A DNA stretch of 64,000 nucleotides from Planctomycetota bacterium (GTDB taxonomy: Bacteria; Planctomycetota; Phycisphaerae; Phycisphaerales; SM1A02): positions 496,001 to 560,000 of the forward strand of contig JAIOPG010000002.1 in assembly GCA_021414025.1 (NCBI GenBank), read 5' to 3'. Shown here in pieces: positions 1 through 64,000 of this stretch (its first letter is position 1; every line of letters begins with the position of its first letter). Position numbers and translations under genes: made by a program. The notes below the pieces were generated by a model that was not told where the DNA came from, searched no databases, and was given only the letters and a program-made list of their open reading frames with translations.

Positions 1-725
1 GTCTCGCGGACGGCGGTGCCGACGAAGATCGGGATGCGGTAGCGCATCGCCAGCAGGCCGATGCTCTTGTAGCTGCTGGCCATCTGGCCGAAGAAGGGGA
101 CGAAGAGGCCGTCGTCGCCCGCGTTCTGGTCGGCGATGAAGCCGATCCGCCCCCCCTGGAGGATGATGCTCTGGAGTTCCTCCGTGGCATTCCACTTGGA
201 GAGCACGCCCAGGCCGCGCCGCTGGCGCATGCCCAGCAGCCACTCATCGAGGTAGGGATTGTCCAGCGGCCGCGCCAGTGCGGTGAGATGGAAGTCGAGG
301 ACCGCCAGCGCAAATCCCAGCAGCTCCCAGTTGCCGCAGTGTCCCGTCACGAAGATGGCGGGCTTGTTGGAGAGCAGGAAATCCATGTGCGGGCCGACCG
401 TGCCCAGCGTGACGCTGTCGGACCAGTTGCGGGCGTTGAGCCGCTGCGGCGTGAGCATGCACTCCACCATGAAGAGCTGGAACATGCTGGCCACGCTGCG
501 CTCGCTGAGACTCTGGACCTCCTCTTCGGGCATGCCGGGAAAGGCGCGTTGGATGTTGACGTTCGCACGCACCAGCCGGCGCGCCCCCAGCCGCGAGAAG
601 AGCGCCGCGAAACACGCGGCGGTGCGCATGTTCTGCTCCGCGTCGAAGAGGTGGAAAAGCGAGGCGACCGTCCGGGCGAGCGCGTACTGGGAAAGATGCG
701 CGAGCCGCTTGCTGGCGGCGGCCAT
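1..725 (-). CDS. LpxL/HtrB-family lipid A acyltransferase (3' end outside window)
   Basis: Reading the minus strand from the ATG at 725 gives an open frame of 241 codons that runs off the window start, so the C-terminus is missing. Around residues 128-135 it carries GHCGNWE, the HxxxxE catalytic motif of the lysophospholipid/lauroyl acyltransferase family (LpxL/HtrB, LpxM). Further on, FIADQNAGDDGLFVPFFG matches the conserved DQ and FFG segment of that family. These enzymes add secondary acyl chains to Kdo-lipid A at the inner face of the cytoplasmic membrane. The start lies 3 bp after the stop of the upstream coiled-coil membrane gene, so the two are probably co-transcribed. The kdsC and LptC-like genes 2.5 kb away support a role in lipopolysaccharide. 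The family is clear from the motif; the exact acyl-chain position cannot be told. Confidence 0.85.
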   Translation of the reverse strand, partial: MAAASKRLAHLSQYALARTVASLFHLFDAEQNMRTAACFAALFSRLGARRLVRANVNIQRAFPGMPEEEVQSLSERSVASMFQLFMVECMLTPQRLNARNWSDSVTLGTVGPHMDFLLSNKPAIFVTGHCGNWELLGFALAVLDFHLTALARPLDNPYLDEWLLGMRQRRGLGVLSKWNATEELQSIILQGGRIGFIADQNAGDDGLFVPFFGQMASSYKSIGLLAMRYRIPIFVGTAVRE

Positions 726-728
726 GGA

Positions 729-1964
729 TCAGTTGCCCTGGCCCGTCAGCGCCCGGAAGCGGTTCCAGTTCAGGACGGGGATCCGCGCGTCCATCGCTTC
801 CTTCATGATGCGGTTGTAGGTGTCGTAGTCGCTCTTGGCCTGGGTGTAGGCCTGGACCTCGATGTCGCCGGCGTTGGCCGCCAGCGGAAGCGGCTCGGGC
901 GGGGGATTGCCGATCACGACGAAGTCAAGGTCGCCGGTGACTTTCTCGCTGTTGACGACCTGACCGCCCCAATCCTGGATCTGGTTGCGGATGACCGAGG
1001 CCTCGCCGGCGGAAGCCTTGCTGTCGTTGTTCACATCGAACTTGCCGTAGACCATCATGCGGTAGGTGTAGGTGGGGCTGTAGACCGCGTTGATCAGGAC
1101 GTCGTTGCGGTTCACCGGCTGATTCGGGGTGCTGCGGGTCACGCGGGCGGTCGAGGTGTCCTCGGTGACGCGCAGGACCTGCAGGCTGGCCTTGCCGCGC
1201 AGTTTGCCGTCCTTGTTGTTCTGGACCTGGTCGGGCGTGGAGAAGACTTCGAAGGTCATGCCCGGCACGACGCGATGCTTGCGGCCGATGTCGAGGTAGA
1301 CGGTTGAATCCGGCCCGCCGATCTCGATGACGTGGCCGTCGACGAGGCTGGAGGGATCCTCGGGCTTCACCTCGAACTGGGCGAGCTTCTTCTCCGCCTG
1401 CTCGAGCCGGCTGCGCAGCGTGTCGCGCTCGGTGCTCAGGCTGTCGCTGTTCTTCTGCATCTCGTCGAGGCGCGCCTTGTAGCTGCGCTCGAGCTCGTCC
1501 TTGGACTCCTGGGCGATCTTCTTGTTTTCCTCGATGCTTTTGGCGTACTCGCTGGTGGCGTTGGAGAAGGGGGCGATGTCCTTCTTGGCGGACTCGATCG
1601 CGGCGTCGCGCTGGTCGTTGGCGTCGGCCAGGGACTTGGCCATGGCGGCGATCTGCGACTTGAGCTCGTCCATCTGCTTGCCGGAGCCCTGCAGCGCGGT
1701 CTCCTGCTGGGCCAGCTTGGCCTTGAGCGGCTCGAGCTCGGCGGCCACAGTGGCCTGATCGGTCTTGAGTTTCTCGCCCTCCTTGCGGGCGGTGTCGAGC
1801 TCGGCGCTGAGGTTCTTCTTGTCCAGCTTCAGCTTGTTCGAATCCTCGGTGGCCGAGGACATCTGCGAGTAGAACACGACCGACAACACCAGGAAGGCGA
1901 CGGTGGTCAGCACAAAGACGACGAGGGTGACGAGGACGCCAGATCCGGCGGGTCGAGTGGCCAT
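729..1964 (-). CDS. Membrane-anchored coiled-coil protein of unknown function
   Basis: This 411-residue protein starts at the ATG at 1964, with GGGAGA about 9 bases upstream. One N-terminal membrane segment (about residues 9-30, rich in V, L and F) is followed by a long charged heptad-like region (about 32-215, many E/K/Q/L) that should form a coiled coil. A globular C-terminal half follows, containing stretches such as VDGHVIEIGGPDSTVYLDIG. I do not recognise the family; the shape suggests an envelope scaffold or spacer. Its stop lies 3 bp before the start of the LpxL-like gene, which hints at an envelope role. A longer in-frame version starting at 2165 would run through the rpsT promoter and rpsT start region on the other strand, so it was not used. 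Confidence 0.75.
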   Translation of the reverse strand: MATRPAGSGVLVTLVVFVLTTVAFLVLSVVFYSQMSSATEDSNKLKLDKKNLSAELDTARKEGEKLKTDQATVAAELEPLKAKLAQQETALQGSGKQMDELKSQIAAMAKSLADANDQRDAAIESAKKDIAPFSNATSEYAKSIEENKKIAQESKDELERSYKARLDEMQKNSDSLSTERDTLRSRLEQAEKKLAQFEVKPEDPSSLVDGHVIEIGGPDSTVYLDIGRKHRVVPGMTFEVFSTPDQVQNNKDGKLRGKASLQVLRVTEDTSTARVTRSTPNQPVNRNDVLINAVYSPTYTYRMMVYGKFDVNNDSKASAGEASVIRNQIQDWGGQVVNSEKVTGDLDFVVIGNPPPEPLPLAANAGDIEVQAYTQAKSDYDTYNRIMKEAMDARIPVLNWNRFRALTGQGN

Positions 1965-2049
1965 TCGAGGAGGTCTCCCGGGCGAAATGCCCGAAATGGC
2001 AGTGTGAGGCTTTGACCGCCTCTCGTCAAGAGGAAAGTGAAAATGGCAC

Positions 2050-2078
2050 TTGCCTTTCCCGGCGAAAAAGGCGATACT
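2050..2078 (+). promoter_or_regulatory. Candidate sigma70-type promoter for rpsT
   Basis: TTGCCT at 2050-2055 and GATACT at 2073-2078 are separated by 17 bp, each matching four of six consensus bases. The implied transcription start is about 2085, shortly before the GTG start of rpsT. This argues against the longer reading frame that would begin at 2050. Confidence 0.4.
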
Positions 2079-2100
2079 TTCCGACCCCTCGGAGAACCAC

Positions 2101-2424
2101 GTGCCCAATAGCAAGTCAGCTGAAAAACGAGTCCGCCAGAACCGGAAACAGAACGCCATCAACAATCACCGGAAGCGGCTGATCAAGGAAAGCAAGCGCC
2201 AATTCCTCGCCGCCGTCCAGGCCGGCGACGTGACGCTGGCGGAGAAGGAGCTTCGCTCCGCGACGGCGATCCTGGACCGGGTCGCCGGCAAGCGGACGAT
2301 TCATCCCAACACGGCCGCGCGGCGCAAGAGCCTGCTGGCTCGCCGATTGAATGCGCTGCGGGCGCCCAAGACCGGCACCACGACCGCCAAGCCCGCCAAG
2401 AGCAAGGCCAGCAAAACCGCTTGA
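2101..2424 (+). CDS. rpsT: 30S ribosomal protein S20
   Basis: The 107-residue product begins (GTG-initiated) with PNSKSAEKRVRQNRKQ, the hallmark N-terminus of S20 (usually MANSKSAxKRxR), followed by NHRKRLIKESKRQF and a lysine/alanine-rich tail. S20 binds 16S rRNA early in small-subunit assembly. The GTG at 2101 was chosen because it aligns with the family N-terminus and has GGAG at 2091-2094, six bases upstream. The basic C-terminal extension (TAKPAKSKASKTA) makes it somewhat longer than the usual 85-90 residues. The stop overlaps the TTG start of the following CPBP protease gene. Confidence 0.95.
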   Translation: MPNSKSAEKRVRQNRKQNAINNHRKRLIKESKRQFLAAVQAGDVTLAEKELRSATAILDRVAGKRTIHPNTAARRKSLLARRLNALRAPKTGTTTAKPAKSKASKTA

Positions 2425-3209
2425 GCGGAACCGCCGGCCGCCGCCGCGGCGCGGCACGCACGCGCTTTCACTACGCCGAAGCCTCGAACCGGCCGCTGGA
2501 AATCCTCGCCTTCCTGGCGCCGCTGGTCGCCTTCTATGAACTTGGACTGGTGTTCTGGCTCCGCAGCGATCAGCTGGTGCTGACCAACCGCGCCCATGGG
2601 GGCATCGTGAATTTCTTCCGGCTCTTCGGGGTCCGCGCCGAGGATCTGCACGTCTCCGCCATGTCGCTGCCCTCGCTGGCCCTGGTGCTGACCTTACTGA
2701 TCTGGCAAGCCGTGGCCCGATTGCCCTGGAGCATCCGCTGGCGGGCCATTCCCTTCATGTGGCTTGAGAGTTTTGCCCTGGCGGCGCCGCTGCTGGTGCT
2801 GGCGATCGCGATCGGCCGCGCGCATCTGGCGATGGGCGGAGGCGCGGTGAGCGAGGACTCCATCCGTTCGCTCGATTTCGTGGGCCGGGCCTCGATGGCC
2901 GCGGGCGCGGGCATCTATGAGGAACTGCTCTTTCGGATGGCGCTGATGGGCGGTCTGCACATGCTGCTCTTCGACGTGGCCCGGTTGAAGGACCGCCACG
3001 CCTGGGTGGTGGCGCTGCTGGCGAGCACGATTCTCTTCACCGTCTACCACCCGATCCGCGACGCGACCGGCGCGATGCAGTGGGGCCGGGTGATTTTCCT
3101 GATGTCCGCCGGCGCCTGGTTCGGGGTGGTCTTCCAACTGCGCGGCTTCGGCGTGGCCGCGGGCACCCACGCCGCCTACGACGCCACCGCGCTGCTCTTC
3201 GTCGGGTGA
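2421..3209 (+). CDS. CPBP-family intramembrane metalloprotease
   Basis: This 262-residue multi-pass membrane protein contains YEELLFR at residues 166-172 (the EExxxR motif of CPBP/Abi proteases), YHP near residue 213 and GTHAAYD near 250, which together give the Glu and His residues expected of the site. About six hydrophobic segments are visible. Family members include Rce1-type CAAX processing enzymes and bacteriocin-immunity proteins, so the substrate cannot be inferred. The start is a TTG at 2421 overlapping the rpsT stop (TTGA), which suggests translational coupling; no better start is visible downstream without losing the first membrane segment. Confidence 0.85.
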   Translation: MSGTAGRRRGAARTRFHYAEASNRPLEILAFLAPLVAFYELGLVFWLRSDQLVLTNRAHGGIVNFFRLFGVRAEDLHVSAMSLPSLALVLTLLIWQAVARLPWSIRWRAIPFMWLESFALAAPLLVLAIAIGRAHLAMGGGAVSEDSIRSLDFVGRASMAAGAGIYEELLFRMALMGGLHMLLFDVARLKDRHAWVVALLASTILFTVYHPIRDATGAMQWGRVIFLMSAGAWFGVVFQLRGFGVAAGTHAAYDATALLFVG

Positions 3210-3270
3210 CGACCGGCCGCTTGCCGATCCGCGAATCCATCCGCGGAGCCGATTGCGTTACTCTGGACGC

Positions 3271-3789
3271 ATGCCCGCGCGCGGTTCGCCTGCCAACATC
3301 AAGCTCCTGATCCTGGACGCCGACGGCGTGCTCACCGACGGCAGCATCTGGATCGACGACCGCGGCCACGAGACGAAGCGCTTCAACGTGCGCGACGGCT
3401 TCGCCATGCGGGCGTGGCTTCGCGCCGGCAAGGAGATGGCCGTCATCACCGGGCGGGGCGGACTGGCCCTGCGCCACCGGCTCGACGGACTTGGCGTGCG
3501 TCACCTGATCTCGGCGAGCGGCCCCAAGAAGGAGGCGATGGAGACGTTGCTCAAGCAACTGGGCATCGACGCGGCGCACGCTGCGGTGATGGGGGACGAT
3601 CTGCCCGACCTGCCGATGCTCAAGCTCGCCGGTTATCCGATGGCGGTCGCCGACGCGGCGGACGAGGTCAAGGCGTTGGCCGCATGGAGTTCCACACGCA
3701 ACGGCGGTCACGGTGCCGTGCGCGAAGCGGTGGAATTCCTGCTCAAGGCATCGGGCGAATGGGATGCATCCGTCGGAGGCTGGGAGTGA
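3271..3789 (+). CDS. kdsC: 3-deoxy-D-manno-octulosonate 8-phosphate phosphatase (KdsC-type HAD)
   Basis: The 172-residue protein has LDADGVLTDG at residues 15-24 (HAD motif I with the two Asp), RFNVRDGFAMR near 41, VITGRGG near 59 and GDDLPDLPML near 110. This is the KdsC arrangement of a capless HAD phosphatase that normally works as a tetramer. KdsC removes phosphate from Kdo-8-phosphate, the last step before Kdo activation for lipopolysaccharide. The ATG at 3271 is preferred over an in-frame TTG 18 bases upstream because family members begin about 10 residues before motif I. Its stop overlaps the start of the LptC/OstA-like gene (TGATG), the same pairing seen as kdsC-lptC in proteobacteria. 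A related acylneuraminate-pathway HAD is possible but less likely here. Confidence 0.88.
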   Translation: MPARGSPANIKLLILDADGVLTDGSIWIDDRGHETKRFNVRDGFAMRAWLRAGKEMAVITGRGGLALRHRLDGLGVRHLISASGPKKEAMETLLKQLGIDAAHAAVMGDDLPDLPMLKLAGYPMAVADAADEVKALAAWSSTRNGGHGAVREAVEFLLKASGEWDASVGGWE

Positions 3790-6700
3790 TGTCGCGGCGG
3801 CGCAACCGCATGCTTCCCTGGGTGGCGGCCGCGGGCGGCGTGGTGATCGGGCTGGTCGCGCTGGCGATCGCTTTCCAGGTCGGCGACGCGCCGAACTCGG
3901 CCAAGCGCACACCGCGGATCGTCGACGCCAAGGACATTCCCAAGCCGGATCCGCTGACCATCGAGGAGACCCAAAGCACGACGCAGCTGGTGCAGGCGGA
4001 CCAGGTCTCGCTGCAATCCGGCGCCTGGGTGCAGGTGGCCGACGACAAGGGGCGCCTCGAACAGCAGTACAGCGCGACGCGCATCGACCCCGAGCCGGAC
4101 AAATGGCTGCGCATGCTCGCGCCGCGGTCGGTGATGTTCCCCTCGGGCGGACGCATCGTCACCATGCGCGCCGACCACGGGCGGATGCGCGTGCCCAAGC
4201 GGGCGCTGGAAAGCGGGCAGCTCGAAGGGGACGTCGTCATCAAGGTCTACAAGCCGATCGGCGGCCGAGAGATCGACCTCGCCAACGACACGGCCTCCAT
4301 CGTCATCCAGGCGCCCGAGGCGACCTTCGACAGCGTGCTTGGCGAGATCCGCTGCGACAAGCAAGTGAAGGTGGTCACCGATTCCCTGCGCTTCGAGGGA
4401 GAGGGCCTGACCCTGCTGCTCACCGAGGATGGCAAGGGCATCGAGCGCCTCACGGTGGAGCGGCCCCTCTCGGCGATCGAGATCGAGCGGGCGCCCGCGG
4501 TCGAGGCGAAGTCCTCGCCCGACGACAAGGCGCAGGCGGCCCCGTCGTCGCCGGCCGGAACGTCCGCGGTGACGGCTTCCGCTGCGCCATCGGGAAGTGC
4601 GAACGCCCCGGCCGCGACATCGGCTCAGCCCGCCGGGCCGAAGGCGACGCCGGAGACGCCGTCCAAGGCGGGAGCGAAGGCAGCGAAATCCGCGGCCTCT
4701 GCGCTGCGCTTCTACCGGCTGGTCCTGGAGAACGACGTGCGCGTCTTCCGGACTTCCGCCGAGGGAAACACCGTGATCAACGGCGACAAACTGGTGGCCG
4801 TGTTCAGCATGGAGAGTGACGTGGTGGGACAGAATCTCGCCCGCGATCTCTTCGCTCCGCCGACGCAAGCGCCGCGGGCGGTTTCCGCCTTCGCGGTGGA
4901 TTGGCGGGTCTCGCCGCTGGCGTTCGCGCTGGCCGGAGCCGCCCCGGAGCCCGATCGCATCCGCATCGAATACCGTGGCCGGCTGGTCATGTCGGTGACG
5001 ACCGAGAGCGAGGACCAGCTGGGCAGCGCCGAGAATGTCCGACTCGACATCGAGGGCGCGCCGGCCAAGCTCTACGATGAGAAGAGCGAGGCGCGGGTGG
5101 ACTGCGGGCGCATGCGCTACGAAACCGGCGTCGATCGGGTCTCGCTGCGCGGATACGCGGATCATCCATTCCTGCTGGTGAGCCCGCGACTGGATCTCGA
5201 AGGTCAGGCGCTGGATCTGGAGCGCACCACCGGCAAGGGTCATCTGGAAGGCGCGGGGCGGATGCGCATCGGCAGCGCCGATGCGGCGGTCGCGGCCATG
5301 GCTTCGGCGCCGACCGCGGCGCAGGAGGCTGTGCAGAGCGGCGATCCGACGCATGCGAGCGTCGGCCCGCCCGACATGGCGGCGAGTGCCCGAACCGTGC
5401 GGCTCCAATGGGCCAAGTCGGTCGACCTGGAGTTCGAGCCCGGCGCCAATTCCAGCAAGCTCTATCGCGCCGATTTTCATGGCGACGTGAACGCCGACGC
5501 GGAGGAGGTGCGGCTCATCGCCCAGCGCCTGCTGGTGGAGTGCTTCAAGACGGGTCCGGGTTCCGCGGTGGAGCACGTGCTGGCCGACGGCGGGGCGACG
5601 GCGATCCGCCAGCCGGATGGGTCGAGCCTGACGGCGAAGACAATCGATCTTTCCATGGAGCAGGGTCTCGACGGCGGCTCCAAGGCGAAGCGGCTGCTGG
5701 TGACCGGCGGCGTGGAGGCGCAGGACAAGGGACAGAAGCTCTGGACCGACTCGCTGGATTGCTCCTTCCGCCCGGCGACGGGCAAGGAATCCTCCACGGA
5801 GAACATGGAGCTTTCGGTGGTGCAGTCCCAAGGCGCGGTGCAGGCGCTGCTGGCCGAGGACGCCCGGCTCTGGGCCACGTCGATGGACGCCGACATTCCC
5901 GCCAAGCGGGTGGCGCTGCGCGGCCCCGACCTGCTGCTGGTGCGCGGCAACGTGGTGGCGGACTCGATGCAGGAGCTCACCGTCGACGAGGAGTCCGGCA
6001 CCGCGCTGGCTCCGGGCGCCGGGCGCTGCCGCTCATGGACGCGGGCGATCGTCGACTCCTCACCCCATCCGGTGCCCCGGCCGGTGATCCCCGAGAAGCC
6101 GCAGATGGAGGCGCAGTGGAGCGACGGATTGAAGTATGAGAAGGACAAGTCCGGGCGCGCGACGCTGGATCTGCGCGGCAACGTCCGCGCCACCGCGGAT
6201 CGAACGGTGCGCGAGCTCGACCAGTTCCAGGCCAGCCAGGCGACGCTGACCATCGGTCGCGACGCCAGCGCGATGGAGCAGGCGGGCGACGCCGCCAAGC
6301 GAACCGGCCTCGCCTCGGAGACCTCCTCGCTGCAGCAGATCCACGGGCGCGGCGAGGTGCGCATCGAGAGCCGCGCCTGGGGCCGCGACGACCGCGCCGA
6401 CGAGCCGCGCCTTTTCCGCTTGATGGCCGGCGAGGTGATCCACAACGTTCTGACCGGCGAGTCCAACGTGCCGACCGCGGGATCGCTGCTGATCTTTGAC
6501 CGCGACGACGAGGGCGCCAAGGCGGCGCCCTCCTCGCTCTTCGACGCGCGGGGATCGACGCGCTTCAAGTGGGACAATTCCCTGAAGATGCTTCGCGAGA
6601 GCGAGTCACGCTACCGCATCCTGCTCGACGGCGGCGTGGAGCTGATCCACGCGGGGCTTCGCCCGCAGGACACCCTGACGCTGACCTCCGACCAGCTGGA

Positions 6701-7025
6701 AAACACCGTGGAGCGGCTCGAGGCGGCGCCGGTGAAGGCGGACGCCTCCGAGGCGACGCCCGCCGACTTCGGTGCGCCGGTGAAGTTGATGCGCGTGCGG
6801 GCGCTGGGGCGGGTCTTCGTGCGGACGCCCGACGTGGACGTGGAGTGCGACGCCTTCGACTACGACCTGCGGACCAAGATCGCCACCATCGCGGCGCGGC
6901 CGGGCCGGACGATCACCGTGATGCAGAAGGGCAAGGGCTCTCCGATCAAGGCCGACGCGGCGGTCTGGGATCTGGACAACGGGCGCGTGCGCGTGACCAA
7001 CGCCGCGGGCAGCACCTTCCGCTGA
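3789..7025 (+). CDS. Giant LptC/OstA-like lipopolysaccharide-transport protein
   Basis: This 1078-residue protein has a short basic N-terminus, one membrane segment (about residues 9-30), then an LptC-like region, an Ala/Pro/Ser-rich linker (about 240-304), and a long series of segments such as LYRADFHGDVNADAEEVRL and VRVFRTSAEGNTVINGDKL. These read like repeated OstA/LptA beta-strand units. LptC and LptA form the periplasmic bridge that carries lipopolysaccharide to the outer membrane. In E. coli LptC is about 190 residues and LptA about 185, so this looks like a single chain doing several bridge segments. It starts one base inside the kdsC stop (TGATG). The lptB, lptF and lptG genes are not in the window. 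Membership in the OstA/LptC superfamily is my reading of the pattern and position. Confidence 0.7.
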   Translation: MSRRRNRMLPWVAAAGGVVIGLVALAIAFQVGDAPNSAKRTPRIVDAKDIPKPDPLTIEETQSTTQLVQADQVSLQSGAWVQVADDKGRLEQQYSATRIDPEPDKWLRMLAPRSVMFPSGGRIVTMRADHGRMRVPKRALESGQLEGDVVIKVYKPIGGREIDLANDTASIVIQAPEATFDSVLGEIRCDKQVKVVTDSLRFEGEGLTLLLTEDGKGIERLTVERPLSAIEIERAPAVEAKSSPDDKAQAAPSSPAGTSAVTASAAPSGSANAPAATSAQPAGPKATPETPSKAGAKAAKSAASALRFYRLVLENDVRVFRTSAEGNTVINGDKLVAVFSMESDVVGQNLARDLFAPPTQAPRAVSAFAVDWRVSPLAFALAGAAPEPDRIRIEYRGRLVMSVTTESEDQLGSAENVRLDIEGAPAKLYDEKSEARVDCGRMRYETGVDRVSLRGYADHPFLLVSPRLDLEGQALDLERTTGKGHLEGAGRMRIGSADAAVAAMASAPTAAQEAVQSGDPTHASVGPPDMAASARTVRLQWAKSVDLEFEPGANSSKLYRADFHGDVNADAEEVRLIAQRLLVECFKTGPGSAVEHVLADGGATAIRQPDGSSLTAKTIDLSMEQGLDGGSKAKRLLVTGGVEAQDKGQKLWTDSLDCSFRPATGKESSTENMELSVVQSQGAVQALLAEDARLWATSMDADIPAKRVALRGPDLLLVRGNVVADSMQELTVDEESGTALAPGAGRCRSWTRAIVDSSPHPVPRPVIPEKPQMEAQWSDGLKYEKDKSGRATLDLRGNVRATADRTVRELDQFQASQATLTIGRDASAMEQAGDAAKRTGLASETSSLQQIHGRGEVRIESRAWGRDDRADEPRLFRLMAGEVIHNVLTGESNVPTAGSLLIFDRDDEGAKAAPSSLFDARGSTRFKWDNSLKMLRESESRYRILLDGGVELIHAGLRPQDTLTLTSDQLENTVERLEAAPVKADASEATPADFGAPVKLMRVRALGRVFVRTPDVDVECDAFDYDLRTKIATIAARPGRTITVMQKGKGSPIKADAAVWDLDNGRVRVTNAAGSTFR

Positions 7026-7081
7026 GAGCGGATCGCGAATCCGGAATCACCGGGCACCAAATGTGCATCGCGGCGTCGCGC

Positions 7082-7864
7082 TCACAGCAGCGAGCGGATT
7101 TCCCAGAGGTCGGGAAAGAGCGGCTGAAAAAGTGTGCTGCGCAGATACTCCACTCCCGAGGAGCCCCCGGTGCCGGTTTTGGTGCCGATGGTGCGCTCCA
7201 CCATTTTCACGTGCCGGTAGCGCCATTCCTGGATGCCCTCGTCCAGGTCGACCATCATCTCGCACATGCCGCGCAGGGGGCCCGGCGCCTTGTAGACCCG
7301 CAGCAGCAATTCTTGGAGCTGGGGATCGGCCACAGTGGCCGCGGTCGGATCGCGCTGCAGCGCCGACTCGGGAACCGGCTGCTTCAGCGTGGCCAGGCAC
7401 TTGACGAAGCAGGCCCAGAGCGTCGGCTGCTTGAAGTGCCGCTCCAGAGCGACGCGCTCGGGGCTGCCCGGGGCGTAGCGATCGAAGACCTTGGGATTGC
7501 GCTTGCCCAGCAGGAACTCGAAGGCGCGGAACTGCCAGCTCTGGAATCCGCTGGCGTTGGTCAGAAAGCTGCGGAAGGCGAGGAAGGAGGTCGGCGTCAT
7601 CGTCTCCAGCACGTCGATCTGCGCCACCATGGTCTTGAGAATCTTGAGCATCCGCGAAAGCGTGGAGGCGGCCTCTTCCAGGCGGCCCTCGGCGAAGAGT
7701 CGACCCAGGCGCTCGCCCTCGTGGATCTGCTGCTTGAACCAGAGTTCGTAGACCTGGTGGATGATGATGAAGAGCGTCTCGTCGTGCTCGACCGGGGTTC
7801 CCACCGGCTGCTGAAGCGAGAGCAATTCCTGGACTTTCAGATACTTGCCGTAGGTGATTTCCAC
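7082..7864 (-). CDS. kynA: Tryptophan 2,3-dioxygenase
   Basis: The 260-residue product shows LFIIIHQVYELWFKQQ (substrate-pocket His at about residue 36), ASGFQSWQFRAFEFLLG, and RHVKMVERTIGTKTGTGGSS near the C-terminus, where the His is the haem ligand and the Gly/Ser stretch contacts substrate. This haem enzyme opens the tryptophan indole ring to N-formylkynurenine. The GTG at 7864 was chosen because the following EITYGKYLKVQELL matches the start of bacterial homologues of 260-280 residues. It overlaps the 3' end of the upstream desaturase gene by 28 bp. No other kynurenine-pathway gene is present nearby. Confidence 0.93.
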   Translation of the reverse strand: MEITYGKYLKVQELLSLQQPVGTPVEHDETLFIIIHQVYELWFKQQIHEGERLGRLFAEGRLEEAASTLSRMLKILKTMVAQIDVLETMTPTSFLAFRSFLTNASGFQSWQFRAFEFLLGKRNPKVFDRYAPGSPERVALERHFKQPTLWACFVKCLATLKQPVPESALQRDPTAATVADPQLQELLLRVYKAPGPLRGMCEMMVDLDEGIQEWRYRHVKMVERTIGTKTGTGGSSGVEYLRSTLFQPLFPDLWEIRSLL

Positions 7865-9450
7865 GCACGGAGCATACCGTTGGCGCGGGGCGGCGGAGCG
7901 TCCAGGGCGCAGCGCAGGCCCAGCTCCGCGCAGAGCAATCGCGACGTGATCTGCGAGGAGAGGAAGATCACCGGCAGACCCGAACCCGGATGCGTTCCGC
8001 CGCCGACGAACCAGACGCCGTCGACGCCCTTCATCCTGTGCTGCGGCCGCTTGTGCAGCATCTGCCCGAGCGTGTGCGCCAGGTTGAAGGTCGCCCCGAA
8101 GTGGATTCCCTCGGTGGCCCAGTCCGCGGGCGTGGTGCGTTGCTCGGCGCGGATGCGCGGCCGGAGATCGCCGAGGCCGAAGACGTGGTCCAGCTGGTCG
8201 AGAGCGCGCTCGCGGAGCCCACGGTTGGACTCGCGCCACTCCACGCGGTTGCTTCCCGGTTGCGTGTTGGGCGTGGGCACGAGGACGTAGAGCGAGGAGT
8301 GCCCGCGCGGAGCCATGGAGTCGTCCAGCGGCGTGGGATTGCAGACGTACATCGAAGGGTCTTCGCTGAGGACGCCCTCGGTGGTGATCTCCCTCAGATT
8401 CCGCTCATAGCTGCGGCTGGCGTAGATGGTGTGGTGGGGCAGTTCGATCTCGCCTTCGAGGCCCAGGTACATCATGTAGGTCGAGCAGGAGTAGCGCTTG
8501 CGATCGATGCTGCGATCGCTCCATTGGCCGCGCAGCGACTCGGGGATCAATCGCTTCATCGCCGCAGCGGCGTCGGCGTTGACCACCACATGCGGGTGGT
8601 GCCGCAATGCACCGTCCACCTGGACGCCGACGGCTCGCCGGCCCTCAAAGGCGATCGCCTCGACCGGTGCATTGAAATGGAATCGCACGCCGAGCTCCTC
8701 GGCGATGCCGCGCAGCGCCTCCATCAGCGCGTTGCACCCGCCGCGCGGATGCCAGATGCCGTACTCGTACTCGATGAAGGGAAGGATGCTGAAGAGTTCG
8801 GGGCACTCGAAGGGGCTCATGCCCAGGTACTTGCTCTGAAAGGAGAGGGCGAGCCTGATCTGCGGGTGCTTGAAGTAGCCGCCGAGGTGCTCGTGCAGGC
8901 TTTGCCAGGGGCGGAGGCGCGGGCCGGCGCGCAGGGTGTCGGCTGAGAGCAGGTCGAGCACGCTGCGCATGGGCCGGCGCAGCAGCGGTGTCATTGCCGC
9001 GAGCTTGCGTCGGTTGTCGTCGATGAATCGGAGGAAGGCGGGGCCGTCGCCGGGCTCGATGGCAGAAAGGCGCCGCTCCATGGCATGCAGGTCCTGGGTT
9101 GTGTCCAGCGTGATCGGCTCGCGTTCGGGCCGTCCGAGGAGAAGGCGGTACATCGGGTCCAGGCGCTGAAGCTCGACGTGATCCGAGAGCTTGGCGCCCG
9201 AGGCCGCGAGGATCTCGTCGAGCACGTAGGGCATCATGAAGAAGGTCGGGCCCACGTCGAAGCGGAAGGCTCCGCGATCGGAATTCAGCTCGAGACGGCG
9301 CGAGCGGCCGCCGACCTGCGGCAGCGCCTCGTACACGTCGACCGAGGCGCCGCTGGCGGCGAGCAGCAGCGCGGCGGCGAGACCGCCCGGGCCGGCGCCG
9401 ACGACGGCCACATCGGAGGTCCTGCGAAGGTGCGATGGAGAGGAGATCAT
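7837..9450 (-). CDS. CrtI/CrtN-family carotenoid desaturase
   Basis: The 537-residue flavoprotein starts with a dinucleotide-binding motif (VAVVGAGPGGLAAALLL, about residues 14-30) and ends with the phytoene-desaturase signature VWFVGGGTHPGSGLPVIF near residue 490. CrtI-type enzymes desaturate or oxidise linear C40 or C30 polyenes. It is divergent from the AldH gene, which is followed by a second CrtI-family member, an acyltransferase and a glycosyltransferase. That set matches the C30 (diapophytoene/staphyloxanthin-like) route, so this could be the CrtN-type or CrtP-type enzyme. Which step it does cannot be settled by eye. The ATG at 9450 is the first possible start ahead of the FAD motif. 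Confidence 0.88.
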   Translation of the reverse strand: MISSPSHLRRTSDVAVVGAGPGGLAAALLLAASGASVDVYEALPQVGGRSRRLELNSDRGAFRFDVGPTFFMMPYVLDEILAASGAKLSDHVELQRLDPMYRLLLGRPEREPITLDTTQDLHAMERRLSAIEPGDGPAFLRFIDDNRRKLAAMTPLLRRPMRSVLDLLSADTLRAGPRLRPWQSLHEHLGGYFKHPQIRLALSFQSKYLGMSPFECPELFSILPFIEYEYGIWHPRGGCNALMEALRGIAEELGVRFHFNAPVEAIAFEGRRAVGVQVDGALRHHPHVVVNADAAAAMKRLIPESLRGQWSDRSIDRKRYSCSTYMMYLGLEGEIELPHHTIYASRSYERNLREITTEGVLSEDPSMYVCNPTPLDDSMAPRGHSSLYVLVPTPNTQPGSNRVEWRESNRGLRERALDQLDHVFGLGDLRPRIRAEQRTTPADWATEGIHFGATFNLAHTLGQMLHKRPQHRMKGVDGVWFVGGGTHPGSGLPVIFLSSQITSRLLCAELGLRCALDAPPPRANGMLRAWKSPTASI

Positions 9451-9531
9451 TCCTGTGCTGAGGTCATAAGGGATTCAGGCTGCCGCAGTTTCAAACGATG
9501 GAATCGTGAGATGGGCTAAACTCGGACTCCC

Positions 9532-11001
9532 ATGGCCTCGGTTGAGTCTATCCACGCGCTGCCGAGATTTCCCTGGAGGGATCGGCTGCGCTGGATGGCC
9601 CGCTTCGAATCGGCGGTAGCGCATCATGCGCTGGAACTGTCGCAGGAAATTTCCGACGAGATTGGCAAGCCCCAGGGCGAGGCCTATGTCACCGAGCTGC
9701 TGCCGTTGATCGCGGCGATCCGCTGGCACCGTCGACATGCGCAAAAACTGCTGCGCGGCAGGCGGGTCGGAGGCCGGCCCTGGTGGATGATCGGGCGCTC
9801 GCTGCGCGAGTTTCGCGCGCCGCTGGGGCGGGTCCTGATCATCGCGACCTGGAACTACCCCGCGGGCTTGCTGGGCATTCAGCTGCTGCAGGCCATCGCC
9901 GCCGGAAACACCGTGGTGGTGAAGCCCTCTGAGCGGAGCCCGCGAAGCCAGTCGATGCTTCTGCGGATCGCGCAAGCGTGCGGATTGCCCGAAGGCGCGC
10001 TGCAGGTCGTGGGTTGTTCGCCGCAGGCCGGTCGCGAGGCACTGGAATCGGGCGGATTCGACCATGTGATGTTCACCGGCGGCACCGAAACCGGCCGCGC
10101 CGTCGCCGCGCATTGCGCCGAAACGCTGACCTCCTCGACCCTCGAACTGAGCGGTCGAGACTCGGCGTTCGTCCTCGACGGCGCCGATGTGGGCAGGGCG
10201 GCCAGGTCGATCTGGAACGCGCTGACGATGAACGCGGGGCAGACCTGCATGGCGCCGCGACGGGTCTTCGTGGAGCGGAAGTGCTACCGGGCATTCCTCG
10301 ATGCGCTGGCGCCGCTGGCGGCGGGGGCGCGTCCGCTTCGGCTCATCGATGCACACGCGGCGGACCGTTGCGAAAAACTTGTGCGGCAAGCCGTGGCCAT
10401 GGGCGGGCGAAGCCTCTCGGCGGTGATCGATGCCGCGAAAGGTTGCCAACTACGCCCGCTGGTGGTCGTGGATTGTCCCGTGGATTCACCACTCGCGGAG
10501 GGGGATCACTTCGGCCCGGTGCTGGCGATCCTCCCGGTCGAGAATTTCCCAGAGGCGGTCAAATTGCATCGCGGGGGCCGGCACCATCTGACCGCGAGCA
10601 TCTACACGGCCGAAGCACATGCAATGTGCCGCGACGAATCGCTGATGTCGATTCTGGGTGTCGGCGTGGTCACCTTCAACGAGAGCGTGATGCCGACCGG
10701 CCATCCGGCGCTTGCCATCGGCGGCAGGGGATCGAGCGGCTGGGGCGCGAGCCGCGGAAGGGAAGGGCTGATGCAGCTCACCCGCGCCGTCGCAGCTACA
10801 TCGACAGCAGGCTGGGCACCCTCGGCGAAGACCCCCAATGCGAAGACATTGAAGAGCCTCGCGAAGATCGTGGGATGGATCAGCGGCGCGGCTCCGGTAT
10901 CGTTCGCGGGGATGGCTGAGGCGCCTGCGCCGGAGCGACCGGCGAAGAAGCGCGAGCTGCAATTGCAAGAGAGCGATGATCGCTCATCGGAGTCGCCGTG
11001 A
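9532..11001 (+). CDS. Aldehyde dehydrogenase of the carotenoid cluster (AldH-like)
   Basis: The 489-residue protein has the NAD-dependent aldehyde dehydrogenase layout: WNYP near residue 105, VVKPSERSP near 127, FTGGTETGRAV near 182, the general-base Glu in TLELSGRDSAF near 205, and the catalytic Cys in NAGQTCMAPRRV near 240. The C-terminus carries an extra Ala/Pro/charged tail. In C30 carotenoid clusters an AldH oxidises the terminal aldehyde made by CrtP to a carboxylate that is then glycosylated and acylated. Location between two desaturases supports that role. The 3' end overlaps the next gene by GTGA. Another hydrophobic-aldehyde substrate is possible. Confidence 0.9.
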   Translation: MASVESIHALPRFPWRDRLRWMARFESAVAHHALELSQEISDEIGKPQGEAYVTELLPLIAAIRWHRRHAQKLLRGRRVGGRPWWMIGRSLREFRAPLGRVLIIATWNYPAGLLGIQLLQAIAAGNTVVVKPSERSPRSQSMLLRIAQACGLPEGALQVVGCSPQAGREALESGGFDHVMFTGGTETGRAVAAHCAETLTSSTLELSGRDSAFVLDGADVGRAARSIWNALTMNAGQTCMAPRRVFVERKCYRAFLDALAPLAAGARPLRLIDAHAADRCEKLVRQAVAMGGRSLSAVIDAAKGCQLRPLVVVDCPVDSPLAEGDHFGPVLAILPVENFPEAVKLHRGGRHHLTASIYTAEAHAMCRDESLMSILGVGVVTFNESVMPTGHPALAIGGRGSSGWGASRGREGLMQLTRAVAATSTAGWAPSAKTPNAKTLKSLAKIVGWISGAAPVSFAGMAEAPAPERPAKKRELQLQESDDRSSESP

Positions 11002-12590
11002 AATCCCGGCCGACCGCGGTGATCGTGGGCGGCGGACTCGCGGGGCTCGCCTGTGCCGTGGAGCTGACCACCGCGGGATTCGCCGTGACCATCGTCGAGA
11101 AAAATTCGCATCTGGGCGGCAAGATGAACGTGCTGGAGGAGCGAGGCTTCCGCTTCGACATGGGGCCGACGATCCTGACCCTTCCGGATGTTCTGCGCGG
11201 CGTCATTCGGCGCAGTGGCCGCCGCGTCGAGGACTATCTGGAGCTGGTGCGGCTCGATCCGCAGTGGCGCTGCTTCTACGAGGATGGAACAACCATCGAC
11301 TTGCTTTCGGAAGTGGCGGAGATGAAGTCTGTCATGGACCGGCAATTTCCCGGCTCTGATGCCGGTGCCGGATGGGAGAAGTTCGTGGCGTGGAGCCGCC
11401 GCATGTACCGCCTGAGCGAACGGGTCTTCTTCTACAAGGACCTGCAGGGGATCGGCGACCTGATCCGCAAGCCGCCACCGCGCGAGCCGGGAATGATGGG
11501 TGACGTGCTGGCCATGCGCATGCACAGCACCCTTGCCGCGACGGCGCACCGATTCATCCCCGAGTCGCACCTGCGGCAGCTTGCCGAACACTTCCTGCAG
11601 TACGTGGGATCGAGTCCCTTTCTGGCCCCGGCGATCCTGGGATTGATCGCGGCGGCCCAGGTGGATCACGGCTGCTGGTACAGCATGGGCGGAACGCGCA
11701 GCGTCGCCCGCAGCCTGGAGCGCATCCTGCGCGAGGAGAACGCGACCCTGTTGCATGGCGTCGGGGTGAAAGTGATCCTGGAGGAAGGCGGCCGCGCCAT
11801 CGGAGTCGAGCTCGAGGATGGCCGCCGTATCACCGCCGATGTCGTCGTGAGCAATTGCGACGTGCAGCGCACCTATCGGGACCTGGTTCAGTCACCGCGA
11901 GGCGCACGCGAGCAAGAGCGGATCGCCAGAAACTACGCGCCCGCCTGCAGCGGAGTCGTTCTCTATCTGGGACTGGATCGGCAGTACGACCATCTGCTGC
12001 ATCACAATTTCATGTTCAGCCGTGATTCATCGCAGGAATTCCAGGACATTTACGCCGCGGGCAATCCAGCGCGGGATCCCTCCCTGTACGTGTGCGTACC
12101 CAGCCGGACCGACGATCGCCAGGCGCCCGACGGTTGCGAGGCGCTCTATGTGCTGGTGCATACGGCGCATTTACGTGAGCGGCACCACTGGGAGGGTCCG
12201 GGTGGATTGTTCGAACAGTACCGCCCGGTGATCATGGAGAAGCTCAAGCGTTTCGGCATGCCCGACCTCGAGAAGCACATCGTCGTCGAGCGCCATCTCA
12301 CGCCGGCCTCGATCGAGCGCCTCTACAACGCGGAGGGCGGCGCGATCTACGGGCTGGCCAGTCATGGGCGACTGCGCGGAGGTTTCAAGCCGCGCAATCG
12401 CAGCCGCGTGCTGCGGCATCTCTACCTGGCCGGAGGCAGCACCAATCCCGGGCCCGGCGTGCCGATGGTTCTTATGAGTGGCGTGACCGCGGCGCGGGCC
12501 ATCGGCGAGGACTTCGGGATTGCGATGCCGAAGCTCGAGGCGCCACCGACCGCGGCGCCGCCCGCGCCCGTGGAGGCTCTTTCCTCGTGA
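10998..12590 (+). CDS. Second CrtI/CrtP-family carotenoid desaturase/oxidase
   Basis: The 530-residue flavoprotein begins, after a GTG start, with AVIVGGGLAGLACAVELTTA (FAD-binding) and has the CrtI-family DMGPTILTLPDVL segment near residue 55. Near residue 475 it has the C-terminal signature LYLAGGSTNPGPGVPMVLMSG. It is a paralogue of the divergent desaturase at the other side of AldH. In the known C30 pathway one such enzyme (CrtN) makes the polyene and a second (CrtP) oxidises an end methyl to an aldehyde. Location immediately after AldH and before an acyltransferase makes CrtP a reasonable guess. It overlaps both neighbours by GTGA, indicating a tightly coupled operon. Confidence 0.88.
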   Translation: MKSRPTAVIVGGGLAGLACAVELTTAGFAVTIVEKNSHLGGKMNVLEERGFRFDMGPTILTLPDVLRGVIRRSGRRVEDYLELVRLDPQWRCFYEDGTTIDLLSEVAEMKSVMDRQFPGSDAGAGWEKFVAWSRRMYRLSERVFFYKDLQGIGDLIRKPPPREPGMMGDVLAMRMHSTLAATAHRFIPESHLRQLAEHFLQYVGSSPFLAPAILGLIAAAQVDHGCWYSMGGTRSVARSLERILREENATLLHGVGVKVILEEGGRAIGVELEDGRRITADVVVSNCDVQRTYRDLVQSPRGAREQERIARNYAPACSGVVLYLGLDRQYDHLLHHNFMFSRDSSQEFQDIYAAGNPARDPSLYVCVPSRTDDRQAPDGCEALYVLVHTAHLRERHHWEGPGGLFEQYRPVIMEKLKRFGMPDLEKHIVVERHLTPASIERLYNAEGGAIYGLASHGRLRGGFKPRNRSRVLRHLYLAGGSTNPGPGVPMVLMSGVTAARAIGEDFGIAMPKLEAPPTAAPPAPVEALSS

Positions 12591-13390
12591 GTGGCGAGAT
12601 TCTTGAGGATGCCTGGAGCTTCCGGTTCGCCAACGTGGTGGGCTGGTACGCGAAGCGATTGATCGGAAAAAATTTCCACGCGATGCGAGTGCTTGCGGGA
12701 CAGCGGGACGCGGTTTCCGCCCTCACCGCCGAGCCGGGTCCGATCATGATCGTCATGAATCATTCCAGCTGGTGGGACCCGATGCTCGTCCTGGCGCTGC
12801 GCCGCATGTTCTTTCCGGAGCGATCCTTCCTGATTCCGATGGACCGGGTCTCCCTGGAGCGGTTCCGTTTCCTGCGCAAGTGCGGCCTGTTCGGCCTGGA
12901 TCCGGACGATCCGGGCTCGCTTGCGGCGATGGGTGACTATGTGCGACGCCGCATGCACGAACTGCCGCGCTGCACCATCGGCCTCACGCCGCAGGGGCGC
13001 TTCGTGGATGTGCGCGAACCTGTTCGGCCGCGTCCCGGCGCCGCGGCGATCCTGGCGCGGAGTCCCTCCATGCGCCTCTGGAGCGTGGCGAGCGAGTATG
13101 GATTCTGGCAGGAGCAGAAGCCGGAGATTTTCTTCAGCGTCGTGGAAGTGGAGAGGCCGGAGAATGGCTCGACCGCCGGCTGGCAGCGGCAACTTGCGGA
13201 ATCCATGGAAGCGAATCAGCGCCGATTGCAGGAGGCGGTCAAGACGCGCGACCCGCTCCGATTTGAAACTCTCCTCGGCGGACGGGTGAGCGGGAATCAT
13301 CCGGTGTACGACTTCTGGCTGCGACTTCGCGGAAAGACTCCCGGGATCGAGACCGGTCACCGCTCCCTTCCGTCGAATTCCCCGCGATGA
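12587..13390 (+). CDS. PlsC-like acyltransferase of the carotenoid cluster
   Basis: This 267-residue protein has NHSSWWDPMLVLAL near residues 58-71, a form of the NHxxxxD acyltransferase motif, and LTPQGRFVD near 134, in the place of the usual FPEGTR block. It therefore belongs to the glycerolipid-type acyltransferase fold and should sit at the cytoplasmic membrane face. In C30 carotenoid operons a CrtO-type acyltransferase esterifies the sugar on the carotenoid, which fits its place between a desaturase and a glycosyltransferase. The start is a GTG overlapping the previous stop (GTGA). Direct homology to CrtO was not tested. Confidence 0.8.
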   Translation: MSGEILEDAWSFRFANVVGWYAKRLIGKNFHAMRVLAGQRDAVSALTAEPGPIMIVMNHSSWWDPMLVLALRRMFFPERSFLIPMDRVSLERFRFLRKCGLFGLDPDDPGSLAAMGDYVRRRMHELPRCTIGLTPQGRFVDVREPVRPRPGAAAILARSPSMRLWSVASEYGFWQEQKPEIFFSVVEVERPENGSTAGWQRQLAESMEANQRRLQEAVKTRDPLRFETLLGGRVSGNHPVYDFWLRLRGKTPGIETGHRSLPSNSPR

Positions 13391-13426
13391 CAAACGTGCC
13401 GCACGACCCGAAGCGAGCGATGGCCC

Positions 13427-14566
13427 ATGCTGCTTCTTGAAGGCATCGGCTTCGCTTCACTGGCCGCTGCCGCTTTGCCGCTGGCCATGAGCGCCATCAA
13501 TCTGAATTTGTACCGGGCGCCCAGGCTCCGCGCCCGCAAGCGCCCGGCGCAGACCGAGGTTTCGATCTGCATTCCCGCCCGCGACGAAGCCGCCAACATC
13601 AAGGCATGCGTGGTGGGCATTCTGTCCAGCGCGAACGCCACGGTCGAGGTGCTGGTCTACGACGACCAAAGCCAGGATGCGACGCCCGCCATCGTCGAGT
13701 CGATCGCTCGGAGCGATCCGCGCTGCCGCGTCGTTCCGACGAAACCGCTGGAGGCCGGATGGAACGGCAAGCAGTGGGGCTGCGAGCAGATGGGACGAGC
13801 CTCGACCGCGACCTGGCTCCTTTTCACCGACGCCGACGTTCGATTCGCTCCGGAGGCCGTGGCCCTGGGATTGCAGTTCGCCGAGGATTCCAAAGCCGAC
13901 ATCGTGAGCACCTTTCCCCGGCAGCTCTGCGGCACCGCGGGCGAGGCGATAATCGTGCCGCTGATCCACTTTCTGCTGCTGGGCTATCTGCCATTCGGAT
14001 TCATGCGACTCTTCGCGAGTCCAAGCTTTGGCGCGGGGTGCGGTCAATATCTGCTGGTCAAGCGCGAGGCGTGGATCCGCGCGGGGGGACATGGCGCCTT
14101 TCGCAACAGCATGCACGATGGCATTCAATTGCCCAAGGCGATTCGCAGGGCGGGTGGGCGCAGCGATCTCTTTGACGCCACCGACCACCTGAGCGTGCGC
14201 ATGTACCGCGGATTCGCCGCCACCTGGAGGGGCTTCGCCAAAAACGCCTTCGAGGGGCTGGGCTCCATGACAGCGTTGATCGTCTTCACGCTGCTGCATG
14301 TGATGGGGCACATCCTGCCGCCGATCCTGCTGATCGCGTGGTGCCTCGGGATGTGGCTTCCGCCCTTGGCGCAGGGTTGCCTGGCCACCGCGCTCTGCGC
14401 GGGATTTCTGACCCGGATCCTGCTGGCCATCCGCTTCCGCCAGCCCTGGCTCGGCGTGGCGCTGCATCCACTCTCGATCCTGTTGATGACCTTGATCCAG
14501 TGGCGCAGCTGGTGGCTGTCGCGCAGCGGACGCCGCGCCTGGCGCGGGCGCATCTCAGGAACTTGA
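13427..14566 (+). CDS. Family 2 glycosyltransferase of the carotenoid cluster (CrtQ-like)
   Basis: The 379-residue protein has an N-terminal membrane segment, then a GT-A nucleotide-sugar fold. EVSICIPARDEAANIK and VLVYDDQSQDATPAIV bind UDP-sugar, LLFTDADVRF holds the metal-binding DxD near residue 131, and HDGIQLPKAI near 230 lies in the acceptor region. Three or so membrane segments follow near the C-terminus. The overall shape matches CrtQ/HpnB-like membrane glycosyltransferases. It would glycosylate the carotenoid acid made by AldH. It begins 36 bp after the acyltransferase and its 3' end overlaps the convergent ABC exporter gene by 12 bp. Confidence 0.85.
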   Translation: MLLLEGIGFASLAAAALPLAMSAINLNLYRAPRLRARKRPAQTEVSICIPARDEAANIKACVVGILSSANATVEVLVYDDQSQDATPAIVESIARSDPRCRVVPTKPLEAGWNGKQWGCEQMGRASTATWLLFTDADVRFAPEAVALGLQFAEDSKADIVSTFPRQLCGTAGEAIIVPLIHFLLLGYLPFGFMRLFASPSFGAGCGQYLLVKREAWIRAGGHGAFRNSMHDGIQLPKAIRRAGGRSDLFDATDHLSVRMYRGFAATWRGFAKNAFEGLGSMTALIVFTLLHVMGHILPPILLIAWCLGMWLPPLAQGCLATALCAGFLTRILLAIRFRQPWLGVALHPLSILLMTLIQWRSWWLSRSGRRAWRGRISGT

Positions 14567-16531
14567 AACGACCGCGGCCGGTGCAGCGGGCTCGATCTTC
14601 TTGACCTCGGTTCGCGCCGTTTGGATCAGCACCATCTCGGAGTAGGAGCCGCCGCGGGCCATGAGCTCCTCGTGCGAGCCGATTTCCGCCACGGCGCCAC
14701 CCTTGAGCACGACGATCTTATGAGCGTTGCGGATGGTCGAGAGGCGGTGCGCGATCACGAAGGATGTCCGGTGTCGCATCAGGTTCACCAGACCCTCCTG
14801 GATGAAGAGCTCGCTCTCCACGTCGAGGTTGCTGGTGGCCTCGTCCAGGATCAGGATGCGCGGATCCGCCAGCACCGCGCGGGCGATGGCGATGCGCTGC
14901 CGCTGGCCGCCGGAGAGGCGCACGCCGCGCTCGCCGATGCGGGTCAGGTATTTCTTGGGCATCTCGTGGATGAAGCCGTGGCAGCAGGCAAGCATGGCCG
15001 CCCGTTCGATGTCCTCCGTCGAGGCGTGCTTGCGCCCATAGGCGATGTTGTCGGCGATCGTGCCATCGAAGAGGAAGACATCCTGCTCCACGATGCCCAG
15101 CAGGCTGCGCCAGTCATGCAGCCGGATGTCGCGCAGGTCGACGCCGTCCACCAGGATGCGCCCGCCGGTCGGGTCGAAGAATCGCGCGATGAGATTGCAC
15201 AGGGTGGTCTTGCCGGCGCCGCTGGCGCCGACGAAGGCCACGGTCTCGCCGGGGCTCACATCGAAGGAGACGCCGCAGATCACGGGAACCTTGGAGTTGG
15301 GATAGGTGAACTCAAGGTTCTCGACGCGCATCGCCCCGGCCATGGCGCGGCGGTCCAGTCGCTGCGCGCCGGGCCGATCGGGCAGCTCCGGCGTTTCGTT
15401 GAGCACGTCGAGCGTGCGGTCGTAGCCGGCGAGGTTCGTCTGGAAATTCGTGGCGCTGCTGGCCAGCGCTTCCAGAGGTCCCAGCAGCATCGCGAGATAG
15501 GTGAGGAACAAAACCAGATCGCCGGGGGTCAGCGAACCGGCGATCACCTGCCGCCCGCCATACCAGAGCAGCAGCGCGCTGGCCGTGGGAATCAGCAGCG
15601 CCCATGCCAGCTCGATGCCGCGGCTCCACCACCAGGTCAGGATCTCCTGCCGCGCCATCAGGTGACTGCCGCGCAGAAATCGCGATGTCTCGCTCTGCTC
15701 GCGCGCGAAGGCCCGCACCACGCGCATGCCGCCGAAGGCCTCGGTGGCGTGCGAGTCGACGTCGGTGCGCTGCTGGCGGATGTCACGGTAGAGCGGACGG
15801 ATACGGCCGATCCAGGTTCGATGACTGAGCCAGACAATCGGCAGCAGAAGCCCGGCCCCCAGCAGCAACCTGAAATCCGTGATCGTGAGAATGGTCAGGA
15901 TCCCGACCAGCTGCACGATGGCGCGGAAGGGGTTGTAGAGCATGTTGAAGACCAGTTCAGCCACGCCGCCCGCGTCCTCGCGCAGCAGGCTGGCGATGCC
16001 GCCGGATTTCATCTGCCAGACGCGGTGCAGCGGCAGATGCACAGCATGCTCGAAGGTCTTGCGGCGGATGTGCACCTGCAGCCGCTTGGTGATGCGCGTG
16101 GCCTGCCAGCGCCCGGAGATGCTGATGGCCGTGCCGAAGACGCTCACCACCAGAATGCCCACGGCAATCCATCCCAGCAGCGCGGTGCGGTCCCCCGTGA
16201 CGGTGTGCGGAATGATCCGGTCGATCCATGCGGGCAGCGGCGCGCCGATGAAGACATTGTCGATGGCCAGCTTGGTCGCGGCCGGCGGAATGAGTGTGAG
16301 GCCGGCGCCCAGCGCGATCGTGCCCATGGTGAAGAGAAGCGAGGCGCGGTGGGGGCGCAACTCGCCCAGGAAAGAGCGGAAGAGCTGACCGAAGGAGCGG
16401 TTGCGGCGCAGGCTGCGCTCCGAGCCATGCCACGAGATGGAAACCGGATCGATCTTGGCCTTCCTCTTCCGCTCGCGCAGGGTCTCAAGATATTCGCGGT
16501 AAAGGCGGCGGCTGCCGCGGCCAGAGGACAT
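14555..16531 (-). CDS. ABC exporter, fused permease-ATPase (MsbA-like)
   Basis: From the ATG at 16531 this is 658 residues: a basic N-terminal extension of about 60, six membrane segments (about 70-350), and one nucleotide-binding domain. The ATPase carries GASGAGKTT (Walker A), LSGGQRQR (signature), ILILDEAT (Walker B) and IAHRLST (switch His). This half-transporter layout acts as a homodimer. MsbA-type members flip lipid A-core, others export drugs or peptides; the substrate is not decided by sequence. An in-frame ATG at 16549 would add six residues, and neither start has a clear ribosome binding site. The gene is convergent with the glycosyltransferase and divergent from the endonuclease-fold gene. 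Confidence 0.9.
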   Translation of the reverse strand: MSSGRGSRRLYREYLETLRERKRKAKIDPVSISWHGSERSLRRNRSFGQLFRSFLGELRPHRASLLFTMGTIALGAGLTLIPPAATKLAIDNVFIGAPLPAWIDRIIPHTVTGDRTALLGWIAVGILVVSVFGTAISISGRWQATRITKRLQVHIRRKTFEHAVHLPLHRVWQMKSGGIASLLREDAGGVAELVFNMLYNPFRAIVQLVGILTILTITDFRLLLGAGLLLPIVWLSHRTWIGRIRPLYRDIRQQRTDVDSHATEAFGGMRVVRAFAREQSETSRFLRGSHLMARQEILTWWWSRGIELAWALLIPTASALLLWYGGRQVIAGSLTPGDLVLFLTYLAMLLGPLEALASSATNFQTNLAGYDRTLDVLNETPELPDRPGAQRLDRRAMAGAMRVENLEFTYPNSKVPVICGVSFDVSPGETVAFVGASGAGKTTLCNLIARFFDPTGGRILVDGVDLRDIRLHDWRSLLGIVEQDVFLFDGTIADNIAYGRKHASTEDIERAAMLACCHGFIHEMPKKYLTRIGERGVRLSGGQRQRIAIARAVLADPRILILDEATSNLDVESELFIQEGLVNLMRHRTSFVIAHRLSTIRNAHKIVVLKGGAVAEIGSHEELMARGGSYSEMVLIQTARTEVKKIEPAAPAAVVSSS

Positions 16532-16616
16532 GACCCGATGGTAGCCCATGAGCGTCGCGGGGCAGGGTTCGCGAGGTGAGCGCCGGATTTCAGGAGCGGC
16601 TTCGTATCATGTCCGC

Positions 16617-17873
16617 ATGAATCTTCCTCGCCGCTCCTTGAGTGTCGTCGCCGCTCTCGCATGGTTGCTGCTTGCCGCGGCTCCCCCCGCGGCGCCCGCT
16701 GAGAGCGCGCCGCAAACCGCGCCGAAGTCCGCTCCAGCCGCCAAGAAGCCGGCGGCACCCAAGGCCAAGAGCGAGACGCCCGCCAAGGCGAAGCGCGAGG
16801 CGGGACTTCTCTACGGCCGACCCGCGCCGAAGAAAGCCCCGGGCACGATCCGCCTGGCCGCCTACAACATGGAGAATTTCTTCGATGGCGTCGACGATCC
16901 GAATCTCTCGGGCGAATACGACGACATCAAGATGCAGACCAGCGAGAGCCGCTGCAAGGCGCTGGCCAAAGCCATCCACGACCTGGACGCCGACGTGCTG
17001 GGCCTGGAAGAGGTCGAGGGTGAGGATGCGCTGCGATGGTTCCGCGACACCTATCTCAAAGACATGGGCTACGAATACCTCGCGAGCAAGGAAGTGGGCT
17101 ACTACCGCGGCGTCGAGCAGGCGCTGCTGAGTCGCTTTCCGATCGAGGATGTGCAGATCTGGACCAACGAGGATCTCTCGCCGATGGAGAAATACATTCC
17201 CAAGGACGCGGACCAGCGCAAGAAGGAGGGCTGGGGCGACGATCCGAAAGACAAGGAGCCGCTGAAGTTCCAGCGCAGCCCGCTGAAGGCGGTGGTGAAG
17301 CTTCCGGATGGACAGTTGCTGACCCTCTATGTGGTGCACCACAAAGCGGGCGGCAAGGCCACGGCGCATCACCGCGACCTTGAGGCGCTTCGCATCAACG
17401 AGATGATCAAAGAGGATCTCGCCAAGAAATCCGATGCGCTGGTTGCGGTGGTCGGCGATTTCAACGCCACTCCGAGCGAGAAGCCCGCGCGCATCTATCG
17501 CGACAAGGCTTTCGCCGGCCTGGTGAGCGCCTACGAGTTCCGTCCCGAGGCGGGCAAGGACAAGGAAAGCGCCAAGGACGATGACGCGGACGATGATGCG
17601 GACATGGCGGCGGAGAAATCAGCCAAGACCGCGGCCCGCAATCTCTATTTGACCCACATCACCAACCGCGCGATCGACTACATCCTGATGTCGCCGGCGC
17701 TGATGAAGCTCGCGGTGCCCAAGTCCTTCTTCGTGATGGGCACCCTGATGCCGGGCTCGGACTACGACTACAAGAAGGACACGCCGCCGGAGGGCTACGC
17801 CAGCGATCACTGCCCGGTCGCGATTGATTTGAAGGTGGCGGCGGCAAATACGGCGAAGCCCAAAGGGAAGTGA
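16617..17873 (+). CDS. Exported endonuclease/exonuclease/phosphatase-family protein
   Basis: The 418-residue protein has a signal peptide (NLPRRSLSVVAALAWLLLAA, cleavage near AAPA), a Lys/Ala/Pro-rich spacer to about residue 75, then the EEP fold. IRLAAYNMENFF gives the metal-site Asn, DVLGLEEVEG the catalytic Glu, VVGDFNATPSE the Asp/Asn pair, and SDHCPVAIDL the terminal Asp-His pair. Such proteins are Mg-dependent DNases, phosphodiesterases or sphingomyelinase-like enzymes, here acting outside the cytoplasm. An acidic insert (about residues 322-345, KDDDADDDADMAAEKSAK) is unusual. The ATG at 16617 was preferred over an upstream in-frame start because it puts the signal peptide at the N-terminus. 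Confidence 0.85.
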   Translation: MNLPRRSLSVVAALAWLLLAAAPPAAPAESAPQTAPKSAPAAKKPAAPKAKSETPAKAKREAGLLYGRPAPKKAPGTIRLAAYNMENFFDGVDDPNLSGEYDDIKMQTSESRCKALAKAIHDLDADVLGLEEVEGEDALRWFRDTYLKDMGYEYLASKEVGYYRGVEQALLSRFPIEDVQIWTNEDLSPMEKYIPKDADQRKKEGWGDDPKDKEPLKFQRSPLKAVVKLPDGQLLTLYVVHHKAGGKATAHHRDLEALRINEMIKEDLAKKSDALVAVVGDFNATPSEKPARIYRDKAFAGLVSAYEFRPEAGKDKESAKDDDADDDADMAAEKSAKTAARNLYLTHITNRAIDYILMSPALMKLAVPKSFFVMGTLMPGSDYDYKKDTPPEGYASDHCPVAIDLKVAAANTAKPKGK

Positions 17874-17980
17874 ATCCGCAGGATTTTGCTTTGTAGCAAA
17901 TCTCCCCGGGTGTCTCGTGTCAAATACATGGAGTGTTTCATCCCTCTGTGACGTGGACCCGCAATTCCAGCCAATCCCGG

Positions 17981-18163
17981 TCATTGACCAAAGGCAAAAA
18001 CACACAGTTCGTAGAGCACGATTGTCCATAGCAGCGCCGCACCCAGCAGCACGAAGGCAACTACAAACGCAAAAATGACCCTCGTCCAGGTCGGCGCAGA
18101 TTCTTCCAATCCCTGCATGATGATGAGCCGTAGTACGTCAAAAATTGCGTAGAACACTCGCAA
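17981..18163 (-). CDS. Possible small membrane protein
   Basis: A 60-residue frame from a TTG at 18163 has AAAGGA just upstream and one strong membrane segment (VIFAFVVAFVLLGAALLWTI, about residues 29-48). It sits at the edge of an AT-richer stretch, where a spurious open frame of this hydrophobic composition is less common than in the GC-rich parts. There is no recognised family and an internal ATG start is also possible, so the call is tentative. Confidence 0.35.
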   Translation of the reverse strand: MRVFYAIFDVLRLIIMQGLEESAPTWTRVIFAFVVAFVLLGAALLWTIVLYELCVFAFGQ

Positions 18164-18261
18164 TATCCTTTAGAAAATCAAACATTCTATCAATCGGCTT
18201 ACTAGTCGAACACTTCCACGTGAATGGCCCCAAATCGTGCATTTTGGCCATGGCAAGATCG

Positions 18262-19047
18262 CTATTGAGCGGGTGGAATCATATGACGCAAATTCTCCAT
18301 CCAATTATTACGCTCCTGCACCAACTTGTTTAATAACTCATTGTCCGCATTGCCATCTTCGCTCAACTCTCGACGGAGATTTCTCAGAGTCTCTGCATCG
18401 AAGCCAGGTAAATGCGCATTTTCCGCCGAGCGAAGGATCGCGTCCCGAATAGTTCTAGTCTTTAAGCAAATGTCAAACTGCATGGTAAGCAGAGCAACTT
18501 CCGGCGGTTCCGCGGCCATCTCTTTCGGGACTTGTGCCGAAATTAATGACCGTGCAAACAGTCGCATATTGATCGAGCATTTTTGCAAGGCCAACATTGT
18601 GCGAGAGCATACTTCTGGCTTCCAATCGACAAACGGGGGACTTCTTAAGGCCAAGGCTGGAATGTCTTGTTTCCTTAAAAGGGTATTTCGCCATTCGCGA
18701 AAATCAAGAACTCCTCCATGAATCACTGGTGCCAAGTGAGTATTGGATATCCATGCCAGATTTTCTGCCCGAATGGAATAATTTGACAAATCAAGATTGT
18801 CACGAAGCATTTCAATTGCTACTTTTCGTTGATCATCGCTCTCAGAAAAAAGACCAATCCACAGCGCCATTAGTCGCGCATTCTGTGTCTCATCAATAAT
18901 CTTTACTGTTTGGGGAGGAGGTTGCTTCGGATTTTGCGAAGGCGTTTCGGTCTCGACGCTTCCATCAGGGCGTCCGCAACTCTGCGACAAGAGCACCACT
19001 ACAGAGGAGATAACCAACACTCGCTTGGCATTTGCAAACCAATTCAT
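18262..19047 (-). CDS. Lipoprotein of unknown function
   Basis: The 261-residue protein starts at the ATG at 19047, which overlaps the stop of the upstream dockerin-like gene (ATGA). Its N-terminus (a basic MNWFANAKR, then VLVISSVVVLLSQSC) is a lipoprotein signal with the lipidated Cys near residue 24, followed by a Pro/Gln-rich spacer. The rest is helical-looking with no motif I recognise. Codon use is visibly less GC-rich than that of neighbouring operons. Overlap and shared strand with the secreted dockerin-like protein suggest the two act together at the cell surface. Confidence 0.7.
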   Translation of the reverse strand: MNWFANAKRVLVISSVVVLLSQSCGRPDGSVETETPSQNPKQPPPQTVKIIDETQNARLMALWIGLFSESDDQRKVAIEMLRDNLDLSNYSIRAENLAWISNTHLAPVIHGGVLDFREWRNTLLRKQDIPALALRSPPFVDWKPEVCSRTMLALQKCSINMRLFARSLISAQVPKEMAAEPPEVALLTMQFDICLKTRTIRDAILRSAENAHLPGFDAETLRNLRRELSEDGNADNELLNKLVQERNNWMENLRHMIPPAQ

Positions 19048-20036
19048 AATATGGGAATGCCGGGTGGCATAAGTAATTGTAGTCCAGTGCACAAAATGGC
19101 ACAATAGCATTTCCCTGTCATCCCTTGCACCATCTCTAATAAATGTGCTTGGGCATCCAGGTACTTTTGGTAGCACGCAGTCATTTCCTCTAAATCAGTC
19201 CCATCCTGATAGATTTCCGCGCAATAATCATTCCATTCCAAGTTGTATTGCTCGATAAAACGAGCCGCATCTCTAATGGCACTATCGCAACTGAACCTAC
19301 ATGGAAGACACGCAAAAAAAGAAATCGCTCTTCCTAATAACCCCCGCCGCCACTCCAAAGTGCCGGAATGCGCTGGCAGATCAGAAAGTTCCATGCTGAG
19401 CGTAAGTGCCATGAATTCATCTGCATCTAAAACGCCGTCAATATTAATGTCTGCAGCGCCCACCAATGCTCGATGCTGAATATTGTCCTCATCGAATAAA
19501 AAGGGCGCGGACGATAGTGCATCGGTGAGATCGACCACATCGATCGTTCCGTCAGGGTTTGAATCTCCCCGCCATTGCGCCAGCCAGATCGCTCCGACCT
19601 CATCCTCTTCCGGATTCACTATCCCGATTGCCTGGCCGAGTAGCAGCAAGTTCGCTGAGTCAATCACGCGACATTTTACGATCACGCCTCCCTCAGAAGT
19701 TCCCTCTTCAGTACTGATGAAAATTCCACGTGATCCGTTCCATCCCAATTCATCAACTATCAAGCAATTCTCCCAAAGCACTGATTCGTCGTATCCGAGC
19801 GTGACGATCCTTGTACTCACACCGCTTTGCGACATGACTAGATCAAGCTCAGGATGAGCATGCGTTAAGTTAGATACCAACATTTCCGGTTGGCCGTCGC
19901 CATCCAAATCCCCAATAGCAATGGAATCGATTGGTGATTGGATGGGATCTGGGTCGGTTGCTAATGCCGCACTGGCACAGAGTCCCCATGCAAGCACCAC
20001 AAACATCCCCATCGTTTTATCGCTAAGGTTTGTCAT
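19044..20036 (-). CDS. Secreted protein with FG-GAP and dockerin/EF-hand-like motifs
   Basis: The 330-residue protein starts at the ATG at 20036 behind a strong AGAAGGAG ribosome binding site. A signal peptide (about residues 1-25, ending ASAALA) is followed by IGDLDGDGQPEML, an FG-GAP-type calcium loop. RGDSNPDGTIDVVDLTDAL and ADINIDGVLDADEFMAL follow, spaced like the paired calcium loops of a type I dockerin. The C-terminal 100 residues are Cys-rich (CLPCRFSC, CYCAILCTG). Dockerin-like loops are common in planctomycete exported proteins without cellulosomes; the partner is unknown. It leads a two-gene unit with the lipoprotein. The gene lies in the AT-richer islet. Confidence 0.7.
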   Translation of the reverse strand: MTNLSDKTMGMFVVLAWGLCASAALATDPDPIQSPIDSIAIGDLDGDGQPEMLVSNLTHAHPELDLVMSQSGVSTRIVTLGYDESVLWENCLIVDELGWNGSRGIFISTEEGTSEGGVIVKCRVIDSANLLLLGQAIGIVNPEEDEVGAIWLAQWRGDSNPDGTIDVVDLTDALSSAPFLFDEDNIQHRALVGAADINIDGVLDADEFMALTLSMELSDLPAHSGTLEWRRGLLGRAISFFACLPCRFSCDSAIRDAARFIEQYNLEWNDYCAEIYQDGTDLEEMTACYQKYLDAQAHLLEMVQGMTGKCYCAILCTGLQLLMPPGIPIL

Positions 20037-20350
20037 AATCAAAACTCCTTCTAAAATGTTGCAAATCTTGGGGGTCCACCAGCAGGGCAACACCTTGGGT
20101 ATTTGAATTCAAGGTACAACTACTTTCATTAGGTTGTAAAGATGTATTTCTGAAATAAATAAATTTATTGGCTGTCGTGTAATGGCCAACTCACAACGCA
20201 GCGGATAAGTTTGGCCAGTTAAAGCAATCGCTACCAAGCCTGGATCAGCGGGGGGGGGGGGGGGGTCAGAGGGCTCGAAACTTCAGGAGAATTGAAATCG
20301 CACAAAATGCGTCGCATTAATGGATGTATTCAGATATGCCATGGAATTCG
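20037..20350. other. 314-bp intergenic region with inverted repeat and G16 tract
   Basis: No gene is seen here. It must hold the promoter of the minus-strand dockerin-like gene. A short inverted repeat, ACCTTG at 20092-20097 and CAAGGT at 20110-20115, brackets the palindrome TTGAATTCAA (20103-20112) and could be an operator. A run of 16 G lies at 20250-20265. No terminator with a T-run is clear for trpB, whose stop is at 20351. Confidence 0.5.
20250..20265. repeat. Homopolymer of 16 G
   Basis: Sixteen consecutive G residues lie in the intergenic region about 85 bp beyond the trpB stop and 210 bp upstream of the dockerin-like gene. Such tracts change length readily by slippage and are also error-prone in sequencing, so the exact count is uncertain. 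Confidence 0.9.
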
Positions 20351-21564
<1,214 letters not shown>

Positions 21565-21568
<4 letters not shown>

Positions 21569-22503
21569 TCGCGTCTCTCGCCGCCCGCGTTTTCCTTGGC
21601 GGGCTCGTGCGGCATGTTGCGGCGCCGAAACCTGCGCGTCATGGCGGAGACCGGCCCGTAGACCGTGTAGGTGGTGAAGCAGATGGCCAGCGCGACCTGC
21701 AGCCACCAGATGGCCATGACGATCGGGATCACGATCTGCACGAGCACCTTGAAGGGCTTGCGCCCGCGCAGCCCGCGATTGATGATGTGCGGATAGCGGA
21801 TGGTGCTGACCATGGCCAGCGCGCAGAGCAGGGTGATCGCCGGAATGATCAGGCTGGAGGATGCCTCGATGCGCGGCGGAAACTCGCCGCCGTAGCGCTT
21901 CACCAGCAGATGCTGGTGCAGCAGGATCAGGCTGGCCACGCATCCCGCGGCGCCGGGCGAGGGCAGTCCGCGAAACCACATGTGCGCCGTCACGTCGGTG
22001 GAGACGGTCTCCGAGTTGAATCGCGCCAGCCGCAGCGCGGTGCAGCAGATGTAGACCGCGGCGATGGTCCAGGTGGCCTTGGCGTAATAGTTGTCCGTGT
22101 CCGGGCCGAGGATGTTGGTGCCGTGCTCGGCCCCGTAGTAGTAGCTCACAAGTCGCAGCATCATGAAGGCGGGGGCCACGCCGAAGGTGACCATGTCGCA
22201 GAGCGAATCAAGCTGAGCCCCCAGGTCGCTGGTGCTGCGCGTCAGCCGCGCCACGCCGCCATCCAGCGCGTCGAAGAACATGCCGAAGAAGATCAGGGTG
22301 CCGGCGACGGTGAGCGTGCTCCAGCCGAAGAATTCGCTGGCCGCCACGGGCTTGGCCGCGTAGTGGATCGCCGCGAAACCGCACAGCAGGTTGCCCAGCG
22401 TCAGCAGCGTGGGCAGCACCGCGATGGCGGGGGCGACGCGCGTGCCGCGGATGCGCGGCCGGAATCGTCGTCTCTTCAATCGTGGGGGCGGGGAATCAAT
22501 CAT
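21565..22503 (-). CDS. pssA: CDP-diacylglycerol-serine O-phosphatidyltransferase
   Basis: The 312-residue membrane protein carries the CDP-alcohol phosphatidyltransferase motif DGxxARx8GxxxDxxxD. It reads [19 protein letters not shown] followed by SLCD, around residues 78-100. Several membrane segments surround it. The [14 protein letters not shown] start is typical of the PssA subfamily, which makes phosphatidylserine, the precursor of phosphatidylethanolamine. A basic N-terminal tail ([11 protein letters not shown]) precedes the first membrane segment. It sits 31 bp after the lipoprotein gene and overlaps trpB by GTGA. Confidence 0.9.
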
Positions 22504-22534
22504 GAGTCACTCTGGTCTGGGATGGTTCTTCACA

Positions 22535-23374
22535 TCAGTTGGAGTCGTCGGATTTCTTGACGGGCTGGATCGAGCCCGGAACATGGGGTAGGAACGCCAG
22601 GAGTGTAAAGCCCTTCATCGGCGTTTCCTTGCCTTCGAGATCGGCGGATTCCCCAAGCAGGAAGCGACCCGCGGTCGGAGGCAGCGGAGCTTCGGCGCCG
22701 GGGCCGCGTCCGCTCTTGAAAGGGCCCTGGTTGGCCGACAGCAGGATCAAGGCCTCGTCCGGCTCCAGGCAGGTTTCGATGCCGGTATTGGCGATCGGCG
22801 TGCCCAGTGGGCGGTCCGCCCGCGCCATCCGTCCTTCCTGGACCAGCGCGGATGGCACGATCGTGGTGACGAGCTCGAGCTGAAAGCAGCCGCCGCTCTC
22901 GGTGGGCGTGGTCCAGCCGCGCGCCGCGATCTGCATCACCTGCGCGCGGGAGGTCTGCGCCCGTCCGTTGACGGAGAAGGCCAGGCCGTCGGGAAGCTCG
23001 CGCTGGAACACGTCGCGCCAGTTGGGCATGGTGCCGTAGGAAGTCCGGATGTCCATCGAGCCGCTGCCGATCCTCGCCTGCAGCGCCGGCACGTCCTGCA
23101 GGGAGACGATGGCCGCGAGGAATCCCTCGCGCTGCAATTGTTCGGAGGCCAGCGGATTCATCACGGGCCGCTTCTGGAATCCGATCACGACCCCCTCCAG
23201 CCGGGAGGATTCGTCGGTGGTGGTCCAGCGGATGACTTCAAGTCCGTCCTGCTCCGGCTTCACCGGCGTGCCGAAGAAGCCGGGCGCCACCTGCGCCCCG
23301 GTGCAGTGCAGCAGAAGCAGGGGGAAGAGGGCCGCCAGCGAAACTCTCAGAGCGCCGCGCCGCGGGAACTTCAT
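22535..23374 (-). CDS. Lipoprotein of unknown function
   Basis: From the ATG at 23374 the product is 279 residues with a lipoprotein signal (LAALFPLLLLHC, lipidated Cys near residue 24). The remainder has no motif I recognise; it is mostly beta-strand-like, with segments such as EVIRWTTTDESSRLEGVVIG. Its start overlaps the stop of the LOG-family gene (ATGA), so it belongs to the AsmA-like/LOG/pssA/trpB operon. Function is unknown; an envelope role is suggested only by lipidation and neighbours. Confidence 0.75.
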   Translation of the reverse strand: MKFPRRGALRVSLAALFPLLLLHCTGAQVAPGFFGTPVKPEQDGLEVIRWTTTDESSRLEGVVIGFQKRPVMNPLASEQLQREGFLAAIVSLQDVPALQARIGSGSMDIRTSYGTMPNWRDVFQRELPDGLAFSVNGRAQTSRAQVMQIAARGWTTPTESGGCFQLELVTTIVPSALVQEGRMARADRPLGTPIANTGIETCLEPDEALILLSANQGPFKSGRGPGAEAPLPPTAGRFLLGESADLEGKETPMKGFTLLAFLPHVPGSIQPVKKSDDSN

Positions 23375-24462
23375 GACGATGGGAGCGTGGCGGGATCTTC
23401 CGGGAAGTGATTGATGCGGTCGATCAGCCGGCGCAACAGGCCGAAGGCGCGCTTCGAGTAGTGGAACTGCAGTCGCGGCAGGTCCGGGTGCTCGTTCTCC
23501 GCGTCCAGCGCCCCGGTCTGGGTGATGTGCCCGCTCTTGATCAGCGGACGGAACTCGCCATCCAGCAGCTCCACCTGCGCCGGCAGCAGCGGGCGCTTCA
23601 GGCGGATCACCAGCTGGTCGCCCACGTAGCGGCTGCTGTGATAGCGGTGGTAGAAGCGCAGGATGCGGGCCACCGCGTCGGCCGGGCTGGAGGCAAACTC
23701 GTAGAGGCCGGGATCCTCGGCGCTGATCCATCCCTGGGCCAGCAGATTCTCCACGACGCCATACTCCCACTTGCGCCAGTAACCCAGCGGCTTGCCTTCC
23801 TTGTCCGCGCCCTCGACCAGGACGATGGGCACGATCGGGCTCTTGCCGGTCTGGATGAGCGTCAGCACCTCAAAGATCTCGTCCATCGTGCCGAAGCCGC
23901 CGGGGAAGACCGCGACCGCGTCGGAGTGGCTTACGAACATGAGCTTGCGCGTGAAAAAGTATTTGAAGGAGACCAGCTTGTCGTCGCCGGCGATGATCTC
24001 GTTGGCATTGGTTTCGAAGGGCAGGCGGATGGAGAGTCCGAAGCTCGACTCGCGGCTCGGTCCCTCGTGGCCCGCCTTCATGATGCCGTCGCCGGCGCCG
24101 GTGATCGCCATCCAGTGCTCGGCGGCCATCGCCTGGCCGAAGGAGCGCGCCGCGATGTAGTCGGGGTGGTCCATCGGCGTGCGGGCGCTGCCGAAGATGC
24201 TGACCTTGGGCACGCCGCGGAAGCGGTTGAAGACGCGGTAGGAGCGGCGGATCTCCTTCACCGCGTTCTCGATCAATTTGATCTGCGAAATGTCACAGCC
24301 GTCGGAAAGCAGCTTGAGACCGGTCGAGACCAGCTCCTCGACATGGCGACGCCGGCGCGAGGCGGAGTCGCCGCCGCGATGGCTGGCGGTGGCCGCGGCG
24401 TCGGCGACCAGTGCCGTGATCCGGGCGCGGATGGAGTTGTCCAGTTCGGGGGCCTCGCTCAT
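23371..24462 (-). CDS. LOG-family (lysine-decarboxylase-like) nucleotide-processing protein
   Basis: The 363-residue protein has a helical N-terminal part of about 85 residues, then a Rossmann-like domain: KVSIFGSARTP, MAITGAGDGIMKAGHEG, and PGGFGTMDEIFEVLTL near residue 190. That last stretch is the PGGxGTxxE motif of LOG phosphoribohydrolases. Family members release ribose-5-phosphate from nucleotide monophosphates; in bacteria PpnN-like members are nucleosidases tied to nucleotide balance. At 363 residues it is longer than plant-type LOG (about 200). Its start overlaps the AsmA-like gene stop and its stop overlaps the lipoprotein start, both as ATGA. Confidence 0.85.
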   Translation of the reverse strand: MSEAPELDNSIRARITALVADAAATASHRGGDSASRRRRHVEELVSTGLKLLSDGCDISQIKLIENAVKEIRRSYRVFNRFRGVPKVSIFGSARTPMDHPDYIAARSFGQAMAAEHWMAITGAGDGIMKAGHEGPSRESSFGLSIRLPFETNANEIIAGDDKLVSFKYFFTRKLMFVSHSDAVAVFPGGFGTMDEIFEVLTLIQTGKSPIVPIVLVEGADKEGKPLGYWRKWEYGVVENLLAQGWISAEDPGLYEFASSPADAVARILRFYHRYHSSRYVGDQLVIRLKRPLLPAQVELLDGEFRPLIKSGHITQTGALDAENEHPDLPRLQFHYSKRAFGLLRRLIDRINHFPEDPATLPSS

Positions 24463-27400
24463 GGTGAGGCGGTCCGGTTTGAGGAGGTCGGCGCGAGGTC
24501 GGGCTGTTCCGCCGATGGGTCGTTGCCGATACCCGGCAGGGCCTTGGCGGTGATCCGCGGATCGGAGACGGGCCCCTCCACGTCGATCGCCAGGAAGAGG
24601 TCGGTGGCGGCGCCCAGAACGTCACTGGCGACCGGAATGATTCCACGATTCTTGAATCTCATGCTGATGGTCCATGCGTCGAGGTCCAGCGACCCCGACC
24701 CGAGGAGTTGCAGTGTAGGGCAAGTGAGGTCGAATTTCTCGAAGCGCACCTTGTGGCCGCGCAGGTAGAAGTCGATCTTCGCCTCCTTCAGGGACTCCGA
24801 GAGCGGCGGCATGAGCTGCGTGACCTGCAGCAGGCGGATCGCCAGAGGCAGGTCGCCCAGCCGCGCGTCGTAGCCGCGGATCTTGCCGCGCCCTTCGCGC
24901 GGCCGGTCGCCGTTGAGCTCGCCGCCCAGGGAGATGTTGGCGTTGACGCGGCCGTCGGAGCTGTGAATGGGCTTGCTCGGCGCGTGTCCCGCGATGAGCT
25001 CGGGCAGGTCGCTGCCCGCCACTCCGAGGTTGACCTGCCAGGGTCGCGTGCCCTTGCCGCGGGCGACGGCGTCGAGCCAGATGCGGCCGCCGTAGAAATC
25101 GCCCTCCAGGCTTGGGATCAGGAAGTCGTCGTTGGAGAAGTGATTGACCAGCGAGCCGTGGATGCCGGTGATCGGACGGTCGCGGATGGTCAGGCTCGCG
25201 TTGACCACGTCAATCTCCGCACCGTTGATCGGGCCGCTGTCGTCGTTGCGCAGCCGCAGCTGCCCGTGGATGTTCTTGAGCCACACGCCGCTGTTGAGCT
25301 GCCCCTCGTTGATCCGCATGTCGGCCGAGAAGACGATGCCCGAGTCGGGGGCCGGCCCCTGGAAGACGCCGTTGGTGAGGTCGAAGGGGCCGTCGCTGCG
25401 GAACTGGATGCGCTCCAGGCGCTCGCGAACGTCGATGGGAAGGATTCGAAAGAAGACCGGCTCGACGGAGTCCATGTGGGCCTCGATGAGGACGCGGTTG
25501 GCTTCCAGACGCGGGCTCTTGCCGAAGCTGGCGCAGCCGCTGGCCTCGAGGTGGCCCACCGGTGCGTCCTGCTCGGCATCCTCCATGGTGAGGTCGCGGG
25601 CGTTCATGGCCTCGTCGATCATGGCCATGGGCGAGAGCCGGTCGATGAAATCCATCCGGACGTCGTGCACGTGCAGGGCCTCGTCGATCAGTTCGAGGTA
25701 GCCGCAGGGAATCTTGATCATCGCGTCGTTGCCATCCATCGCGAAGCGCACATTGGTCGGATCGATCACCACATGCCGCCGGTCGGGCTTGCCCTCCTGG
25801 ATGACCAGGTGCACATCGGCGTCAATGGTGCCGGTGGGATGGCAGCCGCCCCAGGTCAGCAGCGCCTGGTCGGCCTTCTCCGCCGGCAGGAATCCGAAGA
25901 GCCAGCGATCGATGGGAACTTGGTGCGCCGTCGCCTGGAACCAGCGCTGCTTCGGCTTGAGCGAGGCGAAGCCCCGCGCGTCCACCTTGCCCTCGCCGAT
26001 GCTCCCGTTGAGCGAGACCAGCGTGGCGTTCTGATCGGTGAGCCGGGCCTGCGCCTTGACGCGGTCCAGGTTGAAGCCATTGGGAAGGATCTGGTCGGCG
26101 TCGGGAGCGGCGCCGGCCTCGGCCGGTCGCGGCGTGATCGTTCCGTTCTCCAGCATGATGTCGAAGTCCCAGGTGGTCCGCTCGTCCGGGTCGGCGCCGA
26201 TGACGCCATGGCCGCTCAGATTCCCTTGCAGGCCGATCTGCCGGAGCATGCGCGCCGGCGACGAGAGGTTGGTGCCGGGCCATCCCGCGGGTGGCGACGC
26301 CGTCGTGTTGGGCGTCTCGAAGGGGATCGCCGCCAGCAGAAGCGGTGTCACATGATCCTTGTCAAAGGCCACATGCAGATCGGGAAACACCCGACGCTCG
26401 TCGCCGCTGCGCGGAATGCGGACGACGCCGTCGAACGAGACCTTCGCCATGGTCGGCGTGGTCAGCTTCCATTTGCCGACCGGAAGCGTGATGAGCTCGT
26501 CCTCCACCTGGATTTCGCCGCTGGCCACGTGCACCGGATAGGGAAATCGTGAGCAGACCACATTGGCATCGCGCACCTTGATGGTTCCCGTGGTGCGCAC
26601 GATGGAACCACCCTTCACCGCGCGCTGCACCTTGAGGTCGACGCCGCAGCGGCCCCCGAATTCATATTCGCCGGGCTTGAGCAGCCCGGCGGCGCAGAGG
26701 CTCTCGTGAGCCGCCTGGTCGTAGAGCAGCGCGAACACCTTCTTGATGCCGTACAGGAATGAATTCTTGAGCGCATCGTCGATGGGCACATCGTCCGCCT
26801 TGATGTTCAGATCCACGCCCGCGTCGTCGCCGGGCTCGGTGACGGTTCCGTCAATGTGGATGAGCGAGTTGCCGCTGCCCTTGCCGTCGAGCGTCACGAT
26901 CGTGACGACCTCGTTGTTGAGCTCGATCGTGGCGGAGACATCCGTCATCATGTAGGGGAAGAGGAAGTATCCGCCGGAGCCGTGGGTCAACTTCAGCGTT
27001 CCCTTGGTCGAGAGCCCCTTGGCCTCGACCGTGCCGGAGGGGTCGCGGGGGGCGATCGGCCGGGAAGCGGTGACATCCAGGTCAATGTCCCAGGTCCGCG
27101 CCTGCAGGTTGGTGAGCACCTGGACGGCGGGGCTGGGCAGCTCGACGCCGTCGTATTGCTGCAGCGAATCACCGGTCATGGCGAAATGGGGAATCTGCAG
27201 TCGCGCCTGGATGCCGCTGCGCGCGATGGCGTCCTCCAGCCATGCCGCCGCGGCCGCCAGATCGGTGGGCTGATCCTCCGATGGCAGGGCGATCTCCAGG
27301 TCCAGCTCCATGGGCAGGGGAAGGCTGCGCTCGCGGGTGCTGTGGAGCGTGCCCTTGAAGTCCTCGAAGGAGAGCTTGTTCTGCGCAAACTTGACGGTGC

Positions 27401-28424
27401 CTTGATCCACCTTCATGCGCGGCAGACCGGTTCGCAAGCCCGGCTTGGGGGCCGCCTCCGGCGCAGGCGCCGCGCCGGGAGAGGCGATGGAGATCTGGGC
27501 GGGCTCGTAGCGGACCCATTCGCGCTTGTATCCCGGGAAGAGGATGTTGGCCTCGACATTGCGCACCGTGAGCGTCGCCTCGTCGATCAGGCGATTCGGC
27601 TGGCCGACGATTTCAATCCGGTCGATGGAGCCCTTCAAGTCGATCAACTTCCAGATTTCATGAAACTGATAGGGCAGCATCGGCAGCAGCGACTCGTTGA
27701 AGGAGAGGCCGGTGACCGCCATCCGATAGGCGAAGGTCTCCTCGTTCCAGCTGCCCTTGAGCACCAGGTTGCTCGTGGTCTGATCAGGCTTGGGATCGGG
27801 CGCGGGAAGTTCCGTGAGCTCGAACTCGAAGTCCCTGCGCGACACTCCCTTGGGCTTCACCAGGCCGGTGAAGGCGTGCTGCCCCTCAAGGACCACCGCG
27901 CCGGAGGGGGCCACTGTCAGCGACACGATGTCCAGTCGGTCCAGCTTCGCCTGCTGCAGCCGGATCGGCGAGCCGCCGGGGCCGGACTTGGGCTGCAGGG
28001 CCATGAGATTGAAGATGCCATGGGCGTTTTGGCGCTCCGCGATGTTGATCGCCGCCGATGCGATGTGCAGCTCGCTCACAAAGATCTGGCCCAGCAGGAG
28101 CCGGGTGGGATTCACGGTGACGTCGATCCCCTCGATGGAAACCATCTCGGCGGCGCGGCCCGGCCACTTGGGAACGCGCAGGACCACCTTCTCGACCGTC
28201 AGGTTGCCCCAGCCGTTCCACTGCGCGTTGGTCACTTCGGTGTCGACGCCGCTCTCGCTGGTCACCACGATCCCGATGATCCAGTTGAGCGCCGGAGTGA
28301 AGCGCAGCGACAACCACATCAGGATGGCCAGGAGCACGATGGCGCTGGAAATGCCCCGGCGTCGGATCCAAAAGTAGTGGCCGTGATCCCGAAGCCGGTT
28401 GATGAAATGGTTGCGTTCCAGCAC
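24459..28424 (-). CDS. Giant AsmA-like/DUF3971-type envelope protein
   Basis: The 1321-residue protein starts at a GTG at 28424, has one N-terminal membrane segment (about residues 24-43), then an immense beta-rich periplasmic region. Repeated lines such as LIHIDGTVTEPG, FSADMRINEGQL and VNANISLGGELNGD alternate strands in the AsmA/TamB manner. Near the C-terminus GKIRGYDARLGDLPLAIRLL and LGSGSLDLDAWTISM resemble the AsmA C-terminal region. Proteins of this superfamily form hydrophobic grooves that carry phospholipids between membranes. It is the first gene of the operon with pssA, which fits lipid transport. The assignment is from shape and weak motif likeness. Confidence 0.72.
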   Translation of the reverse strand: MLERNHFINRLRDHGHYFWIRRRGISSAIVLLAILMWLSLRFTPALNWIIGIVVTSESGVDTEVTNAQWNGWGNLTVEKVVLRVPKWPGRAAEMVSIEGIDVTVNPTRLLLGQIFVSELHIASAAINIAERQNAHGIFNLMALQPKSGPGGSPIRLQQAKLDRLDIVSLTVAPSGAVVLEGQHAFTGLVKPKGVSRRDFEFELTELPAPDPKPDQTTSNLVLKGSWNEETFAYRMAVTGLSFNESLLPMLPYQFHEIWKLIDLKGSIDRIEIVGQPNRLIDEATLTVRNVEANILFPGYKREWVRYEPAQISIASPGAAPAPEAAPKPGLRTGLPRMKVDQGTVKFAQNKLSFEDFKGTLHSTRERSLPLPMELDLEIALPSEDQPTDLAAAAAWLEDAIARSGIQARLQIPHFAMTGDSLQQYDGVELPSPAVQVLTNLQARTWDIDLDVTASRPIAPRDPSGTVEAKGLSTKGTLKLTHGSGGYFLFPYMMTDVSATIELNNEVVTIVTLDGKGSGNSLIHIDGTVTEPGDDAGVDLNIKADDVPIDDALKNSFLYGIKKVFALLYDQAAHESLCAAGLLKPGEYEFGGRCGVDLKVQRAVKGGSIVRTTGTIKVRDANVVCSRFPYPVHVASGEIQVEDELITLPVGKWKLTTPTMAKVSFDGVVRIPRSGDERRVFPDLHVAFDKDHVTPLLLAAIPFETPNTTASPPAGWPGTNLSSPARMLRQIGLQGNLSGHGVIGADPDERTTWDFDIMLENGTITPRPAEAGAAPDADQILPNGFNLDRVKAQARLTDQNATLVSLNGSIGEGKVDARGFASLKPKQRWFQATAHQVPIDRWLFGFLPAEKADQALLTWGGCHPTGTIDADVHLVIQEGKPDRRHVVIDPTNVRFAMDGNDAMIKIPCGYLELIDEALHVHDVRMDFIDRLSPMAMIDEAMNARDLTMEDAEQDAPVGHLEASGCASFGKSPRLEANRVLIEAHMDSVEPVFFRILPIDVRERLERIQFRSDGPFDLTNGVFQGPAPDSGIVFSADMRINEGQLNSGVWLKNIHGQLRLRNDDSGPINGAEIDVVNASLTIRDRPITGIHGSLVNHFSNDDFLIPSLEGDFYGGRIWLDAVARGKGTRPWQVNLGVAGSDLPELIAGHAPSKPIHSSDGRVNANISLGGELNGDRPREGRGKIRGYDARLGDLPLAIRLLQVTQLMPPLSESLKEAKIDFYLRGHKVRFEKFDLTCPTLQLLGSGSLDLDAWTISMRFKNRGIIPVASDVLGAATDLFLAIDVEGPVSDPRITAKALPGIGNDPSAEQPDLAPTSSNRTASP

Positions 28425-28480
28425 GATCGCATCTTACGAGATCCGCGGTTTTCGCCCTTGGCTCGTATGCTCCTGCGGCG

Positions 28481-28699
28481 ATGGCGGAGCCCACCCCGGA
28501 AATCTTTGGCATCACGATGATCCTGATCGTGAGCGTGGTGGTCGCGATCTGCGTCGGCCTGCTGAGCATCCCCCTGGTCATGGTGCTGCGAACCTCGCGG
28601 CGGCGCCGTCGCGGTGAGCTCCGCGAGGAACGGAAGAGCGGCACCAAGGTGGTCGATGCCTGGAGCGAATCGGCGCGGCGCATGGGGAAGGATCGATGA
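28481..28699 (+). CDS. Small membrane protein, 72 residues
   Basis: One membrane segment (about residues 10-36, rich in I, V and L) is followed by a very basic cytoplasmic tail (RTSRRRRRGELREERK). The stop overlaps the ATG of the SDR gene (ATGA), and the overlap plus shared strand suggests that it is a real, coupled gene. It is not a family I can name. It is divergent from the AsmA-like operon, 56 bp away. Confidence 0.6.
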   Translation: MAEPTPEIFGITMILIVSVVVAICVGLLSIPLVMVLRTSRRRRRGELREERKSGTKVVDAWSESARRMGKDR

Positions 28700-29427
28700 A
28701 GCCGCGGGCGATGGTGGTGGGGGGATCGCAGCGCGTGGGCCGCGCCGTGGCGCTGGAGCTGGCACGGGCGGGATTCGACCTGGTCGTCACCTATCGGCGC
28801 GATTTTCAGGGGGCCGCCCAAACCCGGACGCTGGCGCTTGAGCTCGGTGCCGAGAGTGCGCTGCTGCGCATGGATCTGGACGACGCCGAGGGCGCGCTGG
28901 CGGCGGCGCACTCGGTGGCGGCCGGCGCGCTGGACGCGCTGATCCTGTCCGCGGCGATGTGGGAAAGGGACTCCGAGGATGCCGACGGGCTGGAACAAGC
29001 GGCGCGCCTCATGCGTGTCAACGCCCGGACACCGACGCAGCTGGCCCGCGCGCTGGCTCCGGCGCTGGAGCGCTCGTCGCTGACCGGCGGGGCCTCGGTC
29101 ATGGCCTTCGGCGACATCCACACTCACGTCCATCCCATCAAGGGATATGGCCGCTACCTGGCGAGCAAGGCGGCGCTGGAAAATGAGTTTCGCGGATTGG
29201 CGCTCGAACTGGCGCCGAAGATCCGGGTCAATGTGATCGTGGCGGGCGTGATCGCCTGGCCGGACTCCATGGACGACTCCCAGCGCGCCCTCTACCTCGA
29301 GCGCGTGCCGCTGGGACGCGCGGGCACGCCCAAGGACGCCGCCGCGCTGGTCCGCTTCGTGACGCTTGAGGCGCCCTTCATGACCGGGGCCGCGATCACG
29401 CTTGATGGCGGTCGGTCGCTGCGCTGA
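28696..29427 (+). CDS. Short-chain dehydrogenase/reductase (FolM/pteridine-reductase-like)
   Basis: The 243-residue protein has the SDR cofactor motif as VVGGSQRVGRAVALELA (residues 7-23) and the catalytic Tyr-Lys pair in GYGRYLASKAAL near residue 155. VNVIVAGVIAWP near 180 and GAAITLDGGRSL at the C-terminus complete the fold. The R in SQRVGR is what pteridine reductases and FolM show in place of the usual GxGxG, and it favours NADPH. Dihydrofolate/dihydromonapterin reduction is one possibility, fatty-acyl or sugar SDR roles are others. GGAAGGA lies seven bases upstream of the start. Confidence 0.85.
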   Translation: MKPRAMVVGGSQRVGRAVALELARAGFDLVVTYRRDFQGAAQTRTLALELGAESALLRMDLDDAEGALAAAHSVAAGALDALILSAAMWERDSEDADGLEQAARLMRVNARTPTQLARALAPALERSSLTGGASVMAFGDIHTHVHPIKGYGRYLASKAALENEFRGLALELAPKIRVNVIVAGVIAWPDSMDDSQRALYLERVPLGRAGTPKDAAALVRFVTLEAPFMTGAAITLDGGRSLR

Positions 29428-29439
29428 TCCGCGCAAACT

Positions 29440-30444
29440 TCAGGGCTTCGCGTGCGGCGCCTTGATTTCGTCCCGGATCAGCTCGTAGTAGGCCGCAGGG
29501 GCGTTGGCCTGGCGGGCTTTCTCAAGAAAGACCAGCGCGTTCTCCTGATGACCGGCCCGTGACCATTCGCGGGCGGCCTCAAGCAGGGGCTCCGGTTCCA
29601 TCAGCGACGCGGTCGCGATCCGCTCCCAGACTTCGGCACTCTCGGCGTGCTTGCCGGCGTTGGCCAGCGACCGGGCGCAGAGCTCGCTCGTCGCCCGGTC
29701 GGCGCTTCCGATGGAGACTCCCCCCAGCAGCATTTCCGCAGCCTCGCCGGGATGGCCGGCGCCGCGCAGCAGGGCCGCGGCGCGAAGGCGGATCGCGGCG
29801 TCGTTGGGGGCGAGCGAGCGTGCATGCCGCATGTGCTCGATGGCCGGGTCGGACTCGCCGCTCTGAGCCAGCGCCTCCGCCATGCCCATCTCGAGGTCGG
29901 GGGAATCCGGCTGCAATTTCAGGGCCATCTCCAGCAGCCCGACCGCCGTCCAAGGCTGGTTGGAGACGTTCCACATCATGGCCTCGAGGTAGAGATGCTG
30001 CGGATTTCCCGGCTCGAGCTGCCGCGCCCGCTGGTGGAAGCGGATGGCCTCCTCAATCCGCCCCGCGGAGTAGGCGGCGACGCCCGCCGCGGATTGAAGG
30101 CCGGGGCTGGTGGGGCGCTGCGCCGCGACCCGGGCGTAGGCGTCGGCGGTCTCGTTGCGCAAGCGCGGTGTCGGATTCGCGTTGCACAGGCTCAGCAGCG
30201 CGCGGGCCAGGGCCTCGCCGGCCAGTGGATCATTGGGGGCCTTGACCGCCAGTTCCCGCGCGACCTTCAGCGCATTCTCGAATTTGCCCGCGTCGATGAG
30301 CCGGTCCATCGACGCGATGGCCATCTGCGTCTGCGCCGCAGTGGGCGCGGCCGCGGGCTTCCGGTCGTCGCAGCCCGCCGCCCACAGCAGCGCTGACAGC
30401 AGCAGAATTCCAGGTGCGCGTAAGCGGTAGTATGGCTTTGCCAT
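29440..30444 (-). CDS. TPR-repeat lipoprotein
   Basis: The 334-residue protein has a lipoprotein signal (ILLLSALLWAAGC, Cys at residue 25) followed by helical pairs of TPR type. Examples are NALKVARELAVKAPNDPLAG near residue 58, GRIEEAIRFHQRARQLEPGN near 132 and SDPAIEHMRHARSLAPNDA near 200. It is probably a periplasmic or outer-membrane adaptor. Its ATG shares the CATG at 30442-30445 with the divergent valS start, and no alternative ATG is available before the lipobox. Partner unknown. Confidence 0.85.
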   Translation of the reverse strand: MAKPYYRLRAPGILLLSALLWAAGCDDRKPAAAPTAAQTQMAIASMDRLIDAGKFENALKVARELAVKAPNDPLAGEALARALLSLCNANPTPRLRNETADAYARVAAQRPTSPGLQSAAGVAAYSAGRIEEAIRFHQRARQLEPGNPQHLYLEAMMWNVSNQPWTAVGLLEMALKLQPDSPDLEMGMAEALAQSGESDPAIEHMRHARSLAPNDAAIRLRAAALLRGAGHPGEAAEMLLGGVSIGSADRATSELCARSLANAGKHAESAEVWERIATASLMEPEPLLEAAREWSRAGHQENALVFLEKARQANAPAAYYELIRDEIKAPHAKP

Positions 30445-33400
30445 GTCGCAAGCTCAAAAGGAAGCGATTCCAAATTCCGCCGCCGAACTCGACGCCAGCG
30501 GGCTGCCGAAATCCTACCGCCCCGGCGACCACGAGGGCAGGATCGCGGCGCGATGGAAGGAGAGCGGCTGCTTTCGGGCGAATCCCGATTCGAAGGCGGA
30601 ACCCTTCACCATCTTCATTCCGCCGCCCAACGTCACGGCCGCGCTGCACCTGGGCCACGCCCTGAACAACACGCTGCAGGATGCGCTGGCCCGGCAGGCG
30701 CGGATGCGCGGGCGCGACGTGCTCTGGCTGCCGGGCACGGACCATGCCAGCATCTCGACCCAGGGGGTCATCGAGCGCCGGCTGGCGCTGCAGGGGAAGA
30801 AGCGGACGGATTACACGCGCGAAGCCTTCGTGGCGCTGGCCCAGGCCTGGAAGGATGAGTATGAGCGGGTGATCCTGGAGCAGCTTGTGGTCATGGGCTG
30901 CTCCTGCGACTACGACCGGACCCGTTTCACCATGGATTCCGTCTGCACCGCGGCTGTTCGGGAGGCTTTTTTCCGCCTCTTCAAGGAAGGGCTGATCGAG
31001 CGGGGGTATCGCCTGGCCAACTGGGACCCGGTCTCCCGCACCGCCATCGCCGACGACGAGACGGAGATGCGCGAGGTCGAGGGGCGGATGTGGTACTTGA
31101 AATATCCGCTGAGCGATGGCAGCGGCACCGTCACCGTGGCCACCACGCGCCCCGAGACGATGCTGGGGGACACGGCGGTCGCCATCAATCCCAAGGATCC
31201 GCGCGCCGCGGCGCTGCGCGGCAAGAAAGTGCGCCTGCCCATTGTCGGGCGCGAAATTCCGATCGTCGAGGACAGCTATGTGGTCATGCCGCTGGCGATG
31301 GGCGGTGACGCGGGCGACGCCAAGGCCGAGGTCGCCACCGGCTTCCTGAAGGTCACGCCGGCGCATGATCCCAACGATTTCGAGATTGGACGGCGGCACA
31401 ACCTTGCGGTGATCAACGTGCTCGGACCTGACGCCTCCATCTCAGACCGTCACGGCTGGAAGGATGTCTCGGCGGAGGCGAAAAAATTCGTCGGCATGTC
31501 GCGCGAGGATGCGCGCAAGGCGGTCGTGGCCTGGTTCCGCGCCAACGGATTGCTGGAGAACGAGCGACCATGGAATCATGCGGTCGGCCACAGCGAACGC
31601 AGCGGAGCGGTGATCGAGCCCTGGCTCAGCGACCAGTGGTTCGTGCGCGTGACCGACGAGCGGCTGCGCGGCGCCGCGCTCAAGGCGATGGTGCCCGATC
31701 AATTCGAGGGAAAATCGCCGGCGGGCAAAGCCGTGGGCGACGGCGAATTGCGCTTCTTCCCCTCGCGCTACGCCCGGACCTTCCAGAGCTGGCATGAATC
31801 GCTGCGCGACTGGTGCATCAGCCGGCAGCTCTGGTGGGGGCACCGGATTCCGGTGTGGACCCGTGATGCCAAGGACGAGGCGCTGGCGCAATCCGCCGCG
31901 CTGCGCGGCGCCGAGATGCAGCCGGTCGATTCCAAGTGGACCAAGCTCGGCGCGGCGCATCGCATGCGAAAGCGCGACGATGGCAGCGTCGAGGAGTCGG
32001 TCTGTCTGCCGCTCGAGCTCGACCGACTCGCCGCGGATCTGAATGCCGCCGGCTTCACGCAGGATCCCGATGTGCTCGACACCTGGTTCAGCTCGGCGCT
32101 CTGGCCGATGGGCACGCTCGGCTGGCCTCATCCCGAAAAGCAACCCGGAATGAAGGGAATGCTGGAGCGCTACAACCCCAGCACCGTCCTCTGCACGGCC
32201 CGCGAGATCATCACCCTGTGGGTGAGCCGCATGACCATGTTCAACCGCTATTTCCTGGGCGGCAAGGTTCCCTTCCGCCAGGTCTACATCCATCCGGTGA
32301 TCCAGGATGGCTTCGGACAGAAGATGAGCAAGACCCTGGGCAACGGACTCGATCCACGCGATGTCATTCACAGCCATGGCGCCGACGCGATGCGCTTCAC
32401 GATGCTCGACCTCACCACCGACACCCAGGATGTCCGGATGCAGATCGACATGGTCGATCCGGAGTCGGGCGAAGCCTTCGAGCCTGCGTTCATCCTTGCG
32501 CCCAGCGGACACAAGGTGGCGGCCCCGATCCAGAAGAGCCCGAAGAATCCCCTCAAGACCATGGTCTCCTCCTACGGCGCCGCCAGCGGAGTGGCAGAGC
32601 CCAGCGAAACCCAGCCTCTGGCCCGCAACACCTCGAGCCGGTTCGATCTGGGTCGCAACGTGGTGACCAAACTCTGGAACGCGGCGCGCTTCGCGCTGAT
32701 GAACGCGACTGCTCCCGCGACCGAAATCGATCCGGCGGCGCGACCCTTGCTCGATCGATGGATCCTTTCGAGGGTGGCCGGCGCCGTCGCGCGGGCGGAC
32801 CGCGCCCTGGCCGAGTACAAGTTCAGCGAATATGCGGCCTCGTGCTATGACCTCTTGTGGCGCGATTATTGCGACTGGTACCTGGAGGCTGCCAAGCCGA
32901 CCGCGAAGAACGATCCGGCCCAGCAGTGCGTCATGGCCTGCGCGCTGAGCGCCATTGTGCGCCTGCTGCATCCGGCGATGCCCTATGTGACCGAAGCCTT
33001 GTGGCCCGCGGTGAGTCGGCACGCGGCCTGCTCGGTGCGGGGCTTGCAGTTGAGGCCGAGCGAGCTCCTGGCGACCGCGGGATGGCCGGTGGCGCAGGGC
33101 TCGCTCTCGGATCCCAAGGCCGAGGCGGCTTTCGCGCGGGCGCAGAGCCTGGTCGAAGCCATTCGAAACGTGCGCGGCGAGCGGCAGGTGCCCCCGAAGA
33201 AGCGCATCAAGCTGCTGGCCGGTGCCAAGGCCATGGAAGTGATTGCACTCGCGGGCGGCGTCGTGGAGACGCTCGCCGGTGTGGACGGGGTTGTGCCGGC
33301 CGGGCCATCACGCTCGCCGGTGGCGGCGGCCATGACCTTTGAGGGCGAGGAGTGCTGGCTTGACGGCCTGGTCGACCAGCTCGACGCCGGCGCGGAGCGC

Positions 33401-33583
33401 ACCCGCCTGACCAAGCTGCTCTCCGAAAAGCGGCGCTCCGTCGATGGCTACCGGGGTAAACTCTCCAACGCGGGCTACGTGGCAAAGGCCCCGCCGGAAG
33501 TCGTGGAGGACACCCGGAACATGCTGGTTGCGGCCGAAGCGGAATTGGCCGCCGTGGAGCGCTCATTGAAGGATCTCGGATGA
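30443..33583 (+). CDS. valS: Valyl-tRNA synthetase
   Basis: The 1046-residue enzyme has the class I HIGH motif as PPNVTAALHLGHALN near residue 60, the CP1 editing-domain segment TTRPETMLGDTAVAINP near 240, and the KMSKS loop as GQKMSKTLGN near 625. It ends in a C-terminal coiled coil (about 975-1046) that contacts tRNA-Val. It charges valine and edits threonine. The motif after HIGH reads LPGTDHASIST, whereas many ValRS have GTDHAGIAT. Length exceeds the usual 880-950, partly from a longer insert around residues 480-540. No ribosome binding site is evident and its start codon is embedded in that of the divergent TPR gene. Confidence 0.96.
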   Translation: MSQAQKEAIPNSAAELDASGLPKSYRPGDHEGRIAARWKESGCFRANPDSKAEPFTIFIPPPNVTAALHLGHALNNTLQDALARQARMRGRDVLWLPGTDHASISTQGVIERRLALQGKKRTDYTREAFVALAQAWKDEYERVILEQLVVMGCSCDYDRTRFTMDSVCTAAVREAFFRLFKEGLIERGYRLANWDPVSRTAIADDETEMREVEGRMWYLKYPLSDGSGTVTVATTRPETMLGDTAVAINPKDPRAAALRGKKVRLPIVGREIPIVEDSYVVMPLAMGGDAGDAKAEVATGFLKVTPAHDPNDFEIGRRHNLAVINVLGPDASISDRHGWKDVSAEAKKFVGMSREDARKAVVAWFRANGLLENERPWNHAVGHSERSGAVIEPWLSDQWFVRVTDERLRGAALKAMVPDQFEGKSPAGKAVGDGELRFFPSRYARTFQSWHESLRDWCISRQLWWGHRIPVWTRDAKDEALAQSAALRGAEMQPVDSKWTKLGAAHRMRKRDDGSVEESVCLPLELDRLAADLNAAGFTQDPDVLDTWFSSALWPMGTLGWPHPEKQPGMKGMLERYNPSTVLCTAREIITLWVSRMTMFNRYFLGGKVPFRQVYIHPVIQDGFGQKMSKTLGNGLDPRDVIHSHGADAMRFTMLDLTTDTQDVRMQIDMVDPESGEAFEPAFILAPSGHKVAAPIQKSPKNPLKTMVSSYGAASGVAEPSETQPLARNTSSRFDLGRNVVTKLWNAARFALMNATAPATEIDPAARPLLDRWILSRVAGAVARADRALAEYKFSEYAASCYDLLWRDYCDWYLEAAKPTAKNDPAQQCVMACALSAIVRLLHPAMPYVTEALWPAVSRHAACSVRGLQLRPSELLATAGWPVAQGSLSDPKAEAAFARAQSLVEAIRNVRGERQVPPKKRIKLLAGAKAMEVIALAGGVVETLAGVDGVVPAGPSRSPVAAAMTFEGEECWLDGLVDQLDAGAERTRLTKLLSEKRRSVDGYRGKLSNAGYVAKAPPEVVEDTRNMLVAAEAELAAVERSLKDLG

Positions 33584-34707
33584 AGCACCAACTTTCCATC
33601 CTGCTCTCGGCCCTGCTCGGCGCGGGTTGCGCCAGCGCGCCAAGCCCGACCCGCGCGGCGGACAAGGCGCCGCCCGAGGTGCATCCGGGTTCGGTCACCG
33701 ACGCCGGCGCGGCAGCGCCGATCACCAAGGAGAATTGGAGCGAGGGCGGTAGCAACGGCATGCTGGTCCGGACCCCGCACTACCAGCTGCGGCTTTCGCT
33801 GCGCGACCAGGCCTTCGGCGAGCGCATGCCCCAGTTCATGGAGTGCTGCTTCCAGACCTACGGCAGCGCCCTCTGTCCCATCAACTTTCCCGAGACTCCG
33901 CTGGAGATGTACATCTTCAGTGAGAAGAGCGCCTGGGAAAATTGGACCCGCAAGCGGCTGGGCCGCGACGCGGAGATGTACATCGGTCTGGGCAAGGGCG
34001 GCTACACCACCGACGCCGTCAGCGTGCTCTACGACATCGGCCGCTTCGACACGCAGACCATCGCCGCCCACGAGGGGTGGCACCAGTTTAGCCAGCGCGC
34101 CTTGCAGCATCCGCTTCCCAACTGGCTCGAGGAGGGCATCGCCTGCTACATGGAGGGCACGCGGCTTTCGCGCGACGGCGGCCCCTCGACCTTCAAGCCC
34201 TGGCGCAACTTCGAGCGCTGGTCGGAGCTGCGCCGAAGCCTGCGCGCCGGGCAGCTGATCCCGCTGGGCGATCTGCTCGACGGATCGCCGCAGGATTTTC
34301 TGCGCGACGGAAAGAACTCGCTGCTGACCTATTACGCGGAGGTCTGGGCGCTCGTGCAGTTCCTGCAGGATGGCGAGGGTGGCAAGTACCGCGAGAAACT
34401 CTCGCAGGTTGTCCAGGACGCCGCCTCGGGCAAGCTCGCGGGGCGGCTCGCTTCAAGCCCGGCGATCGTCGGCAAGAGCGGCCGCGAGCGGGCCATCCAG
34501 CTGCGCTCCGGCAATGCGGTGGTCCTGGAGTATTTCAACCCCGACTTCGCAACCTTCCGCGATGAGTTCGACACCTTCGTCAAGGCGATCACCGAGCGCA
34601 GCGCCGGCGACAAGATCGCCCGCGGCGAATTTCCGCTGAAGCCCGCCGAGCCTGCGGCGGCCGGCGCCGTCAGCGGCAAGGTCGACGTCGAAAATAAAAG
34701 TCGCTGA
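33580..34707 (+). CDS. Lipoprotein with HEGWH metallopeptidase-like motif (DUF1570-like)
   Basis: The 375-residue protein has a lipoprotein signal (ILLSALLGAGC, Cys at residue 17) and AAHEGWHQFSQR at residues 162-173. That gives an HExxH zinc-site motif, followed by NWLEEGIACYMEG about 18 residues on, where the Glu can be the third ligand as in gluzincins. A DUF1570-type domain common in planctomycetes has this layout. It should therefore be a membrane-attached zinc peptidase or an inactive relative, acting outside the cytoplasm. The start overlaps the valS stop (ATGA). The substrate is unknown. Confidence 0.75.
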   Translation: MKHQLSILLSALLGAGCASAPSPTRAADKAPPEVHPGSVTDAGAAAPITKENWSEGGSNGMLVRTPHYQLRLSLRDQAFGERMPQFMECCFQTYGSALCPINFPETPLEMYIFSEKSAWENWTRKRLGRDAEMYIGLGKGGYTTDAVSVLYDIGRFDTQTIAAHEGWHQFSQRALQHPLPNWLEEGIACYMEGTRLSRDGGPSTFKPWRNFERWSELRRSLRAGQLIPLGDLLDGSPQDFLRDGKNSLLTYYAEVWALVQFLQDGEGGKYREKLSQVVQDAASGKLAGRLASSPAIVGKSGRERAIQLRSGNAVVLEYFNPDFATFRDEFDTFVKAITERSAGDKIARGEFPLKPAEPAAAGAVSGKVDVENKSR

Positions 34708-34718
34708 TTCCGATCAAA

Positions 34719-34804
34719 GGTGGGGAGGGGATTCGAACCCCTGAGACCCTTTCAGGCCTAGCCGATTTCAAGTCGGCTGCGTTCAACCACTCTGCCACCC
34801 CACC
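34719..34804 (-). tRNA. tRNA-Ser (anticodon UGA)
   Basis: The minus strand folds as a class II tRNA: acceptor GGTGGGG/CCCCACC, T8 and D-arm GCAGAGTGGTTGAACGC, anticodon arm with loop CTTGAAA giving anticodon TGA, a long variable arm (GGCCTGAAAGGGTCTC), and T-arm AGGGGTTCGAATCCCCT. A long variable arm plus UGA means serine (UCA codons). CCA is not encoded. Base 73 reads as T, whereas G is usual for bacterial tRNA-Ser. Confidence 0.93.
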
Positions 34805-34837
34805 GGTGGAGCGGGGGGATCCTACCCGCCGCGTGTG

Positions 34838-35464
34838 TCACGTCGCGACCAATGAACGAATCACCGCCCACGCCAGCAGCAGCACGGCGATCATCGAGCC
34901 GCACGCGACCGCGGTGGAGAAGAGCAGCCACAGGTGCAGGCGGTTCTGGATCTTGCCGACGGTCTCGTCGCGCTCGCGGAGCCGGTCGAGCAAGCCGACC
35001 AGGGCGTCGGAATTGCGGCGCTGTCCGCTGGAGAGATCGCCCACGCCCTGCGAGAGGGTGGCGACGGCCTCCGCGATGCGCTGCGCCGCCTGGTGGTTCA
35101 GGTCCAATTGCTGCTGGACCAGGCCGAAGGTGTCGGTCTGCTGCGAGACGCCGGTGGCGATGCGCTGCAGGATGGATTCGATCGATTCGTCGCGCTGGCG
35201 CGACTGGACCAGCGCCGTGGCGATGGCTTCACCCAGGCGGGCCTGCTGCCGGGCGATCTCGGGAAGGGCCTGCAGCGACTCAGGCAACTGGCGCAGCAGG
35301 GGCATGATGTTCTGGCGATCCTGCTCATCTTCGTGCAGCCGCTCGGCGAGTTCGGTGATCGCCGTCGCCACCGCCGCCGCGTCGGGAACGCGCCGGGCGT
35401 GGACCGGCTCGGGTTCCTCGGGGGGACCAAGCAGCAGCTGACCCATGGAACGGAAAAGCTTCAT
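34838..35464 (-). CDS. Coiled-coil protein with C-terminal membrane anchor
   Basis: From the ATG at 35464 the product is 208 residues. Residues 30-175 are rich in Q, E, L and A with heptad character (VATAITELAERLHEDEQDRQ, GEAIATALVQSRQRDESIES). One membrane segment near the C-terminus (about 180-203) follows. This resembles tail-anchored coiled-coil proteins and, loosely, methyl-accepting chemotaxis signalling helices, but no conserved tip motif is seen. An ATG at residue 7 is an alternative start. It is divergent from the btuF-like gene, 55 bp away. Function unknown. Confidence 0.65.
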   Translation of the reverse strand: MKLFRSMGQLLLGPPEEPEPVHARRVPDAAAVATAITELAERLHEDEQDRQNIMPLLRQLPESLQALPEIARQQARLGEAIATALVQSRQRDESIESILQRIATGVSQQTDTFGLVQQQLDLNHQAAQRIAEAVATLSQGVGDLSSGQRRNSDALVGLLDRLRERDETVGKIQNRLHLWLLFSTAVACGSMIAVLLLAWAVIRSLVAT

Positions 35465-35519
35465 CTCAACGCGAGAGTGTAGCGGGAGAGGGTCGGGCGT
35501 TGGGTGATACCCTGTTCCG

Positions 35520-36398
35520 ATGCGACGAGCGATGCTGGCGCTGTGCGTGGTCCTGGGCGGCGCCTGCGCTGCGGCGGCCTGCCAGCGCGACGACGCCACG
35601 AAAACACCTACCGATCCGCGCTCCGCCGCGCCGCGGATCGCCAGTTTTTCACCGGCCATCACCGCCACGGTGGTCGCGCTGGGTTGGGAATCGGCGCTGG
35701 TCGGGCGCACGCCATGGTGCACGTCGACGGCGCCCATCGTCGGCTCGCTCAACGACGTCGATCTGGAGTCGCTCTCGAAGGTGAAACCCAACCTGATCCT
35801 GGTTCAGCAGACGCGTACCGGAGCGCCGGCCCAGCTGGAGCAGGTCGCCCATGACAAGGGATGGAAACTGGAATTCATTCCCGCGACGAGCCTGGAGGAT
35901 CTGCGCCGGTTGCCCCGTGCGGTGGCCCAGGCCATGGGGATGGCCGCGCCGGTTGATCCGAAGACTCTGGAGTCGGCGCTGGATCAGGAGCTGGCCGCCT
36001 GCCGCGCGGCGGAGCAGCTTTCCCCGGCGATCCTGCTCTATTCAAGCGATCCCGTCGCCGCCTTCGGACCGGACACCTATCTGGCCCAGGCCTGGGTCGC
36101 GATGGGGGGCACGCTGGCCTTCAAGAGCGGAGGCAATCCCAATCTTTCCTCCGAGGAGTTGTTCGCCATGCGTCCCCGGTCGATCGTGGTGGTGCGCGGC
36201 GAGGACGCCTCCATGGATCGAGCCCAGGGCACCTTGGTCGACGCCTGCGCCCGGCGCGGCGTCGAACTTGTTGAGGTCCGCGCTCCGCAATTGCTTCGAC
36301 CGGGTCCCGAGCTGACCGCAGGATTGAAGCGGCTTCGCGCCGCGATCCAGGAGCATTCGGCAAAGACCTTTACGCACCCCGTCGAAACCGCGCCATGA
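35520..36398 (+). CDS. Cobalamin/siderophore-type ABC importer, binding lipoprotein (BtuF-like)
   Basis: The 292-residue protein has a lipoprotein signal ending AAAAC (Cys near residue 21) and a TroA/BtuF-type fold. RIASFSPAITATVVALG near residue 39 and VVGRTPWCTST-like text are followed by VDLESLSKVKPNLILVQ near 84, the helix-hinge pattern of class III metal/corrinoid binders. AFGPDTYLAQAWVAMGG near 181 is another conserved stretch. It hands substrate to the FecCD-type permease encoded next, with which it shares ATGA. Cobalamin and iron-siderophore binders are hard to tell apart by eye; no cobalamin riboswitch is visible upstream. Confidence 0.85.
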   Translation: MRRAMLALCVVLGGACAAAACQRDDATKTPTDPRSAAPRIASFSPAITATVVALGWESALVGRTPWCTSTAPIVGSLNDVDLESLSKVKPNLILVQQTRTGAPAQLEQVAHDKGWKLEFIPATSLEDLRRLPRAVAQAMGMAAPVDPKTLESALDQELAACRAAEQLSPAILLYSSDPVAAFGPDTYLAQAWVAMGGTLAFKSGGNPNLSSEELFAMRPRSIVVVRGEDASMDRAQGTLVDACARRGVELVEVRAPQLLRPGPELTAGLKRLRAAIQEHSAKTFTHPVETAP

Positions 36399-37393
36399 CA
36401 TCGCAACGCGAGCGATTCGGATGGATCATGCTCGCGCTGCTGTGCGCGGCGGCCATCGCCTGCCGATTCCTGGTGGGACGCGACCAGTCGGGTCAGTGGA
36501 CGTTCGGCTGGCCCGCCTCCGACGCGACCGAGTGGCGCCTTGGCGCGCTGATCAGCGGGCTGCTCGGCGGGGCCGCGCTCTCCATCAGCGGATTGCTTTT
36601 GCAGACGCTGCTGCGAAATCCGCTGGCGTCGCCCTTCATCCTTGGTCTCTCCGCGGGAAGCCAAGCATGCGTGGCCGGCTTCTACTGGATCGCGGCGATC
36701 GGCGGACCGTGGCTGCTGATGGGCGGCGGAGTGATTCCGGCGACCGCGGGGGCGCTGCTCGCCCTGGGCGTGACCCTCTACTTCGGCCGCGGCAAGGGCG
36801 GCGGCATCGACCCGATTTCGCTGGTGCTTTCCGGCGTGATCGTGGGCACGGTCGCCGCAGCGATCGCCTCGCTCATTGAATGGATGCTGCCGCCGGAAAT
36901 GCGCCCGGCCCTGACGGGATGGGCCCTGGGCCGCGTTCCGGAAGTCCCGCCGCTCTCGGTCTCGCTGGTGACGGGCGTCGCGGTGGGCGCAGGCGTCTTC
37001 CTGGGATATCGCCAGGGCTCCATGCTGGATGCCATGGGACTCAGCGACGACGAGAGCGCGTCGATCGGTGTTCCGGTGGCGCGAGTGCGGCTTGCCCTGG
37101 TGCTTGGCTCGAGCCTGCTGGCCGCCGCGGCGACGGCGCTCTGCGGCCCGCTGGCCTTCGTCGGACTCATCGGTCCGCACATGGCGCGGAGCTGCGTCGG
37201 ACCCCGGCATCGCGTCGCGGTGCTCGCCTCCGCAATCGCAGGCAGTGCGCTGCTGGTCGCCGCGGACGCGGTGCGTCACTTCTCGCCCGCCAGCACCGGC
37301 CGCCTGCCGGTGGGCGTGATCTGCGCGCTGGCGGGTGGTCCCTTCTTCCTGCTTCTGCTTCGCCGCGGCGCGGCAAGGGCGTGGATGCGATGA
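36395..37393 (+). CDS. FecCD/BtuC-family ABC importer permease
   Basis: The 332-residue protein has about ten membrane segments and the family hallmarks SISGLLLQTLLRNPLASPFILG near residues 63-84 (shown here as SISGLLLQTLLRNP and LASPFILG), VLSGVIVGT near 148, and CGPLAFVGLIGPHMAR near 250. Two copies would form the channel for cobalamin or a siderophore. It overlaps the btuF-like gene and the ATPase gene by ATGA on each side, so the three are a coupled operon. Confidence 0.92.
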   Translation: MTSQRERFGWIMLALLCAAAIACRFLVGRDQSGQWTFGWPASDATEWRLGALISGLLGGAALSISGLLLQTLLRNPLASPFILGLSAGSQACVAGFYWIAAIGGPWLLMGGGVIPATAGALLALGVTLYFGRGKGGGIDPISLVLSGVIVGTVAAAIASLIEWMLPPEMRPALTGWALGRVPEVPPLSVSLVTGVAVGAGVFLGYRQGSMLDAMGLSDDESASIGVPVARVRLALVLGSSLLAAAATALCGPLAFVGLIGPHMARSCVGPRHRVAVLASAIAGSALLVAADAVRHFSPASTGRLPVGVICALAGGPFFLLLLRRGAARAWMR

Positions 37394-38160
37394 CGCTTCG
37401 ATTCGAACAGGCGGTCATCCGCAACGGCGACTTCGCGCTCGGCCCGATCGAGTGGTCCTTCCATGGCGGCGCCGTGACGGTGGTGATCGGTCCCAACGGC
37501 GGGGGCAAGAGCACGCTGCTTCGCGCCGCGTCGGGATTGTTGCCCGCGCGCAGCGGCGGCGTGCGGATCGATGGCGCCGAACTTTCGAACCACTCCGCTT
37601 CGCGCCGCGCCCATCTGCTGGCCTATGTGCCGCAGCGACCGGAATCCGTGGGCGGCTTCTCAGTTCAAACGTCCGTGGTGCTCGGTCGCGTGGCGATGAG
37701 ACGCGATCCGGCGCGGATTCGCCTGGCCATGGAGCGCACGGGCATCGCCGCGCTGGCGGATCAATTGGTGGGAAGGCTTTCGGAAGGGCAGCGGCACCGC
37801 GTGGCCTTCGCGCGGGCGCTGGCCCAGCGGACCCCCGAGACGCAGTTGCTGATCGTGGACGAGCCGACTTCGGCGCTGGATCCGGGATGGTCCCGCACGC
37901 TGGCCGCGGAATTGAAGCACTGCGCCGCCGAGGGATTGGCGGTGATCGTCGCGACCCACGACTTCGCCTTCGCCGGATCCATCGCCGACCACGCCATCGC
38001 TCTCTCTCGGGGACAGGTTGTCGCTTCAGGGGAAGCCCGCTCGGTGCTCGCCCCATCCATTCTGCAGCCCATCTTCGGCGTCCCGTTCCGCATGGTCGAT
38101 GCCATCGCCGACCGGCCGCTCTGCATTCCCGTCTGGAGCGACGCGATCCAGGCCACGTGA
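37390..38160 (+). CDS. ABC importer ATPase (BtuD/FecE-like)
   Basis: The 256-residue ATPase carries IGPNGGGKSTLLRA (Walker A, near residue 35), LSEGQRHRVAFARAL (signature, near 131), LLIVDEPTSALDPG (Walker B, near 156) and the switch His in VATHDFAFAG near 189. It powers the adjacent FecCD-type permease. The ATG at 37390 overlaps the permease stop and gives the usual length for the family. The longer in-frame opening upstream runs through the permease gene and was discarded. Confidence 0.93.
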   Translation: MTLRFEQAVIRNGDFALGPIEWSFHGGAVTVVIGPNGGGKSTLLRAASGLLPARSGGVRIDGAELSNHSASRRAHLLAYVPQRPESVGGFSVQTSVVLGRVAMRRDPARIRLAMERTGIAALADQLVGRLSEGQRHRVAFARALAQRTPETQLLIVDEPTSALDPGWSRTLAAELKHCAAEGLAVIVATHDFAFAGSIADHAIALSRGQVVASGEARSVLAPSILQPIFGVPFRMVDAIADRPLCIPVWSDAIQAT

Positions 38161-38176
38161 TGGGTAGGATGCCACC

Positions 38177-38839
38177 ATGTCCAACACGCTGATCATTCTT
38201 GCGGTGCTTGGCGTGGTCAATTTTCTGATCCGCAAGTTTGCCGCCACCAAGACCAAGGCCACCTTGAGCGCTTCGGAGGATGGACCTGCCCGCAAGCCGG
38301 AAGTGTCCGCTTCAAAGGCAGTGTCCGCCGCGACCACGGCGTCCGGCGAACCTCAGCCCACTTGGTGGGCCCGAACCGCCAAGGCGCTGCAAGAGGCCAG
38401 CGAGCAGGCCGATTCCGGTGAACTCATCCAGACGATCTTGAAGTCGGCGAACACATCGCAGATTGCAAGCAAGGCCCAGGCGCAGATCAACGCAACCCTC
38501 GCAGCAGCGACCGCTGCCGCGCGGGCCGCATCGCAACCCAAGCCGGTCAAGGTGCCGGGCAAGGTCAAGCGCGCCAGCCAGGCGCCGATCGGCGTGACCT
38601 ATTCCCAAAGGGAAGCGCCTCAGGCGACTCCGCACTCCGCAGTCCACGAACCGGACACGAAGCCGATCAGCGCCATCGATTCGTTGATCGCCAGCCGCAT
38701 GAGCCAGAAGATCGGGTCGATCACGGCATCTAACCGTCCCGCCGGCCGCAACCGAAAGTGGACGGCGCGAAGCATGCGGCAGGGCATCATCATGGCCGAG
38801 ATTCTCTCGCCGCCACTCGCCCTTCGAAGCCCTCGCTAA
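38177..38839 (+). CDS. Membrane-anchored protein of unknown function with conserved-looking C-terminus
   Basis: The 220-residue protein starts with one membrane segment (TLIILAVLGVVNFLI) followed by a low-complexity Ala/Lys/Thr/Ser-rich middle. It ends in RSMRQGIIMAEILSPPLALR. I recall similar 'RQ..I..EIL.PP.ALR' endings in planctomycete proteins of unknown function, but could not check this. It lies 16 bp after the importer ATPase and 111 bp before accB. No enzyme motif is visible. Confidence 0.7.
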   Translation: MSNTLIILAVLGVVNFLIRKFAATKTKATLSASEDGPARKPEVSASKAVSAATTASGEPQPTWWARTAKALQEASEQADSGELIQTILKSANTSQIASKAQAQINATLAAATAAARAASQPKPVKVPGKVKRASQAPIGVTYSQREAPQATPHSAVHEPDTKPISAIDSLIASRMSQKIGSITASNRPAGRNRKWTARSMRQGIIMAEILSPPLALRSPR

Positions 38840-38880
38840 ACATTGAGTTTGCAGAACTTTGCACGATGGGGGCATGATCC

Positions 38881-38909
38881 CTGCAAGTTCGCTTTCTTTT
38901 CGTTACAAT
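38881..38909 (+). promoter_or_regulatory. Candidate sigma70-type promoter for accB-accC
   Basis: TACAAT at 38904-38909 matches five of six -10 bases. The hexamer CTGCAA at 38881-38886, 17 bp upstream, is a weak -35 element. Transcription would start near 38916, leaving a leader of about 35 bases with AGGGGCG ahead of the accB ATG. Confidence 0.4.
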
Positions 38910-38950
38910 TCTCCAATTCAACCCAGTTCGACTTTCACAGGGGCGACTCG

Positions 38951-39433
38951 ATGATCGATATACGCAAACTCAAAGAACTCATTCGTTTGATGACCGCCAA
39001 CGAGCTTCTGGAGCTCGACCTTCGGGACAAGGATGAGCAGGTCACGATCCGGCGCCCCAACACCCATGCCGCACCGCAGATTCTCCACGCTCCTGCTCAT
39101 ATCCCCCCGGCGATGGCGGCTTCCGCGGTGCAATCGGTCGCGGCTTCCGCTCCGGCTCCGGCCAAGGCTCACGTGGCGGACGACACCGTGGGTCTGGTCA
39201 AGATCGAAAGCCCGATGGTGGGCACCTTCTACGCCTCCGCCTCGCCGGACAAGCCCGCCTTCATCTCCATCGGCGGCAGCGTCGGCCCCAACTCCGTGGT
39301 CTGCCTGGTGGAGGCCATGAAGATCTTCAACGAGATCAACGCCGGCGTGAGCGGCACCATCGAGAAGATTCTCGTGAAGAGCGGCGATCCCGTCGAGTTC
39401 GGCCAGACCCTTTTCCTGGTCCGGCCATCCTGA
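38951..39433 (+). CDS. accB: Acetyl-CoA carboxylase biotin carboxyl carrier protein
   Basis: The 160-residue protein begins with MIDIRKLKELIRLMTANEL, typical of AccB, has an Ala/Pro-rich hinge (about residues 42-78), and ends in the biotinyl domain with CLVEAMKIFNEI, where the Lys is biotinylated. IESPMVGTFYASASPDKPAF is the conserved loop before it. It carries the carboxyl group between AccC and the carboxyltransferase in fatty acid synthesis. The ATG at 38951 follows AGGGGCG. The gene is followed 25 bp on by accC. Confidence 0.96.
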   Translation: MIDIRKLKELIRLMTANELLELDLRDKDEQVTIRRPNTHAAPQILHAPAHIPPAMAASAVQSVAASAPAPAKAHVADDTVGLVKIESPMVGTFYASASPDKPAFISIGGSVGPNSVVCLVEAMKIFNEINAGVSGTIEKILVKSGDPVEFGQTLFLVRPS

Positions 39434-39458
39434 GTCGAGCCGCGGAGTTCGAGTCCCC

Positions 39459-40826
39459 ATGTTCAAAAGAATCCTGATCGCCAATCGAGGTGAGATCGCG
39501 CTCCGCGTGATCCGCGCCTGCCGCGAGCTGGGCGTGAGCCCGGTGTGCGTCTACAGCGTGGCTGACCGCGAGGGGGCCTGGATCGCCCAGGCCGACGCGG
39601 CGGTCTGCATCGGTCCCGCGGCCAGCAAGGAGAGCTACCTGCGCATCGAGCGGCTGATTGCCGCGGCCGAGGTCACCGGCGCCGACGCCATCCATCCCGG
39701 CTACGGTTTCCTCTCCGAGAACGCGCACTTCGCCGAGGTCTGCCGCGACTGCAACATCACCTTCATCGGCCCCAGCCCCGAGGCGATGAGCCGCCTGGGC
39801 GACAAGGTGAACTGCAAGCGGCTGGCCCGATTGGCGGGCACGCCGGTCTTCCCCGGCACCGAGGGTGGCATCGAGGATCTTGAGGAGGCCGTGAAGGTCG
39901 CCAACGACATCGGCTACCCGGTCATCATCAAGGCCAGCGCCGGCGGCGGCGGGCGCGGCATGCGCGTGGCCCGGAGCGAGACCGAGCTGCGCGAGAACGT
40001 GGAGAAGGCGCGGCAGGAGGCCCTGGCCTCCTTCGGCAACGGCACGGTCTACGTGGAGAAGTACCTGGAGAACGCCCGTCACTTCGAGGTGCAGACCATC
40101 GGCGACTCCCACGGCAACGCGGTGCATCTCTTCGAGCGCGACTGCTCAAGCCAGCGCCGCCACCAGAAGCTGGTCGAGGAGGCGCCGAGCCCCGGCGTGG
40201 ATCCGGTCAAGCGCATGCAGGTGTGCGAGAGCGCCGCGGCCCTGATCCGCAAGGCGGAATACAGCGGCGCCGCCACGGTCGAGTTCCTGATGGACCGCAA
40301 GCAGGACTTCTACATGCTCGAAGTCAACACCCGCGTGCAGGTCGAGCATCCCGTGACCGAGATGATCACCGGCGTCGACATCGTGCAGACGCAGATCCGC
40401 GTGGCCGCCGGCGAGCCGCTGCCCTTCAAGCAGAAGGACATCAAGGTGAACGGGCACGCCATCGAGGTCCGCATCAACGCCGAGGACCCCGACCGCAACT
40501 TCATGCCGCAGGCGGGATTGATCGAGACCTTTGAAGCCCCCGGCGGACCCGGCGTGCGCCTGGACTCCCACGCCCGCGCCGGCTACCGCATTCCCTCCAA
40601 CTACGACTCGATGATCGGCAAGCTGATCGTGCACGGGCCGTCGCGCGACGCGGCGATCGCCCGCATGCGGCAGGCGCTGAAGGAGTTCAAGATCGGGCCG
40701 CTGCGGACCACGATTGCGCTGCACCAGCGCATCATGGACAACACGGATTTTCAGAGGGCGAACTTCGACATCCACTGGGTCGAGCGCTGGCTGAAGTCCA
40801 GCGCCGCCGAGACCGCGGCGCCCTGA
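39459..40826 (+). CDS. accC: Acetyl-CoA carboxylase biotin carboxylase subunit
   Basis: The 455-residue enzyme has the N-terminal FKRILIANRGEIALRVIRA, the ATP-grasp glycine loop in IKASAGGGGRGMRVAR near residue 160, ERDCSSQRRHQKLVEEAPSP near 228, and the catalytic region MLEVNTRVQVEHPVTEMITG near 287. It carboxylates biotin on AccB using ATP and bicarbonate. The length fits the usual 445-455. It pairs with the accB gene immediately upstream. Confidence 0.97.
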   Translation: MFKRILIANRGEIALRVIRACRELGVSPVCVYSVADREGAWIAQADAAVCIGPAASKESYLRIERLIAAAEVTGADAIHPGYGFLSENAHFAEVCRDCNITFIGPSPEAMSRLGDKVNCKRLARLAGTPVFPGTEGGIEDLEEAVKVANDIGYPVIIKASAGGGGRGMRVARSETELRENVEKARQEALASFGNGTVYVEKYLENARHFEVQTIGDSHGNAVHLFERDCSSQRRHQKLVEEAPSPGVDPVKRMQVCESAAALIRKAEYSGAATVEFLMDRKQDFYMLEVNTRVQVEHPVTEMITGVDIVQTQIRVAAGEPLPFKQKDIKVNGHAIEVRINAEDPDRNFMPQAGLIETFEAPGGPGVRLDSHARAGYRIPSNYDSMIGKLIVHGPSRDAAIARMRQALKEFKIGPLRTTIALHQRIMDNTDFQRANFDIHWVERWLKSSAAETAAP

Positions 40827-40839
40827 GCCGCGAGCGCGC

Positions 40840-42516
40840 TTACTTGCCTTCGATTTTCAGGCTCGCCGTGCCCAGCACCTTGGCGCTGGTCAGCGGCTGC
40901 TTGGGGTCGCGCAGGATCGCCATCGAGATCTCCACGCCCAGCGGCAGCCGATAGAGCACGTCGATGTAGCCGGAATTCTCGCCGCGCAGGAACTGCTTGA
41001 CCGTGAAGCCGTCGTTGGGCGGCTCCAGGTAGATCTCCCATTCGTCGTTGAGCGTGTTGACCCAGATGTAGCCGAAGGGCTCGTAGAGATTTCCCTTGGT
41101 GTCCACCAGCATCGGCACGCCGCCCATGCCGACCTTCTGGGCGACCTTGCGGGTCTTGTCGACGTTGTAGAGATCGGCCACGCTGTCCTTGGAGATCTTG
41201 AGCTTGACGATCTTCTGGCCCTGGTCCTGGGCGATGCTGCGCACGTCGCCCTTGGCCAGCGCGTTCTTGGTGACGTGGGTCGCGGCGCCGGTGAAGATGG
41301 AGCCGTTGGCCTCCTGCAGCGTGCCGGGCAGGCCGTTCTTGCTCAGCAGCATGCCGCTGATCGAGGAGTTCATCTCGAGCTCGTCGGCGGGAATGGCGGG
41401 GGCGGTTTCGTCGGGGGGAATCTGGACGCTGGCGCCGGCGTTCTCGACGGCGCGGCCCAAAGCCAGCGCGTCGGGATCCAACTTGGGCAGGGCGATGCGC
41501 AGCCCCTTGATGGAGAGCATCGTCGGCTTGACCGGCGGGTTGGCGCTGAGGAAGGGCTTGGCGGGGAAGACCAGGCAGATCGAGCCCTCGGCCTTGCCGT
41601 CCTCGAGCGTGGCGTAGCTGGAGTCCGTCTTGAACTCGTAGCGGATCATGGAGCGGCCCGCATCGGTCTTCTTCTCCTGGCTGAATTCAATCGGAAACTC
41701 GGCGATGGCGCCCTCCGCGGTCGGCGCGATGAGCCTGGCCTGCGAGGCGGAGAGGCTGAAGGAGCCCTCGTGATCGAAGGACTCGGGCTTGAAGGAGAGC
41801 AGCACCGCGTAGGCGCCCACCGTGCCGTCGCGCAGGACGTACTTCGGGTCGAAATAGGCGCCGGTGAAGGCGAACCCCGTCGGCGAGAGCGTGGAGTTGC
41901 CCTTGCCGCCGCGCAGCGAATCGCGGAAGAGGCTGCCGCCATCGGCGGCGATGCCCGGCCGGTGGGAGGCGAGCGTGGCATCGCCCATGAGCGGCGAGAA
42001 GCTGCCGAGCGAGAGGAAGTCGTAGAACCCCTGGGTGAAGGCCATGGCCAGCGAGGGCGGCGAGTTGGGATCGGATTGCATGGGCCGTCCCTGCGATTCC
42101 GGCGAGCGCACCCAGCCGTAGTAGCCCAGCAGTTCGGTCGTGGTGGAGAGATGACCGACGGCGATCAGCGTGATGCCCATGGTCAGCGTTCCGCTGAGCA
42201 GACCGAGCACGCCGCCGAAGGAGAGGTTCGCCCAGCGCGGCAGCTTCGGCCGCTTGGGGGTGAGCGAGTCAAAGACAAAGCGGAGACCGAAGAGCGCGAC
42301 CAGGAAGATGCCGCCCAGGCTGACGCCCCAGGCATAGGCGTCGAAGCCGCCGCCCTTGAGCAGGAAGCCGACGGTGACTGGCTCCCAGAGCGCAAAAGCC
42401 AGCGCTCCGGCGATCACCACGCAGACGAAATGGATGAAGGCGTCGAAGACCCCCTGGTTGGACCACCAGTAGGCGATCAGCAGAACAAGCAGTGCGACGA
42501 GGACGGAGAGGATCAT
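40840..42516 (-). CDS. CvpA-like membrane protein with a large C-terminal domain
   Basis: The first about 130 residues of this 558-residue protein carry four membrane segments in the style of CvpA (SVLVALLVLLIAYWWSNQG, GALAFALWEP, and the Gly-rich FGGVLGLLSGTLTMGITLIA). CvpA is tied to colicin V production and envelope integrity in E. coli but is only about 160 residues. The remaining about 400 residues are a soluble beta-rich domain with no motif I recognise. It lies 2 bp downstream of the degenerate GspE-like gene and 12-13 bp from the convergent accC end, so it is the last gene of a three-gene unit with the GspE-like and PilT-like ATPases. Confidence 0.7.
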   Translation of the reverse strand: MILSVLVALLVLLIAYWWSNQGVFDAFIHFVCVVIAGALAFALWEPVTVGFLLKGGGFDAYAWGVSLGGIFLVALFGLRFVFDSLTPKRPKLPRWANLSFGGVLGLLSGTLTMGITLIAVGHLSTTTELLGYYGWVRSPESQGRPMQSDPNSPPSLAMAFTQGFYDFLSLGSFSPLMGDATLASHRPGIAADGGSLFRDSLRGGKGNSTLSPTGFAFTGAYFDPKYVLRDGTVGAYAVLLSFKPESFDHEGSFSLSASQARLIAPTAEGAIAEFPIEFSQEKKTDAGRSMIRYEFKTDSSYATLEDGKAEGSICLVFPAKPFLSANPPVKPTMLSIKGLRIALPKLDPDALALGRAVENAGASVQIPPDETAPAIPADELEMNSSISGMLLSKNGLPGTLQEANGSIFTGAATHVTKNALAKGDVRSIAQDQGQKIVKLKISKDSVADLYNVDKTRKVAQKVGMGGVPMLVDTKGNLYEPFGYIWVNTLNDEWEIYLEPPNDGFTVKQFLRGENSGYIDVLYRLPLGVEISMAILRDPKQPLTSAKVLGTASLKIEGK

Positions 42517-42518
42517 GT

Positions 42519-44297
42519 CTATGCCTTGGGCTTCGTGGGCGGCTTCGCACCGCTGGGCGGGGTCGCCGGTTTGGCGCCGCTGGTGGGTGATGCGGGTTTG
42601 CCTGCGCTTGGCGGCGATGATGGCTTGGCAGCGGTCGAAGCAGGCGCCGCGGGCTTGGCCGCGGCGGGCGCGAGCAGGCGGACGGCTTCTTCAAGGCTGG
42701 TGGTGCCGTCGCGCACCCGCAGCAGCGCGGCCTCCTGCATGCCGGGCAGCTTGTGCTTCATGCGCGAGGAGTTGTAGGCGCTCTTCAGGTCGCCCTTGGA
42801 GAGGAACTCGCGCGCCTCCGGATCGATGATCAGGACTTCACTGATCACGATCTGGCCCGAGTACCCGGTGCCGTTGCACATCGGGCAGTCGATGACCTTG
42901 CTCTTGGCCTGCACCTTGCCGCTGGCCTTGAACAATTCCACCTGCTTGCCCGCGGCGATGCCCAGCTTTTTGGCCTGCTCGGGCGAGGGCTGGTAGGGCA
43001 CGCGGCAGGCGGAGCAGAGCTTGCGGCAGAGTTTCTGTGCGACCACCATCCGCAGAGGGGCGGCGGCCATCTTGACGTCGCCCACCGCCTTGAACCATTC
43101 GGTGATCGCAGCGGCCACGCCATCCACCGGGATCGCCACGTAGAAGCGCATGTCGTTGTTGCTCGGCGCCGCGATGAGCTTGCCCACGCCGACTTCGGAG
43201 AGGTCCTCGACGTAGACCACGTCGGGGCTGCGCCGGATGATCGACTGCAGATGGGTGGGGTAGTCGACGCCGCCCTGCGTGGAGGCCCAGGTCTGGTGAT
43301 CCACGCCGTCCAGGCGCAGCACCAGGTTTTTCTCGAGGGTCTTGACCGCCGCGGTGAAGGCGTCGTGGCCGGAGAGCAGGGCGAGGCAGGTGGAGGTGAG
43401 GCCGAACCCGGGCGGTGCGCTGACCAGCACGACGCCGCCGCGATCGATCGGATCCATGATCGCCTGGATCGCCTTCTCCTGAGCCGGCAGGAAGCCGACC
43501 TGCGGAATGGTCCGGGTCATGTTCTTCACGCGATCCAGGTCGATGCGCAGCTGCTGCCCCGCGGAGGAGCCGGCGATCGAGAGCGAGAGCGGGATCAGCC
43601 GTTCCCCTTCGACGGCCCAGCAGGCGCCGGTCTGCCGCTTGCGGCGCTCCTTGACATCGAGCCCGCAGAGATCCTTGAGGAAGTCGATCATCGCCATCGA
43701 GACTTCCGGCGTCGGCGCGTCGACTTTGCCACGGATGCCGTCCACGGTGACCGCGGCGACGGCGCCGTCGGGCTTCACCACCAGGTCCACGCGGGTTGCG
43801 CGGCGCTGGACCGCGATGCCCAGCAGCTTGTCCGCCGCCTGGAAGGCGGGCAAGACCGGGTCGTTCTTGCCGGGATTGGGCCGGTCCTTCTTGTTGGCGT
43901 CCTTAAAGGAGAGTTGCGCCCCGGCCAGCGACTTGACGGTGCCGCGCTTCTGGAAGAAGGCGCGGACCTTGTCGCCGCCGATGATGAACTTCAGCTTCTC
44001 CGGCACCATCGCGTTGCGGGTTTTCCAGTAGAGGCAGAGCGGGCCCGCGGTCAGCAGCACCTGCACCGGCCAGCTGATCCAGATGGTCGGCACCAGGATG
44101 CCCGCGAGGAATCCCGCGACCAAGCCGCCGATCAGGATGCCGTGCCACTTGGGGGCCGGCAGTCCGCAGAGGCGGATGTCGGTCACCAGCCGGGAGACCA
44201 GTGCCGAGGCCAGCAGCGCCGTCACGAAGACCACCACCGGCTTGACGGGGTCGAGCAGGAACTCGCTGGAGACATTTTGGGCAAGGAGGAACGTCAT
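42519..44297 (-). CDS. Membrane-anchored GspE/PilB-like protein with degenerate P-loop
   Basis: The 592-residue protein has two or three N-terminal membrane segments (residues 18-36, 54-74, 77-90), unusual for a GspE/PilB ATPase, then a GspE-type domain. The Walker A site reads APPGFGLTSTC (about residues 294-304) where PilB has GPTGSGKTT, so the P-loop lysine is Leu300. The Walker B region is PDVVYVEDLSEVG (358-370). The tetracysteine zinc motif is kept (CSAC at 428-431 and CPMC at 471-474). The C-terminus is a long Pro/Ala/Ser-rich tail. It is likely non-catalytic or uses a different mechanism. It sits between a PilT-like and a CvpA-like gene, suggesting a shared envelope machine. Confidence 0.8.
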   Translation of the reverse strand: MTFLLAQNVSSEFLLDPVKPVVVFVTALLASALVSRLVTDIRLCGLPAPKWHGILIGGLVAGFLAGILVPTIWISWPVQVLLTAGPLCLYWKTRNAMVPEKLKFIIGGDKVRAFFQKRGTVKSLAGAQLSFKDANKKDRPNPGKNDPVLPAFQAADKLLGIAVQRRATRVDLVVKPDGAVAAVTVDGIRGKVDAPTPEVSMAMIDFLKDLCGLDVKERRKRQTGACWAVEGERLIPLSLSIAGSSAGQQLRIDLDRVKNMTRTIPQVGFLPAQEKAIQAIMDPIDRGGVVLVSAPPGFGLTSTCLALLSGHDAFTAAVKTLEKNLVLRLDGVDHQTWASTQGGVDYPTHLQSIIRRSPDVVYVEDLSEVGVGKLIAAPSNNDMRFYVAIPVDGVAAAITEWFKAVGDVKMAAAPLRMVVAQKLCRKLCSACRVPYQPSPEQAKKLGIAAGKQVELFKASGKVQAKSKVIDCPMCNGTGYSGQIVISEVLIIDPEAREFLSKGDLKSAYNSSRMKHKLPGMQEAALLRVRDGTTSLEEAVRLLAPAAAKPAAPASTAAKPSSPPSAGKPASPTSGAKPATPPSGAKPPTKPKA

Positions 44298-44309
44298 GGT
44301 CTCGCCGCG

Positions 44310-45449
44310 CTACGAAATCCCCTTCAACCGCATCTTCAACTCTTCCGGCTTGGGCGTGGCTTCGAGCGCGACCTTGGTGTGCACCATTTCGGTTTCGACC
44401 AGTTTCACCAGGCTGGTGGTGAAGTCGCACATGCCCTCGGAGACGCTCTGCTTCATGATCTCCAGCAGCTCGCCTTCGCGGGCCTCGAGGATGTACTTCT
44501 GCACGACCGGGGTGTTGATCAGGATTTCCAGCGCCGGCAGGCGCGCGATGTTCTCGTGCAGCGTGGGCAGCAGCTTCTGGTAGATGATCGCCCGAAGATT
44601 GAAGGCCAGCAGCTTGCGGATCTGGTCGCGCTCCTGCTCGGGGAAGAGGTCGTAGATGCGGCCGAAGGTCTGCCAGGCGCTGGAGGCATGGATGGTTCCA
44701 AAGACCAGGTGGCCGGTTTCGGCGGCGCGAATCGCCGCCTCGAAGGTCTCGTGGTCGCGCATTTCGCCGACCAGCACGACGTCGGGATTTTCGCGCACCA
44801 GGGCGCGAAGGGCCTCGTTGAAGGAGGCGCAATCAATGCCCACCTCACGCTGGTTGATCATCGCCTTGTCGTCGGTGAAGACATACTCGATGGGATCCTC
44901 GAGCGTGACGATGTGCACCTTCTTGCGCTCGTTCACATACTGCAGCATGGCAGCGATGGTGGTGCTCTTGCCGGAGCCGGTCACGCCCGAAAGCAGGATC
45001 AGCCCCTGGGCCACCAGCGAAATTTCGCCCAGGATCGGCGGCAGGTAGAGCTCCTCGAAGCGGCGGATCTTGCTGGAGATCAGTCGCGCGGCCACGCTGG
45101 GGTTGCCGCGGGCCATGAAGAGATTCACGCGGAATCGGCTCTTCGGGTCGTAGTCGTAGGCGAAGTCGATCTGGCCCTTCTTGCAGAAGATCGCGTACTG
45201 CGCCTCGTCGAGGACGTCCTTGGCCATCTGGAAGAGGTCGGCGGGGTTCACCACCGGCGACTTCAGCGCCTGCAGCTGGCCCTTGTGGCGGATGCGCGGC
45301 GCCGAGCCGCTCTTGATGATGAGATCGCTTCCGTTGATCGCGATGATGGCCTTGAGCCAGCTGTCCCAGATCTTCTTGCCCTCGCCGGGGGAGGTTCCCG
45401 CGTCATGGTGGACAGGATTCGCGTTGGTTTCGGTGGCGGGGCCTGACAT
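44310..45449 (-). CDS. PilT-like type IV pilus retraction-type ATPase
   Basis: From the ATG at 45449, with GGAG nine bases upstream, the protein is 379 residues. It carries [15 protein letters not shown] (Walker A), [14 protein letters not shown] (Asp box), [21 protein letters not shown] (here read as [15 protein letters not shown], Walker B) and [12 protein letters not shown] (His box), the full set for an active PilT/PilU-type hexameric ATPase. No pilin, PilC or PilQ gene is in the window. A longer frame through the complementary guaB strand was rejected. It is divergent from guaB and leads the operon with the degenerate GspE-like and CvpA-like genes. Confidence 0.9.
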
Positions 45450-45563
45450 GCGTTTCTCCAAAGAGGGTCTAAGAGTAACAGGGGAAGCCGGGGTGGTGGA
45501 GCCTCCGGCAAATGTCGGGCGGGGCCTCTTGACTTCCGGCCATGGGGAAGGGATCGTCCACCA

Positions 45564-47045
45564 ATGGCAGACCGCATTTCCCTCGAAGGGCTCACTTTCG
45601 ACGATGTGCTTCTTGTTCCCCGCTACAGCGAGGTGACCCCCGACCGGGTGGACACGCGCACGCGGCTGACGCCGAAAATCGAGCTCCGCGTTCCGATCGT
45701 TTCCGCGCCCATGGACACCGTCACCGAGGCGCTGCTGGCGATCGCCCTGGCCCAGGAGGGCGGGCTCGGCGTCATCCACCGCAACATGACGCCGGAGCGG
45801 CAGGCCCGCGAGGTCGCCCGCGTGAAGCGCAGCGAGAACGGCGTGATCGCCGACCCGGTGGTGCTCTCCCCCGACGACATGATGGCCAAGGCCAAGCGGC
45901 TCATGAGCGAGCAGGGGGTCAGCGGATTCCCGGTGACCGAAGATGGCAAGAGCCGCGGCAAGGTGGTCGGCATCCTCACCCGCCGCGACATGAAGTTCCT
46001 CGACTCCCCCGACGGCCACAAGGTGGGAGAAGTCATGACCCGCGGCAACCTGGTGACGGCCCCGGCCGACATCACGCCCGCCAACGCCGAGCGCCTGATG
46101 GTGGAGCGACGCGTGGAGAAGCTGCTGCTGGTGGACGCCAAGGGATGCCTGGCCGGCCTGATCACGATGCGCGACCTGGAGAACTTCTCCAAGCACGCGG
46201 CCGCCTGCCGAGATTCGCGCGGACGTCTGCGCGTGGGCGCGTCGATCGGCGTGGCCCAGTACGACCGTGCCGAGGCGCTGCTGGCGGCCGATGTGGACCT
46301 GCTGGTGGTGGACACCGCGCATGGACACAGCAAGAACGTGATTGAGACCGTGAAGGAGCTGAAGAAGCGCTTCAAGATCGAGGTGGTGGCGGGCAACGTG
46401 GGCACCAGCGACGGCGCCAAGGCCCTGGTCGACGCGGGATGCGACGCCATCAAGGTGGGCATCGGCCCCGGCTCGATCTGCACCACTCGGATCGTCACCG
46501 GCGTGGGCGTGCCGCAGATCAGCGCGATCATGGAGAGCGTGCATGGCGCCGGCAAGGTCCCGGTCATCGCCGACGGCGGCATCCGCCAGTCGGGCGACGT
46601 GGCCAAGGCGATCGCGGCCGGAGCCTCGGCGGTCATGCTGGGCGGATTGTTCGCCGGACTCGATGAGAGCCCGGGCGAACTCGTGCTGCACCGCGGGCGG
46701 CGCTTCAAGAGCTACCGCGGCATGGGCAGCGAAGGCGCCATGATCGCCGGAAGCGCCGACCGCTACGGCCAGGGCTCCATCATGGACAGCCGCAAGCTGG
46801 TCCCCGAGGGCGTGGAGGGCCGCGTGCCCTATCGCGGCTCGCTGGCGGACTTCACCTACCAGATCGTCGGCGGCGTCCGCGCCGCGATGGGCTATTGCGG
46901 CTGCCAGACGCTCGATCAGCTTCGCAAGGAGGCCCGCTTCGTGAAGATCTCCTCGGCCAGCCTGCTGGAGAGCCATCCGCACTCCATTCAGATCACCAAG
47001 GAAAGCCCCAACTACTCTGCTGGATCATTTGGCGGACTTGATTAA
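45564..47045 (+). CDS. guaB: Inosine-5'-monophosphate dehydrogenase
   Basis: The 493-residue enzyme starts with [17 protein letters not shown], has a CBS-domain pair at about residues 95-205 ([18 protein letters not shown], then the second at [16 protein letters not shown]), and the catalytic loop [17 protein letters not shown] with the active Cys near residue 302. [21 protein letters not shown] and [12 protein letters not shown] complete the IMP site. It oxidises IMP to XMP, the first step to GMP. GGAAGGG lies about 14 bases upstream of the ATG. It is divergent from the PilT-like gene. Confidence 0.97.
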
Positions 47046-47058
47046 ACTTGACGACTCT

Positions 47059-47078
47059 CCCGCGCGCAGCGGCGCGGG
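47059..47078 (+). terminator. GC-rich hairpin after guaB
   Basis: CCCGCGC (47059-47065) pairs with GCGCGGG (47072-47078) around a six-base loop, 14 bp past the guaB stop. No T-run follows, so it may be a weak or Rho-assisted terminator or simply a stable hairpin before the tRNA gene. Confidence 0.3.
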
Positions 47079-47119
47079 CGGGCTTGGTTGGGCGCGAACG
47101 AAAGTGATGGAAACACCTT

Positions 47120-47205
47120 GCCGGTGTGGCGGAATTGGCAGACGCGATGGACTCAAAATCCATTGCCCCTCGCGGGGCGTGCAGGTTCGATTCCTGTCTC
47201 CGGCA
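47120..47205 (+). tRNA. tRNA-Leu (anticodon CAA)
   Basis: A class II tRNA folds with acceptor GCCGGTG/CTCCGGC, D-arm GCGGAATTGGCAGACGC, anticodon stem ATGGA/TCCAT with loop CTCAAAA giving CAA, a long variable arm (TGCCCCTCGCGGGGCG), and T-arm GCAGGTTCGATTCCTGT. Anticodon CAA reads UUG leucine codons. The acceptor has a T6-T67 mismatch. A73 is present, CCA is not encoded, and five T follow at once. Confidence 0.94.
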
Positions 47206-47212
47206 TTTTTGT

Positions 47213-48334
47213 ATGCTGCCAAGCGTGATCAAACGATCCGCTTGCACAACTCGTCCGGCGGGCATGCGACTGGTCATGATGTTGATGGCGATGGCGATCG
47301 CCGGCGCTGCCTTCGGGGCGCTTCCTGAAATTTGCGCCACCACCGGCGGAGATTTGCCCAACACCACCGGGGAGCCGGGCAATGTGGTGCTGCCAAGCAT
47401 TCTCGATCCGCACAGCCCGCCCGCGCGGCTGATCCGCGAGCTCTCCTGGCTGGTGCTGGGCATCTGCGCCGGACTCTTCGTGCTGGTGGAGGGCATGATC
47501 TTCTACGGCGTCGTCAAGTATCGGCGTCGCCGCGACGACAAGACCAAGGACGAGCCGCGACAGGTCTACGGCAGCAACCCGGTGGAAATTGCCTGGACCA
47601 TCATTCCGCTGCTGATCGTCTTCGTGCTGACGCTCACCACGGTGCGGACCATCCGCTCGATCGAGTTGACCCAACCCCCCGCGGATGCCCTGCACGTGGT
47701 GGCGATCGGCCATCAATGGTGGTGGGAATACCGTTATCCCGATCCCGACGGAACCGGCGGCGAGGTCATCGTGGCCAACGAGATGCACGTTCCGGTGAAC
47801 CGGCCGGTGTGGGTCCGCCTGGAAAGCGCGGATGTGATCCACTCCTGGTGGGTGCCCGCGCTCACCGGCAAGACCGACCTGCTGCCCAACCACACCAACC
47901 ACACCTGGTTCAACGCGGAGAACGAGGGGATCTATCTGGGCCAGTGCGCCGAGTATTGCGGCAACCAGCACGCGGGCATGCTGCTGCGCGTCGTCGCGAC
48001 GCAGCCTGAGGAGTTCGACGCGTGGCTTCGAGCTCAGGCGGCGCCCACGGTTCATGACACCACCGTCGCCGAGGGGCGCGAGATTTTCCAGGAGTTCGCC
48101 TGCTCCAATTGCCACACCGTGAAGGGAGTCTCCGACGGGCAGTTCGCGCCGGATCTCACTCACTTGATGAGCCGACAGACCATCGCCTCGGGGGTCGCGC
48201 CGCTGGACGCCGCGACGCTGAAGGCGTGGATCGCCGATCCGCAGATTCTCAAGCCGGGCTGCAACATGCCCAGCCTGCAGTTGGATCCGCAGGAGCTCGA
48301 CGCCGTGACCTCCTACCTGCTGACGCTCCGTTGA
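47213..48334 (+). CDS. coxB: caa3-type cytochrome c oxidase subunit II with fused cytochrome c
   Basis: The protein has two membrane segments (about residues 85-110 and 125-150) and then the CuA domain, with CAEYCGNQHAGM giving the two Cys, His and Met CuA ligands. A C-terminal cytochrome c domain follows, with CSNCH haem binding and Met in GCNMPSLQL. Such a fusion defines caa3-type oxidases. From the ATG at 47213 it is 373 residues with a signal-like N-terminus; an ATG at 47264 is an alternative. The start lies eight bases after the tRNA-Leu. It leads the coxB-coxA-coxC run. Confidence 0.94.
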   Translation: MLPSVIKRSACTTRPAGMRLVMMLMAMAIAGAAFGALPEICATTGGDLPNTTGEPGNVVLPSILDPHSPPARLIRELSWLVLGICAGLFVLVEGMIFYGVVKYRRRRDDKTKDEPRQVYGSNPVEIAWTIIPLLIVFVLTLTTVRTIRSIELTQPPADALHVVAIGHQWWWEYRYPDPDGTGGEVIVANEMHVPVNRPVWVRLESADVIHSWWVPALTGKTDLLPNHTNHTWFNAENEGIYLGQCAEYCGNQHAGMLLRVVATQPEEFDAWLRAQAAPTVHDTTVAEGREIFQEFACSNCHTVKGVSDGQFAPDLTHLMSRQTIASGVAPLDAATLKAWIADPQILKPGCNMPSLQLDPQELDAVTSYLLTLR

Positions 48335-48338
48335 AGCC

Positions 48339-50012
48339 ATGACCACCGTCCCCGCCCCCATCCATTCAACGAGCGACCCGCGCATGGGCTTGGGCGAGCG
48401 GCTGCACGGCTGGGCGGTCTCCGTGGATCACAAGCGGCTGGGCATCATGTACATCGCCGCGGGGCTGATCTTTTTCGTCATCGCCGGCCTCGAGGCCACG
48501 CTGATGCGACTGCAGTTGATCGCACCGCTCAACGATGTTCTGACGCCCCAGGGCTTCAACCAGATGTTCACCATGCATGGCACCACCATGGTCTTCCTGG
48601 TGGGCATGCCGGTGCTGCTGGGCTTCGGGAACTACCTGATTCCGCTGATGATCGGCGCCCGCGACATGGCCTTCCCGCGGCTCAACGCCTTTGGCCTCTG
48701 GCTCTTCGTCTTCGGCGGCATCCTTCTCTACTACTCATGGATCGGCGGCGACGGTTTGTATGGACTGGGCGGCGCGCCGGACACCGGGTGGTTCGCCTAC
48801 TCGCCGCTGACCAGCAAGGCCTTCAGCGTCGGACACGCGACCGACTACTGGATTCTGGGCATCATGGTGAGCGGCTTCGGCAGCATGACGACCGCGATCA
48901 ATTTCATCGCCACGATTCTCTGCATGCGCTGTCCGGGCATGACCATGATGCGCATGCCGCTCTTTGTCTGGCTGATGCTCACCGTGGCCATTCTGGTACT
49001 GGTGGCGCTGCCGGTGCTGACCGGGGCGCAGGTGATGCTTCTGCTGGACCGCTTCCTGGGGGCGCACTTCTTCGATCCGCAGCAGGAGGGCAGCGTGATC
49101 CTCTGGCAGCATCTCTTCTGGTTCTTCGGCCATCCCGAGGTCTACATCCTGGTGCTGCCCGCCTTCGGCTTCATCAGCGAGATCATTCCAGTCTTCAGCC
49201 GCAAGGTGATCTTCGGCTATCCGCTGATGGTGGCGGCGACCGTGTCCATCGCCTTCATCTCGCTGGGGGTCTGGGCCCACCACATGTTCGTCATCGGCAT
49301 GCCGCCCTGGCTCAACTCGCTTTTCGCGGCGAGCACCTTCCTGATCGCGGTGCCCACCGGCATGAAGATGTTTAACTGGATCGGCACGATGTGGGGGGGG
49401 CGGATCCGCTTCGACACGCCCATGCTCTTCGCCACCGGCTTCCTGGTGATGTTCCTCTTCGGCGGGCTGACCGGCATCATGCTCGCAGTGGTTCCCTTCG
49501 ACTGGCAATTGTCCGACAGCTACTTCGTAGTCGGGCACTTCCATTACGTGCTCTTCGGCGGCACGATTCTGGCGGTCTTCGCGGCGATCTTCTACTGGTT
49601 CCCCAAGGCCTTCGGGCGCATGCTCTCGGAGCCGATGGGGCAGTGGACCTTCTGGCTGCTGATGATCGGCCTGACGCTGGTCTTCCTGCCCATGCACATG
49701 AGCGGGATCTTGGGCATGCCGCGGCGCGTCTACACCTACCAGCCGGGGCGCGGCTTCGAGATTTGGAACCTGATCTCCACCATCGGAGTTCCCTTTCAGA
49801 TCGCGGCCGTGCTGCTGCTGGTGATCAACGTCGTCAAGTCGCTCAAGTCGGGGCGCGTCGCGGGTCCCGACCCGTGGGACGCGTGGACGCTGGAGTGGGA
49901 GACGGCCAGTCCGCCGCCGAGCGAGAATTTTCGCAAGATTCCAACCTGCACCAGTGCGCGGCCGCTGTGGGACCGCAAGCACCCGGAGGATCCCGATTCA
50001 AACTACGAGTAG
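48339..50012 (+). CDS. coxA: Cytochrome c oxidase subunit I
   Basis: The 557-residue protein has 12 membrane segments and the haem-copper ligands: MHGTTMVFLV near residue 73 (haem a), FWFFGHPEVYILVLP near 260 (CuB His with the crosslinked Tyr and the D-channel Glu), WAHHMFVIGMP near 308 (CuB His pair), and VVGHFHYVLFGG near 393 (haems a and a3). The HPEVY sequence is that of A-family oxidases. It reduces oxygen and pumps protons. It lies 4 bp after coxB and is followed 54 bp on by coxC. Confidence 0.96.
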   Translation: MTTVPAPIHSTSDPRMGLGERLHGWAVSVDHKRLGIMYIAAGLIFFVIAGLEATLMRLQLIAPLNDVLTPQGFNQMFTMHGTTMVFLVGMPVLLGFGNYLIPLMIGARDMAFPRLNAFGLWLFVFGGILLYYSWIGGDGLYGLGGAPDTGWFAYSPLTSKAFSVGHATDYWILGIMVSGFGSMTTAINFIATILCMRCPGMTMMRMPLFVWLMLTVAILVLVALPVLTGAQVMLLLDRFLGAHFFDPQQEGSVILWQHLFWFFGHPEVYILVLPAFGFISEIIPVFSRKVIFGYPLMVAATVSIAFISLGVWAHHMFVIGMPPWLNSLFAASTFLIAVPTGMKMFNWIGTMWGGRIRFDTPMLFATGFLVMFLFGGLTGIMLAVVPFDWQLSDSYFVVGHFHYVLFGGTILAVFAAIFYWFPKAFGRMLSEPMGQWTFWLLMIGLTLVFLPMHMSGILGMPRRVYTYQPGRGFEIWNLISTIGVPFQIAAVLLLVINVVKSLKSGRVAGPDPWDAWTLEWETASPPPSENFRKIPTCTSARPLWDRKHPEDPDSNYE

Positions 50013-50066
50013 GACCCAAGACATGCGCAGCGACATACGAACCATGATCCATCACGAGTCCACGCC

Positions 50067-50669
50067 ATGAGCTCCATGCCACTGGCCCATTCCGCGCCCG
50101 CATCGATGCCCTCGCGCGGCAAGGTGGGCATGATCTGCCTCATCGGCATGGAGAGCTGGTTCTTCGCCGGCTTCATCGTGGCCTACCTCTTCTACATCGG
50201 CAAGAGCTCGACGGGCCCGCAGCCGCGCGACGTGCTGGACCTCAAGCCCGTGCTGGTGAATTCGGCGGCGCTGATCGCCAGCTCCTTCACGGTGGTCGCG
50301 GCGCTGCGGAAGCTGGCCCGCGACGAAATGGGGGCCTTCAAGTTCTGGATGGCGCTGACAATCCTGCTCGGCGGATATTTCATCTACGGCACCGGCGTGG
50401 AATGGAAGGGGCTGATTGAGGATCGGCACCTGACGATCTCGACCAACCTCTTCGGCACCACTTTCTACAGCCTGGTCGGTTTCCACGCCTTCCACGTGGT
50501 GGTCGGGCTGCTGATGCTCACTTCGATCCTGATCCTCTCCATGCTCGGCCATATCAACGTGGTGCGCGACCACATGCGCATCGAGCTGGTCAGCTGGTAC
50601 TGGCACTTCGTGGACGTGGTCTGGATCTTCGTCTTCACGACGGTCTACATCGTGGGGATGCGGCCATGA
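50067..50669 (+). CDS. coxC: Cytochrome c oxidase subunit III
   Basis: The 200-residue protein has five membrane segments, with IGMESWFFAGFIVAYLFY near residue 26 and SLVGFHAFHVVVGLLML near 134. SWYWHFVDVVWIFVFTTVYI near 176 is the C-terminal signature of subunit III. The five-segment form lacks the first two helices of the long version. It stabilises the core during turnover. Its stop overlaps the next start (ATGA). Confidence 0.93.
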   Translation: MSSMPLAHSAPASMPSRGKVGMICLIGMESWFFAGFIVAYLFYIGKSSTGPQPRDVLDLKPVLVNSAALIASSFTVVAALRKLARDEMGAFKFWMALTILLGGYFIYGTGVEWKGLIEDRHLTISTNLFGTTFYSLVGFHAFHVVVGLLMLTSILILSMLGHINVVRDHMRIELVSWYWHFVDVVWIFVFTTVYIVGMRP

Positions 50670-51490
50670 GCGCGCGAGACCACGAAAAGATCCGCGGCCG
50701 CGAGGCGCCCTATCTGCGCGGCGTTCCCGAGTCCACCGGGGCGCCGATGATCGCGGCCTTCGGCGTGACCCTGCTCTTCGCGGGGTTGATCACCAGCCCG
50801 ATGGTGATGTTGGTGGGAGTGATCTGCATGATCGTGGGTTTCATCGGCTGGATCCGGACTGTGTTTCCAAACGAGGCCCTGGAGATGCTTCCCATCGGCA
50901 GCGAGATTCCGGAGCCGGCGCCGCGCTTCGACGCGAATCCGCGCAGCGAGCGCGTCTCGCTTCCCGAGGAGATCCAGCCCTACCGATCGGGCGTGCTCGG
51001 CGGGCTCATCGGCGGCATCGCGATGGCCGCGGTCGCCATTGGCTGGGGCGTGCTCAAGGCGGGCAGCTTCTGGATGCCGATCAATCTCCTCGCCGGAATT
51101 TTCCTGCCTTCGGTCGAGGCGGCGAACGTCGACGCCTTGAAAGTGTTCCACCTGGACTGGTTCATCACCGCGGTGGTGATTCATCTGGTGGGCTGCGTGT
51201 TGGTGGGCTTGGTGTATGCCATCGCCTTGCCGATTGCGCCGCGGCGACCGGTGCTCTTCGGCGGCGTCGTGGCCCCGATCCTCTGGACCGGCGTGCTTTA
51301 CGGCAGCATCGGCATCATCAATCCGGCGCTGGAGCAGCATGTCTCCTGGCGCTGGTTCATCGCCAGCCAGGTGGCTTTCGGCGTGACCTGCGGATTCGTG
51401 ATCAGTCGCTGGACCAAGGTGCCGACCATGCAGAAGTGGTCGCTGCAGGAGCGGTTCCACCTCGAGGGGAACAGGGAAACGAAGCCATGA
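50666..51490 (+). CDS. Membrane protein with subunit IV-like N-terminus
   Basis: The 274-residue protein begins with a short helix pair like caa3 subunit IV (APMIAAFGVTLLFAGLITSP, then MVMLVGVICMIVGFIGWI). It continues with about five more membrane segments (VLGGLIGGIAMAAVAIGWG, HLDWFITAVVIHLVGCVLVG and others), making it larger than usual subunit IV (about 100 residues). The position between coxC and the cytochrome c lipoprotein, with ATGA overlaps on both sides, makes it part of the oxidase or of a linker to the bc complex. The exact role is unknown. Confidence 0.7.
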   Translation: MSARDHEKIRGREAPYLRGVPESTGAPMIAAFGVTLLFAGLITSPMVMLVGVICMIVGFIGWIRTVFPNEALEMLPIGSEIPEPAPRFDANPRSERVSLPEEIQPYRSGVLGGLIGGIAMAAVAIGWGVLKAGSFWMPINLLAGIFLPSVEAANVDALKVFHLDWFITAVVIHLVGCVLVGLVYAIALPIAPRRPVLFGGVVAPILWTGVLYGSIGIINPALEQHVSWRWFIASQVAFGVTCGFVISRWTKVPTMQKWSLQERFHLEGNRETKP

Positions 51491-52215
51491 CGCCGCGCCT
51501 TCGAAAATCCCTGGCTGCGGCTCTCGCCGGATCGGCCTGCGCCTTGTCCGCGAGCCTCGCCGCGTGCGGCAGGATCGGCACGACCAAGCCGGCGGAAACG
51601 GCAGTGGTTTCCCTGCCTCAGGCAGCGCTGGCCAAGTACGCGCAGAATTGCTCCGCCTGTCATGGCGCCGACGGCGTCAATGGCGCCGCGCGGCCTCTGG
51701 CTGACGCGAACTATCTGGCCAGCGTGGGCCGCGAGTCGATCATCGCCATCACGACAAGCGGTGTGCGCGGAGGATTCTGTCCTGGCTCGGGCCCGGGCTC
51801 GCTGGCCAACTGGGACAGCAAGCAGGTCGCCGCATTCGTCGATGGATTGATGGAAGCATGGGGCAAGGGCGGAGTCGCACTCTCCATTCCGTGGTCGGTG
51901 AAGTCGGCCAGCTCCGGTGATGCGTCGCGCGGGCGAGGCGTCTACGCCGCGATGTGCCAATCCTGCCACGGCGCGCCGGGATCCCAATCCGCCTCAAGCG
52001 CCGGCAGCGTGACCGACCCCAATTATTTGCGCTTGATCACCGACCAGGGCCTGCGCTCCGCGATCATCTTTGGCCGGCCCGCGCGCGGCATGCCCGCCTG
52101 GAGCGGTCCCTTTCCGAACCAGCCTGCCGATCGAAAGCTGTCCGCCCAGGAAGTCTCCGATGTCACGGCGTTTCTGCGTTCCACCACGAGCCTGAAATCA
52201 CAGGAGCAACCATGA
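51487..52215 (+). CDS. Dihaem cytochrome c lipoprotein
   Basis: The 242-residue protein has a lipoprotein signal (ALSASLAAC, Cys near residue 27) and two CxxCH haem sites, NCSACHGADG near 56 and CQSCHGAPGS near 158. Each domain resembles a monohaem class I cytochrome c. It probably shuttles electrons from the bc complex to caa3 at the periplasmic membrane face. It overlaps the subunit IV-like gene and the Rieske gene by ATGA. The longer in-frame opening upstream was rejected in favour of the start that places the lipobox correctly. Confidence 0.9.
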   Translation: MTPRLRKSLAAALAGSACALSASLAACGRIGTTKPAETAVVSLPQAALAKYAQNCSACHGADGVNGAARPLADANYLASVGRESIIAITTSGVRGGFCPGSGPGSLANWDSKQVAAFVDGLMEAWGKGGVALSIPWSVKSASSGDASRGRGVYAAMCQSCHGAPGSQSASSAGSVTDPNYLRLITDQGLRSAIIFGRPARGMPAWSGPFPNQPADRKLSAQEVSDVTAFLRSTTSLKSQEQP

Positions 52216-52742
52216 GCTGCGATTGTCCACATTCCCCCGGCTCCACGCCGCCGCCCAGCGCCCGCCGCGGCGTCCTGCTGAAGATCGGCGTCGGCTTGAT
52301 GGGAATCGGCGGCGCCATCGCGGCGATTCCGCTGATCGGTTACGCCATCACTCCTTCGCTGAAGAAGTACAAGAACACCTGGATCGATCTTGGCGACACC
52401 GGCAATTTTCCCGAGGGGGAGACGCGCCTGGGCAAGTTCACCAATCCCAACGCCTCGCCCAGTGATGGCGCCAGCGCCGAACAGGCGGTCTGGGTGCGCT
52501 CCTTCAAGCCGAAACAGTTTCAGGTCTTCGCGGTCAACTGCGCCCACCTCGGCTGTCCGGTGAAGTGGTTTCAGCAGAGCAAACTTTTCATGTGCCCATG
52601 TCACGGCGGCGTCTACTACGAGGATGGCAGCCGCGCCAGCGGACCGCCGCCGCGCGGGCTCTTTGAATACAAGTGGAAGATCGAAAACGGCCGCCTGTTC
52701 ATCGACGCCGGGCGCCTGCCGGGCCTGGAGGAAAGCGCCTGA
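52212..52742 (+). CDS. Rieske iron-sulfur protein of the bc complex
   Basis: The 176-residue protein has a membrane anchor near residues 22-46 and the Rieske cluster ligands CAHLGC (near 114) and CPCHGG (near 133), followed by the usual EDGSRASGPPPRGL. It takes electrons from quinol at cytochrome b and passes them to cytochrome c. GPPPR is the conserved proline loop. The start overlaps the cytochrome c stop (ATGA) and cytochrome b begins immediately after its stop. Confidence 0.94.
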   Translation: MSCDCPHSPGSTPPPSARRGVLLKIGVGLMGIGGAIAAIPLIGYAITPSLKKYKNTWIDLGDTGNFPEGETRLGKFTNPNASPSDGASAEQAVWVRSFKPKQFQVFAVNCAHLGCPVKWFQQSKLFMCPCHGGVYYEDGSRASGPPPRGLFEYKWKIENGRLFIDAGRLPGLEESA

Positions 52743-54242
52743 ATGGCCCGCTTGATCAAGCGCATCCTGGGCTGGACCGAGTCACGCTCCGGCGTGGCGG
52801 CCTTCGTTGCGCCGATCGTGACCCACCGCGTGCCGCGCGACGCCAAGTGGTGGTACGTCTTCGGCAGCGCGTCGCTGATGTTCTTCATGATCCAGGTGGT
52901 GACCGGCATCCTGCTCGCCACCTTGTATGTGCCCAGCGCCGCCGAGGCCTTTTCGAGCCTGCAGAACATCGATCAGCAGGTGCCCTTCGGGTGGATGCTG
53001 CGTGCACTTCACGCGTGGAGCAGCAACGCCATGGTGCTGATGGTGGCCATCCACATGAGCCAGGTCTTCCTGCACGCCTCCTTCAAGTTTCCGCGCGAGC
53101 TGATGTGGATGGTGGGCGTGCTGCTGCTCTTTGGCACGCTGGCCCTGGCCTTCACCGGGCAGATCATGCGCTGGGACCAGGACGCCTACTGGGGACTGGG
53201 CATCGGGGCCTCGATCGTCGACCGCGTGCCGCTGATGGGCAACTCGCTGCGCAATCTCATGCTCGGCGGCCCCTACATCGGCGGCGCCACGCTGAGCCGC
53301 TTCTTCGCGCTGCATGTCTTCGTGCTGCCCGGCCTGATGATCGCGCTCATCGGGGCGCACATGGCCTTGATCCTGAAGAACGGCATCAGCGAGATGCCCA
53401 AGCCGGGCATGGTCGTGGATCCCGAGACCTACAAGGAGGAATACGAGGAACGCGTCCGCAAGACCGGCGTGCCCTTCATGCCCGACGCGGCGCAGCGCGA
53501 CATGGTTTTCTGCGGCGCGATGCTGATCGCGGTGGGCGTGCTCGCGGCGTGGCTGGGCCCGGTCGGACCCAACGGCGTGCCCGATCCGACGGTGATCGAC
53601 GCGAATCCGCGCCCCGACTTTGCCTTCCTCTGGATCTTCACCGCCATGGCCCTGATGCCGCCGCAGATCGAGACCGCGGTGCTGCTGATCGCGCCGGTGG
53701 TGTTGGGACTCTTCCTGCTCGGACTGCCGCTGATCTCCAACCGCGGCGAACGCGCGCCGAGCAAACGACCCGGCGCCGTGCTGGGTTTTGTGCTGGTGGT
53801 GACGGCGCTGGGAACGCTCTCCTGGATGGGCGTGGTCAGCGCCTGGAGTCCGGTGATGGATGCGTGGACCAGCCTCCCCACCCCGGTGCAATACCTCGCG
53901 GGGCGCACGCCGCTTGAGCTGCAGGGCGCGCTGGTAATGCAGCACAGCCAGTGCCGCAACTGCCACAGCCTGGGCGGGGCGGGGGGGCTGCGCGGACCAA
54001 GCCTGGACGACATCGGCTCGCGCAAATCCTGGGATCAATTGGTGCGCCAGGTGCAGCAGGGCGGCGGCAACATGCCCGCCTACGGCAAGAATCTCTCCAG
54101 CGCCGAGACCACGGCGGTGGTTGCCTTCATGGCCACTCTGCGCAGCTCCGGCGCGCCGGCCTCGGTGATTCCCGGCGCGATGGAGGTGCAGCCCTCGCCG
54201 GGCGAAGCGCCTCGCGCCACCCTCTCGAACGCGGGGCGGTAG
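52743..54242 (+). CDS. Cytochrome b fused to a C-terminal cytochrome c domain
   Basis: The 499-residue protein has the cytochrome b core with paired haem His (HAWSSNAMVLMVAIHMSQVF near residue 90 and HVFVLPGLMIALIGAHMALI near 197). Further membrane segments of the subunit IV half follow, including PDFAFLWIF and PPQIETAVLLIAP, and then a single haem-binding domain at the C-terminus (QCRNCHSLGGAGG near 405). This packs cytochrome b, its C-terminal half and a cytochrome c in one chain. It starts directly after the Rieske stop. Confidence 0.9.
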   Translation: MARLIKRILGWTESRSGVAAFVAPIVTHRVPRDAKWWYVFGSASLMFFMIQVVTGILLATLYVPSAAEAFSSLQNIDQQVPFGWMLRALHAWSSNAMVLMVAIHMSQVFLHASFKFPRELMWMVGVLLLFGTLALAFTGQIMRWDQDAYWGLGIGASIVDRVPLMGNSLRNLMLGGPYIGGATLSRFFALHVFVLPGLMIALIGAHMALILKNGISEMPKPGMVVDPETYKEEYEERVRKTGVPFMPDAAQRDMVFCGAMLIAVGVLAAWLGPVGPNGVPDPTVIDANPRPDFAFLWIFTAMALMPPQIETAVLLIAPVVLGLFLLGLPLISNRGERAPSKRPGAVLGFVLVVTALGTLSWMGVVSAWSPVMDAWTSLPTPVQYLAGRTPLELQGALVMQHSQCRNCHSLGGAGGLRGPSLDDIGSRKSWDQLVRQVQQGGGNMPAYGKNLSSAETTAVVAFMATLRSSGAPASVIPGAMEVQPSPGEAPRATLSNAGR

Positions 54243-54247
54243 CGCCG

Positions 54248-56536
54248 ATGGAGCGCGCCACCCTCTGGTCGGCGTGGAGCGTCCTCTCGCCTTTCACACT
54301 CGTGGCGATTCTGCTGCTGGCGCTCTATTGGCGCGGTTGGCGCCGCCTGCACCATGCGATGCCGCAGCGCTGGTCGCTCAGGCATGCCCTGTTCTTCTCG
54401 GCGGGCATCGCCGCGATGTGGATCGCGCTGCAGTCACCCATTGACGCGATGGCTTCCTGGCTCCTCTCGGCGCACATGACGCAGCATTTCCTGCTGACCA
54501 TGATCGCGCCGCCGCTGCTGCTGCTGGGCTGGCCGATGTCGCCCTTGCTCGCAGGGCTGCCGCGCTGGATGAGCCGCGACGGACTCGGTCCGCTGCTGGC
54601 GTGGCCGCGCGTCCAGAAGTTTGGCCGCGGCTTGACTCATCCTGTCACCGGATGGCTGGCGATGGTGCTGCTCACCTGGGGCTGGCATCTGCCGGTGATG
54701 TATCAGTTGGCGCTGGAAGTTCCGGCGTTGCACATCGTGGAGCATGCGTGCTTCCTCTGGGGCGGCCTGCTGTTCTGGTGGTGCGTCGTTGAGCCCTATC
54801 CGTGGCGCAATCCCTGGCCGCGCTGGGCGATTCCGGTCTATCTGTTGAGCGCCGATATGGCCAACACCATCGTCGCCGCGGTCCTCGCCTTCGCGTCGGG
54901 GGCCATCTACCCGTGGTACGAAGCGACGGCGCCGACATTCGGTGTCACGGCGCTGGCCGATCAGCAGGCCGCCGCGGCCATCATGTGGATCCCGGGGCAA
55001 TTGGTGTATCTGGTTCCCGCTGCAGTGATCATGTTCAACACGCTCTCGCGACCGCGCACGGTGCAAGCGCGGTCGTTTGCCTTGCCGATTCTCCAGGTCG
55101 CGGGCCGCCGCAGAAAGCGATCGCCCTTTGACGCGATTGAGATCCCGCTGCTGGGCGCCATCCTGAAGTCCGCCAACGCGCGCGGCGGATTGCGCTGGGT
55201 GATGTTCGCGGGAGCAGCCGCCATCTGCATCGATGGATGGCTTGGCCCGCGCGAGGCCTCGACCAACCTGGCGGGCACCTGGACTTGGACGCATTGGCGG
55301 GGTCTGACCGCGGTGTCGATGATCGCGGTCGGCAACCTGGCCTGCATGGCCTGCCCGCTGATCGCGCCGCGGAATTTCCTGCGCCGCTGGATCACGCCGC
55401 GCTTCCGCTGGCCGCGGGCGATCTCCACCAAGTGGATTGCGCTTGCGTTGATTGGAGCATGGCTGCTGTGCTACGAAATCTGGTCGCTCTGGGATTCGAG
55501 TTTCGCGACGGCGTGGATCATCGCCGGCTACTTCATGGCCGCAACCGCCATCGATCTGCTTTTCGAAGGAGCGTCCTTCTGCAAGTGGATCTGTCCGATC
55601 GGCCAATACCAGATGGCCATGAGCACGGCGAGTCCGATGGAGGTGCGGATCCGCGCCGAGGATGTGTGCCAGACATGTCAGACGCATGATTGCCTGCGCG
55701 GCAATGCGTCCTCGCCCGGCTGCGGCACCGGATTGTTTCTGCCAAAAAAAGTCGGCAACCTGGATTGCACCTTCTGCCTGGACTGCGTCTCGGCCTGCCC
55801 GCACGACAACATCGGCCTGCTTACGCGGGTTCCCTTCGCGGAGCTGGTTCAGGATCGCTGGCGATCGAGCATCGGCCTCATGGCCAAGCGCGCCGACTTC
55901 GCCGCGCTTCTGGCGATGCTCGCGGTGGGCGCTTTCGCCAACGCCCTCACCATGACCGAGCCGATGCTGGAATTCGTCGCGGAGTGCAGTGAACGATTGG
56001 GTTCCAATGTCATTGCGGTCATCGCCGTGGTCATAGCTTCCATGGCATTGATCGCGCTTCCATTGCTGATCGCGGCGGGGATCGGCTCGCTGATGCGCAA
56101 GGAACAGTTTCGCATTCGCTTCGCCCATCTGACGCTGGAGCTGCTGCCGCTGGCCATCGCCATGTGGGTGGCGCATCTCGGCTTTCATCTCGCAACGGGG
56201 TTCCGTTCCGCCTGGCCGCCGCTTCAACGGGCCATGCTTGACATGAATGTTTCCGGATTCGGCGAGCCCCAGTGGAGCGCCAATTGCTGCGCGGTCATGC
56301 CTTCCTGGCTTCTTCCCGCGCAGCTCTGCCTGCTGGGAGCGGGGCTGCTGGTCTCGATGACGCTGGTGTGGATCCGCTCCGAGCGATCACTCGGTTTGTC
56401 CAACGGATCGCTGCCGAGGGTGCGCTCGGTGGCGGCACTCGCCTGGTGCGAGCTGGGCGCGGCATTGGCCTGGTGGATGCTGGGCGCCTGGATCGTCCTG
56501 CAACCGATGCAAATGAGGGGGCTGATCCCATCATGA
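54248..56536 (+). CDS. Fusion of CtaG-like copper-assembly protein with polyferredoxin (CcoG/NapH-like)
   Basis: From the ATG at 54248 this is 762 residues. The first about 290 match caa3 CtaG: HMTQHFLLTMIAPPLLLLGWP near 76 and LTWGWHLPVMYQLAL near 140, followed by HIVEHACFLWGGLLFWW near 163 and several more membrane segments. The second half has CKWICPIGQ near 444, an irregular Cys set near 478 (CQTCQTHDCLRG), and a standard 4Fe-4S motif LDCTFCLDCVSACPH with Cys507, 510, 513 and 517. It continues with further membrane segments. CtaG inserts CuB; CcoG-type polyferredoxins are reported cupric reductases. Its stop overlaps the next gene (ATGA). Confidence 0.85.
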   Translation: MERATLWSAWSVLSPFTLVAILLLALYWRGWRRLHHAMPQRWSLRHALFFSAGIAAMWIALQSPIDAMASWLLSAHMTQHFLLTMIAPPLLLLGWPMSPLLAGLPRWMSRDGLGPLLAWPRVQKFGRGLTHPVTGWLAMVLLTWGWHLPVMYQLALEVPALHIVEHACFLWGGLLFWWCVVEPYPWRNPWPRWAIPVYLLSADMANTIVAAVLAFASGAIYPWYEATAPTFGVTALADQQAAAAIMWIPGQLVYLVPAAVIMFNTLSRPRTVQARSFALPILQVAGRRRKRSPFDAIEIPLLGAILKSANARGGLRWVMFAGAAAICIDGWLGPREASTNLAGTWTWTHWRGLTAVSMIAVGNLACMACPLIAPRNFLRRWITPRFRWPRAISTKWIALALIGAWLLCYEIWSLWDSSFATAWIIAGYFMAATAIDLLFEGASFCKWICPIGQYQMAMSTASPMEVRIRAEDVCQTCQTHDCLRGNASSPGCGTGLFLPKKVGNLDCTFCLDCVSACPHDNIGLLTRVPFAELVQDRWRSSIGLMAKRADFAALLAMLAVGAFANALTMTEPMLEFVAECSERLGSNVIAVIAVVIASMALIALPLLIAAGIGSLMRKEQFRIRFAHLTLELLPLAIAMWVAHLGFHLATGFRSAWPPLQRAMLDMNVSGFGEPQWSANCCAVMPSWLLPAQLCLLGAGLLVSMTLVWIRSERSLGLSNGSLPRVRSVAALAWCELGAALAWWMLGAWIVLQPMQMRGLIPS

Positions 56537-57090
56537 GACGTCGCGCCACCATCGCCATCGCATCAGCCCTGTTTCTGGGCATGCTCGCGCCCCGCGCCGC
56601 CGCCGACGGCGGGCAGGTCATCGCTATCAAGGCGATCGGTGAGGATCGCGTCGTCCTGATGGTGAATCCATCGCAGCCATGCGTGGGCCCCGTCAAAATC
56701 ATCGTGCGCGCCAGCCCCAGGCTTGAGCTGGTCGAATGCACCCTGAGCGCGACCAGCGCTCTGGGCGGCGCACCGATCCAGTGCGCAATGGCGCCGGACC
56801 CCGACGGACTCGGTCTTCGCGCCATCATTCAATGCGACGACCCCGCACTCTGGAAGATCTCGGTGCAGTCGATCACGGCTTATGGCTCCTTCGAGATTTC
56901 CGGCGAGGTGATGGTGGCGCCGACTCCGCCGCGATGGGAAAGCCACTGGCCGTGGCTGCTCTCGTGGGTTCCCTTCGCCTTGCTCCTGCTCGTCCGGCAA
57001 TCGGCCCGCCGCCATGCCAAGCATTATGAAGCCGCCGACGGAGTATTCTCCGTGCGGCGAACCCCGCCTGAGATCGAACTTCGACCGTGA
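56533..57090 (+). CDS. Small exported, C-terminally anchored protein (possibly FixH/YtkA-like)
   Basis: The 185-residue protein has a signal peptide (ending PRAAA), a beta-rich domain of about 110 residues with two or three Cys (QPCVGPVKIIV, ECTLSATSALGG, IQCDD), and a membrane segment near residues 143-158 before a basic tail. The location straight after a CcoG-like half would suit a FixH-type assembly partner, but no FixH motif is certain. It overlaps the fusion gene by ATGA and the kinase-like gene by GTGA. Confidence 0.65.
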   Translation: MRRRATIAIASALFLGMLAPRAAADGGQVIAIKAIGEDRVVLMVNPSQPCVGPVKIIVRASPRLELVECTLSATSALGGAPIQCAMAPDPDGLGLRAIIQCDDPALWKISVQSITAYGSFEISGEVMVAPTPPRWESHWPWLLSWVPFALLLLVRQSARRHAKHYEAADGVFSVRRTPPEIELRP

Positions 57091-60000
57091 CACCACCCGC
57101 CGACATCTCCACGCCATCCGAGAGCGACGCGCTCGAAGTGCTCCTGATCGACGGGTCCGGCTTCATCATCGCGCTGAGCATGGGCGCCGCCAAATATCTG
57201 GGCCGACCGCAACGCGAATTGCAGGGGCGATCGCTGAGCGAAGTCTTTCCCATGGGGGTTCATCCGGCATTCCCATGGCTCGACCAGCTCTCGAAGTCCG
57301 GCTCGCCACTGCCGCCGCTGTTGCTGGATCTCGAGCACACCCAGGCCGATGAGGCCTCGGTCCATGTGGAGGGCGTGCTCTACGCCATTGAAGTTGGGCT
57401 GCGCAGCGACGGCGAAACCGTGGCGGGCCTGGCCATCCGTCCCAGCACCAGCTTCGCCGTCGAGAACGAGCTGCTCACGGCTCAGCGCCAGATCCTGCAA
57501 CTGGCGGCGCAGCGCGCCACGCTGCCCGACACGCTCGATGCGGTCGCAACATTTTCGGAGAAGGTGCTGCCCAGCGAGGTCTTCTGCCTCCTGACGCCGG
57601 TCTCGGAGCAGGGGGACATCGGCAGCGGCCTTCGCGCCACGCTGCCCGGCGACATTCGCGGCCTGCTCGCCTCCTTTCAGGATTCTCCCGACGCGGCGCC
57701 GGGACTGGTGGCCCGCAGCACCGGGAAGATGGTCGTCGCCAATGAGCTCGATCAGGATCCGCGCTGGAAGAACTATTCCAAGCGCCTGCGCAGCCACGGC
57801 CTGGTCACCGTCTGGAGCGTTCCCATCTGCGACTCGCGCAAGTCCGCGGTGCGCGCCATCCTGGAGTTTCATCTTCCTGTGCGCCGCGGACCCAACCGCG
57901 CCGAGCTGAAGGTGATCGAGGAATTGTCGGCGCTGGTCCGCCTGGCGATCGACCTGCACCAGTTGCAAGCCGATCTGGACTTGAGCGAGTCCAGTCTGCG
58001 CTCCACGATCCAGGCGATTCCGCTGATTCTCTGGCAGACCGACCGCGAGGGGCGCTTCACGGTCTGCGAAGGCAAGGGGCTGGCGTCGCTGGGATTGAAG
58101 TCCGGCGATGTGGTCGGGCAGAAGGTGGAAGAGATTCTTCGCTCCGACCCCAACGCGAAGATCCACGTGCAGAAGGCGCTGGCCGGCGAAAGCGTCGCCG
58201 GTGAATTGATCGCGGGAACCACCCGATTCATCCAGTCGGCGGGACCGCTGCGCGACGAGGCCGGAGCCATCGTCGGCGCCCGCGGCATCGCCCTGGACGT
58301 CACCGCGCAGCGCCAGGCCGAGGCGGCGGCGGAGGCGACCGGCGACCTGCTCAAGACCGTCGTCGACACGGCGCTGGACGCGCTTGTCACGATCGACGTG
58401 GAGGGCAAGATCGTCCTCTGGAACAAGCAGGCGGAACTGCTCTTCGGCTGGAGCAGCGCCGAGGCCAAGGGCATGCGCCTGGAGGAGACCATCATCCCGC
58501 CCGATTTGGTGAAGGCCCATCAGGAGGGCATGCGCCGCTACCACGCTGAGGGGGTGGGTCCGATCCTGGGCAAGCGCATCGAGATCATGGCAATGAACCG
58601 CGCCGGCACAAAGTTCCCAGTCGAACTGGCGGTGAGCCCCCACGCCGGAAAATATGTGGGCGGATTCAGCGCGTTCATCCGCGACATCTCCGACCGCCGC
58701 CGCAGCGAGACTGCGGTGAAGGCCAGCGAGGAGCGATTGAAGCTGGTCATCGAGGCGAGCACCGACGGCTTCTGGGATTACCGGCTCGACGGCGGCATGA
58801 GCGTGGTGAGCGACCGCTGCTCCACAATGCTCGGCTACAAGTCGGGCGAGGCGCCGGTCTCCACGCCCGATGTGAATCCGCTGATCCATCCCGACGACGC
58901 GCCGCGCGTGAAACAGTCCTGGCAGGAGCATCTGGCGGGCAAGACGCCGCGCTACGAGTCGGAGCATCGGCGCCGCGCCAGCGATGGTTCGTGGCGATGG
59001 GTGTTGGACCGCGGCAAGGTGGTCGAGCGCGTGGAGGGAATGAAGGCGGTGCGCGTCACCGGAACGCAGACCGACATCACCGAGCGGCGCGGGCTTGAGG
59101 CGAGCCTGGGCGCCGCCGAGCGCATGGAATCGCTGGGTCTTCTCGCCAGCGGCTTTGCCCAGGAGCTCGATAGCGTGCTTTCGGTCATCCGCGCGCATGC
59201 GTCGCTGGCCAACATCACCACAGGAGTGCCTGCGAAGGCGGTGGAGAGTCTTGAGGTGATCCAACTCGCGGTCGCTCGTGCGAAAGCCATGAGCCGCAAC
59301 TTGATTCTGCTTGGCGAGGGCGGCGAAGTCGGCGAGCCGCCGCGGCCGATCGTGGTGAGCGACGCGGTGCGCGAGGCCGTGCGCCTGCTCGCGCCGAACC
59401 TGCCGCGCACCATCACCGTCGCTGTTGAGGACCTCACCGACGGTCGCGAGCGCGTCGCCGTTGATTCAAGCCGACTGCAGCAGGCGATCTTGAACCTTTT
59501 GATGCGCGCCTCAGAAGCACTGGCCAACAACGGCATGATCACCATGCGGATTGCCCAGACGATCGAAGGCTCGGAGCCGCTGGTGCGGGTGGAGTGCGTT
59601 GATCGCGGAGCGCCATTGAGCGCCGATCAGCAGCAGCACGCGTTCGATGCCCTCGCCCCCGACGGTTCGTTGCGCGGACGAACCGCGATGGGACTGGCCG
59701 CGGTGAAGCGATTCGCCGAATCCGCCGGCGGTCATGCGCAAGTCTCATCAACCGCCGAGGGCACGGTCTTCTGCCTCTCCATTCCCGCAGCGCGGGAGTC
59801 CTACAGCCAGGAGCGCCTCCCCATCGTGCTGGCGGAGAGCCATCCGCTGCTGCGACCAATGTTGGTCGAAGCCTTGCAGGCCAGCGGCCATCGCGTGGTC
59901 ACCGTGGAAAGCGACCGCGATTTGGAAGCCGCGGTGCGGCGCATGGGCTCGGGGTGCGTGGTCGTGCTGGACGAGGAGAGCGTGACCGGGCAGTCGGGCG

Positions 60001-60173
60001 CCATCCTGAAGAAGATCAAGGCGAGCCTGAAGACCATGCCACCGGTGATCCTGCTGGTCAGCGCCGCCGCGGAGGAGGTGGATCTGGGCGTGCCCGCGAG
60101 TCGCCTGCAGAAGCCCTTCATGTTCGACTCGTTGCTCAACGAGATCATGAAAACCGCGGGCCAGCCAACATGA
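57087..60173 (+). CDS. PAS/GAF multidomain degenerate histidine kinase with receiver domain
   Basis: The 1028-residue protein starts at a GTG and has a PAS-like region (about 15-125), a GAF-like domain (about 130-290), and three more PAS domains (about 300-415, 420-540, 545-675). The kinase core comes at about 677-905 and a receiver domain at about 910-1028. The phospho-acceptor site reads GFAQELDSVL where GxAHDFNNLL is usual, so His is Gln692. The N-box reads QAILNLLMRASEA, with Arg807 for the ATP-binding Asn. The receiver keeps Asp962 (VVLDEES) and the Lys in LQKPF. It has no membrane segments. It is likely a non-catalytic sensor scaffold. It overlaps the upstream small gene (GTGA) and lldD-like gene (ATGA). 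Confidence 0.85.
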   Translation: MTPPADISTPSESDALEVLLIDGSGFIIALSMGAAKYLGRPQRELQGRSLSEVFPMGVHPAFPWLDQLSKSGSPLPPLLLDLEHTQADEASVHVEGVLYAIEVGLRSDGETVAGLAIRPSTSFAVENELLTAQRQILQLAAQRATLPDTLDAVATFSEKVLPSEVFCLLTPVSEQGDIGSGLRATLPGDIRGLLASFQDSPDAAPGLVARSTGKMVVANELDQDPRWKNYSKRLRSHGLVTVWSVPICDSRKSAVRAILEFHLPVRRGPNRAELKVIEELSALVRLAIDLHQLQADLDLSESSLRSTIQAIPLILWQTDREGRFTVCEGKGLASLGLKSGDVVGQKVEEILRSDPNAKIHVQKALAGESVAGELIAGTTRFIQSAGPLRDEAGAIVGARGIALDVTAQRQAEAAAEATGDLLKTVVDTALDALVTIDVEGKIVLWNKQAELLFGWSSAEAKGMRLEETIIPPDLVKAHQEGMRRYHAEGVGPILGKRIEIMAMNRAGTKFPVELAVSPHAGKYVGGFSAFIRDISDRRRSETAVKASEERLKLVIEASTDGFWDYRLDGGMSVVSDRCSTMLGYKSGEAPVSTPDVNPLIHPDDAPRVKQSWQEHLAGKTPRYESEHRRRASDGSWRWVLDRGKVVERVEGMKAVRVTGTQTDITERRGLEASLGAAERMESLGLLASGFAQELDSVLSVIRAHASLANITTGVPAKAVESLEVIQLAVARAKAMSRNLILLGEGGEVGEPPRPIVVSDAVREAVRLLAPNLPRTITVAVEDLTDGRERVAVDSSRLQQAILNLLMRASEALANNGMITMRIAQTIEGSEPLVRVECVDRGAPLSADQQQHAFDALAPDGSLRGRTAMGLAAVKRFAESAGGHAQVSSTAEGTVFCLSIPAARESYSQERLPIVLAESHPLLRPMLVEALQASGHRVVTVESDRDLEAAVRRMGSGCVVVLDEESVTGQSGAILKKIKASLKTMPPVILLVSAAAEEVDLGVPASRLQKPFMFDSLLNEIMKTAGQPT

Positions 60174-61243
60174 ACTCCCATCTCAACATCGAAAGTTTCG
60201 AGGCCGTCGCCAAGGATCGCCTGAAGCGAAAGGCCTTTGACTACTACCGCTCCGGCGCGTGGGGCGAGTGGACGGTGAAGGCAAACGTAACCGCCTGGAG
60301 CGAGATCCGCCTGCTTCCCCGGGTCTTCGTCGACGTGTCGCGGCGATCTGCCGCCAGCGAGTTGCTTGGCATGCAAATGTCCTTTCCACTGCTGATCGCG
60401 CCGACCGCGATGCAGTGCATGGCCGATCCGGAAGGAGAGGTCGCCACCGCGCGAGCTGCCGCAAAGGCGGGCGTTCCCATGGTGCTCTCGAGCCTTTCGA
60501 CCCGCTGTGTCGAGGATGTGGTGAAGGCCTCACGTGGGGACGTGGTGATGCAGATCTACATCTCAAGCGATCGCGGTTTCACCAAGTCCCTGGCGCAGCG
60601 AGCGGAGGCCGCGGGCTGCAAGGCGCTGATGGTGACGGCGGACACGCCGGTGTGGGGAGTGCGCGAGCGCGACATCCACAATGGTTTCCATGTTCCCGAG
60701 GGCATGTCGATCGTCCATCTGCAACGGCCCGGCCAGCCGAGTGGGCACGCCGGCCGCGGCATCGGCGAATCGCTGGGCTGGACCATCGACGCCTCGCTGA
60801 CCTGGATGGATCTCGATCTGATCCGGCAGTCGGTGAAGATTCCGGTCATGGTGAAGGGCATCATGCGCGGCGATGACGCGGTGCGTGCCTTCGACTCCGG
60901 CGCCAGCGCCGTGGTGGTGAGCAACCATGGCGGCCGCCAGCTCGATGGCGCAGCGCCGACCGCCGAAGCGCTGCCTGAGATCGCGGAGCGCGCGGGGAAC
61001 CGCGGAAAAATCATTGTCGACGGCGGCATCCGCCGCGGTCCTGACATGCTGCGGGCTTTGGCTCTTGGCGCTCATGCCGTCATGGTCGGGCGGCCCGTGC
61101 TTTGGGGTCTGGCGGCGGGCGGCGAAGCGGGGGTGGCCCGCGTGCTGCAGATTCTCAAACAGGAATTCGACCTGGCGATGGCCTTGTCAGGTTGCGCCGA
61201 TCTCGCGGCAGTCACCAGGGATTTGATCCTCAATAAGTTTTAA
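60170..61243 (+). CDS. FMN-dependent alpha-hydroxy acid oxidase/dehydrogenase (LldD/GOX-like)
   Basis: The 357-residue protein has the FMN beta/alpha barrel with FPLLIAPTAMQCMADPEGE near residue 72 and VPMVLSSLSTRCVEDV near 102. DTPVWGVRERDIHNGF near 162 and SNHGGRQLDGAAPTAEAL near 250 hold the active-site His and Arg. It oxidises a 2-hydroxy acid such as lactate or glycolate. Whether electrons go to oxygen or to a quinone/cytochrome chain is not shown. The ATG at 60170 overlaps the sensor gene stop (ATGA), so it is coupled to it. The respiratory genes upstream make a feed into the electron-transport chain plausible. Confidence 0.92.
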   Translation: MNSHLNIESFEAVAKDRLKRKAFDYYRSGAWGEWTVKANVTAWSEIRLLPRVFVDVSRRSAASELLGMQMSFPLLIAPTAMQCMADPEGEVATARAAAKAGVPMVLSSLSTRCVEDVVKASRGDVVMQIYISSDRGFTKSLAQRAEAAGCKALMVTADTPVWGVRERDIHNGFHVPEGMSIVHLQRPGQPSGHAGRGIGESLGWTIDASLTWMDLDLIRQSVKIPVMVKGIMRGDDAVRAFDSGASAVVVSNHGGRQLDGAAPTAEALPEIAERAGNRGKIIVDGGIRRGPDMLRALALGAHAVMVGRPVLWGLAAGGEAGVARVLQILKQEFDLAMALSGCADLAAVTRDLILNKF

Positions 61244-61418
61244 CTGGCGCCGTTGGCAATTTGCAACCCAGGGCGACCACAGTTTGTCATGGATATCACA
61301 ATTTACTTCTGGAAAACGCCACATTTGCCTTGCTTGAGTATGGTTCTGAGGACATGATGTGCCGTAGCGAAGCTTGTCCCATGTTTGATGTGGGGATTTC
61401 ATCCGGAGGAAGTAACTA

Positions 61419-64000
61419 ATGCAGCTTTCAATAGCCAAAGTATCCAGTTGGATTGTCGCGGTCGTAGTGTGTCTATTTATTTTGACCAGCGCATTCGCCG
61501 CACCGCCTGGCTCATTTACGCTTTCAAACGAAGCGCCGATTTGCGACACCACACCACCCGCAAATCCGGCAATCAGACTCAATTGGACTCAATCGAATGG
61601 AGCGACAACTTACGCCGTCTATCGCAACGGCAGCCTTTACGCTTCATCCATTACTGGGCTTACATTTTACAACAATGCCAACCTGACGGCGGGGCAAACG
61701 TACACCTACAAAGTGCGCGCGACGAACGCCTCTGGGTCCACCGACTCCAACACCATCAGCGTCGATGTCCCGGTAAATATTTGTGCATCCGCAAATTTGC
61801 CTGGAAACTTCACGCTATCGAATCAGACTCCGATCTGCGACACCACTCCGCCTGCAAACCCAGCAATTACACTCAATTGGACCCAATCGAATGGAGCGAC
61901 AACTTACGCCGTCTATCGCAACGGAAGCCTTTACGCTTCATCCATTACTGGGCTCACGTTTTACAACAATGCCAACTTGACGGCGGGGCAAACGTACACC
62001 TACAAAGTGCGCGCGACGAACGCCTCTGGGTCCACCGACTCCAACACCATCAGCATCGATGTCCCGGTAAATATTTGTGCATCCGCAAATTTGCCTGGAA
62101 ACTTCACGCTATCGAATCAGACTCCGATCTGCGACACCACTCCGCCTGCAAACCCGGCAATTACACTCAATTGGACCCAATCGAATGGAGCGACAACTTA
62201 CGCCGTTTATCGCAACAGCAGCCTTTACGCTTCATCCATTACTGGGCTTACATTTTACAACAATGCAAACATGACGGCGGGGCAAACATACACCTACAAA
62301 GTGCGCGCGACGAACGCCTCTGGGTCCACTGACTCTAACACCATCAGCGTCGATATCCCAGTAAATATTTGTGCATCCGCAAATTTGCCTGGAAACTTCA
62401 CGCTATCGAATCAAACGCCATTTTGCAATTTTGATCCGCCTGCGACACCAGAGATCGATTTAAACTGGACAGCCTCGAGCGGCGTAGCGACTTATCAGGT
62501 GTGGCGTGATGGCGTTCCGTATAGCCAAAACCAAACACAACAATATTTCTACAACCAGATCAATCTGTCACCGGGGCAAACATACACCTACACGGTGCGC
62601 GCGACTAACTCATTCGGGTCTACTGACTCAAATGCGATTGTCGTCACTATTCCGGCCAATATATGTTCAGCTACGAATCTGCCCGGAAATTTTACACTAT
62701 CAACTCCGACGCCAATTTGCGACCCCACCCCTCCCGCAAAACCCGCAATTCCTCTCGGTTGGACGGCCTCAAGTGGTGCGGCGACTTATACCATGTTTCG
62801 CAATGGCAGCCCCTATGCGTCTACCACGGGATTGACGTTTCTCAACAATGCTAATTTGATTGCCGGACAAACATACTCCTATATGGTGCGCGCAACAAAT
62901 ACTATCGGATCAACAGATTCAAATACAATTAGCGTTGTAATACCTGAAAATATTTGCATTACTTCTGACTGCCCAGCAGGAGAGATTCGTGACTGCAATG
63001 GTAATTGTGCGCCGGCAGCCTGGGCAAGTGATGCATATTGCGACAATGGCTACTACTGGTACAACGGGGTCTCAATTAACTTTGACTGTTCCAAATATAA
63101 TAGTGACGGTGGAGCTTGTATAAATGTCCCTGGATTGTCCGAGCCGGCAGCCCACAGCAAGCCTCTGCCGACCATATGTATCCCGCAGGATCCTCCAACT
63201 CCAACCCAAAAAAACCTTGTTGAAATTGTCCATGGACGCAATACAAGTGACGATGCTTATCGCGGTGTTTGGAAAGCAATGGCAGATAGGATTCGTTCTC
63301 AGCTCGGATCAGATTGGCAAGTGGTTGCTCACAACTGGACTCAAGAGTCAAATCATGGAGTTGGATCCGTGCTTTCGTATGCAGCTACGCAAGGTACTTA
63401 TGTTGGAAAAGCAATAGCAGCGGGGCATTACGACCATGTTCATTTAATCGGCCACAGCGCTGGTGCTATGGTCATTGCCACGGCAGCATTCTGGATCAAA
63501 CATCCAGATGGGGATCCATATTCCACTCCAACAAATACGGTGATTCATACAACTTATCTAGATGCATATACAGGAATATGGGAAGGGCTTTGGACCGGAC
63601 AAATATACGGAGCGAATGCAAATTGGTCGGATCAATATTACTCAAAAGAACCAAGGGATTCAGAGTGCTATGGCCCTTATGGAGACATATATCATGATCA
63701 ATGCTCGACATATCTATATACAGAAGCGGTACTTCCATTATGCCATAATGTCGATATTACCGAATTGGATCAGTCGTATTCGCCTGTATGTCTCTCGACG
63801 CACTCTTGGCCACACAAGTTCTACCGATACTCAATCACGGGTGAAACCTCCGAATTAGGGTGCTCTTCCTGCGGCATACGGTATTGGTGCTACGATCCGC
63901 CATTCCAGACCTATGCCCCGTACGGCTTTGGCTTAAGCAAAGAGAAATTGGGTTCGGCATGGGGATCGACTGTAGCGGACGACAGATATATACGTGGTGC
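61419..64000 (+). CDS. Secreted protein with five FN3-like repeats and C-terminal alpha/beta hydrolase (partial)
   Basis: The frame opens at the ATG at 61419 behind CGGAGGA and runs 860 codons to the window end without a stop. A signal peptide (about residues 1-28, ending AFA) precedes five fibronectin type III-like units of about 98 residues, from residue 31 to about 519. A Cys-rich linker (about 520-600) follows, then an alpha/beta hydrolase with the nucleophile elbow GHSAG at residues 678-682 (Ser680). Likely partners are Asp715 (YLDAYTG) and His795 (STHSWPHK). The units share paired Cys (PICD near each start, NICAS near each end). Base composition is lower in GC than the neighbouring gene. 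A secreted esterase or lipase with adhesive repeats is inferred. Confidence 0.85.
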   Translation, partial: MQLSIAKVSSWIVAVVVCLFILTSAFAAPPGSFTLSNEAPICDTTPPANPAIRLNWTQSNGATTYAVYRNGSLYASSITGLTFYNNANLTAGQTYTYKVRATNASGSTDSNTISVDVPVNICASANLPGNFTLSNQTPICDTTPPANPAITLNWTQSNGATTYAVYRNGSLYASSITGLTFYNNANLTAGQTYTYKVRATNASGSTDSNTISIDVPVNICASANLPGNFTLSNQTPICDTTPPANPAITLNWTQSNGATTYAVYRNSSLYASSITGLTFYNNANMTAGQTYTYKVRATNASGSTDSNTISVDIPVNICASANLPGNFTLSNQTPFCNFDPPATPEIDLNWTASSGVATYQVWRDGVPYSQNQTQQYFYNQINLSPGQTYTYTVRATNSFGSTDSNAIVVTIPANICSATNLPGNFTLSTPTPICDPTPPAKPAIPLGWTASSGAATYTMFRNGSPYASTTGLTFLNNANLIAGQTYSYMVRATNTIGSTDSNTISVVIPENICITSDCPAGEIRDCNGNCAPAAWASDAYCDNGYYWYNGVSINFDCSKYNSDGGACINVPGLSEPAAHSKPLPTICIPQDPPTPTQKNLVEIVHGRNTSDDAYRGVWKAMADRIRSQLGSDWQVVAHNWTQESNHGVGSVLSYAATQGTYVGKAIAAGHYDHVHLIGHSAGAMVIATAAFWIKHPDGDPYSTPTNTVIHTTYLDAYTGIWEGLWTGQIYGANANWSDQYYSKEPRDSECYGPYGDIYHDQCSTYLYTEAVLPLCHNVDITELDQSYSPVCLSTHSWPHKFYRYSITGETSELGCSSCGIRYWCYDPPFQTYAPYGFGLSKEKLGSAWGSTVADDRYIRG
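61509..62975 (+). repeat. Five tandem FN3-like coding repeats of about 294 bp
   Basis: Units start at 61509, 61803, 62097, 62391 and 62685. The first three are nearly identical at DNA level; I count by eye about 14 differences in 294 bp between units 2 and 3, several at third positions. Units 4 and 5 have diverged, and unit 5 is one codon shorter. This suggests recent duplication or gene conversion of the first three. Confidence 0.85.

Follow-up and report, generated by a model that had tools for sequence, protein, structure and literature searches.

The fusion gene and its operon

The window (the whole stretch of 64,000 nucleotides that was analysed) contains an oxidase operon whose genes, from CtaC to cytochrome b, are closely packed and lie on the same strand as a gene joining CtaG and a polyferredoxin in one protein. 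The genes and the two halves of the fusion were as follows:

47231–48334, + strand: CtaC, with the CuA motif CAEYCGNQHAGM and a fused cytochrome c
48339–50012, + strand: CtaD, oxidase subunit I, which carries CuB (TIGR02891, 707 bits, over the cut-off)
50067–50669, + strand: CtaE, oxidase subunit III (PF00510)
50666–51490, + strand: membrane protein of 274 aa, the operon marker, with no Pfam match over the cut-off; it co-occurs with the fusion
51484–52215, + strand: di-heme cytochrome c (domain match)
52209–52742, + strand: Rieske protein (domain match)
52743–54242, + strand: cytochrome b with a C-terminal cytochrome c domain (domain match)
54248–56536, + strand: CtaG-polyferredoxin fusion gene, 762 aa (open frame with ATG start; Pfam and NCBIfam matches; fusion conserved in dozens of genomes)
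54320–55042, + strand: Caa3_CtaG domain, residues 25–265, about seven transmembrane (TM) helices (PF09678, E 1.5e-54; conservation; helices and charge bias)
55145–56533, + strand: NapH/NosR-type polyferredoxin half, residues 300–762, with four TM helices, a cytoplasmic Fe-S region and five TM helices (TIGR02163, E 5e-8; AlphaFold2 model, pLDDT 89)
56533–57090, + strand: small, predicted periplasmic protein of 185 aa, with an N-terminal hydrophobic helix, an Ig-like beta domain and a C-terminal TM helix

A preliminary description, made from the letters alone, had placed the fusion in a caa3 operon, and the domain matches agreed, with caa3 and bc genes directly upstream. The order CtaC, CtaD, CtaE, 274-aa protein, cytochrome c, Rieske protein, cytochrome b and fusion was constant in the examined loci with long enough contigs, and in most examined loci a small protein (signal, beta domain and C-terminal helix) was encoded behind the fusion.

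The same description had read CtaG and a polyferredoxin as parts of a single product. The frame was indeed open across all 762 aa, with no stop or frameshift between the halves; the CtaG motifs HM(T)QH, GWHLPVMY and HIVEH were found at residues 76–80, 145–152 and 162–166, respectively, and CxxCxxCxxxCP at C507/C510/C513/C517-P518. The HMM search that it had proposed put the CtaG half far over the Pfam threshold, as residues 25–265 matched Caa3_CtaG (PF09678) with 185.3 bits (E 1.5e-54; curated cut-off, 27.7). TIGR02737, the NCBIfam equivalog for Bacillus-type CtaG, gave 47.4 bits, under its cut-off of 279. By these model matches, the half belongs to the same domain family as Bacillus CtaG and is not the Bacillus equivalog.

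The best model for the second half was NapH/MauN TIGR02163 (residues 387–522, E 5e-8, 32.7 bits against a cut-off of 213), and Fer4 models matched weakly. Eight conserved Cys and two CP motifs correspond to two tetranuclear Fe-S motifs in this membrane protein, where the clusters themselves are predicted. The half had been called CcoG/NapH-like; the NapH-like part of that wording stood, and the CcoG-like part was rejected, as the CcoG model TIGR02745 gave no match to the fusion at E 0.1 and the true CcoG of the genome is encoded elsewhere. No nap or mau system lies beside the fusion gene, where the neighbours are the caa3 and bc genes. PDB sequence searches with the fusion, and a fold search with its model, returned no match.

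The host genome contains one copy of Caa3_CtaG, namely the fusion, and no match to Cox11-type CtaG (PF04442) was found in the whole genome; thus, the fusion is its sole CtaG-type factor. A cluster of the ccoNO-P-G-H-I type with a true CcoG (TIGR02745, 393.8 bits, over the cut-off) lies on contig C5. Contig C4 carries another A-type oxidase, accompanied by Sco and alternative-complex-III-like genes (names assigned partly by eye), and the single Sco match of the genome adjoins it; the window operon contains neither Sco nor other TlpA/Sco-type proteins. From gene position, we infer a division of labour in which CcoG serves cbb3, Sco serves one aa3 oxidase and the fusion serves the caa3 oxidase of the window.

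The start codon of the 185-aa gene overlaps the fusion stop codon (ATGA). Its product had been described as a small protein in the FixH position; Pfam YtkA and FixH models gave no match to the window's protein, and profile comparison nevertheless supported a distant FixH/YtkA likeness. One homologue (L080) matched FixH with E 4e-4 and 20.8 bits (cut-off, 23), hhalign related the family to the YtkA clade at 91.8%, and the profile matched the Helicobacter pylori copper protein CrdA (E 0.0015). A fold search returned the copper proteins FtrA/P19, FetP and CrdA mixed with fibronectin-type domains, a result that is weak alone. By sequence profile, the protein is a divergent FixH/YtkA/CrdA relative. 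No copper-ligand motif was recognisable in the window's copy, where N-M-x-H-A-G-M is absent; two homologues (L042 and L106) carry His/Met-rich inserts.

Distribution and unfused relatives

Five other assemblies (L002–L006) contained full-length fusions of approximately 70% identity, three fragments were also recovered, and copies of 37–54% identity occurred in many further genomes. The planctomycete survey suggested in the preliminary description thus recovered the same fusion dozens of times, at identities as low as 37%, from genomes that are independent assemblies, several of them consisting of a single contig or a few contigs. That a misassembly, a frameshift artefact or a chance readthrough joined two genes is vanishingly improbable because the join recurs in independent genomes at such divergence; an assembly artefact was accordingly rejected.

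Among 392 Planctomycetota genomes, full-length matches occurred in three families (f1, f47 and f72), where the fusion occupied the same position within the oxidase operon. In the window's family, 78 of 151 genomes matched the fusion protein, one of them (G407) in the second half only. The 274-aa operon marker was present in 74 of the 151; both occurred together in 72 genomes and neither in 71 (Fisher p 4e-33, with genomes counted as independent and kinship ignored). The discordant genomes were few, and several of them were incomplete or fragmented. Two broken copies were also seen, one split over several frames (G397) and one with an internal TGA (G521).

One genus (three genomes) has lost the entire ferredoxin domain from its fusion but retains the two CP motifs and a loop of Met/His, and in other planctomycetes (L115–L118) the caa3-type operon encodes CtaG by itself, with no polyferredoxin adjoining it. 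CtaG function therefore does not require Fe-S electrons in every lineage.

The nearest unfused homologues of the second half lie in a cluster encoding a membrane protein, a YtkA-family protein, the polyferredoxin and a small protein, in an order that was constant in every locus whose contig reached both sides. The YtkA proteins of this cluster exceeded the Pfam cut-off in all three cases tested, and their motif N-M-x-H-A-G-M was invariant. CtaK of Bacillus subtilis, a member of the YtkA family, has a postulated role in CuA assembly (PMC13344008). In a tree of the CtaG half, the fused copies fell on one side of a fully supported branch; in a tree of the polyferredoxin half, the YtkA-linked unfused clade was possibly nested inside the fused copies, and it may have arisen by later fission. 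More remote relatives of the polyferredoxin are encoded with a molybdopterin oxidoreductase and NapG/NapH-like proteins. YHS domains ahead of these relatives had been considered as a copper partner, an idea weakened by that neighbourhood.

Predicted topology and the Cys-Cys loop

An AlphaFold2 model of the fusion built from 46 sequences had a mean pLDDT of 89 and a pTM of 0.77. The CtaG half is predicted to have seven TM helices with the N-terminus outside. Nine helices are predicted in the polyferredoxin half: first four, with CxxCP, CxxxCP and the eight ferredoxin Cys all facing the cytoplasm, and then five ending outside. Basic residues were enriched in the loops predicted to be cytoplasmic, and helix order gave the same topology; with this charge bias, the Fe-S region would be cytoplasmic and the candidate ligands external. 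Further features of the fusion were the following:

55058–55144, + strand: linker between the halves, residues 271–299, basic and predicted cytoplasmic; low model confidence (disordered) at 271–289
55343–55357, + strand: C366-x2-C369-P370, predicted cytoplasmic side; invariant
55580–55597, + strand: C445-x3-C449-P450, predicted cytoplasmic side; Cys invariant, Pro in the fused and YtkA-linked clades
55667–55801, + strand: eight ferredoxin Cys (474, 477, 482, 492, 507, 510, 513 and 517), two [4Fe-4S]-type sites by sequence; conserved except in one genus
56174–56188, + strand: H643-x3-H647, outer end of a TM helix; kept in all three clades
56285–56290, + strand: Cys680-Cys681, predicted periplasmic loop; specific to the fusion, with Met/His clusters as the only replacements
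56501–56521, + strand: C-terminal motif Q752-P-M754-x-M756-R-G758, predicted periplasmic; invariant or nearly so

On the predicted outer face of the CtaG half, H76, M77, H80, H147, H162, H166 and M246 were invariant and D238 was conserved; the five His were kept in all 47 fused rows, and D238 in at least 95%. The outer face of the second half is predicted to bear M569, H643, H647, Cys680-Cys681 and the PMxMRG tail. H643, H647, M569 and the PMxMR tail were equally conserved in the remote polyferredoxins encoded beside molybdopterin oxidoreductases; H643, H647, M754 and M756 were consequently withdrawn as copper-specific evidence, and these residues may have a role in haem, quinol or structure.

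The Cys-Cys loop is peculiar to the fused proteins. When 36 fused proteins were aligned with 10 unfused ones, Cys680-Cys681 was present in 32 of the fused, and the remaining four had Met/His clusters at the same position (GMSMM, GMSHAM, MGSLM and MVMHH). All 10 unfused homologues had Gly-Leu or Gly-Met there. Cu(I) is usually bound by Cys, Met and His, and replacement of a thiol by a thioether or imidazole is expected at a Cu(I) site; the substitution pattern thus fits a copper site that arrived with the fusion. Together with the unfused sister clade behind YtkA-family proteins, this loop indirectly supports a link of the fusion to copper.

The vicinal Cys pair could also be read otherwise, with the polyferredoxin half as a thiol reductase that reduces a Cys680-Cys681 disulphide and so keeps the CuA Cys of CtaC, or copper ligands bound to CtaG, reduced. 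Keeping CuA cysteines reduced is the job of TlpA/Sco-type proteins, and the operon encodes a full CuA motif without a Sco, the only one in the genome being beside another oxidase. The pair is conserved and, by the predicted topology, lies at the outer face beside the Fe-S electron path through the membrane; it is lost in the genus that has lost its Fe-S domain. However, three lineages (L075, L042 and L089) retain all Fe-S Cys with Met/His in place of Cys-Cys, a loop incapable of thiol exchange, and we consider this reading unlikely.

About as unlikely is the reading that the polyferredoxin half belongs to the respiratory complex proper as an electron-transfer subunit, namely a NapH-like dehydrogenase of quinol or ferredoxin that feeds or regulates the bc-caa3 chain, and that CtaG was fused to it only as another membrane part of the operon. 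This would be in line with the NapH-type similarity, the molybdopterin oxidoreductase clusters in which relatives occur together with NapG/NapH-like proteins, and the position of the gene directly after those for the Rieske protein and cytochrome b. It does not account for an assembly factor as fusion partner, for the fusion-specific Cys/Met/His loop or for the YtkA-linked unfused relatives.

Candidate role in caa3 maturation and known systems

The joining of CtaG to a polyferredoxin suggests that copper reduction and loading could take place on one molecule, a coupling that the preliminary description had proposed for CuB. The most probable reading, to which we give an even chance, is that the fusion is a copper maturation factor dedicated to caa3, reducing or holding copper and passing it to its own CtaG domain. 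Electrons would enter the cytoplasmic double [4Fe-4S] region, with quinol or reduced ferredoxin as candidate donors, and would cross the membrane to an outer-face copper site at Cys680-Cys681, perhaps with nearby conserved His/Met. There Cu(II) would be reduced to Cu(I), or Cu(I) held, and the attached CtaG domain, with its outer-face His, Met and Asp, would hand the copper to the nascent caa3 oxidase. The recipient would be CuB in CtaD and possibly CuA in CtaC, and the FixH/YtkA-like 185-aa protein may act as a periplasmic partner. The bolder version, a previously undescribed enzyme class in which cytoplasmic Fe-S clusters of a single membrane protein supply the electrons for copper reduction at its outer face and the resulting Cu(I) goes directly to its own CtaG domain for insertion into caa3, is somewhat less probable than that.

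The preliminary description had taken CtaG to be the CuB assembly factor, and here it needs correction: the proven factor is the Cox11-type CtaG, and the Caa3-type present in the window has been assigned such a role only tentatively (PMC9145763, PMC13344008). Both the function of Caa3_CtaG and a possible requirement of A-type oxidases for a cupric reductase of their own, comparable to that of cbb3 for CcoG, are described as open questions (PMC9145763, PMC13344008), and Firmicutes have no CcoG homologue (PMC13344008). Bacillus subtilis CtaG resembles the fusion in its PF09678 domain, seven TM helices, outer-face His/Met, invariant Asp and caa3 operon, whereas in the window CtaG and a polyferredoxin form a single chain; whether Bacillus CtaG acts at CuB or at CuA is itself unsettled.

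CtiP of Corynebacterium, a bc1-aa3 organism, is likewise a Caa3_CtaG fused to a copper-related membrane module, but its partner is CopD (copper transport) with no Fe-S, and its CtaG is C-terminal rather than N-terminal as in the window. This transporter-like CopD partner (PMC13344008, PMC9145763) would suit a copper importer or exporter, or a copper-site scaffold, whose delivery of copper is gated by an Fe-S half acting solely as a sensor of oxygen or redox state, and so would the genus retaining the membrane part and Met/His without the ferredoxin domain. Otherwise almost every lineage has retained the eight Fe-S Cys and CxxCP/CxxxCP, a pattern more in keeping with electron transfer, and such gating appears distinctly improbable.

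Regarding the polyferredoxin half, the role of CcoG as cupric reductase in cbb3 maturation is established (PMC7558416). CcoG/RdxA/FixG resemble the fusion in being membrane-bound polyferredoxins with a pair of Fe-S sites, in supplying copper to a haem-copper oxidase, as proposed here for the fusion, and in having a small FixH-like protein encoded alongside. The fusion differs in having no match to the CcoG model and no C-terminal FixG Ig domain, and in accompanying caa3 instead of cbb3. NapH/MauN and NosR resemble the second half in CxxxCP-type motifs and a cytoplasmic double ferredoxin, and provide its best sequence match; the second half has five additional TM helices after the Fe-S region and the Cys-Cys loop, and lacks a nap, mau or nos context. 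The Ig-like periplasmic domain of the 185-aa protein is shared with YtkA/CtaK, FixH/CcoH and CrdA, and its counterpart in the unfused clade is a clear YtkA, but the window's protein falls under the Pfam cut-offs and is without the N-M-x-H-A-G-M ligand motif.

No description of a CtaG-polyferredoxin fusion was found in the open-access papers searched. The Caa3_CtaG-CopD fusion and polyferredoxin cupric reductases are already known; the combination of CtaG with a polyferredoxin appears new within that literature. If the bolder version holds, the fusion would stand to caa3 as CcoG does to cbb3, and the form of the Caa3_CtaG substrate would be defined as Cu(I). The natural fusion and its loop switching between Cys-Cys and Met/His offer a testable link of Fe-S electron transfer to CtaG, for which the genus without the ferredoxin domain is a natural deletion control. 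Oxidase-assembly parts are also joined in a planctomycete fusion of Sco and DUF420 (CtaM-like), with wholly different domains (PMC13344008).

Borders of the oxidase operon and its 274-residue protein

The features considered at the borders of and within the operon were as follows (window positions):

47119-47206, tRNA-Leu (CAA), directly upstream of CtaC
50666-51490, membrane protein of 274 residues, conserved and constant in its place in the oxidase operon
57087-60173, hybrid sensor kinase of the PAS/GAF type, assigned by eye
61536-62413, tandem repeat downstream of the operon, with three copies of a 294-base unit (95% match)

Because the longest mechanically called CtaC frame begins within the tRNA gene, the true CtaC start was placed later, at about 47231. 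The 274-residue protein matched no Pfam family above the cut-off and is probably an unrecognised subunit of the oxidase or of a supercomplex. At the other end, the sensor kinase gene shares a 4-base overlap with the small gene following the fusion gene, and may belong to the same transcript as the oxidase genes. A sensor kinase was also observed at the equivalent position in several relatives (loci L002-L004, L007, L009, and L040).

Fusion variants in relatives

In genus g8 (loci L047, L125, and L126; genomes G376, G430, and G456), the fusion was retained with its entire ferredoxin domain deleted, and Met/His replaced the Cys-Cys of the predicted periplasmic loop; judged from sequence, this genus is a natural case of Fe-S cluster loss. 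The fusion gene of one family member (L122, genome G397) was broken across several frames, reflecting either mutation or sequencing error.

Unfused polyferredoxins and the second oxidase cluster

Loci L048-L053 and L109-L114 carried a conserved four-gene cluster around a NapH-like polyferredoxin, in the order membrane protein with an HWAEH motif, YtkA-family protein, polyferredoxin, and small AHEGPPFP protein. The more remote polyferredoxin relatives (L054, L055, L057, and L058) bore YHS-like cysteine-rich N-terminal domains, putatively metal-binding. Beside them lay a molybdopterin oxidoreductase resembling NapA, together with several NapG/NapH-like proteins. The window's own genome also contained a second A-type oxidase cluster (L120, contig C4), which included Sco and alternative-complex-III-like genes.
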